Source of the DNA: Deltaproteobacteria bacterium
Lineage (GTDB): Bacteria > Desulfobacterota > Binatia > UBA12015
Assembly (NCBI GenBank): GCA_016874795.1
Contig: VGTG01000020.1
Coordinates: forward strand, 1 to 50,430
Direction of reading: 5' to 3'
DNA: 50,430 nt
This document shows, one piece after another, positions 1 through 50,430 of the stretch. Under the pieces are notes generated by a model. It saw nothing but the letters and a program-made list of their open reading frames with translations. It did no database searches and was not told the DNA's origin. The stretch's first letter is position 1. The number at the start of each line of letters is the position of its first letter. The translations under genes and the position numbers were made by a program.

Positions 1-122
1 AGGCTCCATGCCAAGACCATTTAGTGACTACAAATCAACATTACGCAACATCGCCCTCGGGGCAAAACTGCTTGAGAATCAATGCGGATCGGCGCGGAGG
101 GGGGCTGGGAGGCGCGGGAACT

Positions 123-332
123 TCAGGCTAAACGGGCCGATGGAAAGACGTAGAACCAACCGGAGCGGTCGTCGTAGACGAACGACGCGTCTTTCAGCAT
201 GCGGTCTTCGACCGCCAGGATCGGGTTCTGCAACTGCGCCCAATCGATGAAGGGGTTGCCGCGATCGGAATCGCTGCAAGCCACGCCAAGTAGGAGGAGC
301 GACCCGAACGCGACCCGTTGGTGCAAGCTCAC
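123..332 (-). pseudogene. Truncated lipoprotein, start of a GH43-like beta-propeller protein
   Basis: A short reading frame of 69 codons from a GTG (or 68 aa from an internal TTG at 326) encodes a hydrophobic leader, a lipobox-like LLGVAC, and then a segment with NPILAVEDRMLKDASFVYD followed by GWFYVFPSAR. That last part resembles the first blade of glycosyl-hydrolase family 43-type five-bladed propellers, where a DP/DA-SFVY-D...GWFYVF strand comes first. A family member should continue for about 300 more residues, but a TGA follows at once and no continuation is visible in the remaining 122 bases. No convincing ribosome site precedes it. I read it as a decayed or truncated gene; a real small lipoprotein is the alternative. 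The family assignment is from motif memory only. Confidence 0.4.
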
Positions 333-397
333 GGGCGGAGATCGTACACCTGCGTTTTCGACGCGAGCAAGTGCGACACGCACGCGTAGCTGGCAGC

Positions 398-1795
398 TCA
401 TCGAGCAGATGATCGACTCGGCGGAGTAGCTTCTTCGCCGCGCAGCTCGCGCCGCGCCGCTTCGAGATGCTCGCGCGCCGCTGCCGCCTCCGGCGGCAGC
501 CTCTTCCGGAGGAGCTTCGGCGGCCGCTCGGGCCAGCCCGCCGCGTCGAAGAAGCGGCCGTCGCTCTGCAAGCGGAAGCGGCCGTCGGAGAGGAACCATC
601 CCTCGCCGAACTGAACGTACGCCCATTCGCGCCGCTTCGCGGGGTCCTGCCCGCGAAGCGCTCCCGCGAAGCTCCGTCCGTCGGTCGTCGAGGGCTCCGG
701 CGGCGCCGCGCCCGCGAGCTCGAGCAAGGTCGGAAGGAAGTCGGTGAAGTCGACCAGGCTCGAAGCGACGGCGCCCTCGCGCACGGCCGGACCGCGGACG
801 AGGAGCGGAACCACGGCGCCGGATTCGTCGAGATGAAACTTCCCGCCCGGGATCCTTCGGCCGCCGCGCAACACCGCCGTTCTCGAGTCCGTCCCGTTGT
901 CGGACGTGACGAGCAGGAACGTGCGATCGGCGAGGCCGAGCCGCTCGACCTCGGCCCAGAGGCGGCCGACGGTCGCGTCTGCGTAGGCGACCTGCTCGCG
1001 GTTGTCGGTGAATCCCTCGGGCTTGCCGCGGAGCCGCGCCTCCTCGGCGGAGCGAGCGGTCGCCGGCGTCGGCACGAACGGCCGATGCGCGAGGATCATC
1101 GGGTAATACACGAACCACGGCCGGTCCCGGTTCTGCTCGATGAACTCGAGGACGAAGTCGGTGAACGAGTCGGGTCCGTACACGTCGGGCCGCGCGAGAT
1201 CGTCGCGGGCCACGCCATTCTCGAGGATGCTCGGCGACCAGTAGCGCCCCTTCGCGCTCGTCTGCCGCCAGAGGCGATAGGTGTCGAAGCCGAGCTCGTG
1301 CGGGTGCGAGCGCATCGAATCGAGCGGAGCGAGGTGCCACTTGCCCGCGACAGCCGTGGCGTAGCCGGCCTCGCGCAACGACCGCGCGACGCTCGGCAGC
1401 GCCGGGGAGAGCGCGGTCTTCGGCTCCGCTTCGGAGCCGCCGAGCTGCGACCAGCCGCTGCGGAACGGGTACTGTCCGGTGATCAGCTCGGCCCGGCTCG
1501 GCACGCACATCGGCGTCGCGAACGCGCGCTCGAAGCGGACGCCGCGCCCGGCGAGCGCGTCGAGATTCGGCGTCTCGTAGTGCTCTCCGCCATAGGAGCG
1601 AAGCCCTTCGACGCCGAGATCGTCGATGACGACGAGCAAGAGGTTCGGCTGCGGAGCCGGCGTCGACGTCGTGCACGCAGCCGCCGCGAGGAAGACGGCC
1701 GCGAGAAGCGCGAAGGCTCGCAAAGGATGCTCGAATTCCGCTGCGCGCGGGCTCGCAGCGGGAGCAGTCGCCGCCTCGCGAGGCGCGAAGCTCAT
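398..1795 (-). CDS. Type I (formylglycine) sulfatase, lipoprotein
   Basis: 465 aa. After a short N-terminal tail comes a hydrophobic leader ending in LAAAAC (Cys41), so the enzyme is probably a lipoprotein facing the periplasm. The alkaline-phosphatase-like fold is clear: metal-binding NLLLVVIDDLG near residue 51, then the modification motif CVPSR with Cys97, followed by AELITGQYP, and later TSDNGT with the second metal site. The intact Cys-x-Pro-Ser-Arg means it should need conversion of the Cys to formylglycine by an FGE or anSME encoded elsewhere. Such enzymes hydrolyse sulfate esters of sugars or other small organics; the substrate cannot be read here. It is monocistronic or followed only by the short remnant downstream. 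Confidence 0.9.
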   Translation of the reverse strand: MSFAPREAATAPAASPRAAEFEHPLRAFALLAAVFLAAAACTTSTPAPQPNLLLVVIDDLGVEGLRSYGGEHYETPNLDALAGRGVRFERAFATPMCVPSRAELITGQYPFRSGWSQLGGSEAEPKTALSPALPSVARSLREAGYATAVAGKWHLAPLDSMRSHPHELGFDTYRLWRQTSAKGRYWSPSILENGVARDDLARPDVYGPDSFTDFVLEFIEQNRDRPWFVYYPMILAHRPFVPTPATARSAEEARLRGKPEGFTDNREQVAYADATVGRLWAEVERLGLADRTFLLVTSDNGTDSRTAVLRGGRRIPGGKFHLDESGAVVPLLVRGPAVREGAVASSLVDFTDFLPTLLELAGAAPPEPSTTDGRSFAGALRGQDPAKRREWAYVQFGEGWFLSDGRFRLQSDGRFFDAAGWPERPPKLLRKRLPPEAAAAREHLEAARRELRGEEATPPSRSSAR

Positions 1796-1893
1796 GCGCC
1801 GGCTTAGCAGGATCCTCGGGTTTCGAGGAAGAGGCTCACCACCGCGCGCCCGACTCGGAAGGCCGGACGCGCGGCGGAAAGGCCTCTGGTCTC

Positions 1894-1987
1894 AGAGTCT
1901 GTGAATCAATCCCCTCCCGTCGCCGGAAGGCCGATGCATCCCCGCCTCGACCTTCCGGCTCGGTCCGGGGATTGACTCACAAACTCT
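1894..1987. repeat. Nested long hairpin directly behind a stop codon
   Basis: The outer arms are 1894-1914 and 1967-1987, 21 bases each with two mismatches (CAATCCCC facing GGGGATTG at the inner end). Inside them a second perfect 9-bp stem, GCCGGAAGG (1922-1930) with CCTTCCGGC (1951-1959), forms an inner hairpin. The right arm touches the TGA of the copper-protein gene on the minus strand. The position suggests a transcription terminator for that gene; lack of a T-run and the great length suggest it may instead be a dispersed palindromic element. Confidence 0.7.
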
Positions 1988-3888
1988 CAGCCGCCGTGGT
2001 GCGAGTGATCCGACTGCGAGTCCGCGACCGCGGCCGCGTGGTTCATGTGCGAGGTCGCGCAGCCCGAGACGTGCGGCAACGCGGGACCGCTGTAGAGCGA
2101 CCGTCCGTTCTCGTCGACATCGTAGAGCCCGCCGGCCGCGGACTCGAGGCCCTCCGCACGGCTCACCGCGCTCGGATCGACGTACGCGGCACCGAAGAGG
2201 TTGAACATCTCGTTCTCGGTGCTCTCGCCGCCGGTGATGCGGCAGGCGTCGCACCAGCCGTCGCCGGCTCCGGGGGACGTGTCGCACGCGGCGTCGTCAC
2301 CGACGCCGTTGCACGGCGCGCCGATCTTGCCCTCGTTCACGCAAGCGACCGGCTTGCAGATGCCGAGCTGCTCGCCGTTCCGGATCGGCTCCGGCAAGCG
2401 CGAGTAGCGCGTCACGAGCTCCACGTCGGGCGAGCCGTCCTCCTTGACGCCGTTGTTGAAGAGGCCGCAGTAGCGGAGCGTCCGCTCCTTCGGATCGGCC
2501 GAGTCGAAGGCGAGCGGCGGATCGTACCGCTGCCGCACCGGGTCGTTGTAGATGAAGCTCTCGTAGACGCGCGTCCCGTCCGGCAGATCGATCGTGAACT
2601 CCTTGCCGTGCTTGTGCGTGTGCGACGTCAGCTCGAAGAGCCGCGCGCCCTGCGGCAGCACGTGATCGCCGCAAACGCGCTCCGTCGTGAACGGAGGGGC
2701 CTTCGGCGCGAAGATCAGATGCGCGTCGAAGATGCTGTTGACGGTGAAGCGCTGGTCGGTCGCATAGAGGTAGTTGATGCGGCCGTTCATCATCGTGTCC
2801 TCGCCGGTCAGATTGAACGCGTGCGAGTTCCAGTAGATGACGCCCTTCGCCGGGAGCTGCGCGAAGACGCCGTCATAGAAGACCTGGTGCGCCTGCGCCT
2901 GCTGCGCGCCGCCGACCGGGATCGACGGCCCGTTGCCCGGGCCGAAGCCGATGCACGCGAAGGACGGATCCTGGATCTCGCTGATGCACTGCCCGGAGCC
3001 GCAAGAGCCGAGGTCCTTCGGATCGCAAGCGGCGCCGGCTTCGTCGCCGCCCGCGCACGTCCACTGCCCGAAGTCGGGCGCGTTCACGTCGATGCCCTCG
3101 GGACGGAAGTTCTCGGTCGGGTAATAGAGGATCAGATGGTGGCTCTGCGGATCCTGCCGCAGGTCGAAGCCCTTGAAGCGGAACCAGCCGCCGCTCGGGT
3201 CCATGAACTCGTCGGGAACCTGATCCGTCACGTCGTAGTACGTCGCGAAGCAGATCTCGCGCTCCGTGCCCGCCCGGAGCGGCCACTGCGGAAGCACGAG
3301 CTGGAACCCCTCGTTCTCCGCCGGCGGATCGAGCGGCTCGATCGTGATCGGCTTCGGCTCGGGCAGACACGCGTCGAGGAGACCTTCCGTTCCGCCGACC
3401 GTGCCGGTCTCGGGAGCGCCCGCGTAGATCCACAAGCGCACCGCCTCGAGCTCTCCTGCGGAGAGCGGCGGAAGACCGTTCGGCATCGGCGCTCCGTTGA
3501 TCTCGACGGATCCCGGCTCCGTCGCCGCTGCGAGCTTCAGCCAGAGGTAGCTCCGCGTGCGGTCGCCCGGAGTGACGAGCGGCTTCGAGCTTCCGACGGA
3601 CGGCTTCTCGAAGAGGTTGTCGTAGGCGACCTCCGGCCGGAGATCGAGACCGCCCTGCGCGCTCGAGCCGTGGCAGACGTCCTGCGTGCAACCCTTCTTC
3701 TCGAAGATCGCGTCCTGGATCGCCTCGAAGGTGCCTTCGTACGCGGTGCCCGCGTCGCACTCCGCGGGCGGCTCGGGCGGAGGCTCGTTCGGCGCGCCAC
3801 CGGTGCTGGAGCCGCCGCCACCGCCGCAGGCCCAGAGCCCGGCGCAGCCGATCGCGAGGAGCATTCGCGCGTATCCCGTGGTCCTCAT
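1987..3888 (-). CDS. Secreted lipoprotein: cytochrome-like N-terminus plus type II copper monooxygenase-like domain
   Basis: 633 aa. ATG at 3888 is chosen over upstream GTG 3903 because a GGAGG sits 8 bases before it. A signal peptide ends in LWACGGGGG, giving a lipoprotein with a Gly/Pro linker. Residues about 50-150 contain CTQDVCHG (a C-x4-CH variant of a haem site) followed by GGLDL and later MPNGLPPLSAGELEAVRLWIYAGA, as in planctomycete-type cytochromes. The second half has paired histidines SHHLILYYP and then ELTSHTHKHGKEF, the order of CuH (HH) and CuM (HxH) ligands in peptidylglycine/dopamine monooxygenases, with many cysteines between. The tail is His-rich. Known family role: copper-dependent hydroxylation; the substrate here is unknown. 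The haem assignment is less certain than the copper fold. Confidence 0.75.
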   Translation of the reverse strand: MRTTGYARMLLAIGCAGLWACGGGGGSSTGGAPNEPPPEPPAECDAGTAYEGTFEAIQDAIFEKKGCTQDVCHGSSAQGGLDLRPEVAYDNLFEKPSVGSSKPLVTPGDRTRSYLWLKLAAATEPGSVEINGAPMPNGLPPLSAGELEAVRLWIYAGAPETGTVGGTEGLLDACLPEPKPITIEPLDPPAENEGFQLVLPQWPLRAGTEREICFATYYDVTDQVPDEFMDPSGGWFRFKGFDLRQDPQSHHLILYYPTENFRPEGIDVNAPDFGQWTCAGGDEAGAACDPKDLGSCGSGQCISEIQDPSFACIGFGPGNGPSIPVGGAQQAQAHQVFYDGVFAQLPAKGVIYWNSHAFNLTGEDTMMNGRINYLYATDQRFTVNSIFDAHLIFAPKAPPFTTERVCGDHVLPQGARLFELTSHTHKHGKEFTIDLPDGTRVYESFIYNDPVRQRYDPPLAFDSADPKERTLRYCGLFNNGVKEDGSPDVELVTRYSRLPEPIRNGEQLGICKPVACVNEGKIGAPCNGVGDDAACDTSPGAGDGWCDACRITGGESTENEMFNLFGAAYVDPSAVSRAEGLESAAGGLYDVDENGRSLYSGPALPHVSGCATSHMNHAAAVADSQSDHSHHGG

Positions 3889-3896
3889 GAGACGAT

Positions 3897-3901
3897 CCTC
3901 C
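3897..3901 (-). promoter_or_regulatory. Ribosome binding site fixing the start of the copper protein
   Basis: On the minus strand GGAGG lies 8 bases before ATG 3888. It overlaps the start of the longer reading frame at GTG 3903, which can therefore be discounted. Confidence 0.7.
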
Positions 3902-4069
3902 ACCTTTGGTTCTCCCTCGCGTTTGCGGCTCCCGTAAAGGCAGGTCCAGGCTGCTTCGGCCCTCCGGACGATCCGGCGCGGTGAACGGTCCGGGGCGACG
4001 AAGGTCGACGTGCGGCCGGTGCCGTCCCCGGCGCTTCAGAAGGGAAGCCCGCCTGCCGATGCATCCCGA

Positions 4070-6251
4070 ATGGACGACGACCCGCGTCAGACCGCCCTCC
4101 GGAACCACACGCCTCCGAAGACTCCGAGCGGAATCTGCGCTTGGCAATCGCGCGCTCGTGAGGGCTGCGTCGCGGCGTCGCTGGTGCTTGCCGGGACGCT
4201 CCTCGTCGCTGTCTCGTCGCCAGCGAGCGCAGCGCCCGTGTGCCGCGACGAGGTCTGGGTCTCTCCGAACGGCGACGACGCGGGCCGCGGCGATCGCACG
4301 TCTCCCTTCCGAACGCTCGCGCGTGCGCGCGATGCGATTCGCAGCGACGAGCGCCGCGGCCGCTGCGAGCTCCGCGTGATGCTCCTCGGCGGCACGCATC
4401 GGCTCGACGAGACGCTCGTGCTCGACGCGCGCGACTCGGGCGCGCGCGGAGCCGACGTCGTCTACCGTGCGGCCCCCGGTGCGACCGTCGTCGTGTCCGG
4501 TGGAATCCGCGTCGAGGGCTGGGAGCCGTACGACGCGAATCTCGGCATCCATCGCGCGTGGGTCGGCCCGAGTCGTTCCCGGCAGCTCTACGTGGACGGC
4601 CTTCGCGCCGTGCGAGCGCGCTCCGAGCCGTACCCGCCGGAGTGGAGCCGCACCGACCGCGGCTACCGATTCATCGGGCAAGACGTGCCGGTGCCGACGT
4701 GGACGACACCGACGGACCTCGAGGCCGTCACGACGACGCAGTGGAAGATGATGCGCTGCCCCGTCGGGTCGGTCGCTGGTCGCGATCTCGTGATGGTCCA
4801 GCCGTGCTGGAAGAACGCGAACGTCTTCCCGCCGCCGTGGAACTTCCAGCTCCTCGCCTGGCTCGAGAACGCGTACGAGCTCCTCGACGAGCCGGGCGAG
4901 TGGTACCTCGACTCCGCCTCGGGCTGGCTCTACTACATCCCTCGCCGCGGCGAGGACCTCGACGAGGCCGACGTGGAGCTGTCGCTCCTCGAGACGTTGA
5001 TCGAAGGGCGCGGAGAGCTCGAGAGCCCCATCACGAACCTCCGCTTCGAAGGGCTCACCTTCGCCTACGCGACGTGGCTCGGCCCGAGCGGCCCGAACGG
5101 GTACGCCGCCGACCAGAGCGGCTTCCTTCTCGTCGGCGAAGGCCACGAGCCGAACGTGACCGGCCACGACGAGAACGTGACGCGGACACCCGGAAACGTG
5201 GCCTTCCGCTTCGCGCGCGAGATCCAGCTCCTCGGCAACCGCTTCGTCCACCTCGGCGGCGTCGGGCTCGACTTCGACACCGGGAGTCAAGACAACACGA
5301 TCTTCGACAACGTCTTCGAGGACATCTTCCTCGGCCGCGCTCCAGATCGGCGGCGTCGACGAGCGCGACCACCATCCGGACCACGCCGGGCAGGTCACGC
5401 GCGACAATCTCGTCTCGAACAACCTCATCCGGAGCGCCGGGCGCGACTACTACGACGCGGCCGGCATCTTCGTCGGGTTCACGACGCGAACGGTGATCGA
5501 GCACAACGATATCGGCGACCTCCCGTGGTCGGGCATCGCCATCGGCTGGGGCTGGGGCCTGTACGATCCGGGGAGCTTTCCCGGCATCCCGGGCGCCGTG
5601 AGCGGGCAATGGGGCACCTACGACACGCCGACCACGAGCCTCGGAAACGAGATCGTGAACAATCGGATCCAGGACTACGTCCAGGAGCTCTGGGACGGCG
5701 GTGCGATCTACAGCAACGGGCAGCAGGGCACGTCGCTCGAGGACGGCGAGCTCATCGCGGGCAACGTCGCTTCCGGCAAGCGTCCCGAAGCGGGCAGCAA
5801 CACCTTCTACACCGACGGCGGCAGCCGCTACGTCACCCTCTTCGAGAACGTGTCGTACGACAACCCCGTCGGGGTGACGGACCTCGGGCCGTGCGGGTTG
5901 CCGAGCTCGTTGGCGCTGTGCTGGGTCCGGCTGCCGTACGGCAGCGACAGCGGCGGCTGCAGGCCGTACGGCGACCTGCACTTCCAATCGAACTACTTTC
6001 TCGACCCGATCTTCTACGACTTCGTATGTCCATATCCGCCCTACCCGGTCGACGTGACGCGCACGGACGACCAGGTGATCAGCGGCCCCTGGGACGTGCC
6101 GGAGCGGATCCTACGCGAGGCGGGACGTCAGTGGTCCGGGCGGAGGTTCGATCCCCGAGCGCAGCTCGCCGACACCGGGCCTTCCTCGAGCTCGGCCGGC
6201 GGCAGGGAGCGCATCTCCGAGCCCGGACGAAAACGGCTCGCCTCGCGGTAG
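4070..6251 (+). pseudogene. Secreted right-handed beta-helix (pectate-lyase-fold) protein, frameshifted
   Basis: The N-terminal half (4070 to about 5335) has a signal-like stretch ending in SSPASA, then VWVSPNGDDAGRG...SPFRTLARARDAI, the usual opening of secreted right-handed parallel beta-helix proteins, and repeated N-x-x/N-R-F coils such as NRFVHLGGVGLDF and NTIFDNVFEDIF. At about 5335 (bases ggccgcgctcc) the frame is lost; one base fewer gives G-A-L-Q-I-G-G and continues smoothly in the next frame through NNLIRSAGRDYYDAAGIFVG to a TGA at 6251. Reconstructed length is about 726 aa. The shift is either a real inactivating mutation or a sequencing/assembly error. Such proteins bind or cleave polysaccharides outside the cell. 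The start is uncertain: ATG 4070 or GTG 4010. Confidence 0.75.
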
Positions 6252-6389
6252 CAGCGGGCTTTTCCTCCCCGGACGATCGAGCCGACCGAAAAGGCCGCTG
6301 AGAGGATCCTGTCGACAGGCACGCACCCGGGCGATAGTCACGGAGGCGAGCCCGCGCGTCCGTTTCGACGCGCGACGAAGGAGCCCCTC

Positions 6390-8087
6390 ATGCACGACCT
6401 CGTAGTCCGCAACGGCACGGTAGTGGACGGCACCGGAGCGCCCCGGAAGTCCGTGGACGTCGCGATCGACGGCGGCCGGATCTCGGCGGTCGGAGAGGTC
6501 TCGGCGCGCGGACGGCGCGAGATCGACGCGAGCGATCTCCTCGTCACTCCCGGCTGGGTCGACGTCCACACGCACTACGACGGCCAGGTCACGTGGGATC
6601 CAATCCTCGCGCCGTCGAGCTGGCACGGCGTCACGACGCTCGTCATGGGCAATTGCGGCGTCGGCTTCGCACCGCGTCGTCCCGGCGAGGAGGACTTCCT
6701 CATCGAGCTCATGGAGGGCGTCGAGGACATCCCCGGCACGGCGCTCCACGAGGGCATCGACTGGCGCTGGGAGACCTTCCCCGAGTATCTCGACGCGCTC
6801 GAGCGGATGCCGCGCGTCCTCGACGTCGCGGCGCAGGTGCCGCACTGCGCGATCCGCGCCTACGTGCTGCGCGAGCGCGCACACGACGTGGAGCTCAGCG
6901 AAGCGGAGATCGCCGAGATGTCCCGCTTGACGCGCGAGGCGCTCGCCGCGGGTGCGATCGGGTTCTCGACGTCGCGGACCTTCCTGCATCGCTCGAAGCA
7001 CGGCCTCGTTCCGGGAACCCACTCGACGCCCGAGGAGCTGCTCGGCATCGGCCGCGCGCTCGGCGAAGCGGGGCACGGCGTCTTCGAGATGGTCGCGGAT
7101 CTCCAGGGCCAGGAGCCGGACCTCTCGTGGATGAAGGAGTTCTGCGAGACGACCGGCCGCGTCCTCACGTTCGCGATCGCGCAGACCGCGCTCCAGCCGC
7201 ACGCCTGGCGGGAAACGCTCGCCCAGGTCGAGAAGCTCGCCGCGCGAGGGATGAAGATCGTTCCGCAGGTGCCGTCGCGCCCGACGGGAATGCTGTTCGG
7301 CCTGCAGAGCTCGTTCCATCCGTTCTTCTTCCATCCGACGTATGCCCGCGAGCTGGCTTCGCTTCCGCTTGCGGAGCGCGTCGCGCGCCTGCGCGAGTCG
7401 TCGGTCCGCGCGAAGATCCTTTCCGAGCAGCTGCAACACGAGAACCCGATGGTGCGCGTCATCGCGTCCAACTGGGCGCAGATGTTCCCGCTCGGCGATC
7501 CGCCCGACTACGAGCCGACGCCGGACCAGAGCCTCGCCGCGATCGCGTCCCGCGAGGGCCGCCGGCCCGAGGAGGTCGCCTACGATCTCCTCCTCGAGGG
7601 CGAGGGAAAGCGTTTCCTGTTCGCGCCGCTCGCGAACTACGTCGACTGCAACTTCGACGCGTTGCGCGAGATGATGATGCACCCGAACACCGTGCAGGGG
7701 CTCTCGGACGGCGGTGCGCACTGCGGCCTCATCTGCGACGCGAGCATGCCGACGTTCCTCCTGACACACTGGGTCCGCGACCGGACGCGCGGAGAGCGCA
7801 TTCCGCTCGAGCAGGCCGTGCGCCTCCAGACGGGCAACACGGCAGCGGTCTACGGCTTCGCGGATCGAGGCACCCTGCAGGTCGGCAAGAAGGCCGACGT
7901 CAACCTGATCGACTTCGATCGGCTCCACCTGCACGCGCCGGAGATGGTCTTCGATCTGCCGGCCCAGGGGCGCCGCCTGATCCAACGCGTCGACGGGTAC
8001 CGCGCGACGATCGTCGCCGGCGAGGTCACCTTCGAGGACGGTGAGGCCACGGGCGCGCTGCCCGGGAAGCTGGTCCGCGCCTCGTAG
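6390..8087 (+). CDS. N-acyl-D-amino-acid deacylase-family amidohydrolase
   Basis: 565 aa, full length for the D-aminoacylase branch of the amidohydrolase superfamily. An AAGGAG lies 8 bases before ATG. Visible signatures: N-terminal beta-sandwich strand [16 protein letters not shown], metal-binding HTHYDGQ near residue 60, GNCGVGFAP with the bridging cysteine used instead of a carboxylated lysine, and the catalytic Asp in SDGGAH in the C-terminal half. The C-terminus closes the sandwich with [19 protein letters not shown] and [25 protein letters not shown]. It hydrolyses an amide, probably an N-acyl-D-amino acid or another cyclic or acylated amide; members with this sequence type are often of unknown substrate. 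No partner genes are nearby, so it appears monocistronic and cytoplasmic. Confidence 0.88.
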
Positions 8088-8793
8088 CGCCGACTCTCAC
8101 CCGCCCGGTCCCCGCAGATCGTCTCATCCCGCGGGAGAGCTGCGTCCGGCCAAGGCCGGCGTGCGCCCGTCCGGGCGTGGCCCGAGCCCCGTCGTACAAA
8201 TTTTGGTCAGACCGGCTGCGGGCCCGTTAGGCGAACGGAAGTAAGGGGTCACCCGCACCTCCGCCCCGATCACTCGCGGATCGGCCCGTTGCGTCGTCCT
8301 CGATTGACAGGGGTTTCGACGAATCCCTGCGGCCCAACGACAAGCTTCGCGCATGGGGCAAACCCCTACCCTCCGCGATCGAGCGCATTCGCGAAGCGTA
8401 GGCGATCACGCATTTCCCTAATGACACTTTTCATTGACGCCCCGACGAAGTCTTGATTGAGACAAGCCTCCTTCACGCACCACGTCTCCAGACTGCACCA
8501 CTTCGATAGCCGGCACCTTCACGGGCCGGTCACGCACGGCACCAGGCGACCTCTCGCAACGAGGGGCCGCTCCGTTCCCATTCCAGAGACCTTCGGTTCC
8601 GCTTGCGCACGCACCGTAGCGCTGAGGTGCAGCGCACCCATTGCGCCCGCAGCGCGACGCACGACGACGAAGTCCGCGACATCGACCGGAAAGGAGGAGC
8701 GAAGCCCGCCCGACTGCGCACCACACTGCCGCTTCAGCCCAACCAGACGATCGTCAATCCAGACGACAATCGATTGCTTAGGAGAGGGGAACA
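8088..8793. other. 706-base non-coding stretch before the unknown secreted protein
   Basis: No open frame here shows coding character. Just after the amidohydrolase there are two short GC-rich hairpins: CCGGCC/GGCCGG near 8145 and CGCCCG/CGGGCG near 8165, which could end transcription although no T-run follows. Around 8400-8465 the base composition drops (TTTCCCTAATGACACTTTTCATTGACG), a plausible but unproven promoter or long 5' leader for the secreted protein at 8794. Nothing else is recognised. Confidence 0.4.
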
Positions 8794-9444
8794 ATGAATC
8801 GAAAGATGATCGCTCAATTGAGCCTATCGGCGATCATCAGCTTCGCGTGGATCGGTCTCGACGCCGGCAATTCGACCGCCTGCGAACCGACGGGCGGACC
8901 GAAGTTCGGCCCGGGAGAATGCATCGACTCGACCTTCGGATGGACCGGCCCTTGCCGTGAGTACATCGATGGCGTCCCCGAGGCGCTCGCGCGATTCAAC
9001 GTCGAGCGCGGCAAAGGGGCCGACCGTAGCCGGATCATCGACTACATCGAGTTCAAGCTGTTCGTGATTCCGACGATGGGGATGCCGTACGAGAAGAGCA
9101 TCGTCCTCAAGCGCTCGAACGCGTCCTGCACGACGGCAGCCGCCAACTTGTGCATGGAAGACTGGCTCGTGAAGGGCAAGGGCAACGACCCGACCGTCCG
9201 AGCGACGTCTCTCGACGGCATCAACGCCAAGCTGACCGACAAGACCGGTGCTGAGTTCTGGCTGTATTACACGTGGATGTGCCCGAACATTCCGTTGATT
9301 GCGAAGGATGGTGATCAGGTGATGCTGGAGATCTACTATGCGACGGTCGATCCGGGCGGAGCTCCTGCGTCGTGCCGGTATCTCGAGGGACGGCAGCCCG
9401 ACATCTTCCAGATCGTGCCGCCGGATCTGATGATCTGTCCGTGA
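8794..9444 (+). CDS. Secreted cysteine-containing protein of unknown function
   Basis: 216 aa with a strong ribosome site (AGGAGAGGGG, a few bases before ATG). The N-terminus is a signal peptide (charged MNRKMIAQ, hydrophobic LSLSAIISFAWIGL, then a likely cut before ACEPTGG). The mature part has eight or so cysteines, for example CIDSTFGWTGPC and SCTTAAANLCMED, which probably pair as disulfides in the periplasm or outside. A central strand-rich region (IEFKLFVIPTMGMPYEKSIVLKR) and a C-terminal QVMLEIYYATVDPGG look beta-sandwich-like. I recognise no family. It stands alone, with a 700-base non-coding region upstream and slightly lower GC than its neighbours, which may mean recent transfer or special regulation. 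Confidence 0.75.
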   Translation: MNRKMIAQLSLSAIISFAWIGLDAGNSTACEPTGGPKFGPGECIDSTFGWTGPCREYIDGVPEALARFNVERGKGADRSRIIDYIEFKLFVIPTMGMPYEKSIVLKRSNASCTTAAANLCMEDWLVKGKGNDPTVRATSLDGINAKLTDKTGAEFWLYYTWMCPNIPLIAKDGDQVMLEIYYATVDPGGAPASCRYLEGRQPDIFQIVPPDLMICP

Positions 9445-9522
9445 CACGCGGGCGGAGCGACTGACCTCCGCTGCGGCGGGCTGCGGGCGGGCCGGAGCAC
9501 GACTCCGGCTCGCCCGCCTCGA

Positions 9523-9915
9523 TCAACGGCCCGCGAGCAGAAACTTCCCGTTTCCCGCCGCCACCGGGCGGTCGCGCTGCTCCTGCCAGGCGACGACGTG
9601 GACGTGGGCGATCCGGCGGCCGAGCTTGAAGATGTCGGCGCGAGCCCGGGTCGTTCGCGGCCCGGCGGAGCGAAGGTAGTCGATGCTGAAATTGATCGGC
9701 TTCGGAACGTCCTGGATGCCGTCCGCGTCCATCAAGCGCAGGATCGCCGTCAGCTCCAGGAAGGCACCGAGCACGCCGCCGTGAATTGCAGGAAGGCGCG
9801 CGTTGCCGACGATATCGTCGCGAAACCGCAGCAGGCACTCGAAGCCTTCCTCCCCGGGCTCGATCTCGACGCCGAGGAGCCGCGCGTAGGGTATCGCGTC
9901 GACGAGGCGGCTCAC
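9523..9915 (-). CDS. PaaI-type hotdog-fold thioesterase (second of a pair)
   Basis: 130 aa from a GTG whose first base group overlaps the TGA of the upstream thioesterase (GTGA). The sequence has the hotdog fold signature LPAIHGGVLGAFLELTA, with the HGG of the PaaI/YbgC-like clan, followed by INFSIDYLRSAGPRTTRARADIFKLGRRIAHVHV and a final strand with WQEQRDRPVAAGNGKFL. It should hydrolyse acyl-CoA thioesters or act on an aryl/acyl thioester intermediate in the cytoplasm. The coupling to a second, divergent hotdog protein suggests a heteromeric enzyme. Longer in-frame starts upstream lie inside the neighbour and are rejected. Confidence 0.85.
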   Translation of the reverse strand: MSRLVDAIPYARLLGVEIEPGEEGFECLLRFRDDIVGNARLPAIHGGVLGAFLELTAILRLMDADGIQDVPKPINFSIDYLRSAGPRTTRARADIFKLGRRIAHVHVVAWQEQRDRPVAAGNGKFLLAGR

Positions 9916-10409
9916 GACTTGGCGGCCTCGTCGGCGATCAATCGGCCGAAGGGCGCTCCGCCCTGGTTCGCTCCGACCATGAACGTGCCGAGGCAGCCCG
10001 CGAAGGGATCGTCCGGGCTCCGCTCCCACGCCGTCGCGCGGACGAAGGCGACGTTGCGCGTGAGCTTGTAGCATTCCGAGCGCGCGAAGAGGTCGCAGCC
10101 CGGTTCGGCCGCACGGAGGTAGTCGACGCGAAGATCGATCGTCGCGACCGCGGCGAGCTCCTCCATCGCGCAAGCGACCGCGAGCCCCGAAGCCTGGTCG
10201 ATCAGCGTCGTGATGACGCCGCCGAAGACGACGCGGCGTACCGGATCGCCGATCAGCTCGTCGTGGTAGGGCAGCGTCAGGACCGCCATGCCCGGACCGG
10301 TCTCCACGACGCGCATGCGGAGCCGCCGCGCGTGCGGCGTGTACTGCGTCATGTCCGCCCGGCCCGGACCGAAGAAGGGCTGCAGCGCGTATCGGCGTTC
10401 CTCGGGCAT
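9912..10409 (-). CDS. PaaI-type hotdog-fold thioesterase (first of a pair)
   Basis: 165 aa from ATG 10409; an internal ATG at residue 20 is an alternative start. The hotdog helix reads VVFGGVITTLIDQASG, where the usual HGG is FGG, so the canonical histidine is missing here but is present in the partner gene. The following strands TIDLRVDYLRAAEPGCDLFARSECYKL are typical. The pair overlap by four bases and are almost certainly co-translated. A heteromer in which only one subunit keeps the histidine would fit the pattern, but this is inference. It diverges from the alkylsulfatase gene on the other strand. Confidence 0.83.
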   Translation of the reverse strand: MPEERRYALQPFFGPGRADMTQYTPHARRLRMRVVETGPGMAVLTLPYHDELIGDPVRRVVFGGVITTLIDQASGLAVACAMEELAAVATIDLRVDYLRAAEPGCDLFARSECYKLTRNVAFVRATAWERSPDDPFAGCLGTFMVGANQGGAPFGRLIADEAAKS

Positions 10410-10565
10410 GCGGCTCTCGAGGAGCTTCGAGTCCGCGGGCGAGCGAGTCAAGGCGGCGACTCCGAGGTCACTCTGGGAGAACGGCGCGCCGCTTGATAGC
10501 GTCCGAGCCCCGCGGCCCGCCGGGGCCTCGGGCATCGACGCGGCGCGCCGCTCGGAGGACAGCCC

Positions 10566-12572
10566 ATGCGATCTCCTTCTCGAATGTTCGTGACGGCTTC
10601 GGCCATTGCTCTCCTCGTCGCCTGCGGTGCCGAGGAGAAGCCGCCCGCACCGGCGAGCGAAAGCGCGAGCGAGAGCTCCGAGCCCGACGCGAACGGCTTC
10701 ACCGCACCCACGGCCGAGACGGCGCAGTCGAACGCGAAGTTCGGCGAGGGCCTTCTCGACTACGCCGAGCAGACGGACTTCGACGAGGCGAAGCAGGGGC
10801 TGATCGCGAGCGATCCAACGGTCCGCATCACCCTCGCGGACGGCGAGGTCTGGAGCCCCGAGCTCTTCTCGTTCGTCCAGGGCGAAGCGCCGGCGAGCGT
10901 CAATCCGAGCCTCTGGCGGCAGGCGAAGCTGAACGGCAACCACGGGCTCTTCCAGGTCGCCGAGGGCATCTACCAGGTGCGCGGCTACGACGTCTCGAAC
11001 ATGACGTGGATCCGCGGCAAGACCGGTTGGATCATCGTCGATCCGCTGACCAGCGTGCAGTCCGCGACCGCCGCGGTCGGGCTCGCGCGGAAGCACCTCG
11101 GGAACGATCCCGTGACCGCCGTGATCTTCACGCACAGCCACATCGACCACTTCGCGGGCGTCAGCGCGGTCCTTCCCGAAGACCCGATCCCCGTGGTCGC
11201 ACCGGCCCACTTCGTCGAGGAGGTGACGAGCGAGAACATCTTTGCCGGAACCGCGATGAGCCGGCGCGCGACCTACCAGTTCGGGGCCGGACTCCCGTAT
11301 GGACCACGAAGCTACGTCGACACCGGTCTCGGCAAGCAGCCGGCAGCGGCGGACATCGCCTTCGCGCTCCCGACCGACTACGTCGACCGAACGCCGCAGG
11401 AGATGGAGCTCGACGGCGTCCGGTTCACCTTCCAGCACGTGCCGAACTCCGAGGCACCGGCGGAGCTCGCGTTCTACCTGCCGGATCACAAGGCCTACTG
11501 CGGCGCGGAGATCGTCAACCGGACGATGCACAACCTCTACACGCTCCGGGGCGCGAAGGTCCGCGACGCCTACAAGTGGAGCGACTACATCGACGACGCG
11601 GTCCGGCTCTTCGGCGGCGACATGCAGATCGTCTTCATGAGCCACACCTGGCCCGCCTTCGGACACGATCGCGCGATCGCGTTCCTGAAGGGTCAGCGCG
11701 ACACGTACCGCTTCATCCACGATCAGACGCTCCGCCTGGCGAACCAGGGCTTCACGCCGCGCGAGATCTCCGAGCAGCTCGAGCTGCCTCCCGGCCTCGC
11801 GAAGAACTTCTCGAACCGCGGCTACTACGGGACGCTCCGGCACAACGCGAAGGCCGTCTATCAGTTCTATTTCGGCTGGTACGACGGCAATCCGGCGAAC
11901 TTGAATCCATGGCCGCCCGTCGAGCTCGGCAAGCGGTACGTCGAAGCGCTCGGCGGCGCGGCGGCCGTCAAGCAGAAGGCGCAGGCGGCATTCGACGCCG
12001 GCGACTACCGCTGGGCCGCGACGCTCCTCGATCACCTCGTCTTCGCCGACGAGACCGACACCGAGGCGCGCGCGCTCCTCGCCCGCACGTACGACCAGCT
12101 CGGCTACCAGGCGGAGAGCGGCGTCTGGCGCGCGGTGTACTTGAGCGGAGCGAACGAGCTCCGCCACGGCGTCGTCCCGAGCGGCTTCGACGCCGCGCGC
12201 GCGACCGCGATCCTCGACCAGGTCCCGCTGCACCTCTTCTTCTCCGCGATGGCGACGCGCGTGAACGCCGCCGAGGCCGCCGACCAGGAGCCCGTGACGC
12301 TCAACTTCGTCTTCACCGACGTGAACGAGACGCACGTGCTCGAGCTCTCGAACGGCGTCCTTCTCCATCGGCGCGCCGAAGCCGATCCAAACGCGGCCGC
12401 GACCGTCAACCTGACGCGCGATCTGTTCCTCCGCCTCGGGACGGGCAAGGCCGGCATCCGCGACCTGATCTTCTCGGGCGACTTCGACGTCGACGGGAGC
12501 CGCATGGCGGTGCTCTCGTTCTTCTCGCTGATGGAGCCGCTGAACCCGGACTTCCCGATCGTCACGCCCTGA
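10566..12572 (+). CDS. SdsA/BDS1-type alkyl sulfatase, lipoprotein
   Basis: 668 aa with GGAGG 7 bases before ATG. The leader ends LLVACG, a lipobox, followed by a Ser/Glu/Pro-rich linker. The metallo-beta-lactamase core has FTHSHIDHFAG (HxHxDH zinc site) and CGAEIVNRTMHNLYTLRG further on, then the dimerisation domain with GYYGTLRHNAKAVYQFYFGWYDGNP, and a C-terminal SCP2-like domain (LNFVFTDVNETHVLELSNGVL). This is the domain order of type III (zinc) alkyl sulfatases, which cleave sulfate from primary or secondary alkyl sulfates such as SDS and release the alcohol. Lipid anchoring would place it at the periplasmic side of a membrane, where surfactants are met. Unlike type I sulfatases it needs no formylglycine. 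Confidence 0.9.
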   Translation: MRSPSRMFVTASAIALLVACGAEEKPPAPASESASESSEPDANGFTAPTAETAQSNAKFGEGLLDYAEQTDFDEAKQGLIASDPTVRITLADGEVWSPELFSFVQGEAPASVNPSLWRQAKLNGNHGLFQVAEGIYQVRGYDVSNMTWIRGKTGWIIVDPLTSVQSATAAVGLARKHLGNDPVTAVIFTHSHIDHFAGVSAVLPEDPIPVVAPAHFVEEVTSENIFAGTAMSRRATYQFGAGLPYGPRSYVDTGLGKQPAAADIAFALPTDYVDRTPQEMELDGVRFTFQHVPNSEAPAELAFYLPDHKAYCGAEIVNRTMHNLYTLRGAKVRDAYKWSDYIDDAVRLFGGDMQIVFMSHTWPAFGHDRAIAFLKGQRDTYRFIHDQTLRLANQGFTPREISEQLELPPGLAKNFSNRGYYGTLRHNAKAVYQFYFGWYDGNPANLNPWPPVELGKRYVEALGGAAAVKQKAQAAFDAGDYRWAATLLDHLVFADETDTEARALLARTYDQLGYQAESGVWRAVYLSGANELRHGVVPSGFDAARATAILDQVPLHLFFSAMATRVNAAEAADQEPVTLNFVFTDVNETHVLELSNGVLLHRRAEADPNAAATVNLTRDLFLRLGTGKAGIRDLIFSGDFDVDGSRMAVLSFFSLMEPLNPDFPIVTP

Positions 12573-12600
12573 GCTCACGGCCGCGCGGCGACGAAGCCGA

Positions 12601-12771
12601 TCTCCAGGACGCTGCGTCACGCGCGAGGTGGAGACGACGTCGCAGACGGTCGGCCAGGCGAACACGAAGAAGAAGGGCGACAAGAAGGACACGCAGTACG
12701 TCCAGACCACGACGACGAACACCGAGGAGATCAAGTCGCTCCGCGGTACTCTGATCAAGTACACGCCCTGA
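12601..12771 (+). pseudogene. Orphan C-terminal protein fragment, unknown family
   Basis: This frame reads CVTREVETTSQTVGQANTKK..., continues with many Lys/Asp/Thr codons and ends SLRGTLIKYTP then TGA at 12769. Its composition (AAG- and ACG-rich, sensible hydrophilic protein) is unlike the shadow frames of real genes here. The only possible internal start is GTG 12628, without a good ribosome site; the frame opens at 12544 just inside the end of the alkylsulfatase gene. I read it as the leftover tail of a lost gene; a 47-aa real protein is possible. Confidence 0.3.
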
Positions 12772-12802
12772 CAGCGCCGCGATCCCCTGCTAGCTGCATC
12801 CC

Positions 12803-13789
12803 ATGAGATTCGGAATCCAGCTCGGGATCGGATTGGGCGACATCGCGCGGCTCCGCGACCTCGCACAGATGGTCGAGGACCTCGGCTACGACGTGATCTA
12901 TTTCCCGGATCACCTCGTGCTCGAGGGCCCGGAGCGCCAGCGCGTCGACGCGCCGTCGTTCGACTCGATGGCGATGGCGACGATCGTCGCGACGGCGACG
13001 AAGCGCGTCCGCATCGGCCACATGGTGCTCTGCAACCTGTTCCGCCACCCGGCGATGACGGCGCAGAGCCTCGCGACGCTGGATCACCTGTCGAAGGGGC
13101 GCGCGCTCGCCGGGCTCGGCACGGGCTGGACCGAAACGGAGTTCCGCATGACCGGCATTCCGTTTCCGCCGATCGGCGAGCGGCTCCGCATGCTCGACGA
13201 GTCGCTGACCTGCATCCGCGGTCTGTGGGGCGAGGCGCCCTTCACGCACGCGGGCGAGTTCTTCCGTTTCGAGGCCGCGGACATCCTGCCGCGGAGCGTG
13301 CAGAAGCCGCATCCGCCGATCGTCCTCGGCGGCGGCGGCAAGGGCCTCCTCCGCGTCGCCGCGAAGCACGCCGACGTGCTGAACCTGATCGCCGACGTCG
13401 GGAAGCAGGGCTACATCTCGATGGAGGGCGCGGCGAAGCTCGGCGACGACGTCTTCCGCGGCAAGATCGACTTCGTGCGCGCCGAGGCAGCGAAGCTCGG
13501 GCGCGATCCGAATTCGATCGAGATCAGCAACTTCGCCTTCACGATGGTGATGTCCGACACCGCGGAGGCCTCGAAGGGCGTGCGCGAGGCCGTCGCCTCG
13601 TTCGTGAAGACGACTCCCGACGCGGCCGCGCGCGCGCCGATGGCGCTCCTCGGGACGCCCGAGGAGATGATCATGGAGGTCCGCCGCCGCCAGAAGAACT
13701 GGGACGTCCGCGAGCTCGTCTTCCAGTTCTCGGACGAGGGCGTCGTCAAGCGGTTCGCGAGAGAGGTGATGCCGGCGCTCCGGACCTGA
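12803..13789 (+). CDS. LLM-class (luciferase-like, probably F420-dependent) oxidoreductase
   Basis: 328 aa TIM-barrel protein of the bacterial luciferase-like superfamily. Markers are MRFGIQLGIGLGD at the first strand, DVIYFPDHLVLEGPE, RVRIGHMVLCNLFRHPAMTAQSLATLDHLSKGRALAGLGTGW (the usual H-P and G-R-x-x-x-G-x-G-x-G-W pattern), and PHPPIVLGGGGKG at the C-terminal phosphate/cofactor loop. Members use F420H2 or FMNH2 to reduce or oxidise diverse organics. The cofactor is inferred from family only. It is apparently monocistronic, and a nucleotidyltransferase remnant begins at its stop codon. Confidence 0.87.
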   Translation: MRFGIQLGIGLGDIARLRDLAQMVEDLGYDVIYFPDHLVLEGPERQRVDAPSFDSMAMATIVATATKRVRIGHMVLCNLFRHPAMTAQSLATLDHLSKGRALAGLGTGWTETEFRMTGIPFPPIGERLRMLDESLTCIRGLWGEAPFTHAGEFFRFEAADILPRSVQKPHPPIVLGGGGKGLLRVAAKHADVLNLIADVGKQGYISMEGAAKLGDDVFRGKIDFVRAEAAKLGRDPNSIEISNFAFTMVMSDTAEASKGVREAVASFVKTTPDAAARAPMALLGTPEEMIMEVRRRQKNWDVRELVFQFSDEGVVKRFAREVMPALRT

Positions 13790-13911
13790 GCGTCGCCGAG
13801 CCACGGACGACCCGCGACGTCGACCTTGCCGTCGCCGTCGAATCCGACCGGGAAGCGGAGCGGCTCGTCCGCGCTCTGCTGGGTCTGCAGTATCGGATTG
13901 CGGGCCAGCGC
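13786..13911 (+). pseudogene. Fragment of a nucleotidyltransferase-like (AbiEii-type) gene
   Basis: Starting at the stop codon of the LLM gene, the frame reads SVAEPRTTRDVDLAVAV, then ESDREAERLVRALL, GLQYRIAG. The R-x-T-R-D-V-D-L motif followed by a-E-x-L-V-x-x-L is the metal-binding segment of widespread small nucleotidyltransferases that precede or act as toxins. The start of the domain (GG-A...) and everything beyond about 42 residues are missing, and no initiator is available, so this is a gene remnant. The family call rests on motif memory. Confidence 0.45.
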
Positions 13912-13944
13912 AGGCCGCGTGCCCGTAGAGGACCCCGCTCAGGC

Positions 13945-15498
13945 TCAGAGCGCTTGCTTCTCGAGCTCCGCAGGCGGGCGACTCTCGCCTCTCTCGCTCT
14001 CGCGAGCGGCAAAGCGTTCGAGCAGGACCGAACGCGAGGGCCCGAGGACGACCTTCTCGCGCTCCTCACGCCGCGCGTACACCTCGAGAACGCGCTGCAT
14101 CACGACCGGGTTCTTCATCAGGTCGCCGGGCGGATCGAGCAGATGGAGCGTCCGGAGAAACGTACGCAGCACGACGAGGTCCTCGCGAAGCGCGGGCAGG
14201 AGTCCGTCCTTGATCAGCGAGCGGACGAACGCCTTCGGATTCTGCGAGCCGTCGGGGTTCGTCGTGTGGAACGGATCGTCGCCCCGCTGCTGCGCCTCGG
14301 CGACCTCGATCGCGTCCGCGTCCTGCGCGACCTGGAGCAAGTACCACGGAACGATCTCCCGATCGATGCGCGCGTCGTACGCGAGCGCGAGCGTGCGCGG
14401 CTCGTCGCCGGTCGCATCGAGGCAATCGGCGAGCGCGAACGCCGCCGTCCACGCGTGCGAGCAACCGCGCCCGACGATCGGATTCGTGTGGATCAGCGAG
14501 TCCCCCACCGCCACGAACCCGAGAGCGAGCGGCTCCCCGTCTTCGACGAGCCAGCGCCGCGTGTTGGTCAGGTTCGCCATTCCGTGGACGTCGGAGACCG
14601 GCTCGGAGACCTCCGGCGAGGTCCACTCGGCCGCAAGCGGTACGGCGGCGACGGCGGTCTCGAAGCCGAGCGGCTGGCGCAGGAGCCGCCGCATCTCGAC
14701 GTCGGTCGGCGAAGCCGCGAGCGTGATCGAGAAGACGCGCGAGTCGCCCGCGAAGATCCCGACCTTCAAGTACCCGAGGTCCGCGCCGATGATGCCGCCG
14801 TCGAAGGAAGGCGGCTCGACGCCGTCGAGCAGGCGGTAGAACCGCGACGTGTAGAAGATCCCGCAGGGGCTCGAAGCCTCGCGCACCGCTCGCGTCCCGA
14901 TCTCGGGAAGCCAGCGGTAGAGCTCCGAGCGCCGTCCCGAGGCGTCGACGACGAGGTCGCCCGAGACGAGCTCCGGGGCCGCGTCGCCCTTCGCGTCGAC
15001 GGCCCACACGCCCTTCACCCAGGGAAGGCCGCTTGCGGGATCGCGCTCCGCGTGGAGACGCTCGACCGCGACGCCGTCGCGAAAGTCGACGAGGCCCGTG
15101 TCGAGCACGTGGCGGCGCAGGATCCACTCGAAGGTGATGCGCCGGCACGCGAGAGCGACGATGTCCTCGTCGCCCTCCTCGAGCACGGGATCCGTGAAGA
15201 GCTCGCGTGCGCGCTCGGTGAAGCGTAGCTCCCCGGCTCCGCACGCGAGAAGCTTTTCGAGCAGCTCCGGTGCGTGGTCGCGGATCAGATTGCGCAGACG
15301 TGCGAGCAGCGCGTGCGAGTGCCGGGTCTGCGGCGCACCGCGACGCTTCCAGCGCGCGAACGCCTCGTCGTGGCTCGCGGGGAGCGGCGTCGCGTCCGCT
15401 TCGAGGATCGTCACGCGGTGGCCGCGGCCCGAGAGAGCGAGCGCGACTCCCAGTCCCGCGATCGAACCGCCGATCACGACGACGTGCTTGGAGGACAT
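13945..15498 (-). CDS. FAD-dependent (PHBH-like) monooxygenase/oxidoreductase
   Basis: 517 aa. The N-terminus VVVIGGSIAGLGVALALSGRGHRVTILEAD is an FAD-binding Rossmann fold with GxGxxG and the terminal acidic residue; GAPQTRHSHALLARL near residue 60 and DLVVDASGRRS (the DG motif variant near residue 180) and AVGDSLIHTNPIVGRGCSHAW (the GD motif) complete the flavoprotein monooxygenase pattern. Known members oxidise aromatic or isoprenoid compounds or reduce prenyl double bonds. The start is ATG 15498; GTG 15507 overlaps the TetR stop codon as GTGA and adds three residues. It is co-transcribed with the TetR gene upstream and likely shares its regulation. Confidence 0.85.
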   Translation of the reverse strand: MSSKHVVVIGGSIAGLGVALALSGRGHRVTILEADATPLPASHDEAFARWKRRGAPQTRHSHALLARLRNLIRDHAPELLEKLLACGAGELRFTERARELFTDPVLEEGDEDIVALACRRITFEWILRRHVLDTGLVDFRDGVAVERLHAERDPASGLPWVKGVWAVDAKGDAAPELVSGDLVVDASGRRSELYRWLPEIGTRAVREASSPCGIFYTSRFYRLLDGVEPPSFDGGIIGADLGYLKVGIFAGDSRVFSITLAASPTDVEMRRLLRQPLGFETAVAAVPLAAEWTSPEVSEPVSDVHGMANLTNTRRWLVEDGEPLALGFVAVGDSLIHTNPIVGRGCSHAWTAAFALADCLDATGDEPRTLALAYDARIDREIVPWYLLQVAQDADAIEVAEAQQRGDDPFHTTNPDGSQNPKAFVRSLIKDGLLPALREDLVVLRTFLRTLHLLDPPGDLMKNPVVMQRVLEVYARREEREKVVLGPSRSVLLERFAARESERGESRPPAELEKQAL

Positions 15499-15503
15499 CT
15501 CGC

Positions 15504-16127
15504 TCACGACTCCGCGTCGCCGCCGCGATTCAAACCCGAGAACGTGAGCTGGAGGAACTGCCGGTTGATCTCCGCGGGCGTCAAGTCGTCCTTGCGGAAG
15601 ACCTGGCCGCTGACGATCGCGCCCGCGGTCGCGAGGAAGGACGCCGCGGCGAGACGCGCGTCGATTCGATCGCTGAACTCGCCGCGCTCCTGTCCGCGAA
15701 GTAGGATCTCGGCGACGAGCCTCGGCAGGGCGTCGTCGCGCGAAGCCGGCGAGAGGGCCTCCGGGCTCGCGAAGAACTCGCCGATCATCGCGGTCATGAT
15801 CTCGGCCTGCGCGACGAGCTCGACCGACATCCGCTCGACGAGAGCACGGAGCTCGTCGCGCGCCGACCCGCGCGGCTCGCGGAGCGAAGCGCCGAACTCC
15901 TCCGCGACGCGACGGTTGAACTCGTGGAGCAGCGCGGCCTTGCTCGGGAAGTGGAAGAAGAAGGTGCCGCGGCCGACGTCCGCCTCGCGGCAGATGTCGG
16001 CGATGGTCACGGAGGCGAAGCCCGAGCGCGCGAAGAGGCTCATCGCGGCCTCGTAGATCTCCCTCCGGGTCCGCTCCTTCTTCCGGTCGCGACGGGAAGT
16101 CGCCGTCGCCGCTTCGACTTCGAGCAT
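15504..16127 (-). CDS. TetR-family repressor
   Basis: 207 aa. The helix-turn-helix is typical: REIYEAAMSLFARSGFASVTIADICREADVGRGTFFFHFPSKAALLHEF at residues about 22-70, with the tetR-type F-x-H-F-x-S-K. The C-terminal ligand domain is alpha-helical and of unknown specificity. It is the first gene of an operon with the flavin monooxygenase and diverges from an epoxide hydrolase. A perfect 12-bp palindrome between the two promoters is the obvious binding site, so it should repress itself, the monooxygenase and the hydrolase, and be released by a substrate of these enzymes. Confidence 0.9.
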   Translation of the reverse strand: MLEVEAATATSRRDRKKERTRREIYEAAMSLFARSGFASVTIADICREADVGRGTFFFHFPSKAALLHEFNRRVAEEFGASLREPRGSARDELRALVERMSVELVAQAEIMTAMIGEFFASPEALSPASRDDALPRLVAEILLRGQERGEFSDRIDARLAAASFLATAGAIVSGQVFRKDDLTPAEINRQFLQLTFSGLNRGGDAES

Positions 16128-16140
16128 CGTGCGAGCTTAC

Positions 16141-16170
16141 TCCGAGATTGGATTTGTGTCCAATCTCGGA
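16141..16170. promoter_or_regulatory. TetR operator: perfect 12-bp inverted repeat
   Basis: TCCGAGATTGGA (16141-16152) and TCCAATCTCGGA (16159-16170) are exact reverse complements around a 6-base spacer TTTGTG. It lies 13 bases upstream of the TetR start and 44 before the epoxide hydrolase start. The length, symmetry and divergent position are those of a TetR-family operator acting on both promoters. Confidence 0.85.
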
Positions 16171-16214
16171 ATCGAGTAACTCAGGCTGGGCTCGGAAGAT
16201 TCTCGGGAACTCGC

Positions 16215-17210
16215 ATGAACGACTCGACGATCCGCCATCGCCAGCTCCAGGTCGGCGACCTTTCGATGCACGTCGCCGAGGCCGGCGAAGGCCCGCTGGT
16301 GCTCCTCTGCCACGGCTTTCCGGAGTGCTGGTACTCGTGGCGGCATCAGCTCGTGGCGCTCGCGGCGGCCGGCTACCACGCCGTCGCACCGGACATGCGC
16401 GGCTACGGGAAGAGCGACGCGCCGGCGGCGGTCGAGTCGTACACGATGATGCACCTCGTCGGGGACATGACCGGCCTTCTCGCGGCGCTCGGCGAGTCGC
16501 AGGCGGTCATCGTCGGACACGACTGGGGCTCGCTCGTCGCGTGGAGCGCGGCTCTCCTCCGCCCGGATCGCTTCCGCGCCGTCGTCGGCATGAGCGTTCC
16601 GTTCCTACCTCGCCTGCCCGTCCGGCCGACGACGATGATGAAGGCGCTCGCCGGCGACCGCTTTCTCTACATCCTCTACTTCCAGGAGCCGGGGACAGCG
16701 GAGGCCGAGCTCGATCCGCGCGCCCGCGAGATGATGCGCGGCATGCTCTTCACCGCCTCCGGCTCGATCGACGCGAGCCACTACAAGAAGGCCGCGAACC
16801 TCCCGAAGACCGCGAAGTTCCTCGACGCGATGGCGCAGCCCGACCGGCTTCCCGCGTGGCTCCGCGAGGAAGACCTCGAGGTCTACGTCGCGGAGTTCGA
16901 GCGCACCGGCTTTCGCGGCGGCCTCAACTGGTATCGCAACTTCGATCGCAACTGGGAGCTGCTCGCGCCGTTCGCCGACCTCCGCATCCGCGTGCCGGCT
17001 CTCTTCGTCGGAGGACTCCGCGACGCCGTCGTGACGGGCCCCGAGCTCGCCGGCGAAAGTCCGACCGTGCAGATGCTCGGCGCCTTCTGCGACGACCTGA
17101 GAGGCAAGGTCCTGCTCGAGGGCATCGGCCACTGGAACCAGCAGGAAGCGCCGGAGCAGACGAACGCGGCGTTGCTCGAGTTCCTCGGCGGACTGGACCG
17201 GAAAGGCTGA
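16215..17210 (+). CDS. Epoxide hydrolase-like alpha/beta hydrolase
   Basis: 331 aa. The fold begins VLLCHGFPECWYSWRHQL, the HGxP oxyanion motif of epoxide hydrolases/haloalkane dehalogenases; DMRGYGKSDAP follows; the nucleophile elbow is GHDWGS with Asp103; the cap region carries several Tyr; the catalytic His is in GIGHWNQQEAPEQ near residue 310. An Asp rather than Ser nucleophile favours an epoxide hydrolase or dehalogenase over an esterase. It would convert epoxides to diols. Facing a TetR gene and a flavin monooxygenase, it could open epoxides made by that monooxygenase. The start ATG 16215 was preferred to upstream frames that run through the tetR gene. Confidence 0.88.
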   Translation: MNDSTIRHRQLQVGDLSMHVAEAGEGPLVLLCHGFPECWYSWRHQLVALAAAGYHAVAPDMRGYGKSDAPAAVESYTMMHLVGDMTGLLAALGESQAVIVGHDWGSLVAWSAALLRPDRFRAVVGMSVPFLPRLPVRPTTMMKALAGDRFLYILYFQEPGTAEAELDPRAREMMRGMLFTASGSIDASHYKKAANLPKTAKFLDAMAQPDRLPAWLREEDLEVYVAEFERTGFRGGLNWYRNFDRNWELLAPFADLRIRVPALFVGGLRDAVVTGPELAGESPTVQMLGAFCDDLRGKVLLEGIGHWNQQEAPEQTNAALLEFLGGLDRKG

Positions 17211-17213
17211 GCG

Positions 17214-17390
17214 ATGGAGCTCTCGTCGCGACGCGACGAGGCGCCGGTCCGCGACATGCCGGGAGCGGGCATGCGGTACGTCCGGAGCGCGAGCGGCGTG
17301 GACACGGTGATCGTCAATGGCGAGCTCGCCTGGTCGGCGGAGGCGGGCTACACCGAAACGCGCCCGGGAGTGATCGCGACGGTCCGCTGA
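17214..17390 (+). pseudogene. Orphan C-terminal fragment of an amidohydrolase (D-aminoacylase type)
   Basis: 58 aa from an ATG three bases after the epoxide hydrolase stop. The sequence GVDTVIVNGELAWSAEAGYTETRPGVIATVR is the closing beta-sandwich of N-acyl-D-amino-acid deacylases (compare [25 protein letters not shown] of the complete gene at 6390). All of the catalytic TIM barrel is missing, so it cannot be an enzyme by itself. It is a leftover of a deleted gene that stays in frame with its neighbours: its TGA overlaps the next ATG. Confidence 0.6.
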
Positions 17391-18262
17391 TGCGCTGGCG
17401 GAGCTCCGGCGACCCGCCTACAGTGCGCCGCGTGGTGGTGGCGCGGGAGTTCGATCGGAAGTTCGGCGAGGATCTGCTGCGAAGCCTTCCGGCATCGCCC
17501 GCCGTCTACCTCTTCCGCGACGAGAAGGGGAAGGTCCTCTACGTCGGGAAGGCGAAGGACGTTCGCCGGCGTCTCTCCGGCTACCGGAACGCTTCTCGCC
17601 GCAAGGCGCATCGGAAGATGCGCACGCTCGTCAAGAAGGCGAGCTCGGTCGAGGTCCGCGTGCAGGAGACGGAGCGCGCGGCGCTCCTCGAAGAGAACGC
17701 GCTGATTCGCGAGCTGCGTCCGCGGTACAACGTCGACGGCAGCTACAGCTTCCTCTATCCCTCGATCGGCGTCGGCGAGCGCGCGGGACAAGTGCTGCTC
17801 TGCTTCACCACGCGCGTCGAGAGCTGGGACGGTCTCGGGTTTCGCTGGTACGGAAGCTTTCGCTCCCGTCTCCGCGCGAAGGACGCCTTCGACGCGCTGA
17901 TCGATCTCGTCACGCGCCTCGGCCACCGCGAGCCGCGCACCCGGATGCCGGAGCTGCCGCGAGCGCGCGGCGCGCGCGTCGTCGGCGTGCGGCGGCTCGA
18001 GCCGGGCCACGTCTCCTCGCTGCACCGCTTCCTCGGCGGTGAGTCGCGAGACGCGCTCCGCGAGATCTCCCTCGCCCTCCTCGAGAAGCCCGCCGCCCGC
18101 CGCGACGCCAGCGAGGTCCAGGAAGCCCTCGAGCGCCTCGCCGCCTTCTACGAGACCGACCTCGCGAAGCTCCGGAGTGCGCTCGGGCAGCTCGGACGCG
18201 AGATCGCGTTCGTCCCGCAGCAGGAGCGCGACGCCCTCTTCATCGAGACCCGCCCGCTCTGA
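17390..18262 (+). CDS. GIY-YIG nuclease of the UvrC N-terminal/Cho type
   Basis: 290 aa from an ATG that overlaps the preceding stop (TGATG). The N-terminal nuclease domain reads SPAVYLFRDEKGKVLYVGKAKDVRRRLSGY (residues 36-66): the VYLF...YVG form of GIY-YIG, with an Arg downstream on the helix and E in LLEENALIRELRPRYNVDGSYSF, which mirrors the start of UvrC. The protein ends without the UvrB-binding, RNase H-like or HhH domains of full UvrC, and its length equals that of E. coli Cho (about 295 aa), a second nucleotide-excision nuclease. A role in DNA repair is inferred; it is unlikely to be the cell's only UvrC. Confidence 0.83.
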   Translation: MRWRSSGDPPTVRRVVVAREFDRKFGEDLLRSLPASPAVYLFRDEKGKVLYVGKAKDVRRRLSGYRNASRRKAHRKMRTLVKKASSVEVRVQETERAALLEENALIRELRPRYNVDGSYSFLYPSIGVGERAGQVLLCFTTRVESWDGLGFRWYGSFRSRLRAKDAFDALIDLVTRLGHREPRTRMPELPRARGARVVGVRRLEPGHVSSLHRFLGGESRDALREISLALLEKPAARRDASEVQEALERLAAFYETDLAKLRSALGQLGREIAFVPQQERDALFIETRPL

Positions 18263-18277
18263 GCCTGCGCGCCCGCT

Positions 18278-19603
18278 TCAGATTGCCGCGAGGCGCGCGC
18301 GTTCCACGTCCGCGCCGAAGGTCTTCGCGGCGAGGAAAAAGTGCAGGCCCGCCCAGACGAGCACGAGCGAGCCGGCGAGCAGCGCGTAGCCGATCGAAGC
18401 GGCCCCATACTCCGGTGCGAGCGCGTCGCTCAGCGCTCCGGTGGCGGCGGGACCAACGCCGAGACCGACGATGTTGGTCGCGAAGAGCAACACCGCGGAA
18501 GCAGTCGCGCGCATCCGGAGCGGCGCGAGGAACTGCACGGCTGCGAACGTCGGCGCCTGGCACATCATGCCGACGAACATCGAGGCGGCGAGCGCCGCGA
18601 GGGCGACCGCCTGGTCCGTCGTCGTGAAGATGACGAACGCGAACGGGAGGCCCGAAGCGATCGTGATCGCCGGCAGCCACAAGCGGCTCCGGATCTCGCG
18701 AAGCGCCCACGCGTCGCCGAGGACGCCTCCGAGGTAGTTGCCGACGGCGCCGACCACGCCGACGACGAGCGCGAGCCACGCCCCGGCCTCGGCGGTGCCC
18801 ATCCCGTGCGCCCGGATCAGGAATGCAGGTGCCCAGGTCAAGACGGAGTACGCGCTGAACGCATTGAGCGCGGCGCCCGCCGCGACGTGGCGAAAGGACG
18901 GCGTCTCCCAGAGGTAGCGCATCGCCTCGGTGAGCGAAGGTGCCGGCCCGCCCGAGGCCTCGAGGCCTTCGGAGAGGCCCCGCGGCGGCTCGCGCAGCGT
19001 CCACACGACGACGAGCGACAGCGCGAGCCCCGGCGCTCCGGCAATGAGGAACGCCATCCGCCAGCCGACCGTCTCGTCGAGCCAGCCGCCGACGAGAAAG
19101 CCGAGCAGCAAGCCGAACGGCACGCCGAGGGCGAACACCGCGAGCGCGGTCGCGCGCCGCTCGGGCGGGAAGTAGTCGGAGATCAGGGAATGCGCGGGCG
19201 GGCTCCCGCCGGCCTCGCCGATGCCGACGCCGATCCGGTAGAGGAACAGCGACTCGAACCGCGCCGCGGTGCCGCAGAGCACGGTCATCGCGCTCCACAG
19301 GGCGAGGCAGACTGCGATCACTCCCTTTCGCGAGACGCGGTCGGCGAGCCGCGCGATCGGGATGCCGAGCGTCGCGTAGAAGAGGCCGAAGGCCGTGCCG
19401 GACAGGAGACCGAGCTGGACGTCGGTCAGCTGCAGATCTCGCTTGATCGACTGGAGAAGGATCGCGAGGATCTGGCGATCGAAGAAGTTGACGACGTAGA
19501 CCGCGCAGAGGATCCCGAGCGCCCAGCGCAGATACGTCGCGTCGTAGACGGGATCCGCCGCTTCGGATCCCGTGGACCGCGCGAGGTCGTTCGAGGCCTT
19601 CAC
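18278..19603 (-). CDS. MFS transporter, spinster-like
   Basis: 441 aa with about 12 membrane segments. The first loop carries YVVNFFDRQILAILLQSIKRDLQLTDVQLGLLSG, the signature of the spinster/MFS_1 group, and the conserved MFS motif RLADRVSRKGV between helices 2 and 3; GIGEAGGSPPAHSLISDYF follows helix 4. It exports or imports a small organic or lipid-like compound; the substrate is unknown. The GTG start overlaps the lspA stop (GTGA), so it is the last gene of the ileS-lspA operon, an unusual partner for those housekeeping genes. The gene ends 16 bases from the convergent nuclease gene. Confidence 0.88.
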   Translation of the reverse strand: MKASNDLARSTGSEAADPVYDATYLRWALGILCAVYVVNFFDRQILAILLQSIKRDLQLTDVQLGLLSGTAFGLFYATLGIPIARLADRVSRKGVIAVCLALWSAMTVLCGTAARFESLFLYRIGVGIGEAGGSPPAHSLISDYFPPERRATALAVFALGVPFGLLLGFLVGGWLDETVGWRMAFLIAGAPGLALSLVVVWTLREPPRGLSEGLEASGGPAPSLTEAMRYLWETPSFRHVAAGAALNAFSAYSVLTWAPAFLIRAHGMGTAEAGAWLALVVGVVGAVGNYLGGVLGDAWALREIRSRLWLPAITIASGLPFAFVIFTTTDQAVALAALAASMFVGMMCQAPTFAAVQFLAPLRMRATASAVLLFATNIVGLGVGPAATGALSDALAPEYGAASIGYALLAGSLVLVWAGLHFFLAAKTFGADVERARLAAI

Positions 19604-20172
19604 TCCTTCGAGAAGAGCGCGTTCCCGAGGAGAAGCACGACGCCGACGCTGATGAAGGAGTCCGCGACGTTGAACGCCGGCCAGTGCCAGTCGTCCCAGT
19701 AGACGTCGAGGAAGTCGATCACCTCGCCGTACGCGAGACGGTCGATCAGGTTGCCGACCGCGCCGCCGAGCACGAACGCGCACGCGAGGAGGACGGTGCG
19801 CTGCGTACGCGGCGTCTGGTGCACGAAGTAGAGGATCGCGCCGCCTGCCACGATCGCCACGACGACGAAGAAGGGGATCCGGATCGCCTCCGGCAGGTCC
19901 GCGAGCATGCTGAACGCGGCGCCCGTGTTCCGCACGTAGGTCAGGTCGAACCAGCCGTCGAAGATCGGGATCGACTGGTGCAGCCGCATGTCCGCCGCGA
20001 CCCAGAGCTTCGTGACCTGGTCCAGGATGACGATCAGGATCGCGATCACGGCGACGAAGACGTACTTCGCTCCCTCGCCGCCCGAGGAAACCGATCCCTC
20101 GGCGGCCTGCGCATCGCGCGAAGCCCCGCGCGCGGCCGGGTTCGTCGTCGACCTCGTCGCGCCGTCGCTCAC
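19600..20172 (-). CDS. lspA: Prolipoprotein signal peptidase (Lsp, signal peptidase II)
   Basis: 190 aa from a GTG that overlaps the ileS stop (GTGA). Four membrane helices carry the family blocks: VILDQVTKLWV, YVRNTGAAFSML, GAVGNLIDRLAYGEVIDFLDVY with the first catalytic Asp, and FNVADSFISVGV with the second. It cleaves the signal peptide of lipoproteins after Cys modification in the inner membrane. About 40 extra residues precede the first helix (Ala/Ser/Gly-rich), more than in most Lsp. Location directly after ileS is the classical gene order. Confidence 0.95.
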   Translation of the reverse strand: MSDGATRSTTNPAARGASRDAQAAEGSVSSGGEGAKYVFVAVIAILIVILDQVTKLWVAADMRLHQSIPIFDGWFDLTYVRNTGAAFSMLADLPEAIRIPFFVVVAIVAGGAILYFVHQTPRTQRTVLLACAFVLGGAVGNLIDRLAYGEVIDFLDVYWDDWHWPAFNVADSFISVGVVLLLGNALFSKE

Positions 20173-23000
20173 GACTGCGCCTCGAAGCCGGATTGCCGCA
20201 GCACGCCGGCGCAGCGCCCGCACGCGCCGGGGTACGACGGATCGACGCCGACGTCCTCGCGATAGATCCAGCAGCGCTCGCACTTCTCGCCGCTCGCGCG
20301 GTCGACGCCGACGCGAAGTCCCGGGAGGACGGTGCTCTCGACGTGTCCGTTTCCGTCGAGCGAGACCTGCGAGACGATGAAGAGCTCCGGCAGCGCGGAC
20401 AGCGTCTCCTCGAGAAGCCGGGCCGTGTCGCCTTCCGCACCGAGAGAGATGCGAGCCTCGAGCGACTGCTTGATCCGCCCTTGCTTGCGCTCCTCCTCGA
20501 TCGCCTTCGTCACGGCCGAGCGCACCTCCAGCAGCTCGTCGAAGCGTGCCGCGAGCGACTCGTCGATCCAGCCGCTCTCCGGCTTCGGGAACGGCTCGAG
20601 CAGCACGCTCTCGGGATCGCCGGCGCGCCGCGGAATCGCGGCCCAGACGTCCTCGGCGAGGAACGTCAGGATCGGCGCCATCATCCCGGCGAGGCCGCGC
20701 ACGATCTCCCACATCACGGTCTGCGCGGCGCGGCGCCCCGGATCGTCGGCGAATCCGCAGTAGCAGCGATCCTTCGCGACGTCGAGGTAGACCGCGGAGA
20801 GGTCGACCGCGCAGTAGTTGTTCAGGAGGTGGTAGACGGCGTGGAACTCGTACGCGTCGTACGCCTCGCGCGCGCGCGTCTCGACGCGCGCCAGACGATC
20901 GAGCGCCCAGCGATCGAGCGCCGGCAGGTCCGCATGAACGACGGCGTGCTTCGCCGGATCGAAGTCGCCGAGATTGCCGAGGAGGAACCGCGCGGTGTTG
21001 CGCATCCGCCGATACGCCTCGACGCAGTGCGAGAGGATCTCCTTCGAGATGCGCACGTCGCCGCGGTAGTCCTCGGCGGCGGCCCAGAGACGCAGCACGT
21101 CCGCGCCGAGGTCTTTCAGGAGCGTCTCCGGCGCGATCACGTTGCCGAGCGACTTCGACATCTTCCGGCCCTGCCCGTCGAGCACGAAGCCGTGCGTCAA
21201 GCAGGAAACGAACGGCGAGACGCCGCGCGTCGCGACCGACGTGAGAAGCGAGGTCTGGAACCAGCCGCGGTGCTGGTCCGAGCCTTCCGAGTAGAGGTCC
21301 GCGGGCGCGCGCAGGTCCGCGCGCGCCTCCATCACCGCGGCGTGGCTGACGCCCGAGTCGAACCAGACGTCGAGGATGTCCGTCTCCTTTCGGAACGAGG
21401 AGCCGCCGCACGAGCAGCGGTATCCCTCCGGCAGGAGCTCCGCGGCGGAACGCGCGAACCACGCGTCCGAGCCCTCGCGCTCGACGATCGCCGCGACGTG
21501 CTCCGTCAAGTCGGAATCCAGGTGCGCCTCGCCGCAGCCCTCGCAGAAGAACGCGGTGATCGGCACGCCCCAGACGCGCTGGCGCGAGATGCACCAGTCC
21601 GGCCGCTTCTCGACCATGCCGCGGATCCGCTCGCGTCCCCACGCCGGGATCCAGACGACGCCGTCGATCGCCTCGAGCGCCTTCTCGCGGAGCGAGCTCG
21701 CTTCCATCGAGACGAACCACTGCTCGGTCGCGCGGAAGAGGAGCGGGTTCTTGCAGCGCCAGCAGTGCGGATAGCTGTGCTCGAGCGTCGATCGCGCGAG
21801 GAGAGCGCCGGCGCCCTCGAGGATCGAGATCACCTCGCCGTCCGCGTCGAAGACGCGCTTCCCCGTGAGCTCCGGGACCTCCGCGGTGAAGCGGCCCGAG
21901 CCGTCGACGGGCGAGTAGACGTCGAGCCCGTAGCGGAGGCCGATCTCGTGATCTTCCTGCCCGTGGCCCGGCGCGGTGTGCACGACGCCGGTTCCGGTCT
22001 CGAGGGTCACGTGCTCGCCGAGGACGACGGGAACCTTCCGGTCGATCCACGGATGCCGGAACAGCGCGCCCTCGAGGCGCTGCGCCGAAAAGCGGATCCG
22101 CGGCGCGCGAGCGCGCTCCGAGAGGCCGGTCGCTGCGAGAAGCGCCTCGACGCGACCCGCGGCGACGATCAGCACGTCCTCGCCGATCGAGAGGCCGACG
22201 TACTCGAGCTCCGGATGGAGCGAGAGCGCCAGGTTCGCGGGCAGCGTCCACGGAGTCGTGGTCCAGGCGACCATCGCGACGTGTGCGGGATCATGGCCCG
22301 CGAGCGCGTCGGCCCCCTCGTCCGCCGCCGCGGCCACGCGCGCGAGGTCCGCGACCGGGAAGCGGACGTAGATGCTCTGCGAGCGCTTCTCCTCGTACTC
22401 GACCTCGGCCTCGGCCAGCGCGGTCGCGCAGGAAGCGCACCAGTACACCGGCTTCTTCTTCCGGTAGAGCGCTCCGCCGCTCGCGAGGCGGCCGAGCTCC
22501 CGGATCTCCTGCGCTTCGTATCGGGGATCGAGCGTCAGGTACGGATTCTCCCAGTCGCCGACGACGCCGAGCCGCCGGACCTCCGCGCGCTGGATGTCGA
22601 CGAACCGGCGCGCGTACGCGTCGCAGAGCCGTCGTACCTCGACCGTCGACATCGCGGCCTTCTTCTGGCGGCCGACTTCCTTCTCGACCTCGAGCTCGAT
22701 CGGAAGGCCGTGGCAGTCCCAGCCCGGGATGTAGGGCGCGCGGAAGCCGGCGACGTGCTTGTACTTGACGACGACGTCCTTCAGAACGCGGTCGAGGACG
22801 TGTCCGATGTGGGCGTGCCCGTTCGCGTACGGCGGCCCGTCGTGCAGCACGAAGAGCGGTGCTTCGCGCCGCGCCTCGAGCATGCGGTGGTACAGGTCCA
22901 TCCCGTCCCAGCGCGCAAGCTGCTCCGGCTCGCGCGTGGTGGCGTTCGCCCGCATGGGAAAGCTCGTGCTCGGCAGGTTGAGCGACGCCCGGTAGTCCAT
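20169..23000 (-). CDS. ileS: Isoleucyl-tRNA synthetase
   Basis: 943 aa, the usual bacterial length. Class I synthetase: PYANGHAHIGH with the HIGH motif at residues 64-67, GWDCHGLPIE, editing-domain AWTTTPWTLPANLAL, GWFQTSLL, KMSKS in GRKMSKSLGN near residue 615, and the C-terminal zinc finger CERCWIYRED...CGRCAG. It charges tRNA-Ile with isoleucine and edits valine in the cytoplasm. It is the first gene of the ileS-lspA-MFS operon. I find no T-box-like leader in the 100 bases upstream. Confidence 0.97.
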   Translation of the reverse strand: MDYRASLNLPSTSFPMRANATTREPEQLARWDGMDLYHRMLEARREAPLFVLHDGPPYANGHAHIGHVLDRVLKDVVVKYKHVAGFRAPYIPGWDCHGLPIELEVEKEVGRQKKAAMSTVEVRRLCDAYARRFVDIQRAEVRRLGVVGDWENPYLTLDPRYEAQEIRELGRLASGGALYRKKKPVYWCASCATALAEAEVEYEEKRSQSIYVRFPVADLARVAAAADEGADALAGHDPAHVAMVAWTTTPWTLPANLALSLHPELEYVGLSIGEDVLIVAAGRVEALLAATGLSERARAPRIRFSAQRLEGALFRHPWIDRKVPVVLGEHVTLETGTGVVHTAPGHGQEDHEIGLRYGLDVYSPVDGSGRFTAEVPELTGKRVFDADGEVISILEGAGALLARSTLEHSYPHCWRCKNPLLFRATEQWFVSMEASSLREKALEAIDGVVWIPAWGRERIRGMVEKRPDWCISRQRVWGVPITAFFCEGCGEAHLDSDLTEHVAAIVEREGSDAWFARSAAELLPEGYRCSCGGSSFRKETDILDVWFDSGVSHAAVMEARADLRAPADLYSEGSDQHRGWFQTSLLTSVATRGVSPFVSCLTHGFVLDGQGRKMSKSLGNVIAPETLLKDLGADVLRLWAAAEDYRGDVRISKEILSHCVEAYRRMRNTARFLLGNLGDFDPAKHAVVHADLPALDRWALDRLARVETRAREAYDAYEFHAVYHLLNNYCAVDLSAVYLDVAKDRCYCGFADDPGRRAAQTVMWEIVRGLAGMMAPILTFLAEDVWAAIPRRAGDPESVLLEPFPKPESGWIDESLAARFDELLEVRSAVTKAIEEERKQGRIKQSLEARISLGAEGDTARLLEETLSALPELFIVSQVSLDGNGHVESTVLPGLRVGVDRASGEKCERCWIYREDVGVDPSYPGACGRCAGVLRQSGFEAQS

Positions 23001-23099
23001 TGGGAGCGGGTACCAACCCGAAAACGCAGTTTCAAATTGACGCGTGCGCGCTTGGACACGCGGACACGCGCCGTGCGCCCGCGCAGAGCGCGACTCGGA

Positions 23100-23462
23100 T
23101 CAGGAAGGGCCGGGCTCGACGTCGACGGGAACCCGCCACTCGTCGCGCAGCCAGTCGAGGAAGTCGCCGTTCCGGAGCATCTCCGGATCGGACAGCGCGG
23201 TCTCGAGGACGACGCCGTAGATCAGCTCGCGCGCTTCCTGGCGGTCGATCGTGCCGAGATGCTCCTTCAGCCCCTCGTCGTCCTCGAAGCGCTCGTCCGC
23301 TTCCTCGACGAGGTTGCGGTAGCGCTTGCGGCCGAGCGCCGCGGCGACGTCGGCGATCTCCTCGATCTCCTCGTCGGTCACGTCGCGATTGGACGTGACG
23401 ACGTACTCGATCAAAGCGACGAGAGCGAGCTGTTCATCGTGCGTGAGGTCGCGGAGCTCCAA
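23100..23462 (-). CDS. Small acidic helical protein, unknown function
   Basis: 120 aa, nearly all helix: ELRDLTHDEQLALVALIEYVVTSNRDVTDEEIEEIADVAAALG and then a second helical half with EARELIYGVVLETALSDPEMLRNGDFLDWLRDEW. The N-terminal pattern (helix, N-R-D-V-T-D-E-E, helix) resembles TerB-like or calcium-binding helical folds, but no convincing family is recognised. No signal peptide. It sits 31 bases downstream of the DUF3553-like gene in the same direction, probably one unit. Confidence 0.7.
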   Translation of the reverse strand: MELRDLTHDEQLALVALIEYVVTSNRDVTDEEIEEIADVAAALGRKRYRNLVEEADERFEDDEGLKEHLGTIDRQEARELIYGVVLETALSDPEMLRNGDFLDWLRDEWRVPVDVEPGPS

Positions 23463-23493
23463 GTCGTTCCCCTCTCGAGATCGCCCGCGCCGC

Positions 23494-23802
23494 TCAGCGA
23501 CGCTCGATCCTCCGCTCGCGCGGCACGCGCCGCTCCACGCGAGCGGGCTTCCATTCGTTCAGGTCCAGCGACCACAAGCGGCGAACGCCGAAGAAGTAGC
23601 AGCACTGCTCGCTGTCGAGGTCGTTGTTGAACGTGCGCTGCAGCCCGTCTTCCCAGAGGAGTCGTACCAGGCAGGTTCCGCCGGGCACGATCGACGTGCG
23701 CTCCTCGACGACGGCGCCTTCGCCCCACTCCTCGTGGTGCAGATGCGTCACGCGGTCACCGAGCCGCAAGTAGATCCGCTTGTCCTTGGTCCCATACTCC
23801 AT
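23494..23802 (-). CDS. DUF3553-like small beta protein
   Basis: 102 aa from ATG 23802 with a GGAG 6 bases upstream; an upstream TTG adds four residues. The core LRLGDRVTHLHHEEWGEGAVVEERTS, then CLVRLLWEDGLQRTFNNDL, has the G-D-R-V-x-H-x-x-x-x-W-G-x-G pattern of DUF3553 domains, also found at the ends of UvrD/PcrA-type helicases, suggesting an SH3-like RNA-polymerase or nucleic-acid contact module. Function alone is unknown. The tail is very basic. It probably forms an operon with the helical protein downstream. Confidence 0.65.
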   Translation of the reverse strand: MEYGTKDKRIYLRLGDRVTHLHHEEWGEGAVVEERTSIVPGGTCLVRLLWEDGLQRTFNNDLDSEQCCYFFGVRRLWSLDLNEWKPARVERRVPRERRIERR

Positions 23803-23873
23803 CGGGCGCTCCAACGGTGGTAGCGCAGTCCTTCCGATCTAGGAAGAGTTGACAAAGCGACGGCGAGCGGACT

Positions 23874-24095
23874 CTACACCGCGCTGCCGCCGTCCGGAGC
23901 GACCTCGATCCGGCCCTCGCGCACTACGACGGGGACGATGGGACGGCCGCCGGTGAGCTTCAAGAGCTCGTTCATCGCCTGCGGAGCGCGCGTGAGGTTG
24001 ACCTCGTCGATCGTGTCACCGGCGGCGCGAAGCCGCTCGCGCAAGCGATCGCAGTGCTCGCATCCGTCCCGCGTATACAGGGTCGCACGCGGCAT
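23874..24095 (-). CDS. Glutaredoxin-family protein
   Basis: 73 aa. ATLYTRDGCEHCDRLRERLRAAG puts a CEHC redox centre (Cys12, Cys15) after the first strand, and GRPIVPVVV supplies the cis-proline (Val-Pro) of the thioredoxin fold. It would reduce disulfides or act as a redox switch in the cytoplasm. It lies 13 bases downstream of the glycosyltransferase operon and could be its last gene. CxxC-type glutaredoxins of this length are common in actinobacteria and deltaproteobacteria. Confidence 0.85.
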   Translation of the reverse strand: MPRATLYTRDGCEHCDRLRERLRAAGDTIDEVNLTRAPQAMNELLKLTGGRPIVPVVVREGRIEVAPDGGSAV

Positions 24096-24108
24096 GCGGC
24101 TCGGACCC

Positions 24109-24741
24109 TCAGCCTCCTTCGGAGGACGCAGCCGCGCGTGCGCGCGCGGGCGGGGTCGCAGGCGTGGAAGGCGCCTCGACGACCCGTCGCGGCGCGGGAG
24201 CGCCTTCCGCGATACGCTCGCGACGCCGGCGGCGCCAAGCGCCTCGGACGTGCAGCCAGGCGTTCGAGCAAAGGAGGTAGGCGAAGACGAACGGCGTCAG
24301 CACGGCTCCGGCGCCGTGCGCGCCGACGCCGAAGTGACGCGCGAGATCGCCGACGCGGAAGACGTTGATCGGGAAGTGATCCAGGCTGTCGTTGAACGCG
24401 ACGATGCTCCGCCCGCGCAGCAGGAACGGCAGGGTGCGGAGCCCCTGCGCTCCGCCGCGCGAGAGCTGCATCACGATCACGTCGAACGACCTCTGCCTGA
24501 GGCCGCGAACGATCGCAGCGCGCTCCTCCCAGCGCACGACGGTCACCTCGTCCGCGCGAAGAGCCGTGGCGAGCGCCGCGTCCTCGCCGCGCAGGAGCAC
24601 CGTGACGCGCGCGCCGGGAAAGAGATCCGCGAGCCGCTTGAGGACGCCCGACACGAGCCGCGTCGCACCCGTGTGCACGACGACGATGCTCCCCGTGGGG
24701 CCGTATCGCAGGCGGCGAAGGTACGCGAGCGGGCTAGGCAT
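24109..24741 (-). CDS. Glycosyltransferase-operon protein with Rossmann-like N-terminus
   Basis: 210 aa. The ATG at 24741 overlaps the end of the large glycosyltransferase gene by 8 bases, so it is in the operon. The N-terminal half (SIVVVHTGATRLVSGVLKRLADLFPGARVTVLLRG, then DVIVMQLSRGG, FLLRGRSIVAFNDSLDHFPIN) has the alternating strand-helix pattern and a late hydrophobic segment LTPFVFAYLLCSNAWL followed by many Arg. It resembles the N-terminal half of family 9-type heptosyltransferases or a glycan-anchoring protein, but the second domain is missing. The exact function is unknown. Confidence 0.65.
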   Translation of the reverse strand: MPSPLAYLRRLRYGPTGSIVVVHTGATRLVSGVLKRLADLFPGARVTVLLRGEDAALATALRADEVTVVRWEERAAIVRGLRQRSFDVIVMQLSRGGAQGLRTLPFLLRGRSIVAFNDSLDHFPINVFRVGDLARHFGVGAHGAGAVLTPFVFAYLLCSNAWLHVRGAWRRRRRERIAEGAPAPRRVVEAPSTPATPPARARAAASSEGG

Positions 24742-27700
24742 CGTGGTGCTCCGGAGTGCCGGTGCCGTTCCAACCATACGCGTCGAAGAGGCGCTTCGCG
24801 ATGGCCGGCCAGTCATATCTCTCCTCTGCGAAGCGACGCGCGCGCGCGACGAGAGCACGCCGCCGCGAAGCGTCGCGCAGGAGCGAGGCGACCGCCTCCG
24901 CGAACGCTTCGGGCTCGTCCGCGATCGCGATCTCGCCGCCCGCGGCGCCGAGTCCCTCTGCTCCCACGGACGTGGAGACGACGGGACAGCCGCTCGCCAT
25001 CGCTTCGAGGATCTTGAGCCGCGTCCCCGAGCCGCGCCGGATCGGCGCGATGAAGACGGTCGCGCGGCGGTAGTGCGAGGCCGTCTCCGGCACCATGCCG
25101 GCGACCTCGATGCCGGGATCGCGTGCGGCGAGATCCGTGATCGTCGGCGGCGGGTACGCGCCGACGACGCGGAAGCGCGCCTCCGGAACGCGAGCGCGGA
25201 TCTTCGGCAGGATCTCGTCGACGAAGTAGAGGACCGCCTCGACGTTCGGCTCGTGGCGGAAGAAGCCGACGAAGAGGATCGTCGCGGGCTCCGCCTCGTC
25301 CGGCGCGTACGGGAAGTCGCGGCAGGACACGCCGTTCGGGACGACGACGATCGGCTCCGGGTCGACGAAGCGTGCGAGCGTGTCGCGATCGGTATCGCTC
25401 ATCGTCAGCACGCGATCCGCGGCCTCGACCGCGCGCACCTCGTGGCGCAGCGTGCGGAGCCCGTCGAACCAGAGCCCGGCGCGGCGCCACGCGGAAGTCT
25501 CGCCCTGTCGCGCACGCGCCGCCGCAACGAACGTGATGTCGTGCTCGACGAGCACGCGCAGCATTCCGCGGCACGGCGGCGGCAGGTACTGCGCCATGTG
25601 CGTGTACTCGACCTGCACGACGTCGAAGTCGCGTTTCTCGAGCCAGGTCTCGATCACCTCGAACATCCGCGGCGAGAAGAAGCCCTGCGTCGAGACCGGC
25701 GAGAGCGGCCCGCCCGCACCGTGCAGGTCGCGCGGCAGGACCACGACGTCGCGGCAGAGGTCCTTCAGCACGGCGAGGCTCGCGGAGGTCACCTCGGCCG
25801 GCGTGTCCGCGAACGAGATCAAGGTCACGTCGCAGCGCTCGCGCATCTCGCGAATCAGGTTCAGCATGCGCACGGCGCCACCGTGCACCGCCGGGACCGG
25901 ACTGTACGGCGAGACGACGAGCACCTGCGGACGCTCGACCCCGCGGCGCTCGTCGGGATGGAAGCGCGCGCGATAGACGTGGCGGTAGCGCGAAAGGTTC
26001 AGGATCTCCTCGTCCCCGAGGACGCGCGGGATCGCGCGCTCGCGCCGGCGCGCACGCAACGTCGTCGGAATCTGCCGGACGAGCCCGGAAACCGACATCG
26101 CCGCGGCGCGCGTCCCCTCCTGCCGTCGCACGCGATGCGGCAAGAGGACGAGGCCGGCGAGGTGACGTCCGAGAAGCCGCCACGAATCGGTGTTCTTCCA
26201 GAGGAGTGCCGCGAGGTTCTTGACGAAGAACGAGTGGATCCGCGCCTCGCTCCAGATCCGTCGCGTCGTGCCCCGATGCTTGTGGTGGACGCGGCTTCGC
26301 GGCGCGAGGAGCGAGGCCCAGCCGCGCTTCCACGCGCGGTAGCCCAGGTCGACGTCCTCGATGTAGACCGGCGAGAAGACCGCCTCGTCGAAGCCGCCGA
26401 GAGCGAGAAAGCGCGAGCGATCGTACGCGGAGGCGCCGCCGCCCGCGAAGAAGATCGGATACGTCTTGTCCTCGTCGAAGCGATCGAGGTGGAAGAGCCG
26501 GACGAGGCCGCGGCGCAGCGTCGCGTGCACCTTGCCCGTCTCCCAGCGCGGCCGGTTCGGATCGATGAAGTCGATCTGGCACGAGACGCCGAAGACGCTC
26601 GGCTCCTCTCCGAACACGTCGAGAAGCGGCTGCACGAAGTCCGGCTCGACGACCATGTCGTTGTTCAAGAAGATGAGGACCGGGTTGCGCGCCTCGAGCG
26701 CGCCGCGGTTCGTCGCTCCGGCGAAGCCCTCGTTGCGGTCGAGCCCGACGAGCCGGATCGCGACCGGCGCCTCGGCCGCGAGCCGTGTCACCGCGTCGCG
26801 CGTGTCGTCCTCGCTCCCGTTGTCGACGACGAGGATCTCGTCCTCGGGATGCCCGTGCCGGCGCAGTGCTTCGACGAGAGGCGGGAGGCTCATGTCGAGG
26901 AGCTCGCGTCCGTTCCATGTCGGGATGACGACCGAGACGGGGTCGTCGGGACGGACGCTGCGCGCATCCCGCTCGTCGGCGGGCGCACTCGGCGCGCTCG
27001 GCGCCGGAAGGAGGTCGGCGAGCGCGAGCGCGATCCCGAGCACGGCCGCGACCGCCGCCGAGATCGCGGTCAGAACGAGCATCAGAACGAAGCTTCCGCC
27101 GCGCTTCACGAGACGGACGATCGTGCGCAAGCCGTCGCGGAGATCGCGTCCGAGGCCGCGCAGCGTGTTCGCACGTGCGACCTCTGCACGCGCCGCTTCG
27201 CGCGCCGCTTCGAGAAGGCGATCGTCGCGCTCCGCCGCGAGCGCTTCGGCGCGGCGCTCGGCCGCCTCCGCGCGCACCGACACGCGCGCAAGCGCGGCTC
27301 GGACACCCTCGAGATCCTCGATCGGCGGTCCGAGGTGCGGGCGGGACCGCTCCGCGCCCTCTCCCTCCGCGAGCGGCAGCGTCGCGTTGTGGAGGAAGAG
27401 GAACTCGTCCGTGCCGACCGGCATCGACTCGGAGACGCCCGCGACGAGGTAGCGGAGCAGGAACGCGAGGCCGTCGCCCTTCTCGGGCGCACCGTGCGCG
27501 CCCGCGCAGCGCCACACGCACACGCGGCCCCAAGACGCCTCCGCGCCGGGAGCGTGCGCGATGCGCAGGCGGAACGCGAACTCGCGGCCGCGCGAGCCCG
27601 CGATCGGACGGAACTCGAACCGCTGCCAGTCACAGTGCGGAAGCTGCGGCGCCGGTACGGCGACGCGCGCGAGCACGACCTCCTCCGGTGCGCCGTCGAG

Positions 27701-29128
27701 CGCGAGCAGCTCGAACACGAGCGTCGCGCCGTCGACCGGCGGCTCGACCCACATCAGGACGTCGACCTGGCAGAGGTGGTCGTACGTCGCGGTGAAGCGC
27801 TGCCACGGCGCGAACGTCGGACCGAGCGGCTCCGAGATGGCGCGCGCGTCGCTGACGAACGTCTCGGTGACGAGCGCCTGGTCCTTCGTCGGCACGGAGT
27901 CGCGCGTCGGCTCCGGCGAAGCGAACCACGCATCGCCCGCGCGGTCCGCGGCGTGGTGCGGATTCCGGCAGAACTCCGCGAGCGGCTCGATCACGCGCGC
28001 CCAGCGCAGGTCCCAGCGTGCGCTGACGACGCGCTCGGTGCGTCCTTCCGGATCGGGCTCGTCGAGCACCGCCTCGATCGCGTGCGCGACCGCCGCTTCG
28101 TCGCCCGGCGGCACGACGCCACCGAGACGCTTCTCCTCGACGAGCGACGAGAGCTCGTCCCCCTCCGTCAAGACCATCGGGCGCTCGCACCAGAGGTAGT
28201 CGAGGACGCGCGTGCGGAAGGCGAACTCCGATTCGACGCCGCGTCGATGCAGGCTGACGCCGACGTCCGCCTCGAGGATCCACTGGCCGCGCTCGTCGTA
28301 CGGCACCCAGTCGACGAAGGTCACGCCGTCTTCGAGGATCCCGAGCTCCTTCGCGAGGGCGCGCGCCTCGCGCGCGACCTTCATCTCGCCGATCTCGGGA
28401 TTCGGGTGACGCGCGCCGAGGATCAGCGTCTTGATCTCGGGACGGCGCGCGCGGAGCCGCGCCGTGGCGCGGACGAGCGTCAGCGGATCGAGCCAGTTCC
28501 ACATCCCTCCGGCCCACAGGACGACGCGATCGTCGCGTCCGATGCCGGGAAGGACGCCCTTCACGACCGGGCTCGGCGCCGGCTTCGGCGTCACGTCGGA
28601 GACGCCGAAGGGGACGAGATCGAGGAGGCGCTCGAGCGAAGGATCGGCCTCGTAGTTCGCGCGGTTCACGCGTCCCGCCGCCGTCAGCATGCCGAGCCAG
28701 AAGCTCCGCTGCCGCGCGCTCGCGCACAGGAAGAAGTCGCCGTGGCGCAGGTGATGCTCGAGCCAGCGGAGCGCGAGGAGCGCTCGACCTCCCGAGCGAT
28801 TGAAGTCCTCGCCGAATAGATCGAGGTTCGAGAGGACGAAGGGATCGTACAGATCGACGACGAGCGGCTTCTTCACCGCCGTCATCAGCTCGACGCGCCC
28901 GGACACGACGACGACGTCGGCGCGATCGACCCAGCCCGAGACGTCGCGCACGTCGGGCACGCAAGCGAGCTCGAGTCCCTCCTGCGGATGGATCGTGCTT
29001 CCCTCGGGCGCGACGAGCGTCACGCGAAGCCCGGCCTGCGCGAGCGCGCGCGACATCTCGAGCGCGCGGATCGCCGAGCCGGCCATGCGGTCGCCGAGCC
29101 GGTCCCAGGAGAGGACGAGGACGCTCAT
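24734..29128 (-). CDS. Giant glycosyltransferase: GT4 - accessory domain - coiled coil - membrane segment - GT2 - GT4
   Basis: 1464 aa, three glycosyltransferases in one chain. Residues 1 to about 400 are a GT4-like GT-B fold (VLVLSWDRLGDRMAGSAIRA; VVLWAGGMWNWLDPLTLVRA; E-rich C-terminal lobe). About 423-563 form a beta-sandwich with QVDVLMWVEPPV...DWQRFEFRPI shared with the two neighbouring genes. About 595-665 is an Ala/Arg/Glu coiled coil, and 675-705 a long hydrophobic stretch. About 726-1000 is a GT2 domain (VSVVIPTWNGREL, LVVDNGSEDD, FLNNDMVVEPDF, YIEDVDLGYRAWK). From about 1070 a second GT4 domain (VLVVSPYSPVPAVHGG; FRHEPNVEAV; IRRGSGTRLKILEAMA). ATG overlaps the upstream stop as ATGA. 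It probably adds several sugars in sequence to a surface glycan. Confidence 0.88.
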   Translation of the reverse strand: MSVLVLSWDRLGDRMAGSAIRALEMSRALAQAGLRVTLVAPEGSTIHPQEGLELACVPDVRDVSGWVDRADVVVVSGRVELMTAVKKPLVVDLYDPFVLSNLDLFGEDFNRSGGRALLALRWLEHHLRHGDFFLCASARQRSFWLGMLTAAGRVNRANYEADPSLERLLDLVPFGVSDVTPKPAPSPVVKGVLPGIGRDDRVVLWAGGMWNWLDPLTLVRATARLRARRPEIKTLILGARHPNPEIGEMKVAREARALAKELGILEDGVTFVDWVPYDERGQWILEADVGVSLHRRGVESEFAFRTRVLDYLWCERPMVLTEGDELSSLVEEKRLGGVVPPGDEAAVAHAIEAVLDEPDPEGRTERVVSARWDLRWARVIEPLAEFCRNPHHAADRAGDAWFASPEPTRDSVPTKDQALVTETFVSDARAISEPLGPTFAPWQRFTATYDHLCQVDVLMWVEPPVDGATLVFELLALDGAPEEVVLARVAVPAPQLPHCDWQRFEFRPIAGSRGREFAFRLRIAHAPGAEASWGRVCVWRCAGAHGAPEKGDGLAFLLRYLVAGVSESMPVGTDEFLFLHNATLPLAEGEGAERSRPHLGPPIEDLEGVRAALARVSVRAEAAERRAEALAAERDDRLLEAAREAARAEVARANTLRGLGRDLRDGLRTIVRLVKRGGSFVLMLVLTAISAAVAAVLGIALALADLLPAPSAPSAPADERDARSVRPDDPVSVVIPTWNGRELLDMSLPPLVEALRRHGHPEDEILVVDNGSEDDTRDAVTRLAAEAPVAIRLVGLDRNEGFAGATNRGALEARNPVLIFLNNDMVVEPDFVQPLLDVFGEEPSVFGVSCQIDFIDPNRPRWETGKVHATLRRGLVRLFHLDRFDEDKTYPIFFAGGGASAYDRSRFLALGGFDEAVFSPVYIEDVDLGYRAWKRGWASLLAPRSRVHHKHRGTTRRIWSEARIHSFFVKNLAALLWKNTDSWRLLGRHLAGLVLLPHRVRRQEGTRAAAMSVSGLVRQIPTTLRARRRERAIPRVLGDEEILNLSRYRHVYRARFHPDERRGVERPQVLVVSPYSPVPAVHGGAVRMLNLIREMRERCDVTLISFADTPAEVTSASLAVLKDLCRDVVVLPRDLHGAGGPLSPVSTQGFFSPRMFEVIETWLEKRDFDVVQVEYTHMAQYLPPPCRGMLRVLVEHDITFVAAARARQGETSAWRRAGLWFDGLRTLRHEVRAVEAADRVLTMSDTDRDTLARFVDPEPIVVVPNGVSCRDFPYAPDEAEPATILFVGFFRHEPNVEAVLYFVDEILPKIRARVPEARFRVVGAYPPPTITDLAARDPGIEVAGMVPETASHYRRATVFIAPIRRGSGTRLKILEAMASGCPVVSTSVGAEGLGAAGGEIAIADEPEAFAEAVASLLRDASRRRALVARARRFAEERYDWPAIAKRLFDAYGWNGTGTPEHHDA

Positions 29129-32013
29129 GGCGCTCCCACCGGTGCCGCGAACGTGCGGAACGCGAGGCTTCGTCCGGCGACGGCTTCGCCGCCGATCGTG
29201 AGCCCGCCCAGCTCGCTCGGCCCGTGCAAGAGGAGGATCTCGTTCCCGGGGACCGCCTCGGGCGCCCTCGCGCGCACCGACACCGTGCGGCCTGCGGAGT
29301 CGTCGAGCGGCTCGTCGAGCTCGACCGAGACGAAGTGGCGGTCGAGGAGATGCGCCGCGGGCACGCGGCGCGCGCCGAGCGTCGCTCCGCCCGCGTCGTG
29401 CACCGAGAGGAGGACGTCGTGGTCGTTCCGGCGCGCGTACGTTCCGACCAGCACGTCGACGCGCCGGAGCCCGTCGCGCGCGCACGTGAAGGTCTGCTCG
29501 ATCTCGCGGCCCGGACGGAGCGGCCCGCCCGATTCCGCTTCGAGCTGGTACGCGTCGTACGGACACGCCGGCGGCTCGAGCGCGACCTCCGAGCCCTCGC
29601 CCGCCTCGAGGTCGAGCGGCGCGGGGAGCGGACCCTTGCTCCCGTTCCGGCGATCGGCCGCACGGTCGACGATCTCCGCGAGGACCGACACGAGGTCGTC
29701 CGCTTGGGCCGCTGCATCGTAGCGCGCGCGCACGTCGCGACGCGCGGCCGCGCCGAGCGCTTCGCGAAGCGGCGCGCTCTCGACGAGGCGCCGGAGCGAC
29801 TCCTCCCACCCGCGTGCGTCGTCGCAGAGGAGCGCCGTCGCGCCCTCACGGCTCGCGCGCGAGAAGGCGGGCGCGTCGCTCGCGACCGTCGCGACGCCGA
29901 CCGCCGCCGCTTCGAGGAGCTTCACCTCGCTCTTCGCGCGATTGAACGGTCTCGCCGTGTCGAGCGGAGCGAGGTTCACGTCGAGCGCGGCGAGGCGAGC
30001 CGGAAGATCGCTCCACGCGACCCGAGCGAAGCGCTCGACCCGACCGCCGGCTTCGAGGCGCGGACCAGGCTCGACCGGACCGCCGAGCACGAGCGACACG
30101 TGGTCGAACCGATCGAGGACGCGCTCGAGCGCCGGCGCGACGAGCGCGAGATCCGCGTCGTGCGTGTCCGTGCCGGAGAAGAACCCGAGGCGGATGCGGG
30201 CGTCCTGCTTCCGGTCGCACCGGGCGCGTTCACGACGTGTGGCCGCCTCGGAGAGCGCCAGGAGCGCCGAAGAGAGCCCGTTCGGCACGACGAAGGCGGG
30301 AAGCCCGAGCTCGCGCGCGGCCTCCGCGAGCTCCGGCGTGCTGCCGAGGAACGCGTCCGCGGTGGCGCAGCTTCGCGCGTACGCCTCGACGCTCGCGCGA
30401 TAGCCGGCGGCGATCTGCGCGTCCGCGTGCTCGAGCGCCGGTGCTTCGCCGAGGAGATCGGGACGAAACACGAGGTCGTCGGCGGAGAAGACGACGGGAA
30501 CGCGACCAAGACGCGCCTCGGCCACGACGGTCGCGACGACCGCGCCGAACGGAGCCCGGTTGAGGACGATCACGTCCGCGCGCCGCGCGGCGCGAACCGC
30601 GCGCACGTCGGAGTGGAAGAGCACGTCGGACGCGATGCCCGCGAGCGCGAGCCGCTCGACGAGGTTCCAGACGCGGTAGCGGAGCGGCGCTCCGTCGATC
30701 CCCGAGAGGAAGAGGACGCGCAGACCGCCGAGCCGGCGTCGCGCCGCAGCTCCCGATCGCGTCGCCGACTCTCGCGTCGCCGACTCTCGCTTCGCCGACT
30801 CTCGCTTCGCCGCTTCGCGCACGACCTCGCGGTACATCACCTCGCTCGCGAGCGCTTGCTCCCGCGGCGTGATCGTCCGGAGCGGATCGCGGCGCGCGCC
30901 CTCGCGGAGGCCTTGCAGCAGATCGCGATCACGAGCGAGCCGGCGCAGCGCCCCGGCGAGCGCTTCCGGCGAGCCCGCAGCGAAGACGAGCCCGTTCCGC
31001 CCGCTCTCGACGACCTCCTCGGGACCGCCGCAGTCCGAGGTCACCACGGGACAGCCTCGAGCGAGCGCCTCGCGTGCGACGAGCGAGAACGACTCGCGCA
31101 TCAGGGACGGGATCACGACGACATCGGCCGACGCCACGACGTCGTCGATCTCGGCGGCCGGAAAAGGCGGATGGAGCTCGAGCCGCTTTCCGAGCCTCTC
31201 CGCCCACGGCGCGGCCTCCTCCGCGGACACGGCGCGGCAGTCGAGGACGAGCTCCGCCGCTTCCGCTTCGAGCGAAGCCACCGCTTCGAGCAGCACCGCG
31301 AGGCCCTTGGCGTGGTTCCCCGCGCCGCCGACGTAGAGGAAGCGAACCGGTCCGGCGGACGAGCGCACGACCTCGCGCGCGGGCGGCGGCAGCCCGTTCT
31401 CCTGCACGACGGCGTCCCGCACGAGGCCGTTCGCGACGAGGCTGTCGCGAAGAAACCTCGACGGCACGACGACGCGGGCAACGGACGCAAGCGCCGCTTC
31501 GAGGATCGCGCGACGCGCCGCGAAGTCGATCTCGTGGTGACCGGAGCAGCTCTCCGGGCGGACGCGCGCGGGGCAGATCGTGCCCTCGGGCGAGAGCCGG
31601 AAGAGGCACGGGCAGAGCCACCACCAGTCGTGCATCGTCACGACCGCTGGAACGCCCGCGTCCGCGGCGACGCCGAGAATCCCCGCGCCGATCCCTTGCA
31701 GACTGTGCACGTGCACGACGTCCGGCCGCGTCTCGGCGAGGAAGTCGGCGAAGACCGCGTTCGCGTCCGGGCTCCAGTGGCTCTCGGGCGACCAGGGATG
31801 GAGTGCGCCGCCGACGTTCACGCGCCAGACCGGACAAGCGCCGACGCGCTCGCGACGCACGGCACCGGTCGGCTCCGCGGCGGTCGCGCGGCCGCTCACG
31901 ACGAAGCTCGTGTGACCGAGCGCGACGAGCTCCTCCGCGAGGCGCTGGCAGACGAGCGTCGCGCCGCCCTGGAACTCGGGCGCGTAGAGCGCCGTCACGT
32001 GCGCGATCCTCAC
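29125..32013 (-). CDS. Double-domain glycosyltransferase with C-terminal accessory domain
   Basis: 962 aa from GTG overlapping the previous stop (GTGA). The first half is a complete GT4 enzyme: RIAHVTALYAPEFQGGATLVCQRLAEEL, VVHVHSLQGIGAGIL, MHDWWWLCPC, RFLYVGGAGNHAKGLAVLLEA, IPSLMRESFSLVAREALARGCPVV with the E-x7-E of GT4. A linker of ESAKR/ESATR pentapeptides follows. The second half starts LRVLFLSGIDGAPLRYRVWNL, continues GFFSGTDTHDADLALVAPALE, and ends with a beta-sandwich with RRVDVLVGTYARRNDHDVLLSV. This second half is a paralogue of the gene upstream. It likely acts in the same glycan pathway, on the cytoplasmic face. Confidence 0.87.
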   Translation of the reverse strand: MRIAHVTALYAPEFQGGATLVCQRLAEELVALGHTSFVVSGRATAAEPTGAVRRERVGACPVWRVNVGGALHPWSPESHWSPDANAVFADFLAETRPDVVHVHSLQGIGAGILGVAADAGVPAVVTMHDWWWLCPCLFRLSPEGTICPARVRPESCSGHHEIDFAARRAILEAALASVARVVVPSRFLRDSLVANGLVRDAVVQENGLPPPAREVVRSSAGPVRFLYVGGAGNHAKGLAVLLEAVASLEAEAAELVLDCRAVSAEEAAPWAERLGKRLELHPPFPAAEIDDVVASADVVVIPSLMRESFSLVAREALARGCPVVTSDCGGPEEVVESGRNGLVFAAGSPEALAGALRRLARDRDLLQGLREGARRDPLRTITPREQALASEVMYREVVREAAKRESAKRESATRESATRSGAAARRRLGGLRVLFLSGIDGAPLRYRVWNLVERLALAGIASDVLFHSDVRAVRAARRADVIVLNRAPFGAVVATVVAEARLGRVPVVFSADDLVFRPDLLGEAPALEHADAQIAAGYRASVEAYARSCATADAFLGSTPELAEAARELGLPAFVVPNGLSSALLALSEAATRRERARCDRKQDARIRLGFFSGTDTHDADLALVAPALERVLDRFDHVSLVLGGPVEPGPRLEAGGRVERFARVAWSDLPARLAALDVNLAPLDTARPFNRAKSEVKLLEAAAVGVATVASDAPAFSRASREGATALLCDDARGWEESLRRLVESAPLREALGAAARRDVRARYDAAAQADDLVSVLAEIVDRAADRRNGSKGPLPAPLDLEAGEGSEVALEPPACPYDAYQLEAESGGPLRPGREIEQTFTCARDGLRRVDVLVGTYARRNDHDVLLSVHDAGGATLGARRVPAAHLLDRHFVSVELDEPLDDSAGRTVSVRARAPEAVPGNEILLLHGPSELGGLTIGGEAVAGRSLAFRTFAAPVGAP
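30767..30811. repeat. 15-bp tandem repeat in the glycosyltransferase linker
   Basis: Three copies of gactctcgc(t/g)tcgcc at 30767, 30782 and 30797, preceded by a degenerate copy ending at 30766. Read on the minus strand they encode the pentapeptide unit (K/T)RESA. The unit length of 15 bases keeps frame, so copy-number change would lengthen or shorten the linker without breaking the protein. Confidence 0.8.
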
Positions 32014-33581
32014 GCCGCTTCCCGTGCGAGGGCGCGCGTCCACGGCGCGAAGCCTCGGAGCGCGAGCGGACCCGCAAGCGCTTCGCCGTTCGAGCGCGCG
32101 GCCGGAAGCGCCCCGTCGACACCGGTCGAGAGCCCGAACGACGCGGCATTCCCCGCACCGGCTCCCGTCGTCTCGAGAACGAGCGTGTACTCGTGTCGCG
32201 ACGAGTCCGGGAGCGGCTCGAACTCGAACGAGGTCCACGCGCGATCCGGCAGCTCGGCGGCTCTCCACGACGTCTCGCGCAACGTGCATCCGTCCTCGCC
32301 GACGAGGCGAACGACGACCGTGTGCGAGAGCGCCTGACCGTAGGTGACGGCGTGCAGGTCGATGCGCTCGAGCCCGTCGTGCTTCGCGCGAAGGCGCTGC
32401 TCGAAGCGTTCCTCTCCGAGCGGCGGGCTCACCGCGGTGGCGGACGTCTCGTCGAGAGCGGGACAGGCGTCGGGCTCGAGCGCGCGGCGCGCCACCGCCT
32501 CGTGCCACCGGGATTCCGGCAAAGATTCTGCCGCCCGCTTCTGGACGCGGTGCAGCACCGCATCGAGCTCGCTCGCGCGCTCGTTCTCGCACCAGCGCTC
32601 GTCGAGGTCGGCCCAGGCGCGTCGTCCGAGCGCGACGCGGAGCTCCGGCTCGCGGACGAGCTCGGTCAAGCGAGCGTGCCAGTCCTTCACGCTCTCCGCG
32701 AGCACGCCGTTCCTTCCGCCGTGGATCGCTTCGGAGAATGCCGGCGTCGGGCTCGCGACGGTCGGCGTCTCGACCGCGGCGGCTTCGAGATACTTGACCT
32801 CGCCCTTCGCGCGCGCGAACGGGCTCTCGGCGACGAGCGGAGCAAGGTTCACGTCGATCCCGGCGAGCCATTCGAAGAGCTCGGTCCACGGCACGCGCGG
32901 GCGGTGCTCGATTCGCGCGGCGAGCGGTACGAGGTCCTCCGGAAGAGCGACCGGACCGAGAAGGGCGAGCCTCGAGCGCGGATGCTCCTGCAGGAGGTCG
33001 GCGAGCGCGGGCGCGATCGAGGCGAGGTCCGCGTCGTGCGTCGGCGTCCCCGAAGCGTAGCCGAGAACGATCTGCTCGGGGTCGCGAACCGCCGCTTCCC
33101 GCGCCCGCTCCGCGATCGTACGCTCCGGCTCGGAGAGCGCGTTCCGGTGGAGATACGCGCGCCAGCCGAGGGAGCGCGCGTGCTCGACGAGCGGCGCCGT
33201 CGGCGCGATCACCGCGTCGCACGCTTCGAGCGTCGCACGGTAGCGCTCGACGCCTTCGATCCAGAGAGCGCGCTCGGCCGCCGGGAGGTGATCGAGCGGC
33301 GGGAGAAGCTCGGGCGCGGGATCGAAGATCAGATCGTCGATCGCTCCGATCACGATGCGGTCCGCATCACGGGCTCGCTCGACGAGCGCACGCGTCCGGT
33401 CGTTCCAGGGCACGCGATAGAAGAACAGCGCGTCGTGGGCCTCGAGCCCGGCCGGAAGATCGGGATCGACGAACGAGCGGACCGTCGCCTCGCCCCCGCC
33501 GAGCTGCACCTGCCGTGCGCGATGCAGCACCTGATACCGGTGGCAGGCACCATCGATCCCGCTCACGAAGAGCACCCGCAT
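32010..33581 (-). CDS. Glycosyltransferase with C-terminal accessory domain, first gene of operon
   Basis: 523 aa from ATG 33581. MRVLFVSGIDGACHRYQVLHRARQ, then GAIDDLIFDPAPE, LGYASGTPTHDADLASIAPALADLLQEHPRSRLALLGPV and GIDVNLAPLVAESPFARAKGEVKYLEAAA make a GT-B enzyme of the type found in O-antigen and polysaccharide clusters; S-x-F-A-R-A-K-x-E-V-K-Y-L-E-A is its acceptor/donor loop. The last 120 residues (GLERIDLHAVTYGQALSHTVVV; AWTSFEFEPLPDSSRHEYTLVL) form the beta-sandwich seen in the two downstream enzymes. It starts the operon; the divergent Nudix gene lies 150 bases away. Confidence 0.85.
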   Translation of the reverse strand: MRVLFVSGIDGACHRYQVLHRARQVQLGGGEATVRSFVDPDLPAGLEAHDALFFYRVPWNDRTRALVERARDADRIVIGAIDDLIFDPAPELLPPLDHLPAAERALWIEGVERYRATLEACDAVIAPTAPLVEHARSLGWRAYLHRNALSEPERTIAERAREAAVRDPEQIVLGYASGTPTHDADLASIAPALADLLQEHPRSRLALLGPVALPEDLVPLAARIEHRPRVPWTELFEWLAGIDVNLAPLVAESPFARAKGEVKYLEAAAVETPTVASPTPAFSEAIHGGRNGVLAESVKDWHARLTELVREPELRVALGRRAWADLDERWCENERASELDAVLHRVQKRAAESLPESRWHEAVARRALEPDACPALDETSATAVSPPLGEERFEQRLRAKHDGLERIDLHAVTYGQALSHTVVVRLVGEDGCTLRETSWRAAELPDRAWTSFEFEPLPDSSRHEYTLVLETTGAGAGNAASFGLSTGVDGALPAARSNGEALAGPLALRGFAPWTRALAREAA

Positions 33582-33731
33582 GACGGGGCTGTAACAGTTG
33601 CCGCGGAGACGGTCAGGACGAGCCACCCGCAATCCGAGCCGAACGGACGTTCGAGGTACGCGAAATTTTCGCCGGACCCGCGGGTTTCGCCCCGCCAAAT
33701 CTGGTTGCTTCGTATCTCTGGCTGCCCGACC

Positions 33732-34325
33732 ATGATCGGGCCCGGTATGCCGACGGATTCGGACAAGCCAGGTGGCCTCGGACTCTGGCGCCGCTTGGAG
33801 TCGAAGAAGGTCTATGCGACCCGGGTCTTCGACGTGCTCCGCCAGCGGAGCCAGTCGCCGCGGACCGGTCGGGAGCACGACTTCTTCGTGCTCGAGACGG
33901 GCGACTGGGTGAACGTCGTTCCGCTGACGGCGGCGGGCGAGGTCGTGCTGATCCGCCAGTACCGACACGGGATCGCCGATTTCACGCTCGAGGTGCCCGG
34001 CGGCATGGTCGACGAGACGGACCCCTCGCCCCTCGCCGCGGCGCGCCGCGAGATGATCGAGGAGACCGGCTACGATTCCGAGGACGTCGTCTCTCTGGGT
34101 GCGATCCATCCGAACCCGGCGCTGCAGGGGAACCGCTGCCACTCGTTCGTGGCGCGCAACGTTTCACTCCGTGAGAAGCCGCGCTTCGATACGACCGAGG
34201 AGACCGAGGTCGTTCTCGTCCCGCTCGCCGAGATTCCCGATCTGATCCGCGCCGGACGGATCTCGCACGCGCTCGTCGTCGTCGCCTTCCACTGGCTCGC
34301 GCTGCACGAGGGAGCGCGCTCGTGA
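33732..34325 (+). CDS. Nudix hydrolase (ADP-ribose pyrophosphatase-like)
   Basis: 197 aa from ATG 33732; ATG 33747 (residue 6) is an equally likely start, both with weak ribosome sites. The Nudix box reads GGMVDETDPSPLAAARREMIEETGY: the R-E-x2-E-E-x-G end is perfect, while the front has one extra residue and Asp for the first Glu. VYATRVFDVLRQRS...FFVLETGDWVNVVPLTAAGEVVLIRQYRHG is the start of ADP-sugar pyrophosphatases, and GNRCHSFVARNV follows. It cleaves ADP-ribose or a nucleotide sugar to AMP and sugar phosphate. It is translationally coupled to the histidine kinase gene. Confidence 0.85.
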   Translation: MIGPGMPTDSDKPGGLGLWRRLESKKVYATRVFDVLRQRSQSPRTGREHDFFVLETGDWVNVVPLTAAGEVVLIRQYRHGIADFTLEVPGGMVDETDPSPLAAARREMIEETGYDSEDVVSLGAIHPNPALQGNRCHSFVARNVSLREKPRFDTTEETEVVLVPLAEIPDLIRAGRISHALVVVAFHWLALHEGARS

Positions 34326-35956
34326 CGACCGCGAATCCCGGCCGGAAGAACGCGCTCGACGACGGTTCGCTCGGCGACGTCCTCGACGCCTTGCCGTCGC
34401 ACGTCGCGGTCCTCGATGCGGACGGCAAGGTGGTCGCGACGAACGCGCCGTGGCGCGCGCTCGCTTCGAACGAGCCGCCGTCGCCGGGGCACCCGCGCGT
34501 CGGCGACCTCCTGTGGGACGCCTGGGACGAGCCCGACGTCGCGCGCACCGTTCGCGACGGCATCGGCGAGCTGCTCGCCGGAGGACGTTCGAGCCTCGAG
34601 CTCGAGTACCGCTGCCCGCTCGCGGAGGAGAGCCGCTGGTTCGCGCTCCACGCGGCGCCGCGCGCGTGCGGCGGCGCCGTCGTGACGCAGACCGACGTCA
34701 CCCGCTCGAAGAGCGCGGAAGCGCGCCACGCGAAGGAGAACGCGACCGCGCACATCGATCAGGCGCTCGCGCGCGCCGGCCGCGAGTTCATCGGCTCGCT
34801 CGAGATCTCCGACATCCTCTCCCGCCTCTGCCGCCTGACGATGGAGCTCCTCCGCTGCGACACGAGCCACACGCTGCTGTGGCAAGAAGAGGATTCGACC
34901 TACCTGACGGCGGCGACTCTCGGCGAGACCACGGAGCGCGACGAGATGCTGCGCGCGCTCCGCGTACCGCGGGATGCCTTCCTCGGTGCGGTCGCGCGCG
35001 GGGAGGAGAGCGAGATCGTCGAGATCGACATCCACACGCTTCGCGACGCGCCGCTCCGGCCGCTCGTCGAGCGTCTGGGCGTCGACGTCTTCCTGCAGAT
35101 CGCGCTCCGCCACGGCGACCGCACCATCGGCTTCCAGACCGCGTGCCGCCGTCGGCACGAGCCGTTCTCGGACGAGGAGAAGCATCTCGCGCGACGCCTC
35201 GGGCAGCTCGCTTCGCTCGCGATCGAGAACACGCGGCTCGTCGGACAGCTCGGCGAGGCGAGCCGCCTCAAGTCCGAGTTCGTCGCGACCGTCTCGCACG
35301 AGCTGCGGACGCCGATCCACGTCGTCCTCGGGTTCGCCGAGCTGATGCTCGAGGGCGAGTACGGACCGCTGTCGAGCTGTCAGCGGGAGACGCTCAACCG
35401 CATCCTCTTCGGCGCGCGATCGCTCCTCGAGCTGAGCGAGGCCGCGCTCGAGCTGATGCGGCTCGACGCGACGCAGATCCCGATCCGCCTCGAGAGCGTC
35501 TCCGTCGCGGAGATCCTCCACGAGGTCGAGCGGGAGATCGTCGGGCCGCGGCCGAAGAACGACGTCGCGCTTCGCTTCGCCGTATCGAAGGATCTCGACG
35601 AGCTGCGCTCGGATCGCGGCAAGCTGAAGCTGATCCTGAAGAACCTGATCGGAAACGCGCTCAAGTTCACCGACGCGGGGCACGTGACGGTGAGCGCGCG
35701 GCGCACGAACGGCACCCTCGAGCTCGTCGTCGAGGACACCGGCGTCGGCATCCCCGAGGCGAGCCTGCCCTTCATCTTCGACGCGTTCCGCCAGGCGGAC
35801 GGCTCGACGACGCGCCGGTTCGGAGGCGTCGGGCTCGGTCTGCACATCGTGCGGCGTGCAGTCGAGCGGCTCGGCGGGAGCATTCGCGCGACGAGCGTCG
35901 AGGGACGCGGCTCGCGCTTCGACGTGCGGATACCGTTCCTGGCGGCGCTGCGCTGA
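34322..35956 (+). CDS. Soluble PAS-GAF sensor histidine kinase
   Basis: 544 aa from a GTG overlapping the Nudix stop (GTGA). No membrane segment. Residues about 20-130 are a PAS domain (ALPSHVAVLDADGKVVATNAPWRALA), 150-305 a GAF domain, 315-385 the HisKA helices with FVATVSHELRTPIHVVLGF (phospho-acceptor His326), and 430-540 the ATPase with N box LKNLIGNALKF, G1 VVEDTGVGIP, F box and G2 FGGVGLGLHIV. It autophosphorylates in response to a cytoplasmic small-molecule or redox signal. No response regulator gene is adjacent, so it is an orphan kinase whose partner lies elsewhere. Confidence 0.93.
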   Translation: MTTANPGRKNALDDGSLGDVLDALPSHVAVLDADGKVVATNAPWRALASNEPPSPGHPRVGDLLWDAWDEPDVARTVRDGIGELLAGGRSSLELEYRCPLAEESRWFALHAAPRACGGAVVTQTDVTRSKSAEARHAKENATAHIDQALARAGREFIGSLEISDILSRLCRLTMELLRCDTSHTLLWQEEDSTYLTAATLGETTERDEMLRALRVPRDAFLGAVARGEESEIVEIDIHTLRDAPLRPLVERLGVDVFLQIALRHGDRTIGFQTACRRRHEPFSDEEKHLARRLGQLASLAIENTRLVGQLGEASRLKSEFVATVSHELRTPIHVVLGFAELMLEGEYGPLSSCQRETLNRILFGARSLLELSEAALELMRLDATQIPIRLESVSVAEILHEVEREIVGPRPKNDVALRFAVSKDLDELRSDRGKLKLILKNLIGNALKFTDAGHVTVSARRTNGTLELVVEDTGVGIPEASLPFIFDAFRQADGSTTRRFGGVGLGLHIVRRAVERLGGSIRATSVEGRGSRFDVRIPFLAALR

Positions 35957-36010
35957 TCCGGAGAGGCGCGGCTTTACAGCCCGTCCGCGGCACCGCTACA
36001 GGGGTCGCTC

Positions 36011-36664
36011 ATGGGCAAGCCGCTGCGCAGCACTCCCGAGATCAAGGAAGCCGTCCTCCGCACCGCGAAGGACCTCCTCCGCACCGGCCTCGTCGAGGGA
36101 ACCGCCGGCAACCTCTCCGCGCGGCTTCCGGACGGGAACGTCGTGATGACGCCGTCTTCGCTCGACTACGAGGAGATGCAGCTCCAGGATCTCGTCGTCG
36201 TCGACCTCGACGGCAACGTGCTCGAGGGCGAGCGCCCGCCGACGACCGAGAAGGCGCTCCACCTCGCCTGCCTGCGCCGGCACGCCGACATCCACGCGGT
36301 GATCCACTCGCACGCGATGTTCGCGACGATGTTCGCCGTGACGCACCGGCCGATCCCGTGCGTCATCGAGGAGTTCGACGTGTTCGTCGGCGGCGAGGTC
36401 CCGGTCGCCGACTACAAGCTGACGGGCAGCGACGAGCTCGGCGAGGAGGTCGCGCGCTGGGTCGGGGACCGCGGCGCGGTGCTGATGGCGAACCACGGCT
36501 TGATCACGGTCGGCACCGGCCCCGAGAACGCGATGAAGGTCGCGCAGCTCGTCGAGCGCACCGCGAAGATCATCTGGGGCGCGAAGATGCTCGGCGACCT
36601 CGTGCCGCTTCCCGACTCGACGCTCGAGCGCTTCGCGCCGATCTACAAGCTCCTGCGGAGCTAG
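36011..36664 (+). CDS. Class II aldolase/adducin-family protein (fuculose-phosphate aldolase-like)
   Basis: 217 aa. The fold is set by GTAGNLSARLPDG (phosphate-binding loop, residues 30-42), PPTTEKALH with the catalytic-type Glu80, zinc ligands in IHSHAMFAT (His99, His101) and NHGLITVG (His162). All four metal/catalytic positions of L-fuculose-1-phosphate aldolase are present, so an active zinc aldolase, or a decarboxylase/epimerase of the same family, is likely. The substrate is unknown. Its TAG stop lies within the left arm of the palindromic element that follows. Confidence 0.9.
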   Translation: MGKPLRSTPEIKEAVLRTAKDLLRTGLVEGTAGNLSARLPDGNVVMTPSSLDYEEMQLQDLVVVDLDGNVLEGERPPTTEKALHLACLRRHADIHAVIHSHAMFATMFAVTHRPIPCVIEEFDVFVGGEVPVADYKLTGSDELGEEVARWVGDRGAVLMANHGLITVGTGPENAMKVAQLVERTAKIIWGAKMLGDLVPLPDSTLERFAPIYKLLRS

Positions 36665-36845
36665 CCTGCATTTCTCACCAGATCCCTACTGCGGCGGCCG
36701 ATAGCACCGAATCTTCGCGAGCTTCTCCCTCCGGGCTCCTCGACGTACTGTTCAAGTACGTCTGCGTCGCCCTCCGGTCCGAGGCTCGCGAATCTTCGGC
36801 ACTCTCGACCGCCTCGCGACGTGATCTGGTGAGAAATGCAGGCTA
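36662..36845. repeat. 184-bp palindromic element with perfect 23-bp terminal inverted repeats
   Basis: Arms 36662-36684 and 36823-36845 are exact reverse complements (TAGCCTGCATTTCTCACCAG... and its mirror). The next 35 bases inward are an imperfect continuation (GCTCGCGA pairs exactly with TCGCGAGC), and the centre is a perfect hairpin GACGTACT (36742-36749) with AGTACGTC (36755-36762) around a 5-base loop. The first three bases of each arm are the TAG stop codons of the two convergent genes. It has the look of a MITE or large REP/BIME unit, and should also act as a bidirectional terminator. Confidence 0.9.
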
Positions 36846-37424
36846 GGCCACCGCTTCGAGGTCGGCGAGCGCCTCGCCGAGGTGCATCGCGAGGAGCGAG
36901 CCATCGGAGCCGAGGACCTCGATCACCCGGCGGTAGAACCAGATCTGCTCGTCCCGCCCAGCGTTGAAGCGCTTCCACACCTCGGGGCCCAGGCGGCGGC
37001 AGTCGTCGACGAGCTCCCGCAGGTTGTGCAGCTTGTCGCACGCCGCGATCAGGCGCACCGACGGCTCGGCGGACGCGAGCTTCGCGAGATGGCGCTCCTT
37101 GCGGGCACGCCAAGGCTCCTTCGCCGCTCCCGAGCGCGTGTCGACGACGCTGTCGCTCAGCGCGACGGCGAGCTCTGCGACGCGCGCGCCGAAGCGTCGC
37201 TCGATCTCGACGCGCGTCTCCTCGCCGCCCTGGTCCTCGATCGCGTCGTGGACGAGAGCGGCGATCGCCTCGTCCTCGTCGGCGCCGTTCTCGATCACGA
37301 GGGCCGTGACCGCGAGCAGATGGCCGACGTACGGGACGTCCTTCTGCTTGCGCGTCTGGCTCGCGTGCAGACGCGCCGCGTAGCCGAGGGCTTCATAGAA
37401 CCGATCGCCGAGACGCGGGACCAT
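36843..37424 (-). CDS. Small HD-domain protein (SpoT/MESH1-like (p)ppGpp hydrolase type)
   Basis: 193 aa. The HD core reads GYAARLHASQTRKQKDVPYVGHLLAVTALV (His of Q-x-R-K-x-x-x-x-P-Y-x-x-H), AAIALVHDAIED-like ALVHDAIED (the HD pair and ED), and LIAACDKLHNLREL (Asp and the R/N motif). This is the order of the hydrolase half of RelA/SpoT; a synthetase half is absent, so it is a small alarmone-hydrolase-like protein. It follows the alpha/beta hydrolase gene by 16 bases in the same direction, and its TAG stop lies in the right arm of the palindromic element. Confidence 0.87.
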   Translation of the reverse strand: MVPRLGDRFYEALGYAARLHASQTRKQKDVPYVGHLLAVTALVIENGADEDEAIAALVHDAIEDQGGEETRVEIERRFGARVAELAVALSDSVVDTRSGAAKEPWRARKERHLAKLASAEPSVRLIAACDKLHNLRELVDDCRRLGPEVWKRFNAGRDEQIWFYRRVIEVLGSDGSLLAMHLGEALADLEAVA

Positions 37425-37440
37425 CGCTCCGCTCGTACGC

Positions 37441-38628
37441 TCAGGCGAAGCGCTCGCGGATCCAGTCCGCGACCGTCGCCATCGCCCCCGGCCGATGCCC
37501 CTCGAGATAGTGCGGTGCGCCCCGGAGCTCCTGGTAGGTCACGTCGTCGCTGCCCGCGACGTCGCGGATCTCGCGCGCCTGGCGGAGACGGATCTCCGTG
37601 TCCGCCGTGGGATGCAGGATCAGCACGGGACAGCGGACGCGCGGCATCGTGTCCGCGAGCTTCGCGTGCGAAGAGAGGCTCGACCACGTCGAGAGCCAGC
37701 CATACGGCGTCATCACGCGCGCGAGACCGAAGCGCGAGAACCAGTTCGCCTCGAACGGATCCGGGAACGCGAAAAGCGAGCCGAGCGGCCGGTCGTCGGG
37801 CTCGATCGTCGGATCGAGGTACGCCGGATCCGCGAGCGTCCGGTAGATCGTCAAGTACGGCGTGTGCAGCCCGCGACGGCGGGCGTCGCGCCAGGCATCG
37901 CTGCCGCGCTCGAGCCCGCGGCCCGCTTCCCGCGCGGCGTCCGCGGCCGCGATCCGGGCGCGCGCGATCGCGTCGAGCTTCGCGATGCGCTCGGTCTGCG
38001 CCGTGCGATACGTCTCGAGCCAGGCGCGGTCGTAGCGCGAGGGCTCGGGCCACGGCCGCCAGCCGTTCCGCGGGTCGTACATGTCGAGCTCGGGAACGAT
38101 CGACAGCGGATCGTCCTCGTCGGCGACCGACGGATCGATCACCTGCCCCATGAAGACGCCTTCGCCGGGATGCGCCGCGACGCCGACCCACGCGTCGCCG
38201 CAGCCGGTCTCCGCCTGCGCGAGAGCCATCAGCGAGCCGCCGCCACTGTTCCCGAAGAGCACGAGGTGGCGCGCGCCGCGGCGGCGCATCTCCGCCGCCG
38301 CCGTCTCGACGTCGACGACGCACTTCTCGTGGAGGCAGTCCGCGTCGTTGTTGAGGTAGCGCGTCGAGAACCCGAGGACGGCGAAGCCTGCCGCGGCGAG
38401 GAGCGGGCACGCGTAGTGGACCGAGAAGTCCCCGCGCGGGTGCGCGAGGATCACGCCCGTGTGCCAGGGCTTCCCCGCGGGCGTCCAGAGAAGACCGCGG
38501 ACCAGCACGCCGTCGGGCGTGACGAGACGGATCTCCTCGCGCGCGAGAGCGACGCCCGGCGCGTCCTCCGTGAGGGGCCAGTAGCTCATGCCGAGGGGAC
38601 GCGGCTTCTCGAGGAGAAGGTCGGGCAT
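37441..38628 (-). CDS. Alpha/beta hydrolase
   Basis: 395 aa from ATG 38628 (longer frames run through the divergent promoter). TPDGVLVRGLLWTP, GVILAHPRGDFSVHYACPLLAAAGFAVLGFSTRY and LVLFGNSGGGSLMALAQAE place a Ser nucleophile in a GNSGGG elbow; CPVLILHPTADTEIRLRQAREI supplies the acid and APHYLEGH the His. The long inserted cap (residues about 180-290) has many Asp/Arg/Trp. It hydrolyses an ester or thioester of a bulky substrate in the cytoplasm. It starts a two-gene unit with the HD protein and faces mtgA. Confidence 0.83.
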   Translation of the reverse strand: MPDLLLEKPRPLGMSYWPLTEDAPGVALAREEIRLVTPDGVLVRGLLWTPAGKPWHTGVILAHPRGDFSVHYACPLLAAAGFAVLGFSTRYLNNDADCLHEKCVVDVETAAAEMRRRGARHLVLFGNSGGGSLMALAQAETGCGDAWVGVAAHPGEGVFMGQVIDPSVADEDDPLSIVPELDMYDPRNGWRPWPEPSRYDRAWLETYRTAQTERIAKLDAIARARIAAADAAREAGRGLERGSDAWRDARRRGLHTPYLTIYRTLADPAYLDPTIEPDDRPLGSLFAFPDPFEANWFSRFGLARVMTPYGWLSTWSSLSSHAKLADTMPRVRCPVLILHPTADTEIRLRQAREIRDVAGSDDVTYQELRGAPHYLEGHRPGAMATVADWIRERFA

Positions 38629-38707
38629 CGTGCTCGAAGTTGGGACGCGGACGGGCCGCGTGTCAATGGTCGCGGCGGAAACCCTCCGCACGTTATGCGA
38701 AGGGACG

Positions 38708-39457
38708 ATGCTCCGCGGGCTCCTCCGGATCGCGATCCTCTCGACGGCGTGGATGACGATCCTCGCCCTTCTGTCGGTCGTGGCGCTGCGCTGGGTTCCG
38801 CCGCCGACCACGAGCTTCATGATCGCCGAGCGGATCAGAGCGCCGTCGCAGAAGATCGAGTACGACTGGGTTCCGTGGTCGCAGATCTCGCCGCAGGCGG
38901 CGCTCGCGGTCGTCGCCTCCGAGGATCAGCGCTTCCCGCGCCATCGCGGCTTCGAGCTCGGCGCGACACGGCGTGCGCTCGCGCACTGGTGGCACGGCGA
39001 GAAGACGCGCGGTGCGAGCACGATCACGCAGCAGGTCGCGAAGAACCTCTTCCTCTGGCCGGGACGGAGCGCGGTGCGAAAGGTGCTCGAGGGCGCGCTC
39101 ACGGTGGTGATCGAGACGCTCTGGTCGAAGCAGCGGATCCTCGAGATCTACTTGAACGTCGCGCAGCTCGGTCCGGGGACGTTCGGCGTCGAGGCGGCGA
39201 GCCGGCGCTACTTCCGGAAGGACGCCTCGAAGCTGACCGCCTCCGAGGCAGCGCTCCTCGCGGTCGTCCTGCCGAATCCAGAACGGCTGCGCGTCGATCG
39301 CCCGTCGCCCTACGTGCTGCGGCGCCGCGCCTGGGTGCTCAAGCAGATGAACCGGCTCGGCGGGACCGCGTACCTCCGCGAGCTCGACGGGGTGGAGCGC
39401 TCTCGTCAGGCTCCGCGCGCAAAGCGCGCGGCCGAGCGGGGCGCGAGCGGGAGTTGA
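38708..39457 (+). CDS. mtgA: Monofunctional peptidoglycan glycosyltransferase
   Basis: 249 aa from ATG 38708. One membrane anchor (LLRIAILSTAWMTILALLSVVAL) is followed by the GT51 domain: VVASEDQRFPRHRGFELGATRRA with the catalytic Glu, RGASTITQQVAKNLFLWPGRS, WSKQRILEIYLNVAQLGPGTFGVEAASRRYF, and ASEAALLAVVLPNPERL. It polymerises lipid II into glycan strands on the periplasmic side. Length and domains match MtgA. Its 3' end overlaps by 52 bases with the convergent TetR gene through a repeat element. Confidence 0.93.
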   Translation: MLRGLLRIAILSTAWMTILALLSVVALRWVPPPTTSFMIAERIRAPSQKIEYDWVPWSQISPQAALAVVASEDQRFPRHRGFELGATRRALAHWWHGEKTRGASTITQQVAKNLFLWPGRSAVRKVLEGALTVVIETLWSKQRILEIYLNVAQLGPGTFGVEAASRRYFRKDASKLTASEAALLAVVLPNPERLRVDRPSPYVLRRRAWVLKQMNRLGGTAYLRELDGVERSRQAPRAKRAAERGASGS

Positions 39458-40224
39458 GAAGGCGTGGCTTTGCCGCGCCTTCGGCGAGGGGGCGGCGCCC
39501 CCTCGCTTGCGATCAACCGTGGAGAAGGCGTGGCTTTGCCACGCCTTCGGCGAGGGGGCGGCGCCCCCTCGCTGGAACCGAGGTAACGGGTGACGAGACG
39601 CACGACCTCGTCGCCGACGCGCTCGAGGTCGGGACGGTCCCCGGCGTACAGGACGAGCCGGTGCGTCAGGCCCTCGACGACCTGCACGACGAGCCGCGCC
39701 GCGAGAGCGGGATCGGCGACGTCGACCCCCGGAGTCGCGCGCAGAAGCTGCTCCACGCCCTCCGCCATCACGTTCTCCGCGCTCGCGAGCGCGCGACGGA
39801 CGCGCGGTGGAAGCGGGGCCTCCTCGAAGAGGACGCGGTGGAGCGCCGGGTCGGTGCCGTGGAGCTCGACCATCAGGTCGACGAAGCGGCGCACGAGCTC
39901 GGGAAGCGACGGTCGCTCCCTCTCGGCCGCGCGAATCGCCGCCGCGAGGCGCTCGCTGCTGTCGCGGATGTGCTCCTCGACGAGAGCCACGAGGAGCGCG
40001 TCCTTGCTCGGGAAGTACTCGTAGAGCGATCCGACCGAGACGCCGGCGCGCTCCGCGATCCGGTTCGTCGTCCCGCGCGCATAGCCTTCCGAAGCGAAAA
40101 CCCGAGCAGCCGCTTCGAGGAGCGCCGCCGTCGTCGCGCGCGAGCGCTCCTGCACCGGCTTCCGGCGCGGATTCAGACGACCGCCGCGCCGCGGCTCCGC
40201 CCGTCCTGAAACCCGAGTAGCCAA
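39406..40224 (-). CDS. TetR-family regulator with repeat-encoded C-terminal tail
   Basis: 272 aa from TTG 40224 (GAGGA about 11 bases upstream) or 249 aa from GTG 40155; no ATG precedes the fold. RKPVQERSRATTAALLEAAARVFASEGYARGTTNRIAERAGVSVGSLYEYFPSKDALL is the DNA-binding domain. A normal TetR would end near residue 217; beyond RYLG the next 55 residues come from two copies of a repeat (SEGAPPPRRRRGKATPS, twice) and then overlap the end of mtgA. It probably controls the isoprenylcysteine-methyltransferase-like gene it diverges from. Confidence 0.82.
   Translation of the reverse strand: MATRVSGRAEPRRGGRLNPRRKPVQERSRATTAALLEAAARVFASEGYARGTTNRIAERAGVSVGSLYEYFPSKDALLVALVEEHIRDSSERLAAAIRAAERERPSLPELVRRFVDLMVELHGTDPALHRVLFEEAPLPPRVRRALASAENVMAEGVEQLLRATPGVDVADPALAARLVVQVVEGLTHRLVLYAGDRPDLERVGDEVVRLVTRYLGSSEGAPPPRRRRGKATPSPRLIASEGAPPPRRRRGKATPSQLPLAPRSAARFARGA
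39456..39573. repeat. Two 52-bp direct repeats, each with two perfect hairpins
   Basis: Copies at 39456-39507 and 39522-39573 differ by one base and are separated by 14 bases. Each holds GAAGGCGTGGC-TTT-GCCACGCCTTC (11-bp stem in copy 2, one mismatch in copy 1) followed by GCGAGGGGGC-GGC-GCCCCCTCGC (10-bp stem). Copy 1 begins at the mtgA stop codon. They could terminate mtgA, but they are also translated in the TetR gene. Confidence 0.9.
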
Positions 40225-40269
40225 ATCCGAGCAATTCCTCGCATATGAGACGTGCAGGAGGAAGTGCCC

Positions 40270-40887
40270 ATGCCACGGTTTGCCATCTTCGCGTACGTCG
40301 TGTTCGCCGCTCTCGCCTTCGGTTGGCGGAGCTGGGTGCAGTATCGCCGCACCGGCTCGACCGGCTTCCGCGGGCTCTCGGGCCGGCCGGGATCGCTCGA
40401 GTGGTTCGGCGGGGTCTCGTTCGCCGTGACCTGCGTCGTCGCCGCTGCGGCGCCGGTCTGCGATCTCCTCGGGATCGTTCCGCGCTTCGCGGCGCTCGAC
40501 GGCCCGGCGTTCCGCTTCACCGGCGTCGTCCTCTTCACGGTCGGCCTCGTCGCGACGCTCTGGGCGCAGATGGCGATGGGGATCTCCTGGCGCATCGGCG
40601 TCGACCCGACCGAGGAGACGCCGCTCGTGACGCGCGGTCCGTTTCGGCTCGTCCGCAATCCGATCTTCACCGCGATGGGCCTTGCGATCGCCGGCCTCGT
40701 CTTCCTCGTGCCGAACGCCGTCAGCATCCTCGGCCTCGTGCCCCTCGTGCTCGGCCTCGAGCTGCACGTGCGGCTCGTCGAGGAGCCCTACCTCCTCGGA
40801 GTCCATGGCGAAGCCTATCGGCGTTACGCCTCCTCGACCGGGCGCTTCCTGCCGGGGCTCGGTCAGATGCACGCGGCGTCGAAGTAG
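40270..40887 (+). CDS. Isoprenylcysteine carboxyl methyltransferase (ICMT)-like membrane protein
   Basis: 205 aa. AGGAGG sits 8 bases before ATG 40270. About five hydrophobic segments precede the family motif TRGPFRLVRNPIFTAM, and the C-terminal VRLVEEPYLLGVHGEAYRRYASSTGRFLPGLG is the SAM-binding G-E-x-Y-R-x-Y helix pair found in ICMT, NnrU-related and PEMT-like proteins. It methylates a lipid or lipid-linked carboxylate/amine at the inner membrane; the substrate is unknown in bacteria without prenylated proteins. It diverges from the TetR gene with only 45 bases between, so the two are likely co-regulated. Confidence 0.85.
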   Translation: MPRFAIFAYVVFAALAFGWRSWVQYRRTGSTGFRGLSGRPGSLEWFGGVSFAVTCVVAAAAPVCDLLGIVPRFAALDGPAFRFTGVVLFTVGLVATLWAQMAMGISWRIGVDPTEETPLVTRGPFRLVRNPIFTAMGLAIAGLVFLVPNAVSILGLVPLVLGLELHVRLVEEPYLLGVHGEAYRRYASSTGRFLPGLGQMHAASK

Positions 40888-40938
40888 CCTTCGCTTCGGG
40901 GGATGGCGTATCCCGCGCTTCGCGCGTAGAGTCGGCGG

Positions 40939-41271
40939 ATGCTGAAGTGGACACGATCGCTGTGTCGGCTCGCTCCCGTGGTCTCGGTCGCGCTCGCGTG
41001 GGTGCTCGCCCTTCCCCCGCTTCGCGAGGACGGCGCGGTGCTGAGCGGCCGGCCGATCGACCAGTGGCACGTGAACGGAAAGTTCTCGACCGAGCGGGAG
41101 TGCGATCGCGTGCGTCAAGCCAAGGTCGATCAGCTCTATCGCGGCGGTGGCACCGCCGAGGTCACGCAGCAGATCGTGCTCCGGCTCACCTCGGCGAAGT
41201 GCGTGACCGAGGCCTCGATGGTGAAGCCCGAGGCGAGCCCGAGCGCGAGCGCCACTCCCGCGAGCCACTGA
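40939..41271 (+). CDS. Small exported protein, unknown
   Basis: 110 aa. An N-terminal hydrophobic segment (LCRLAPVVSVALAWVLALPPL) is either a signal peptide or anchor. The rest holds WHVNGKFSTERECDRVRQAK and SAKCVTEASM, with two cysteines, a pattern (W...F-x-T-x-x-E-C-x-x-x-R) common in short deltaproteobacterial secreted proteins of unknown role. The tail is Ala/Ser/Pro-rich. Its neighbours give no functional hint. Confidence 0.6.
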   Translation: MLKWTRSLCRLAPVVSVALAWVLALPPLREDGAVLSGRPIDQWHVNGKFSTERECDRVRQAKVDQLYRGGGTAEVTQQIVLRLTSAKCVTEASMVKPEASPSASATPASH

Positions 41272-41391
41272 CCCCGCCCGTGCGCTAGAGTCGCCACGTC
41301 GTCGCCGTCGGCCGCGGCGAGATCACGCTTCCCTGAGCGAGTCGCGGAAACGCGTCTCGCGGCTCGACCGTGGATGCGGTAAGGCCCCGCC

Positions 41392-42240
41392 ATGGCCGAC
41401 GTGAAGCGGATCACCTTCAAGACGGCTCCGGAGCGGACGGAGTGGAGCCGGCTTCTCGATACCTGGCTCGAGGCCGAGCAGATCGAGGCGCTCGACGGCG
41501 GCTGGCTGTTCGATCACTTCTATCCGATCTACGGCGATCCGACCGGCCCGTGCTTCGAGGGCTGGACGGCGCTCTCGTACCTCGCGGGACGGACGAAGCG
41601 GCTCCGCCTCGGGCTTCTCGTGACCGGGAATCCGTATCGCCATCCCTCGGTGCTCGCGAACATGGCGGCGACGTTCGACGTCTTCTCCGGCGGGCGTCTC
41701 GATCTCGGCCTCGGCGCCGGCTGGAACCAGATCGAAGCGGACGCGCTCGGGCTCGAGCTGCTGCCGATCCGCGACCGCCTGAGCCAGTTCGAAGAAGCGT
41801 GCGGCGTGGTCGACTCGCTCCTGACGAAGGAGACGACGACGTTCACGGGACGGTTCTATCGCTTGACGGACGCGCGCTGCGCGCCGAAGCCCGTGCAACG
41901 CCCTCGCCCGCCGTTCATCATCGGCGGCGTCGGCGAGAAGCGCATGCTGCGCATCTGCGCGCGCTGGGCCGACGACTGGAACTTCCCGGGCGGCTCGCCG
42001 GAGATGTTCCGGGAGAAGGTCGCGATCCTCCACCGGCACTGCGCCGAGATCGGGCGCGACCCCTCCGAGATCACGCTCTCCACGCACGTCTTCGCGGGCG
42101 ACGACCCCGCGAAGACCGCGGCCGACTCCGTCGGCTTCGCCGAGGCCGGAGCGCAGCACCTCGTCCTCTACTTCCTCTCACCCGCAGCGCCCGGTCTGCT
42201 CGGACGCACCGTCGAAGCCGTCACCGCGGCTCTGCGCTAA
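41392..42240 (+). CDS. LLM-class oxidoreductase (second copy type)
   Basis: 282 aa. RITFKTAPERTEWSRLLDTWLEAEQIEALDGGWLFDHFYP is the first barrel part, RLRLGLLVTGNPYRHPSVLANMAATFDVFSGGRLDLGLGAGWNQIEADALG carries the R-H-P and G-R-x-x-x-G-x-G-x-G-W signatures of luciferase-like monooxygenases, and RPPFIIGGVGEKRMLRICARWADDWN the C-terminal cofactor loop. Slightly shorter than the gene at 12803 and only distantly related to it. It probably uses F420 or FMN. Monocistronic. Confidence 0.87.
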   Translation: MADVKRITFKTAPERTEWSRLLDTWLEAEQIEALDGGWLFDHFYPIYGDPTGPCFEGWTALSYLAGRTKRLRLGLLVTGNPYRHPSVLANMAATFDVFSGGRLDLGLGAGWNQIEADALGLELLPIRDRLSQFEEACGVVDSLLTKETTTFTGRFYRLTDARCAPKPVQRPRPPFIIGGVGEKRMLRICARWADDWNFPGGSPEMFREKVAILHRHCAEIGRDPSEITLSTHVFAGDDPAKTAADSVGFAEAGAQHLVLYFLSPAAPGLLGRTVEAVTAALR

Positions 42241-42506
42241 AGCTAGGAACCCACGTCGCCGCCCCCAGGGCGCTCGGTTCGCGGTCGTCTTGGCTGGTCG
42301 GAAGCCGACAAGCGGCGACGAACGATCGGCGCGTCGCGGCAAGGGGTCTTCGGACGGTGCGGGTGGAGCTGCGGCGCCCTCTTCGACGGCACGTGCCGCT
42401 CGGAATCGCTGCGCGGACATCCTGGCGCCAAGCTCACCTGCACGCAAAGCTGATGCAGGGCTGCAAACCGCCCTCCTCGCGTCGCCGAATGGCAGCGGCC
42501 GACGCT

Positions 42507-42938
42507 TCAGTCCGGCTGTGCCGCAAGCCAGCCGTGGATCTCGCCGGCAAATCGCTCGAAATGCTCGGGTGCCTTGGCGAGCCCCTCGCAAACGCGCTCC
42601 GGGTCGATGCCGAGGTAGTCATGAACGAGAACGTTGCGGAAGTCGCCGAGCCCTCGCATCTCGGCGCGGAGCGCAACCGAGATCACGCCCTCGGAGGCCA
42701 GAGCCTCGAGGATTTGCTCGTAGCTCTCCGGGGTGCGGTGGAACCTCCCGGCGAGGATGTGGTTGCCGACGTCGAGTACGATCTCGCATCCGAGGTGAAG
42801 CCCACGCTCGACGAGCCATTGCAGGTCGTCGTCGGTGCGCAGTGCGTCCTCGCCTCTCGCGCGATAGCGGCGCAGTCGGCGGATGATCTCGTGGAGGCGT
42901 CGCAATCTCGCGTCGACGCTACGGCGACGCAGTGTCAC
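42507..42938 (-). CDS. hepT: HepT toxin (HEPN domain, DUF86)
   Basis: 143 aa from a GTG overlapping the mntA stop (GTGA). All-helical HEPN fold with the catalytic motif RNVLVHDY: Arg101-x4-His106-x-Tyr108. R-x4-6-H is the RNase active site of the HEPN superfamily; the following Tyr is the residue that MntA AMPylates in the characterised HepT/MntA pair. It would cleave RNA when free of antitoxin. Order (antitoxin first, toxin second) and coupling are typical. Confidence 0.92.
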   Translation of the reverse strand: MTLRRRSVDARLRRLHEIIRRLRRYRARGEDALRTDDDLQWLVERGLHLGCEIVLDVGNHILAGRFHRTPESYEQILEALASEGVISVALRAEMRGLGDFRNVLVHDYLGIDPERVCEGLAKAPEHFERFAGEIHGWLAAQPD

Positions 42939-43330
42939 AGCGGGTCGCCGTAGAGGTAGTGGTTCTGGACGCGGCGGAGGTGCTCCGTATCGCGATAGGT
43001 CCGCAATGCACGTTCCTCGGCGAGGTCCGCCCGCTCGTCGTCCCGGGCGAAGACCCGACGGCCGTCCGCGACGATCTCGAACGCAAGAACGGGGCTCGCC
43101 ACCTCGAATCGGCACACGTCGACGTCGAGACCGGTCCGCTGCGCGATCTCGCCGCCGAGGCGGTCCTCGATCGCCGGGGGCCGAGCGGCGTCCGTCAAGA
43201 TCGCGAGGTCGAGGTCGCTCCGGCGCCGCTCCTCGCCCCGCGACCGCGACCCGAAGATCCAGACCGCGACGATCGACGGCTCCGCCGCCGCGGCCCTCGC
43301 AACGATCCCCGCGATGTCGGCGAGCTCCAT
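42935..43330 (-). CDS. mntA: MntA antitoxin (minimal nucleotidyltransferase)
   Basis: 131 aa. VWIFGSRSRGEERRRSDLDLAIL contains the polymerase-beta nucleotidyltransferase signature G-S-x10-D-x-D (Gly27 Ser28, Asp39, Asp41). In the characterised type VII system MntA transfers AMP groups to a Tyr of HepT and so blocks it. The C-terminal half is longer than in the smallest MntA proteins (RADLAEERALRTYRDTEHLRRVQNHYLY). Both genes are intact, so the module looks functional. Confidence 0.92.
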   Translation of the reverse strand: MELADIAGIVARAAAAEPSIVAVWIFGSRSRGEERRRSDLDLAILTDAARPPAIEDRLGGEIAQRTGLDVDVCRFEVASPVLAFEIVADGRRVFARDDERADLAEERALRTYRDTEHLRRVQNHYLYGDPL

Positions 43331-43571
43331 CCGCGGGCCATGATAGCTCGCGATGGCCAGGGAAGACGAGCCGCTGCACTAGCCTGATTTCCAGGCGAAG
43401 AGCAGTTGATCGGGAACTCCCCCGAAGCCGCTCCTGCGAGCAACGTGCAGCAAAGGAGAAGGCTCGTGGTCGAGGGAGATTGGATGGTGCTGCACGACGC
43501 CCGCGTGGCCCGTGCTCGACGACCGGCCCGCACGGATTGGAGTCTTTACGGTCCGGGAGTAGATCTAGCGG

Positions 43572-44480
43572 ATGATCGGTCTTCCGCCGGCGCGCCACGC
43601 GCGCGCTCTTCTCGGAATCGGTGCGGCGGCCGGTCTCCTGCTCGCGGTCGCGGGCATCGTGCGGCCGGGGCCGCGCTTCGACGCGAACCTCCCGGCGGGC
43701 GCCGCGGCGGTCGTCGAAGGAACGGTGATCGAGGAGGAAGCGTTCGAGCGCGCCGTCGGCCTCTTCGCCGCCGACAGCAAGAACCCGATCGGCGAGGACG
43801 ACCGACGACACGTGCTCGATCGCATGATCGAGGAGGAGCTGCTCGTTCAGCGCGCGAGAGAGCTCGGCATCGACGAGCACGACCGCCGCGTCCGCACGCT
43901 TCTCGTCCAGGCGATGATCGACGCCATCCTCGCGGATGCGCAGCCTTCCGAGCCGACCCGCGCCGAGCTCGAAGAGTTCCATCGCGAGAACCGCGGCTAC
44001 TTCGCGCGCACCGGTCGCGTGCACGTCCGACCGCTTCGCTTCGCGAAGCGCGAAGGAGAGGACGCGGACGGACCGAAGCGACGCGCGAGCGAGGCCGCGG
44101 CACGTCTGCGCGCCGACGACGACCTCGCGACGGTCGCGGACGAGCTCGCCGACGCCTGGATCGTGCCGATGCCGGACGGCCTGCTGCCGCCGACGAAGCT
44201 CCGCGAGTACCTCGGTCCGACGCCGACCCTGCGCGCGATCGAGCTCGAGGCCGGCGACACCAGCGAGCCGGTTCCCGCGGGCCGGAGCTGGTTCGTACTG
44301 CGGATGGTCGACCGGGAGCCGGAGATCTCGCCGCCGCTCGACGAGGTCGAGGGCGAGGTGCGCTCCGAGATGCAGCGCCGCGCCGGCGACTTCGCTCTGC
44401 GGAGCTACCTCGACGGGCTGCGAGAGAGCGCGCAAGTGCACGTGCGTCCCGACGTGACCAAGGTGCCGGGCACGTCGTGA
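43572..44480 (+). CDS. SurA-like peptidylprolyl isomerase (parvulin type)
   Basis: 302 aa. A signal/anchor helix (ARALLGIGAAAGLLLAVAGIV) is followed by a SurA-type N-terminal helical region (VVEGTVIEEEAFERAVGLF; DRMIEEELLVQRARELGID; AELEEFHRENRGYF) and a parvulin-like C-terminal domain (GRVHVRPLRFAKR... with WFVLRMVDREPEISPPLDEVEGEV). It assists folding of outer-membrane or periplasmic proteins. The stop is overlapped by the GTG of the HupE/UreJ-like gene, so the two are made together, suggesting a specific client. Confidence 0.82.
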   Translation: MIGLPPARHARALLGIGAAAGLLLAVAGIVRPGPRFDANLPAGAAAVVEGTVIEEEAFERAVGLFAADSKNPIGEDDRRHVLDRMIEEELLVQRARELGIDEHDRRVRTLLVQAMIDAILADAQPSEPTRAELEEFHRENRGYFARTGRVHVRPLRFAKREGEDADGPKRRASEAAARLRADDDLATVADELADAWIVPMPDGLLPPTKLREYLGPTPTLRAIELEAGDTSEPVPAGRSWFVLRMVDREPEISPPLDEVEGEVRSEMQRRAGDFALRSYLDGLRESAQVHVRPDVTKVPGTS

Positions 44481-45670
44481 ATCGTCGCGTCCTCGCGTGG
44501 GCGGCGCTCGTCCTGCTGGCGCTCGCTTCGTCGCCGAAGCTCGCGGAAGCACACACGAAGAGCGCCTCGTACTCGCACTGGCGTCTCGACGACGGCGGCG
44601 CCGAGGTCCGCTTCCGCCTTCCGCTGCTCGAGCTCACGCGCTTCCCGCCCGAGCTCGACTGGCCGAGCTACCTCGCGAGCCGGCTCGAGCTTCTCGCAGG
44701 CGATCGTCCGTGCACGCCGAGCACGCCCGTCCGCGTGCGTGACACCGCGCCGGGATGGGCGGTGTTCCGCTGGCACGTCGCGTGTCCCGACGCCGGACCG
44801 CGGACGATCCGGAGCCGCATCCTCGACGACGTGCTCGCCTCGCACCTCCACTTCGCGCGCGTCGCGACGCCGGAGGGAGGTGCGCTCGAGCGCGTCCTCG
44901 TCTCCGCGGCGCCCGAGTGGCCACTCGATGCAAAGGGCGAGGAGTCGATGGGGACCTCGTTCCTCGGCTACGTGAAGTTCGGGATCGAGCACATCCTGGC
45001 GGGCTGGGATCACCTCGCGTTCGTCGCGGCCCTCCTCCTGCTGTCGCGGTCGCTGCGCGAGGTCGCGACGCTCGTCACCTCGTTCACGCTCGCGCACAGC
45101 GTGACGCTGGCGCTCGCCGTCCTCGGCGTGATCCGTCCCGAAGCGGCGGACGTCGAGATCCTGATCGGCTTCTCGATCGCGCTCGTCGCGGCGGAGGACG
45201 GTTGGCTTCTCGCCGGCCGTCCGGGGAGCGTGCCGCGGACGATGCTCGCGGTGCTCGTGCTCGCGACGGGGCTTTCGCTCGCCGGCAGCGGCCTCCTGCC
45301 GCCGCTCGCCTGGATCGGGCTCGCGCTCTTCTCGCTCTGCCACTTCGGCCTCCTCGAGAGGACGGAGGTCGGACGCGACGCGATCCTTCGCGCGATCGTC
45401 GCCTTCGCCTTCGGGCTGATCCACGGCCTCGGCTTCGCGGGCGTGCTGATGGAGGTCGAGCTGCCGACGGATCGTCTCGTGCCGGCGCTCCTCGGCTTCA
45501 ACGTCGGCGTCGAGATCGCGCAGCTCGGGATCGTCGCGCTCCTCTGGCCGGTCCTGCGGCTCCTCGCGCGCTGGGAGGGCGGAGTGTGGTACGTCCGCCT
45601 GGCCGCGGGAGGGTCGGCGGCGATCCTCGCGCTCGGCGTGCATTCGGTCGTGGTACGGAACTGGGGTTGA
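44477..45670 (+). CDS. HupE/UreJ-family membrane protein
   Basis: 397 aa from GTG (GTGA overlap). A signal peptide (ending AEA before HTKS) precedes an extracytoplasmic domain of about 140 residues (SASYSHWRLDDGGAEVRFRLPLLELTRFP..., two Cys), then six or so membrane helices beginning MGTSFLGYVKFGIEHILAGWDHLAFVAALLLLSRSLREVATLVTSFTLAHSVTLALAVL with the conserved H-I-x-x-G-x-D-H and H-S of HupE/UreJ. This family is linked to nickel or metal handling; a metal-transport role is inference. Confidence 0.83.
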   Translation: MNRRVLAWAALVLLALASSPKLAEAHTKSASYSHWRLDDGGAEVRFRLPLLELTRFPPELDWPSYLASRLELLAGDRPCTPSTPVRVRDTAPGWAVFRWHVACPDAGPRTIRSRILDDVLASHLHFARVATPEGGALERVLVSAAPEWPLDAKGEESMGTSFLGYVKFGIEHILAGWDHLAFVAALLLLSRSLREVATLVTSFTLAHSVTLALAVLGVIRPEAADVEILIGFSIALVAAEDGWLLAGRPGSVPRTMLAVLVLATGLSLAGSGLLPPLAWIGLALFSLCHFGLLERTEVGRDAILRAIVAFAFGLIHGLGFAGVLMEVELPTDRLVPALLGFNVGVEIAQLGIVALLWPVLRLLARWEGGVWYVRLAAGGSAAILALGVHSVVVRNWG

Positions 45671-45682
45671 ACTGGGATCGAG

Positions 45683-46561
45683 ATGAAGGTCCACCTCGTC
45701 GACGGCACCTACGAGCTCTTCCGTCACTTCTTCGCGCTTCCGTCGCATCGCGACCGCGACGGAAACGAGGTGGCCGCAGTGCGCGGCGTCGTCGGCTCGG
45801 TGCTCGGGATGATGGAGGGCGGCGCGACGCACGTCGGCGTCGCGACGGATCACGTGATCGAGTCGTTCCGGAACCAGCTCTATGCCGGCTACAAGACCGG
45901 CGAGGGCATCGAGCCGACGCTCCTCGCGCAATTCCATCCGCTCGAGGACGCGCTCGGTGCTCTCGGCGTCGCGATCTGGCCGATGGTCGAATTCGAGGCC
46001 GACGACGGGCTCGCCTCGGCCGCGGCCGTGGCGCGCGCGGACCCGCGCGTGGAGCAGGTCGTGATCTGCACGCCCGACAAGGACCTCGCGCAGTGCGTCG
46101 AGGGGAAGCGCGTCGTGCAGCTCGATCGCCGGAAGAATCTCGTCGTCGACGAGGCGGGCGTCATCGAGCGCTTCGGCGTCCCTCCCGCTTCGATCCCCGA
46201 CTACCTGGCCCTCGTCGGCGACAGCTCGGACGGTTTTCCGGGTCTCCCGGGATGGGGACCACGCTCCGCCGCGGCGTTGCTCGGGGCGTACGGACACATC
46301 GAGGAGATCCCCGACGACGAATCGCTGTGGCCCGTCCATCCGCGCGGCTCGGCGCGTCTCGCCGCGGCGCTCCGCGAGCAGCGCGCGAATGCGATCTTGT
46401 TCAAGGATCTCGCGACGCTCCGGACGACCGCGCCCGTCGGCAGCTCGCCCGACGAGTGGCGCTGGCGCGGCCCGAGCGAGCACTTCGCGCCGCTCTGCGA
46501 GCGCCTCGATGCGACGGGGCTCGCGAAGCGCGCCGAGCGTCTCGCCGCTTTCCGTACCTGA
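45683..46561 (+). CDS. 5'-3' exonuclease (flap-endonuclease family)
   Basis: 292 aa. The PIN-like nuclease domain has the acidic residues in HLVDGTYELFRHFF (Asp7), VGVATDHVIESFRNQLYAGYK, FEADDGLASAAAVA and VICTPDKDLAQCV; the H3TH region is GDSSDGFPGLPGWGPRSAAALLGAYG. It is equivalent to the N-terminal exonuclease of DNA polymerase I without the polymerase, and would remove RNA primers or flaps. It lies 12 bases after the HupE-like gene and is followed 21 bases later by a sulfatase, so the group may be one transcript. Confidence 0.9.
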   Translation: MKVHLVDGTYELFRHFFALPSHRDRDGNEVAAVRGVVGSVLGMMEGGATHVGVATDHVIESFRNQLYAGYKTGEGIEPTLLAQFHPLEDALGALGVAIWPMVEFEADDGLASAAAVARADPRVEQVVICTPDKDLAQCVEGKRVVQLDRRKNLVVDEAGVIERFGVPPASIPDYLALVGDSSDGFPGLPGWGPRSAAALLGAYGHIEEIPDDESLWPVHPRGSARLAAALREQRANAILFKDLATLRTTAPVGSSPDEWRWRGPSEHFAPLCERLDATGLAKRAERLAAFRT

Positions 46562-46582
46562 TGCCCAGCTCCGAGCTCTCCC

Positions 46583-47986
46583 ATGCGTCGATTCACTCTT
46601 CTCCTCGCTCTCGTGGCGACGTTCGGGCTGGGCTGCTCGCGGAACGGCTCGCCCGACGAAACGCCGGCCCGCGCTGCGAACGCGGATGCACAGCGACCGA
46701 ACGTGATGCTCGTCGTCGTCGACACGCTCCGCGCCGACGAGGTCGTGATCGAATCGAGCGCCGCGGATCCGACACCGAACCTCCGTGCGATCGCCGAAGC
46801 CGGCGCGGCGTTCACGACGGCGTACGCGCACACGGCGACGACGGCGCCCTCGCACGCGACTCTCTTCACGTCCCTTCACCCGACGACGCACGGCGTGACG
46901 AAGAACGGGCTCGTCCTCCAGCAGGAGCACCGCACTCTCACGGACGTGCTCGACGAAGCGGGCTACCAGACTGCGGCGATCGTGAGCGGACTGCCGGTCG
47001 TGCGCAGCTTCGGCGTGCTGCAGGGTTTCGAGAGCGTCATGGACGACCTGCCCGTGGATCGCAACGCGCTCGAGCCGCGTGCCTGCCAGACGTCCGGCGT
47101 GGAGAAGTGCGGCGAGCGGACCACCGAGGAAGCGATGCGCTGGCTCGCCGACGGGCGGGATCCGAAGCGGCCGTTCTTCCTCTTCGTGCACTACTACGAT
47201 CCGCACAAGAGCTACGAGGCGCCGGCGCCGTTCGCCTCGCAGCCGACACCGTCGGGGAAACCGAGCTTCCGCGAGCGCTGCCGCGCCGCGCGCGAGCGCT
47301 ATCGCAACGAGGTCGCCTACACGGATCATCTGATCGGGAAGATCACGGCCGAGATCGCTCGCCTCGGGCTCGCGGACGACACGCTGGTCCTCGTCACCGC
47401 GGACCACGGCGAAGCGTTCGACGAGCACGAGAACTGTCAGCACACGGGCGACCTCTACGAGGAGCTCGTGCGCATTCCACTCCTGGTCCGCTGGCCCGGA
47501 AAGATCCGCGGCGGCTGGCGGTCGAGCGAGCCGATCGGGCTCGTCGACGTCATGCCGACGGTTCTCGACCTGCTCCGTCTCGAAGCCGGTACGACGCTGC
47601 AAGGACGAAGCGTCGGCGAAGCACTTCTCGGCGACGAATCGAGCGTCTCCCCGGGCCCGGTCTTCTTCGAGCGCGCGCACTTCGAGCGGAAGAAGCGCCT
47701 GCAAGGACGCCGCTTCTTCGGGACGCAGCTCGGCGTTCGGGATGGGCGCTGGAAGTACATGGAGGCGACCGAGGAGAGTCGGCGGAGCCTCTACGATCTC
47801 GAGACGGATCCGCGCGAATCGGACAACCTCATCGCCGAGCGGCCCGACGAGACGATGCGTCTCGCGCGCGTCCTCGCCGATTGGCGGCAGCAGACCATGG
47901 ACGCGCGGCCCGAGTGGCGCTCGCAGAAGCGCGCCGACTCGAAGGAGGTCGTCGAAGGGCTGCGCGCGCTCGGCTACGTCGAGTAG
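46583..47986 (+). CDS. Sulfatase-fold lipoprotein lacking the formylglycine cysteine
   Basis: 467 aa. The leader ends TFGLGCSRNG, a lipobox. The alkaline-phosphatase fold is present: NVMLVVVDTLRADE near 40-53, DADTLVLVTADHGEAFDEH-type site (VLVTADHGEAFDEH), and HTGDLYEELVRIPLLVRWPG. At the position of the modified Cys it has TAPSHATLFTS: Thr87 replaces Cys, and the following Arg is His. This TxPSH subfamily is common and cannot make formylglycine; Thr could be a direct nucleophile as in phosphatases and phosphodiesterases. The ester it cleaves is unknown. Confidence 0.87.
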   Translation: MRRFTLLLALVATFGLGCSRNGSPDETPARAANADAQRPNVMLVVVDTLRADEVVIESSAADPTPNLRAIAEAGAAFTTAYAHTATTAPSHATLFTSLHPTTHGVTKNGLVLQQEHRTLTDVLDEAGYQTAAIVSGLPVVRSFGVLQGFESVMDDLPVDRNALEPRACQTSGVEKCGERTTEEAMRWLADGRDPKRPFFLFVHYYDPHKSYEAPAPFASQPTPSGKPSFRERCRAARERYRNEVAYTDHLIGKITAEIARLGLADDTLVLVTADHGEAFDEHENCQHTGDLYEELVRIPLLVRWPGKIRGGWRSSEPIGLVDVMPTVLDLLRLEAGTTLQGRSVGEALLGDESSVSPGPVFFERAHFERKKRLQGRRFFGTQLGVRDGRWKYMEATEESRRSLYDLETDPRESDNLIAERPDETMRLARVLADWRQQTMDARPEWRSQKRADSKEVVEGLRALGYVE

Positions 47987-48043
47987 CGGCGGTCGGGCGC
48001 GTCCTCTTCTCGATTCGCATCATCGACCTTCTCGATCTCGTTT

Positions 48044-48066
48044 CTGCATCCACTCCGGTGGTGCAG
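48044..48066. terminator. Possible terminator hairpin after the sulfatase
   Basis: CTGCATCCAC (48044-48053) pairs with GTGGTGCAG (48058-48066) through nine base pairs with one bulged T and a TCCG loop. No T-run follows, so it is at best a weak or Rho-assisted terminator 60 bases behind the sulfatase stop. Confidence 0.3.
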
Positions 48067-48160
48067 CGGCGCGAGTCGTTGCGGCTGCGCAGGCGAATCG
48101 GGTAGCGGCCCGCGTGCCGCGGACTCTTCGTCGTCTCTCGACCAGGCCGGAGGGCTCCGC

Positions 48161-48730
48161 GTGATCCGATACGCGCTCCTCGCTCTTCTGACCGACGGCG
48201 CGGATCACGGCTACCGGTTGAAGCGGCGGCTCGACGCGCGTCTCGGGCCGGTGTGGCACGTGAACGCGGGCCAGATCTATCGCGCCCTCGAGCAGCTCCG
48301 CCGGGCGCGCTGGGTCGAGGAGCTCCCGCCCGACGTCGAGCGCGGCGGCGGCCACGAGCGCTGGCCCGTCGCGATCACTCCCGCCGGTGCGGCGGAGCTC
48401 GATCGCTGGCTCGACGATCCGATCCCGCCGGAGGCTCCGTCTCCACCGCGGCCGAGCGAGCTTCTGGCGCGGCTCGTGGTCGGCGGATGGGAATCGCTTC
48501 CGCGCGTCCTCGAAGGAATCGACACGGAGCGCGAAGCCATCCTTCGCGCCCGCGTGCGGGTCGAGCGGGACCGATCGGAGAACGAGCGCGACGAGTCGCC
48601 CTCGGCCCTCGCGGGGTTCCTCGCGCTCGAAGCATCACGGCTCGAGCTCGAGGCACGCCTCGCGTGGCTCGACGTCTTTCGCGAGCGCGTGGCGCGCGTG
48701 CTCGAAACGCGGAAGGCCGCCGGCGCTTGA
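48161..48730 (+). CDS. PadR-family transcriptional regulator
   Basis: 189 aa from GTG with GGAGG 7 bases upstream. IRYALLALLTDGADHGYRLKRRLDARLGPVWHVNAGQIYRALEQLRRARWVEEL is the winged helix of PadR, where H-G-Y and Y-R-A-L-x-x-L contact DNA; the C-terminal half is a long Glu/Arg-rich helical dimer region. It regulates an efflux or enzyme gene in response to a small molecule. It ends three bases from the convergent SUMF1 gene, so it controls something else or a distant target. Confidence 0.88.
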   Translation: MIRYALLALLTDGADHGYRLKRRLDARLGPVWHVNAGQIYRALEQLRRARWVEELPPDVERGGGHERWPVAITPAGAAELDRWLDDPIPPEAPSPPRPSELLARLVVGGWESLPRVLEGIDTEREAILRARVRVERDRSENERDESPSALAGFLALEASRLELEARLAWLDVFRERVARVLETRKAAGA

Positions 48731-48733
48731 CGC

Positions 48734-50430
48734 TCAGCGCGCGCAGCGAAATCCGACGAGGTTGTCGGCGCGGTCCCGTTCGAGGAGGTAGCGATTCGAG
48801 ACGCGCACGTCCTTCGGAAGGCTGTACCAGGAAGCGCCGCGTACGACGCCGTCCGCGCCGGTGGAGTCCGCCGTCCACTCCCAGACGTTTCCGATCATGT
48901 CGAGCGCGCCGTACGGCGAAGCTCCGCCGGGGTAGCTGCCCACGACGGACGTTCCACCGGGTCCGCGCCCGAAGACGTTCGCGACGGCGCCGGCCACCGC
49001 AAGTTCCGCGTTTCCCCAGGGGTACTTTCGCCCGTCGACGCCGCGAGCTGCGGCCTCCCACTCCGCCTCCGAGGGCAACCGTCTTCCCTTCCAAGCGCAG
49101 TACGCGCTCGCCTGCTCGAAGGTCACGCAGCTGACGGGATGATCGGGGAGGCCCTGCATGCGCCACGAGCAGGAGGATCCCTCGCCGGGGCAAGCGCCAG
49201 CCGAAACGCACCGGGCGAACTGGGCGACGGTCGTCTCCGTCTCGTCGATCCAGAACTCCGCGAGCTCGACGGTCCGCGGTGCTTCGTCCGCCTCGCACCC
49301 GGAGTCGACCGACGACCGGCAGCCGATGGCGAACGAGCCGCCTGGGATCCGGACCATCTCGGTCTCCGTCCCCCCGGGCGGCGTCACGGAACGGCTCGTC
49401 TCCGCACTCGTGTCCTCCGCCTTCGTGTCCACGTCGACATTCCATCGGGCGAGGATCGTCGCGGGCTGCGCAGCGCGCGCGAGCTCGACGACGTAGCGCC
49501 CCCCGCGCTCGGGCGTCGAAACGTCGAGCCCGAGGTCGAACCGCGCACCCGGCGCGAGCGCGATCGGCAGTAGGGCTCGTTCTCGCGATTCTCCGGCCGG
49601 CTTCCCCGCGTCGTCGAGCCACCGGACGATCAGGTCGTCCGGTGCGAGCGGGTCGGGCTGGCGGAACGTCTCCTTGCCGCGGTTCCGCAGGACGAAGGCG
49701 ATTCTCGCGCGGGGACGAGTGACGGTGATCGACCTTTGACGCCGGCCGCGCACGGCGAGGAGCTCGAAATCACTGCTGACCGGAACGGGGCTCGCCAGAC
49801 GATACGCGACGACGTCGCCCGCGGCGTCGATGCGCGTCAGCCGCTCTCGCACTTGCGGGTCCTTCGCGATCTTCCTGCGGAGCTCCTGCGATGCCGAGGG
49901 AGGCAGGAGATTCGTGTGAACGAAGACCGAGCCGAAGCCCAGCGCGGCGAGCGCATCGGCCGCGCTCGGGAGCGGAAGGTTCGCAGCGAGCGCGGTGATC
50001 TGCGCTTTGAGCGGCGAAAAGAACGAGTTGTAGCACGCCGCGACCGGCCGATGATGATGGCTCTGCAGGGAGACGTATTCGGCTGCCGCCTGGCCGCTGA
50101 AAGGCACGTCGAGGACCGGCCCAGCCGGAGCTCGTCGGTAGAGATCGATCACCGCGGGGTCCGGGCGCGCTCGATGGGTCGTCATGTCGACCGGGTGCCG
50201 AAACGAGAAGTCCGTCACCGGCGCGTAGAACGACTCGACGAACGCGGAAGCGACCAGAACGCCTCCGACGACGAACTGTGTCGTCCTCGCGCGCCCCTCG
50301 ATGAGCCACAGAACCCCGTATCCCGCGAGGAACGCGGTCACGAGGTAGTATCCGAGCCGCGCGTGCACGGGAACGCGCATCGCCGCGAGCCCAGGAACGA
50401 GATCGCGCGCAACGACGAGCGGCGACGGAA
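48734..50430 (-). CDS. Membrane (GT-C-like) protein fused to a cysteine-less SUMF1/FGE-type domain (5' end outside window)
   Basis: At least 565 residues are visible; the frame stays open to the right edge (no stop in the last 50 bases), so the N-terminus lies outside. The visible start (LVVARDLVPGLAAMRVPVHARLGYYLVTAFLAGYG) is typical of the last helices of large membrane glycosyltransferase-like (GT39/YfhO-type) proteins, followed by an extracytoplasmic GPVLDVPFSG domain and a beta-sandwich. The last 200 residues are SUMF1/FGE-like: MVRIPGGSFAIGC, EFWIDETETTVAQFARCV, HPVSCVTFEQASAYCAWKGRRLPSEAEWEAAARG, IGNVWEWTAD, VVRGASWYS, NRYLLERDRADNLVGFRCAR. The two catalytic Cys of true FGE (before NRY) are absent. 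Confidence 0.82.
   Translation of the reverse strand, partial: PSPLVVARDLVPGLAAMRVPVHARLGYYLVTAFLAGYGVLWLIEGRARTTQFVVGGVLVASAFVESFYAPVTDFSFRHPVDMTTHRARPDPAVIDLYRRAPAGPVLDVPFSGQAAAEYVSLQSHHHRPVAACYNSFFSPLKAQITALAANLPLPSAADALAALGFGSVFVHTNLLPPSASQELRRKIAKDPQVRERLTRIDAAGDVVAYRLASPVPVSSDFELLAVRGRRQRSITVTRPRARIAFVLRNRGKETFRQPDPLAPDDLIVRWLDDAGKPAGESRERALLPIALAPGARFDLGLDVSTPERGGRYVVELARAAQPATILARWNVDVDTKAEDTSAETSRSVTPPGGTETEMVRIPGGSFAIGCRSSVDSGCEADEAPRTVELAEFWIDETETTVAQFARCVSAGACPGEGSSCSWRMQGLPDHPVSCVTFEQASAYCAWKGRRLPSEAEWEAAARGVDGRKYPWGNAELAVAGAVANVFGRGPGGTSVVGSYPGGASPYGALDMIGNVWEWTADSTGADGVVRGASWYSLPKDVRVSNRYLLERDRADNLVGFRCAR

Follow-up and report, generated by a model that had tools for sequence, protein, structure and literature searches.

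A predicted exported lipoprotein fusing a cytochrome c domain to a PHM/DBH-type dicopper module, and its bacterial relatives

Layout of the gene and of its product

The window, i.e. the whole stretch of 50,430 nucleotides analysed here, carries on its reverse strand (1987..3888) a gene for a 633-residue exported lipoprotein, in which a haem c domain and a dicopper module of the PHM/DBH type were recognised from the open reading frame and from family alignments. All the features described below lie on that same strand. Translation starts at the ATG at 3888, preceded 8 nt upstream by GGAGG (3897-3901) as read off the sequence, and an in-frame GTG at 3903 offers a longer alternative start. The signal peptide (3826..3888), recognised from the sequence, carries the lipobox LWAC, the cysteine of which, C21, is found in 108 of the 125 aligned rows and is likely to be lipidated. 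Downstream come a linker of low complexity, a first domain some 140 residues long (residues 41-180; 3349..3768), a copper-type module of about 400 residues (residues 182-590; 2119..3345) and a His-rich tail (residues 606-633; 1990..2073). This tail appears disordered from its sequence and from the model, residues 610-633 having a pLDDT under 50, and would perhaps function as a copper-loading tail; it is partly common to a few close relatives (L003, L020 and L021).

Along the chain, the motifs follow one another as C67-x4-C72-H73, S-H250-H251 and H423-T-H425-K-H-G, which is the order C-x4-CH, SHH and HTHKHG that a first-pass annotation had pointed out in a single exported protein and had read as an electron-feeding haem domain fused to a type II copper hydroxylase.

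The copper module and its relation to PHM and DBH

PHM and DBM are ascorbate enzymes of animals and model enzymes for electron sharing between two distant coppers: O2 and substrate meet at CuM, CuH gives the second electron and ascorbate reduces both. In animals, amidated hormones and noradrenaline come from this machinery.

Searched as a whole against Pfam, the window protein returns no family at E 1 and stays below the cut-offs of Cu2_monoox_N and Cu2_monoox_C, such a cut-off being a database label and not a property of an enzyme; a PDB sequence search with the protein or with alignment A1 (27 rows) likewise gives nothing meaningful. The AlphaFold2 model, built on alignment A2 (49 rows), reaches a pLDDT of 86 and a pTM of 0.82, and its 25 best Foldseek matches are all DBH and PHM (E 7e-8 to 1.5e-5), the best one being DBH. 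With VIA-align, residues 182-590 superpose on PHM with a Z score of 15.3 and an rmsd of 3.5-3.9 Å over 265 residues, and on human DBH (4zel) with a Z score of 14.9, the next, unrelated folds coming at a Z score of about 8.

A second line of evidence runs through L017, a distant paralogue from the same genome, which passes the cut-off of Cu2_monoox_C (PF03712) and can be aligned with A2 along most of its sequence (E 1e-27); used singly as queries, L017 and the L074 neighbour gave no matches. PF03712 matches occur in 15 of 58 genomes, and the PF03712 proteins of relatives were gathered in alignment A3 (15 rows), from which five of the 19 PF03712 loci (L129-L147) are absent as they offer no usable reading frame, namely L129, L133, L137, L141 and L147. 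Against the PDB, the A3 profile reaches rat PHM with an E-value of 6e-13 and DBH with one of 1.5e-6, with its HH, H and HxH falling on the HH, H and HxH of PHM and its EHC on the EMC of PHM. As for the A2 and A3 profiles, hhalign aligns them at E 2.7e-43 over 383 columns, with both domains in order and the five His ligands in register.

Via the A2-A3-PHM profiles, and in keeping with conservation, the three-His site CuH (CuA) is in register with that of PHM: H250 and H251 (3136..3141, within the SHH motif at 3136-3144) correspond to H107/H108 of the rat enzyme, and H356 (2821..2823) to H172. Regarding CuM (CuB), made of HxH and a methionine, H423 and H425 of the conserved HTHKHG motif (2605..2622) are placed by profile on H242/H244, and M561 (2206..2208), because it falls outside the A2-A3 hhalign block, is placed on M314 by its conserved motif TENEMF and by order. 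M561, in T-E-N-E-M-F, supplies the Met ligand that the first-pass annotation had advised looking for after HTHKHG, and the type II monooxygenase-like nature that it had proposed for the copper half is borne out, in sequence and predicted structure, by a PHM/DBH fold and by the complete set of six copper ligands; the grouping of the His residues into two Cu sites, to be sought by structure prediction, is supported by the predicted fold and the alignment, not by distances. The model and the two-step profile chain thus support residues 182-590 as a predicted dicopper module of PHM/DBH fold.

The likeness to rat PHM (EC 1.14.17.3) concerns this fold and the copper ligands, which come in the same order, whereas identity is about 11% and the window protein is a lipoprotein with a fused haem c domain, in a family having longer loops that hold extra conserved cysteines. 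Differences also extend to R240 and N316, mostly replaced in the window family, which together with Y318 are the peptide-carboxylate residues of PHM. At the Arg240 position, 35 of the 49 rows have S, T or N (Thr in the window protein), and at the Asn316 position 39 have I, V or L, asparagine occurring there in five rows, including that of the window protein (N563); L, I or F usually fills the Tyr318 position, where the window protein has Phe. Since these residues are mostly not kept, peptide amidation by the window protein seems unlikely. Just like the window protein, DBH has a domain in front of its copper module, but this is a DOMON domain instead of a cytochrome c, and the electrons of DBH come from ascorbate.

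Ligand conservation was assessed on 132 aligned rows, i.e. 122 distinct genes after removal of 10 double entries, L001, L002, L018 and L101 having been left out of the alignment as double, the window itself or fragments; L074_2 and L142 represent one gene, as do L035 and L113. Ten residues are putative metal ligands (C67, C72, H73 and M135 for the haem; H250, H251 and H356; H423, H425 and M561) and are nearly invariant among these 122 distinct relatives. For the copper sites, H250/H251 are found in 120 distinct rows (2 gaps), H356/H423/H425 in 119 (3 gaps) and M561 in 112 (9 gaps and one Ile). The gaps at M561 belong to fragments, to L017 (from the His branch), to L094 and to L105, and the sole Ile comes from the distant L074_2, which is misaligned there and possesses an EDEMC of its own. 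In both A1 and A2, the five histidines are invariant, and M561 is absent from one A2 row only, as a gap in L094. The latter (L094:5866-7635) is a window-type gene whose product is devoid, towards the C-terminus, of the segment with the EMF methionine. As the ligand columns are conserved across 122 distinct genes, an occurrence of the motifs by chance was ruled out.

The haem domain

The first domain, delineated from alignment A4, its PSCyt1 matches and a model of the isolated domain (pLDDT 92), contains the haem attachment motif C67-TQDV-C72-H73 (CTQDVCH; 3670..3690), of the CX4CH type, which is a rare haem motif, and M135 (3484..3486), the probable sixth haem ligand. C67, C72, H73 and M135 are each present in 118 of the 122 distinct rows; the four others are gaps, accounted for by three N-terminally truncated fragments and by L074_2, the haem domain of which lies at the opposite end. 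All window-type rows complete at the N-terminus have the haem motif, and CX4CH rather than CXXCH is found in 117 of the 118 distinct rows having it.

Against PSCyt1 (PF07635), the window domain scores 16.6 bits (E 0.013) for a cut-off of 22. Matches at E 0.1 or better are obtained for 18 of 49 isolated domains (best 5e-5), and three family genes from G008 stand above the cut-off (30.3, 23.9 and 23.3 bits vs. 22). Members above the cut-off thus carry the likeness of the N-terminal domain to PSCyt1; the difference lies in the motif, CXXCH in PSCyt1, as in the three G008 genes, vs. CX4CH in most members of the window family. In relatives L113, L148, L149 and L150, CXXCH stands where the other members have CX4CH, and the copper motifs follow downstream. 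Taken alone, the haem domain finds weak matches in PDB sequence searches as well as with Foldseek, where the best one is the alpha subunit of Kuenenia hydrazine synthase (5c2v; E 0.82), a different enzyme; with a Z score of 6.4 and an rmsd of 4.9 over 109 residues at 25% identity, such a weak match does not establish kinship by itself. In the window's genome, three cytochrome c assembly matches were found. Altogether, sequence comparison supports the N-terminal domain as a putative planctomycete-type (PSCyt1) cytochrome c with H73 and M135 as probable axial ligands, and the cytochrome half of the first-pass annotation stands in this form, on sequence and predicted structure.

The same motif could be read quite differently, namely as a structural disulfide in a domain without haem, a reading for which the rarity of CX4CH as a haem motif and the model, least sure around the motif (a block of pLDDT 67), could be invoked. 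The pair behaviour expected of such cysteines belongs to C44 and C174, not to C67 and C72: among the 128 motif-bearing rows, 124 have both C44 and C174, two have neither and two have just one, and the haem-bearing A3 rows lack both of them while retaining CX4CH. Because C44/C174 covary and C67/C72 stay constant, and because relatives with CXXCH exist, some of which pass the PSCyt1 cut-off, a disulfide at C-x4-CH, which the first-pass annotation had itself raised against its own reading, was rejected; with H73 and M135 being kept as well, it is highly improbable.

Besides the fusion, the window's own genome contains a stand-alone stretch resembling the cytochrome domain only (L016, C38:18269-18664; 44% identity), which may be a small cytochrome in its own right.

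Family diversity and proposed function

The window's genome has 18 matching places, i.e. the gene itself, 12 further long paralogues (each aligned over more than 500 residues of the query, with 49-63% identity) and five partial or distant ones. The search for relatives covered 58 genomes, that of the window among them, and family matches are found in 41: all 14 genomes of the same family, each with between 8 and 25 places, and 27 of the 44 others. The expansion is unusual, with copies scattered over contigs and at times in tandem (L054, L062, L072 and L084); G001, G031 and G051 harbour 25 places each. A scan of named genome records yielded 178 relatives, 80 of which were kept, labelled as Deltaproteobacteria, Candidatus Binatia, Myxococcales and the like for MAGs, and also as Gammaproteobacteria, including the Halieaceae strain HTCC2148. 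In a phylum-wide sample of 297 genomes, the window-type profile matched five (with at most 4 candidates scored per genome) and PF03712 two, all from the window's own class, and a plasmid collection gave no match to the window protein or to L132. In the copper-domain tree, where L143 and L074_2 form long branches of unsure placement, the gammaproteobacterial clade groups with two paralogues from the window's genome (100/99), a placement suggestive of a transfer of the family between phyla.

The pairing of haem and copper exhibits several variations. Five of the seven gammaproteobacterial members inspected (L107, L109, L114, L117 and L122) have a second N-terminal CXXCH domain, matching Cytochrome_CBB3 at 7e-4 to 4e-6 and located about 250 residues before the CX4CH one, and their chains hold two haem motifs and two copper sites; L118 and L123 are without it. 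The order is swapped in L074:6462-8792 (= L142; 777 aa), which adjoins a window-type gene and in which the copper module comes first, followed by a weak DUF4215-like stretch and a C-terminal CX4CH cytochrome domain. The sister PF03712 branch (L017:868-2301, on C60 of the window's genome, and L130-L146) displays a natural all-His dicopper site, with or without a CX4CH domain, and a histidine takes the position of PHM Met314 in 13 of the 15 A3 rows (NEHCNLFAF). Six of these 15 rows (320-372 residues) have no haem motif; the A3 branch of the copper module thus manages without a fused haem. As these haem-less rows form one clade nested inside the haem-bearing His branch (100/100, with moderate support for the nesting), the fused haem was likely lost there.

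Regarding published work, neither a haem c-PHM fusion nor a bacterial PF03712 member was the subject of any paper found in the literature searched, outside which lie most subscription journals and all bioRxiv preprints, and the words 'bacteria' and 'cytochrome' are absent from a passage of PMC6529398. The fusion architecture may well be listed already in domain databases. That bacterial homologues have hardly been studied, as the first-pass annotation had put it, agrees with this survey, the PF03712 / Cu2_monoox papers dealing, by their titles, with animals and one fungus.

The fold, the ligand sets, their conservation and the fusion are supported by computation. The product of the window gene is probably an exported lipoprotein that joins a cytochrome c of the planctomycete type to a PHM/DBM-like module of the non-coupled dicopper monooxygenases, with the haem replacing ascorbate as electron source. 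We infer an electron flow from haem to copper and a hydroxylase activity on a substrate, which could proceed as follows. Haem c would be attached to C67/C72 with H73 and M135 as axial ligands, CuH would be held by H250, H251 and H356, and CuM by H423, H425 and M561; the haem would accept electrons one at a time, from the respiratory chain or from a periplasmic cytochrome, and pass them to CuH, which would relay them to CuM, where O2 would be activated and a C-H bond of a substrate hydroxylated outside the cytoplasm. The haem would stand in for the ascorbate of the animal enzymes, and electron entry is its simplest reading, given that no window-type row with a complete N-terminus has the module without it. 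The qualifier 'self-sufficient' used in the first-pass annotation is nonetheless too strong since something must still reduce the haem.

The haem might have another role in a genuine hydroxylase, i.e. sensing the redox state or O2, docking to another cytochrome or draining electrons, as the haem-less relatives of the sister branch could suggest; yet an electron path fits better with a fusion present in all N-terminally complete rows, with the swapped order seen elsewhere and with the second haem of Gammaproteobacteria, which makes such a role unlikely. Equally unlikely is a module that would have the fold and ligands of PHM and not be a hydroxylase, but a copper-binding, copper-storing or electron-transfer lipoprotein using haem and coppers as a redox wire. 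Genomic context, which brings neither substrate evidence nor a conserved operon, would suit it: the genes around the window gene, including those for a sulfatase, a GH141-like protein, an amidohydrolase and an alkyl sulfatase, give no substrate hint; among the window and 80 loci, no conserved neighbour gene indicates a substrate or redox partner, and when their 632 predicted proteins (81 sequences, one heuristic ORF caller) were clustered, none of the neighbour groups extended beyond 8 of the 81. Thirteen long copies in one genome, unusual for an enzyme, and the histidine replacing the CuM methionine in the sister branch also speak for it. Storage, however, would not need the full ligand set in that order, and all six ligands are retained in relatives down to 37% identity, the CuM methionine in 112 of the 122 distinct rows and with nine of the ten remaining being gaps.

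Returning to the haem-fed hydroxylase, the paralogues probably differ in substrate, and the fusion suggests that respiratory electrons can take the place of vitamin C in driving chemistry of the PHM/DBM type. A broader proposal, which we put at even chances, is that bacteria possess a large family of PHM-type hydroxylases driven by respiration. Ascorbate would be replaced in them by one or two fused haem c domains, more than a dozen copies per genome would serve to oxidise many different extracytoplasmic substrates, and a sister branch would have an all-His CuM. In a bacterial version with a built-in and optically visible haem donor, the electron entry step could be watched directly, and the swapped, doubled and lost haem domains, together with the natural Met-to-His change at CuM, offer ready comparisons for the purpose of the CuM methionine. 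Such a bacterial version would also be a first lead to the role of these enzymes in bacteria.

Follow-up and report, generated by a model that had tools for sequence, protein, structure and literature searches.

A shared module of predicted beta-sandwich fold in three adjacent glycosyltransferase proteins of a Binatia bacterium, with a proposed role in holding glycans

The window, i.e. the whole stretch of 50,430 nucleotides that was analysed, encodes on its minus strand three adjacent glycosyltransferase (GT) proteins, P0001, P0002 and P0003, each of which carries one copy of a common accessory module (m1, m2 and m3, respectively; Table 1). Neither the three copies (at E up to 1) nor the module stretch of their relatives match any Pfam or NCBIfam model, and on sequence comparison the module appears to be an uncatalogued domain family of glycan-assembly enzymes. 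With slightly better than even confidence, we read it as a carbohydrate-binding-like beta-sandwich by which such enzymes would hold the acceptor or the growing glycan, probably lipid-linked, near the active site of the host enzyme. Accessory binding modules are well known on polysaccharide-degrading enzymes and are poorly described on the synthesising ones; the present module suggests, in testable form, how glycan assembly by several enzymes may keep hold of its product, and its recurrence on GT-A, GT-B and GT-C enzymes, methyltransferases and small membrane proteins makes it a handle for finding glycan-assembly clusters.

Gene layout and domain content

Table 1. Features of the P0001-P0003 locus (positions in the window; residue numbers refer to the protein concerned)
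Feature	Position	Strand	Size or residues	Remarks
P0001	32010..33581	-	523 aa	GT4-like domain and C-terminal module m1
P0001 GT4-like catalytic region	32532..33581	-	~1-350	Glyco_trans_1_4, best stretch 191-309; AKGEVKYLEAA at residue 258
Module m1	32043..32468	-	P0001, 372-513
P0002	29125..32013	-	962 aa	GTG start; GT4, second GT4-like domain (P0001 paralogue), C-terminal m2
P0002 first GT4	30814..32013	-	~1-400
P0002 second GT4-like domain	29629..30726	-	~430-795
Module m2	29143..29565	-	P0002, 817-957	Motif T[YF]xRxN kept as TYARRN
P0003	24734..29128	-	1464 aa	GT4, m3, heptad-patterned spacer, hydrophobic segment, GT2, GT4
P0003 N-terminal GT4	27974..29128	-	~1-385
Module m3	27443..27868	-	P0003, 421-562	Followed by conserved FLFLHN stretch at 576-581
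P0003 spacer	27095..27379	-	584-678	Heptad pattern; 92-205 aa in orthologues
P0003 hydrophobic segment	27008..27094	-	679-707	In 16/16 orthologues examined
P0003 GT2	26264..26947	-	~728-955	Motifs NNDM and EDVDLGY
P0003 C-terminal GT4	24779..25897	-	~1078-1450	Closest NCBIfam model TIGR03087, below its cut-off
210-aa protein	24109..24741	-	210 aa	No Pfam match; overlaps P0003 end

The open reading frames and boundaries given by an earlier, sequence-only reading of this DNA were confirmed. Start and stop overlap by about 4 bases at the P0001/P0002 and the P0002/P0003 junctions, which suggests that the three genes form one operon. Genes downstream of it include those for a glutaredoxin and IleRS; upstream ones encode a NUDIX hydrolase and a sensor kinase, and among the neighbours that were scanned neither an exporter nor a polymerase gene was recognised. 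The 210-aa protein encoded after P0003, present at this place in at least 11 orthologous loci, resembles half a GT-B fold by eye and probably belongs to the same pathway.

Three enzymes had been counted as three glycosyltransferases; the count of enzymes stands, and by Pfam they comprise six GT domains, not three, namely one GT4-like domain in P0001, two GT4 domains in P0002, and a GT4, a GT2 and a further GT4 domain in P0003. The GT4 and GT2 assignments are based on profile matches above cut-off, and the sequence motifs expected of these families are present. Given one putative operon and six predicted GT domains, the 'assembly line' that had been suggested for P0001-P0003 is plausible. As part of the main reading as a whole, and with the same narrow leaning towards it, we take the six GT domains in three polypeptides to build one surface glycan, their presumed product.

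The P0003 orthologues (n=16) share the order of module, spacer, conserved hydrophobic segment, GT2 and GT4. The heptad pattern of the spacer was found in most of the 16 by a test which took the best window of each orthologue without a dedicated coiled-coil predictor and is no more than indicative. The hydrophobic segment may be a membrane anchor or hairpin; since a single crossing would leave the N-terminal GT4 outside, without nucleotide sugar, a hairpin or monotopic anchor is likelier. P0003 is probably a membrane-attached polymerising enzyme (GT2-GT4), in which the module and the coiled-coil-like spacer would hold the N-terminal GT4 at a distance. The GT2-GT4 half is also found without the module in acidobacterial and other genomes, which shows that this enzyme need not carry it. 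Furthermore, in one relative of the same class the module flanks the P0003-type GT4 (36% identity) from the opposite side; the pairing of GT4 and module thus outlasts reordering.

Sequence similarity of the three module copies

By BLASTP, m1 and m2 align at 35% over 152 columns (E 1e-12), m1 and m3 at 31% (E 2e-8), and m2 and m3 at 30% (E 2e-4); the corresponding Smith-Waterman z values are 19, 11 and 4.7, and 0 of 2000 shuffles scored as high. Chance similarity of the three copies was ruled out by these shuffles together with orthologue-wide profiles. The sequence-only reading was therefore right to see a similar domain in all three enzymes at better than chance level, placed C-terminally in P0001 and P0002 and internally in P0003; its size of 110-130 residues was too low, the module being nearer 140-150 residues. 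The motifs read from the best-kept copies are less general: the third copy is without the T-Y part of the first motif (G-L-x-R-[IV]-D-[VL]-x-[VA]-x-T-Y), and the second copy has FVSVELDEPL instead of WxxFEFxPL.

P0001 and the second half of P0002 are paralogous over their whole length (37% over 535 residues). The modules m1 and m2 therefore count as a single occurrence, one duplicated GT-plus-module unit, and m3 is a separate association. A profile search for a sequence relative of known structure returned matches at E ~1 only (a xylanase domain and transthyretin-like proteins).

Predicted fold

Models of copies 1 and 3 were computed with AlphaFold2. The m1 model (55 window and relative sequences; pLDDT 95.5, pTM 0.90) has eight strands, and the m3 model (16 orthologues; pLDDT 80.8, pTM 0.80) has eight corresponding strands and extra N-terminal ones. 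The strands follow in the same order and both models retrieve the same PDB chains over equivalent ranges, and on these two grounds a common fold was predicted, an outcome that the sequence-only reading had named as support for one shared, non-catalytic accessory module.

The chains retrieved by both models include the phi812 baseplate (9euj_G; Z 13.5 for m1 and 12.9 for m3), the Douge fibre (8zdp_v; Z 11.5 and 12.2), the lectin-like domain of Cwp84 (Z 9.7-10.0 and 9.7), the carbohydrate-binding module (CBM) CBM15 (1gny; Z 8.0 and 8.8, with residues 6-149 of m1 and 14-159 of m3 placed onto chain residues 91-241/242), the PHR domain 3no8, and esterase domains. Other CBM matches are to carbohydrate-esterase CBMs (7toh) and to alginate-, porphyran- and fucose-binding CBMs. 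The module may share the fold of CBM15, CBM6-type and esterase CBMs, which match both models at Z 8-10 over 105-135 residues, with 4-12% identity and without a sequence-family match. Against beta-sandwiches of CBM15/CBM6 type both models score Z 7-10, values that common beta-sandwich arrangements also reach; viral structural domains outscore the CBMs (Z 13 vs 8-10), and domains with other roles, such as PHR domains, APC10 and the furin P domain, are among the matches as well. As modelled, the fold class thus includes CBMs and domains that bind no sugar alike, and the fold alone is no proof of function. In the CAZy sense of a CBM, the module is predicted to be a compact, non-catalytic beta-sandwich attached to a carbohydrate-active enzyme; by the Pfam and NCBIfam models it belongs to no existing CBM family.

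The top matches of the m1 model (window 32040-32486) are viral: the phi812 baseplate, the PBCV-1 capsid protein (DUF5901), a mycobacteriophage central fibre and Gordonia phage minor tail proteins. It is possible that the module and these viral domains share a host-glycan-binding fold; common descent with viral tail, baseplate and capsid domains was considered and not adopted (identity 7-16%).

Evolution and conservation

In a tree of 86 sequences, m1 and m3 each form a single clade (support full or nearly so), the m2 copies fall into the versions of two families, and m1 adjoins m2; a single clade of m1, m2 and m3 in this lineage was neither rejected (AU p 0.19) nor demonstrated. Compared with close orthologues, m2 and m3 are 60-65% identical (m3 60-63%), the GT domains 60-84% and the P0003 spacer 36-46%; m2 is conserved as strongly as its GT domains and m3 is conserved above the spacer. 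Identity this far above that of the spacer indicates constraint, and the module is under selection.

The polar motif T[YF]xRxN is present in 9 of 11 m2 copies of the window's family and in none of the six copies of the second family's (f6) version, four of which keep a T-x-x-R form; it is absent from m1 (0/15) and m3 (0/16). Beyond the three groups of this lineage it occurs in 13 of 38 copies, recurring in unrelated proteins of other phyla. The m3 copies have an invariant set of W, F, F, P, S and a later W (16/16), and each of m1, m2 and m3 has separately conserved residues of its own. The earlier suggestion that the three enzymes bind the same glycan, lipid or scaffold is not supported by these differences, which make related but different ligands likelier than one. 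Judging from conservation, the copies have probably diverged too far for the same glycan to be assumed for all three; they would recognise related, probably different parts of one glycan.

Distribution and host proteins

The window's genome (6.27 Mb) has three module matches, all in the P0001-P0003 operon. The module was found in all 13 other searched members of the same family, at least once and in most cases two or three times, in proteins that match P0001-P0003 in size; a second family of the class had three copies in each of 6 genomes, and a third had one copy each in 2 of 6 genomes. The module was absent from the other families of the class that were sampled. Matches were found in at least 9 of 296 further sampled genomes from the rest of the phylum, in at least 9 of 247 genomes of a group drawn around an acidobacterial genome, and in at least 9 of 246 drawn around a planctomycete genome; these counts are lower bounds, as the best 12-15 candidates per genome were scored. 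A record titled Klebsiella pneumoniae (L089, CAMBZJ010000005.1) carries the operon at 67% identity together with the IleRS gene of this lineage's locus, and is almost certainly a mislabelled MAG.

The hosts outside the class comprise GT2/GT4 proteins, WsaF-like GTs, methyltransferases, radical-SAM proteins, GT87, PMT_2 and YfhO-type enzymes, and small proteins in which the module stands between two membrane helices (TM-module-TM); in other genomes the module's company is almost always glycan enzymes. For example, in locus L143 the TM-module-TM gene and a GT4 gene overlap, next to genes for a GT2 and a further GT4. By hydropathy, the module follows 8-9 membrane helices in the GT-C enzymes and lies between the two helices of the small proteins; elsewhere it is attached to soluble GTs, and hence it is probably found on both sides of the cell membrane.

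Several clusters have neighbouring module-bearing ORFs (four in L076, three in L138, two each in L139 and L140), and this supports the sharing of the module by neighbouring glycan enzymes as a recurring habit. The four consecutive ORFs of L076 (G286:C104) carry divergent copies, two on GT2-GT4 enzymes and two on methyltransferases, one of these with radical-SAM/SPASM. The planctomycete cluster L138 (G620:C168) encodes a GT2-GT4 enzyme and two enzymes of YfhO type, each of which carries the module, as well as a sulfatase and a methyltransferase; the modules of the YfhO-type and GT2-GT4 enzymes are presumably on opposite sides of the membrane. In L081 (G078:C158), a TM-module-TM protein is encoded amid genes for an RseP-like M50 peptidase, Dxr and IspD, away from glycan genes.

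Proposed function

The clustering of module genes can also be read as the mark of a protein-protein docking or oligomerisation domain, which would join the three GT proteins, or in other phyla membrane enzymes, into a complex without binding sugar. In the window's genome all three copies, and only these, are in one operon, the clusters with neighbouring module ORFs add to this pattern, and such beta-sandwiches often mediate protein contacts (PHR and APC10 are among the fold matches). However, several relatives have the three genes scattered over contigs, or one of the three was not found, and many genomes have a single copy. In addition, a scaffold would need its partners on the same side of the membrane, but the GT-C and TM-module-TM copies are predicted on the opposite side from the cytosolic GTs, even within the L138 cluster, and could not dock with them. 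We regard docking as unlikely, though as a serious contender. The hosts are predicted to act on glycan on both sides of the membrane, so the glycan or its lipid carrier is the common element, and binding of a lipid-linked glycan fits the distribution better than a cytosolic scaffold.

Quite improbable, in our view, is a structural appendage that stabilises or spaces the adjacent GT and has spread by duplication and domain shuffling without a specific ligand. Such an origin would suit m1 and m2, which arose with their GT by duplication, and conserved positions that are partly hydrophobic core, as well as the lack of a common conserved polar site among the three copies; but the module is joined to unrelated folds (GT-A, GT-B, GT-C, methyltransferase, radical SAM) as an N-terminal, C-terminal or internal domain, stands alone between membrane helices in the small proteins, and carries its polar motif in unrelated proteins of other phyla. 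Binding of a membrane lipid or polyprenyl carrier instead of sugar is very improbable: many hosts sit in the membrane or use lipid-linked substrates, and the module adjoins membrane helices in several, but m1 and m2 form the C-termini of proteins in which no membrane segment occurs consistently, and sugar-binding folds are among the structural matches.

The preferred reading, a glycan-holding module, has evidence against it as well: the best structural matches are viral, there is no match to a Pfam CBM family, a few copies are located off glycan genes (as in L081), and T[YF]xRxN is absent from m1 and m3. We infer sugar binding together with the membrane sidedness, the common product and the role of each GT. 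A wider version of this reading, which we advance tentatively and hold to be rather unlikely in full, is that the module represents an undescribed, widely scattered glycan-binding family on cytosolic and extracytoplasmic enzymes of one pathway, through which successive enzymes across the membrane hold the same lipid-linked glycan; the three proteins of the window would then be a self-contained initiator/terminator-ruler-polymerase set.

Comparison with known systems

No literature on this domain in glycosyltransferases was found beyond the precedents of O7 ORF6 and of AftD and YfhO. A CBM-like domain was first found in a terminator enzyme of O-antigen synthesis in a 2024 study (PMC11231755): the terminator-polymerase ORF6 of K. 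pneumoniae O7 consists of an N-terminal catalytic domain, a CBM-like beta-sandwich (an Ig-like CBM, modelled before the coiled coil, with its role left open), a spacer resembling a coiled coil, and a pair of GT modules at the C-terminus (PMC11231755). The domain order of P0003 is like that of O7 ORF6, WbbB (O12) and WbdD/WbdA (O9a/O3), the likeness being one of order (GT4, module, heptad spacer, membrane segment, GT2, GT4); by this analogy P0003 resembles a terminator-ruler-polymerase. Its N-terminal domain is a GT4, in contrast to the methyltransferase-kinase or Kdo transferase of the terminator-ruler-polymerase enzymes.

Extracellular carbohydrate-binding domains have also been proposed for AftD and for S. 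aureus YfhO (PMC8035078). These GT-C enzymes have a beta-sandwich-type accessory domain thought to hold the acceptor polymer, a role like that proposed for the present module, relatives of which are found in YfhO-, GT87- and PMT_2-type proteins. Whereas the AftD and YfhO domains are extracytoplasmic, the hosts in the window are soluble or monotopic GT-A/GT-B enzymes, and their module must be cytosolic.

Wzt_C (PF14524), the CBM of O-polysaccharide ABC exporters, is likewise a CBM-like module on a glycan-assembly machine. Unlike Wzt_C, the module is attached to GTs and not to an ATPase, and m1-m3 have no PF14524 match. The window also differs from ABC-dependent O-polysaccharide systems in that it has no ABC exporter and no match to PF14524; the three PF14524 matches of the genome are on contigs C6 and C52. 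Wzy_C-type proteins are encoded elsewhere in the window's genome, on contigs C5, C47, C52 and C69.
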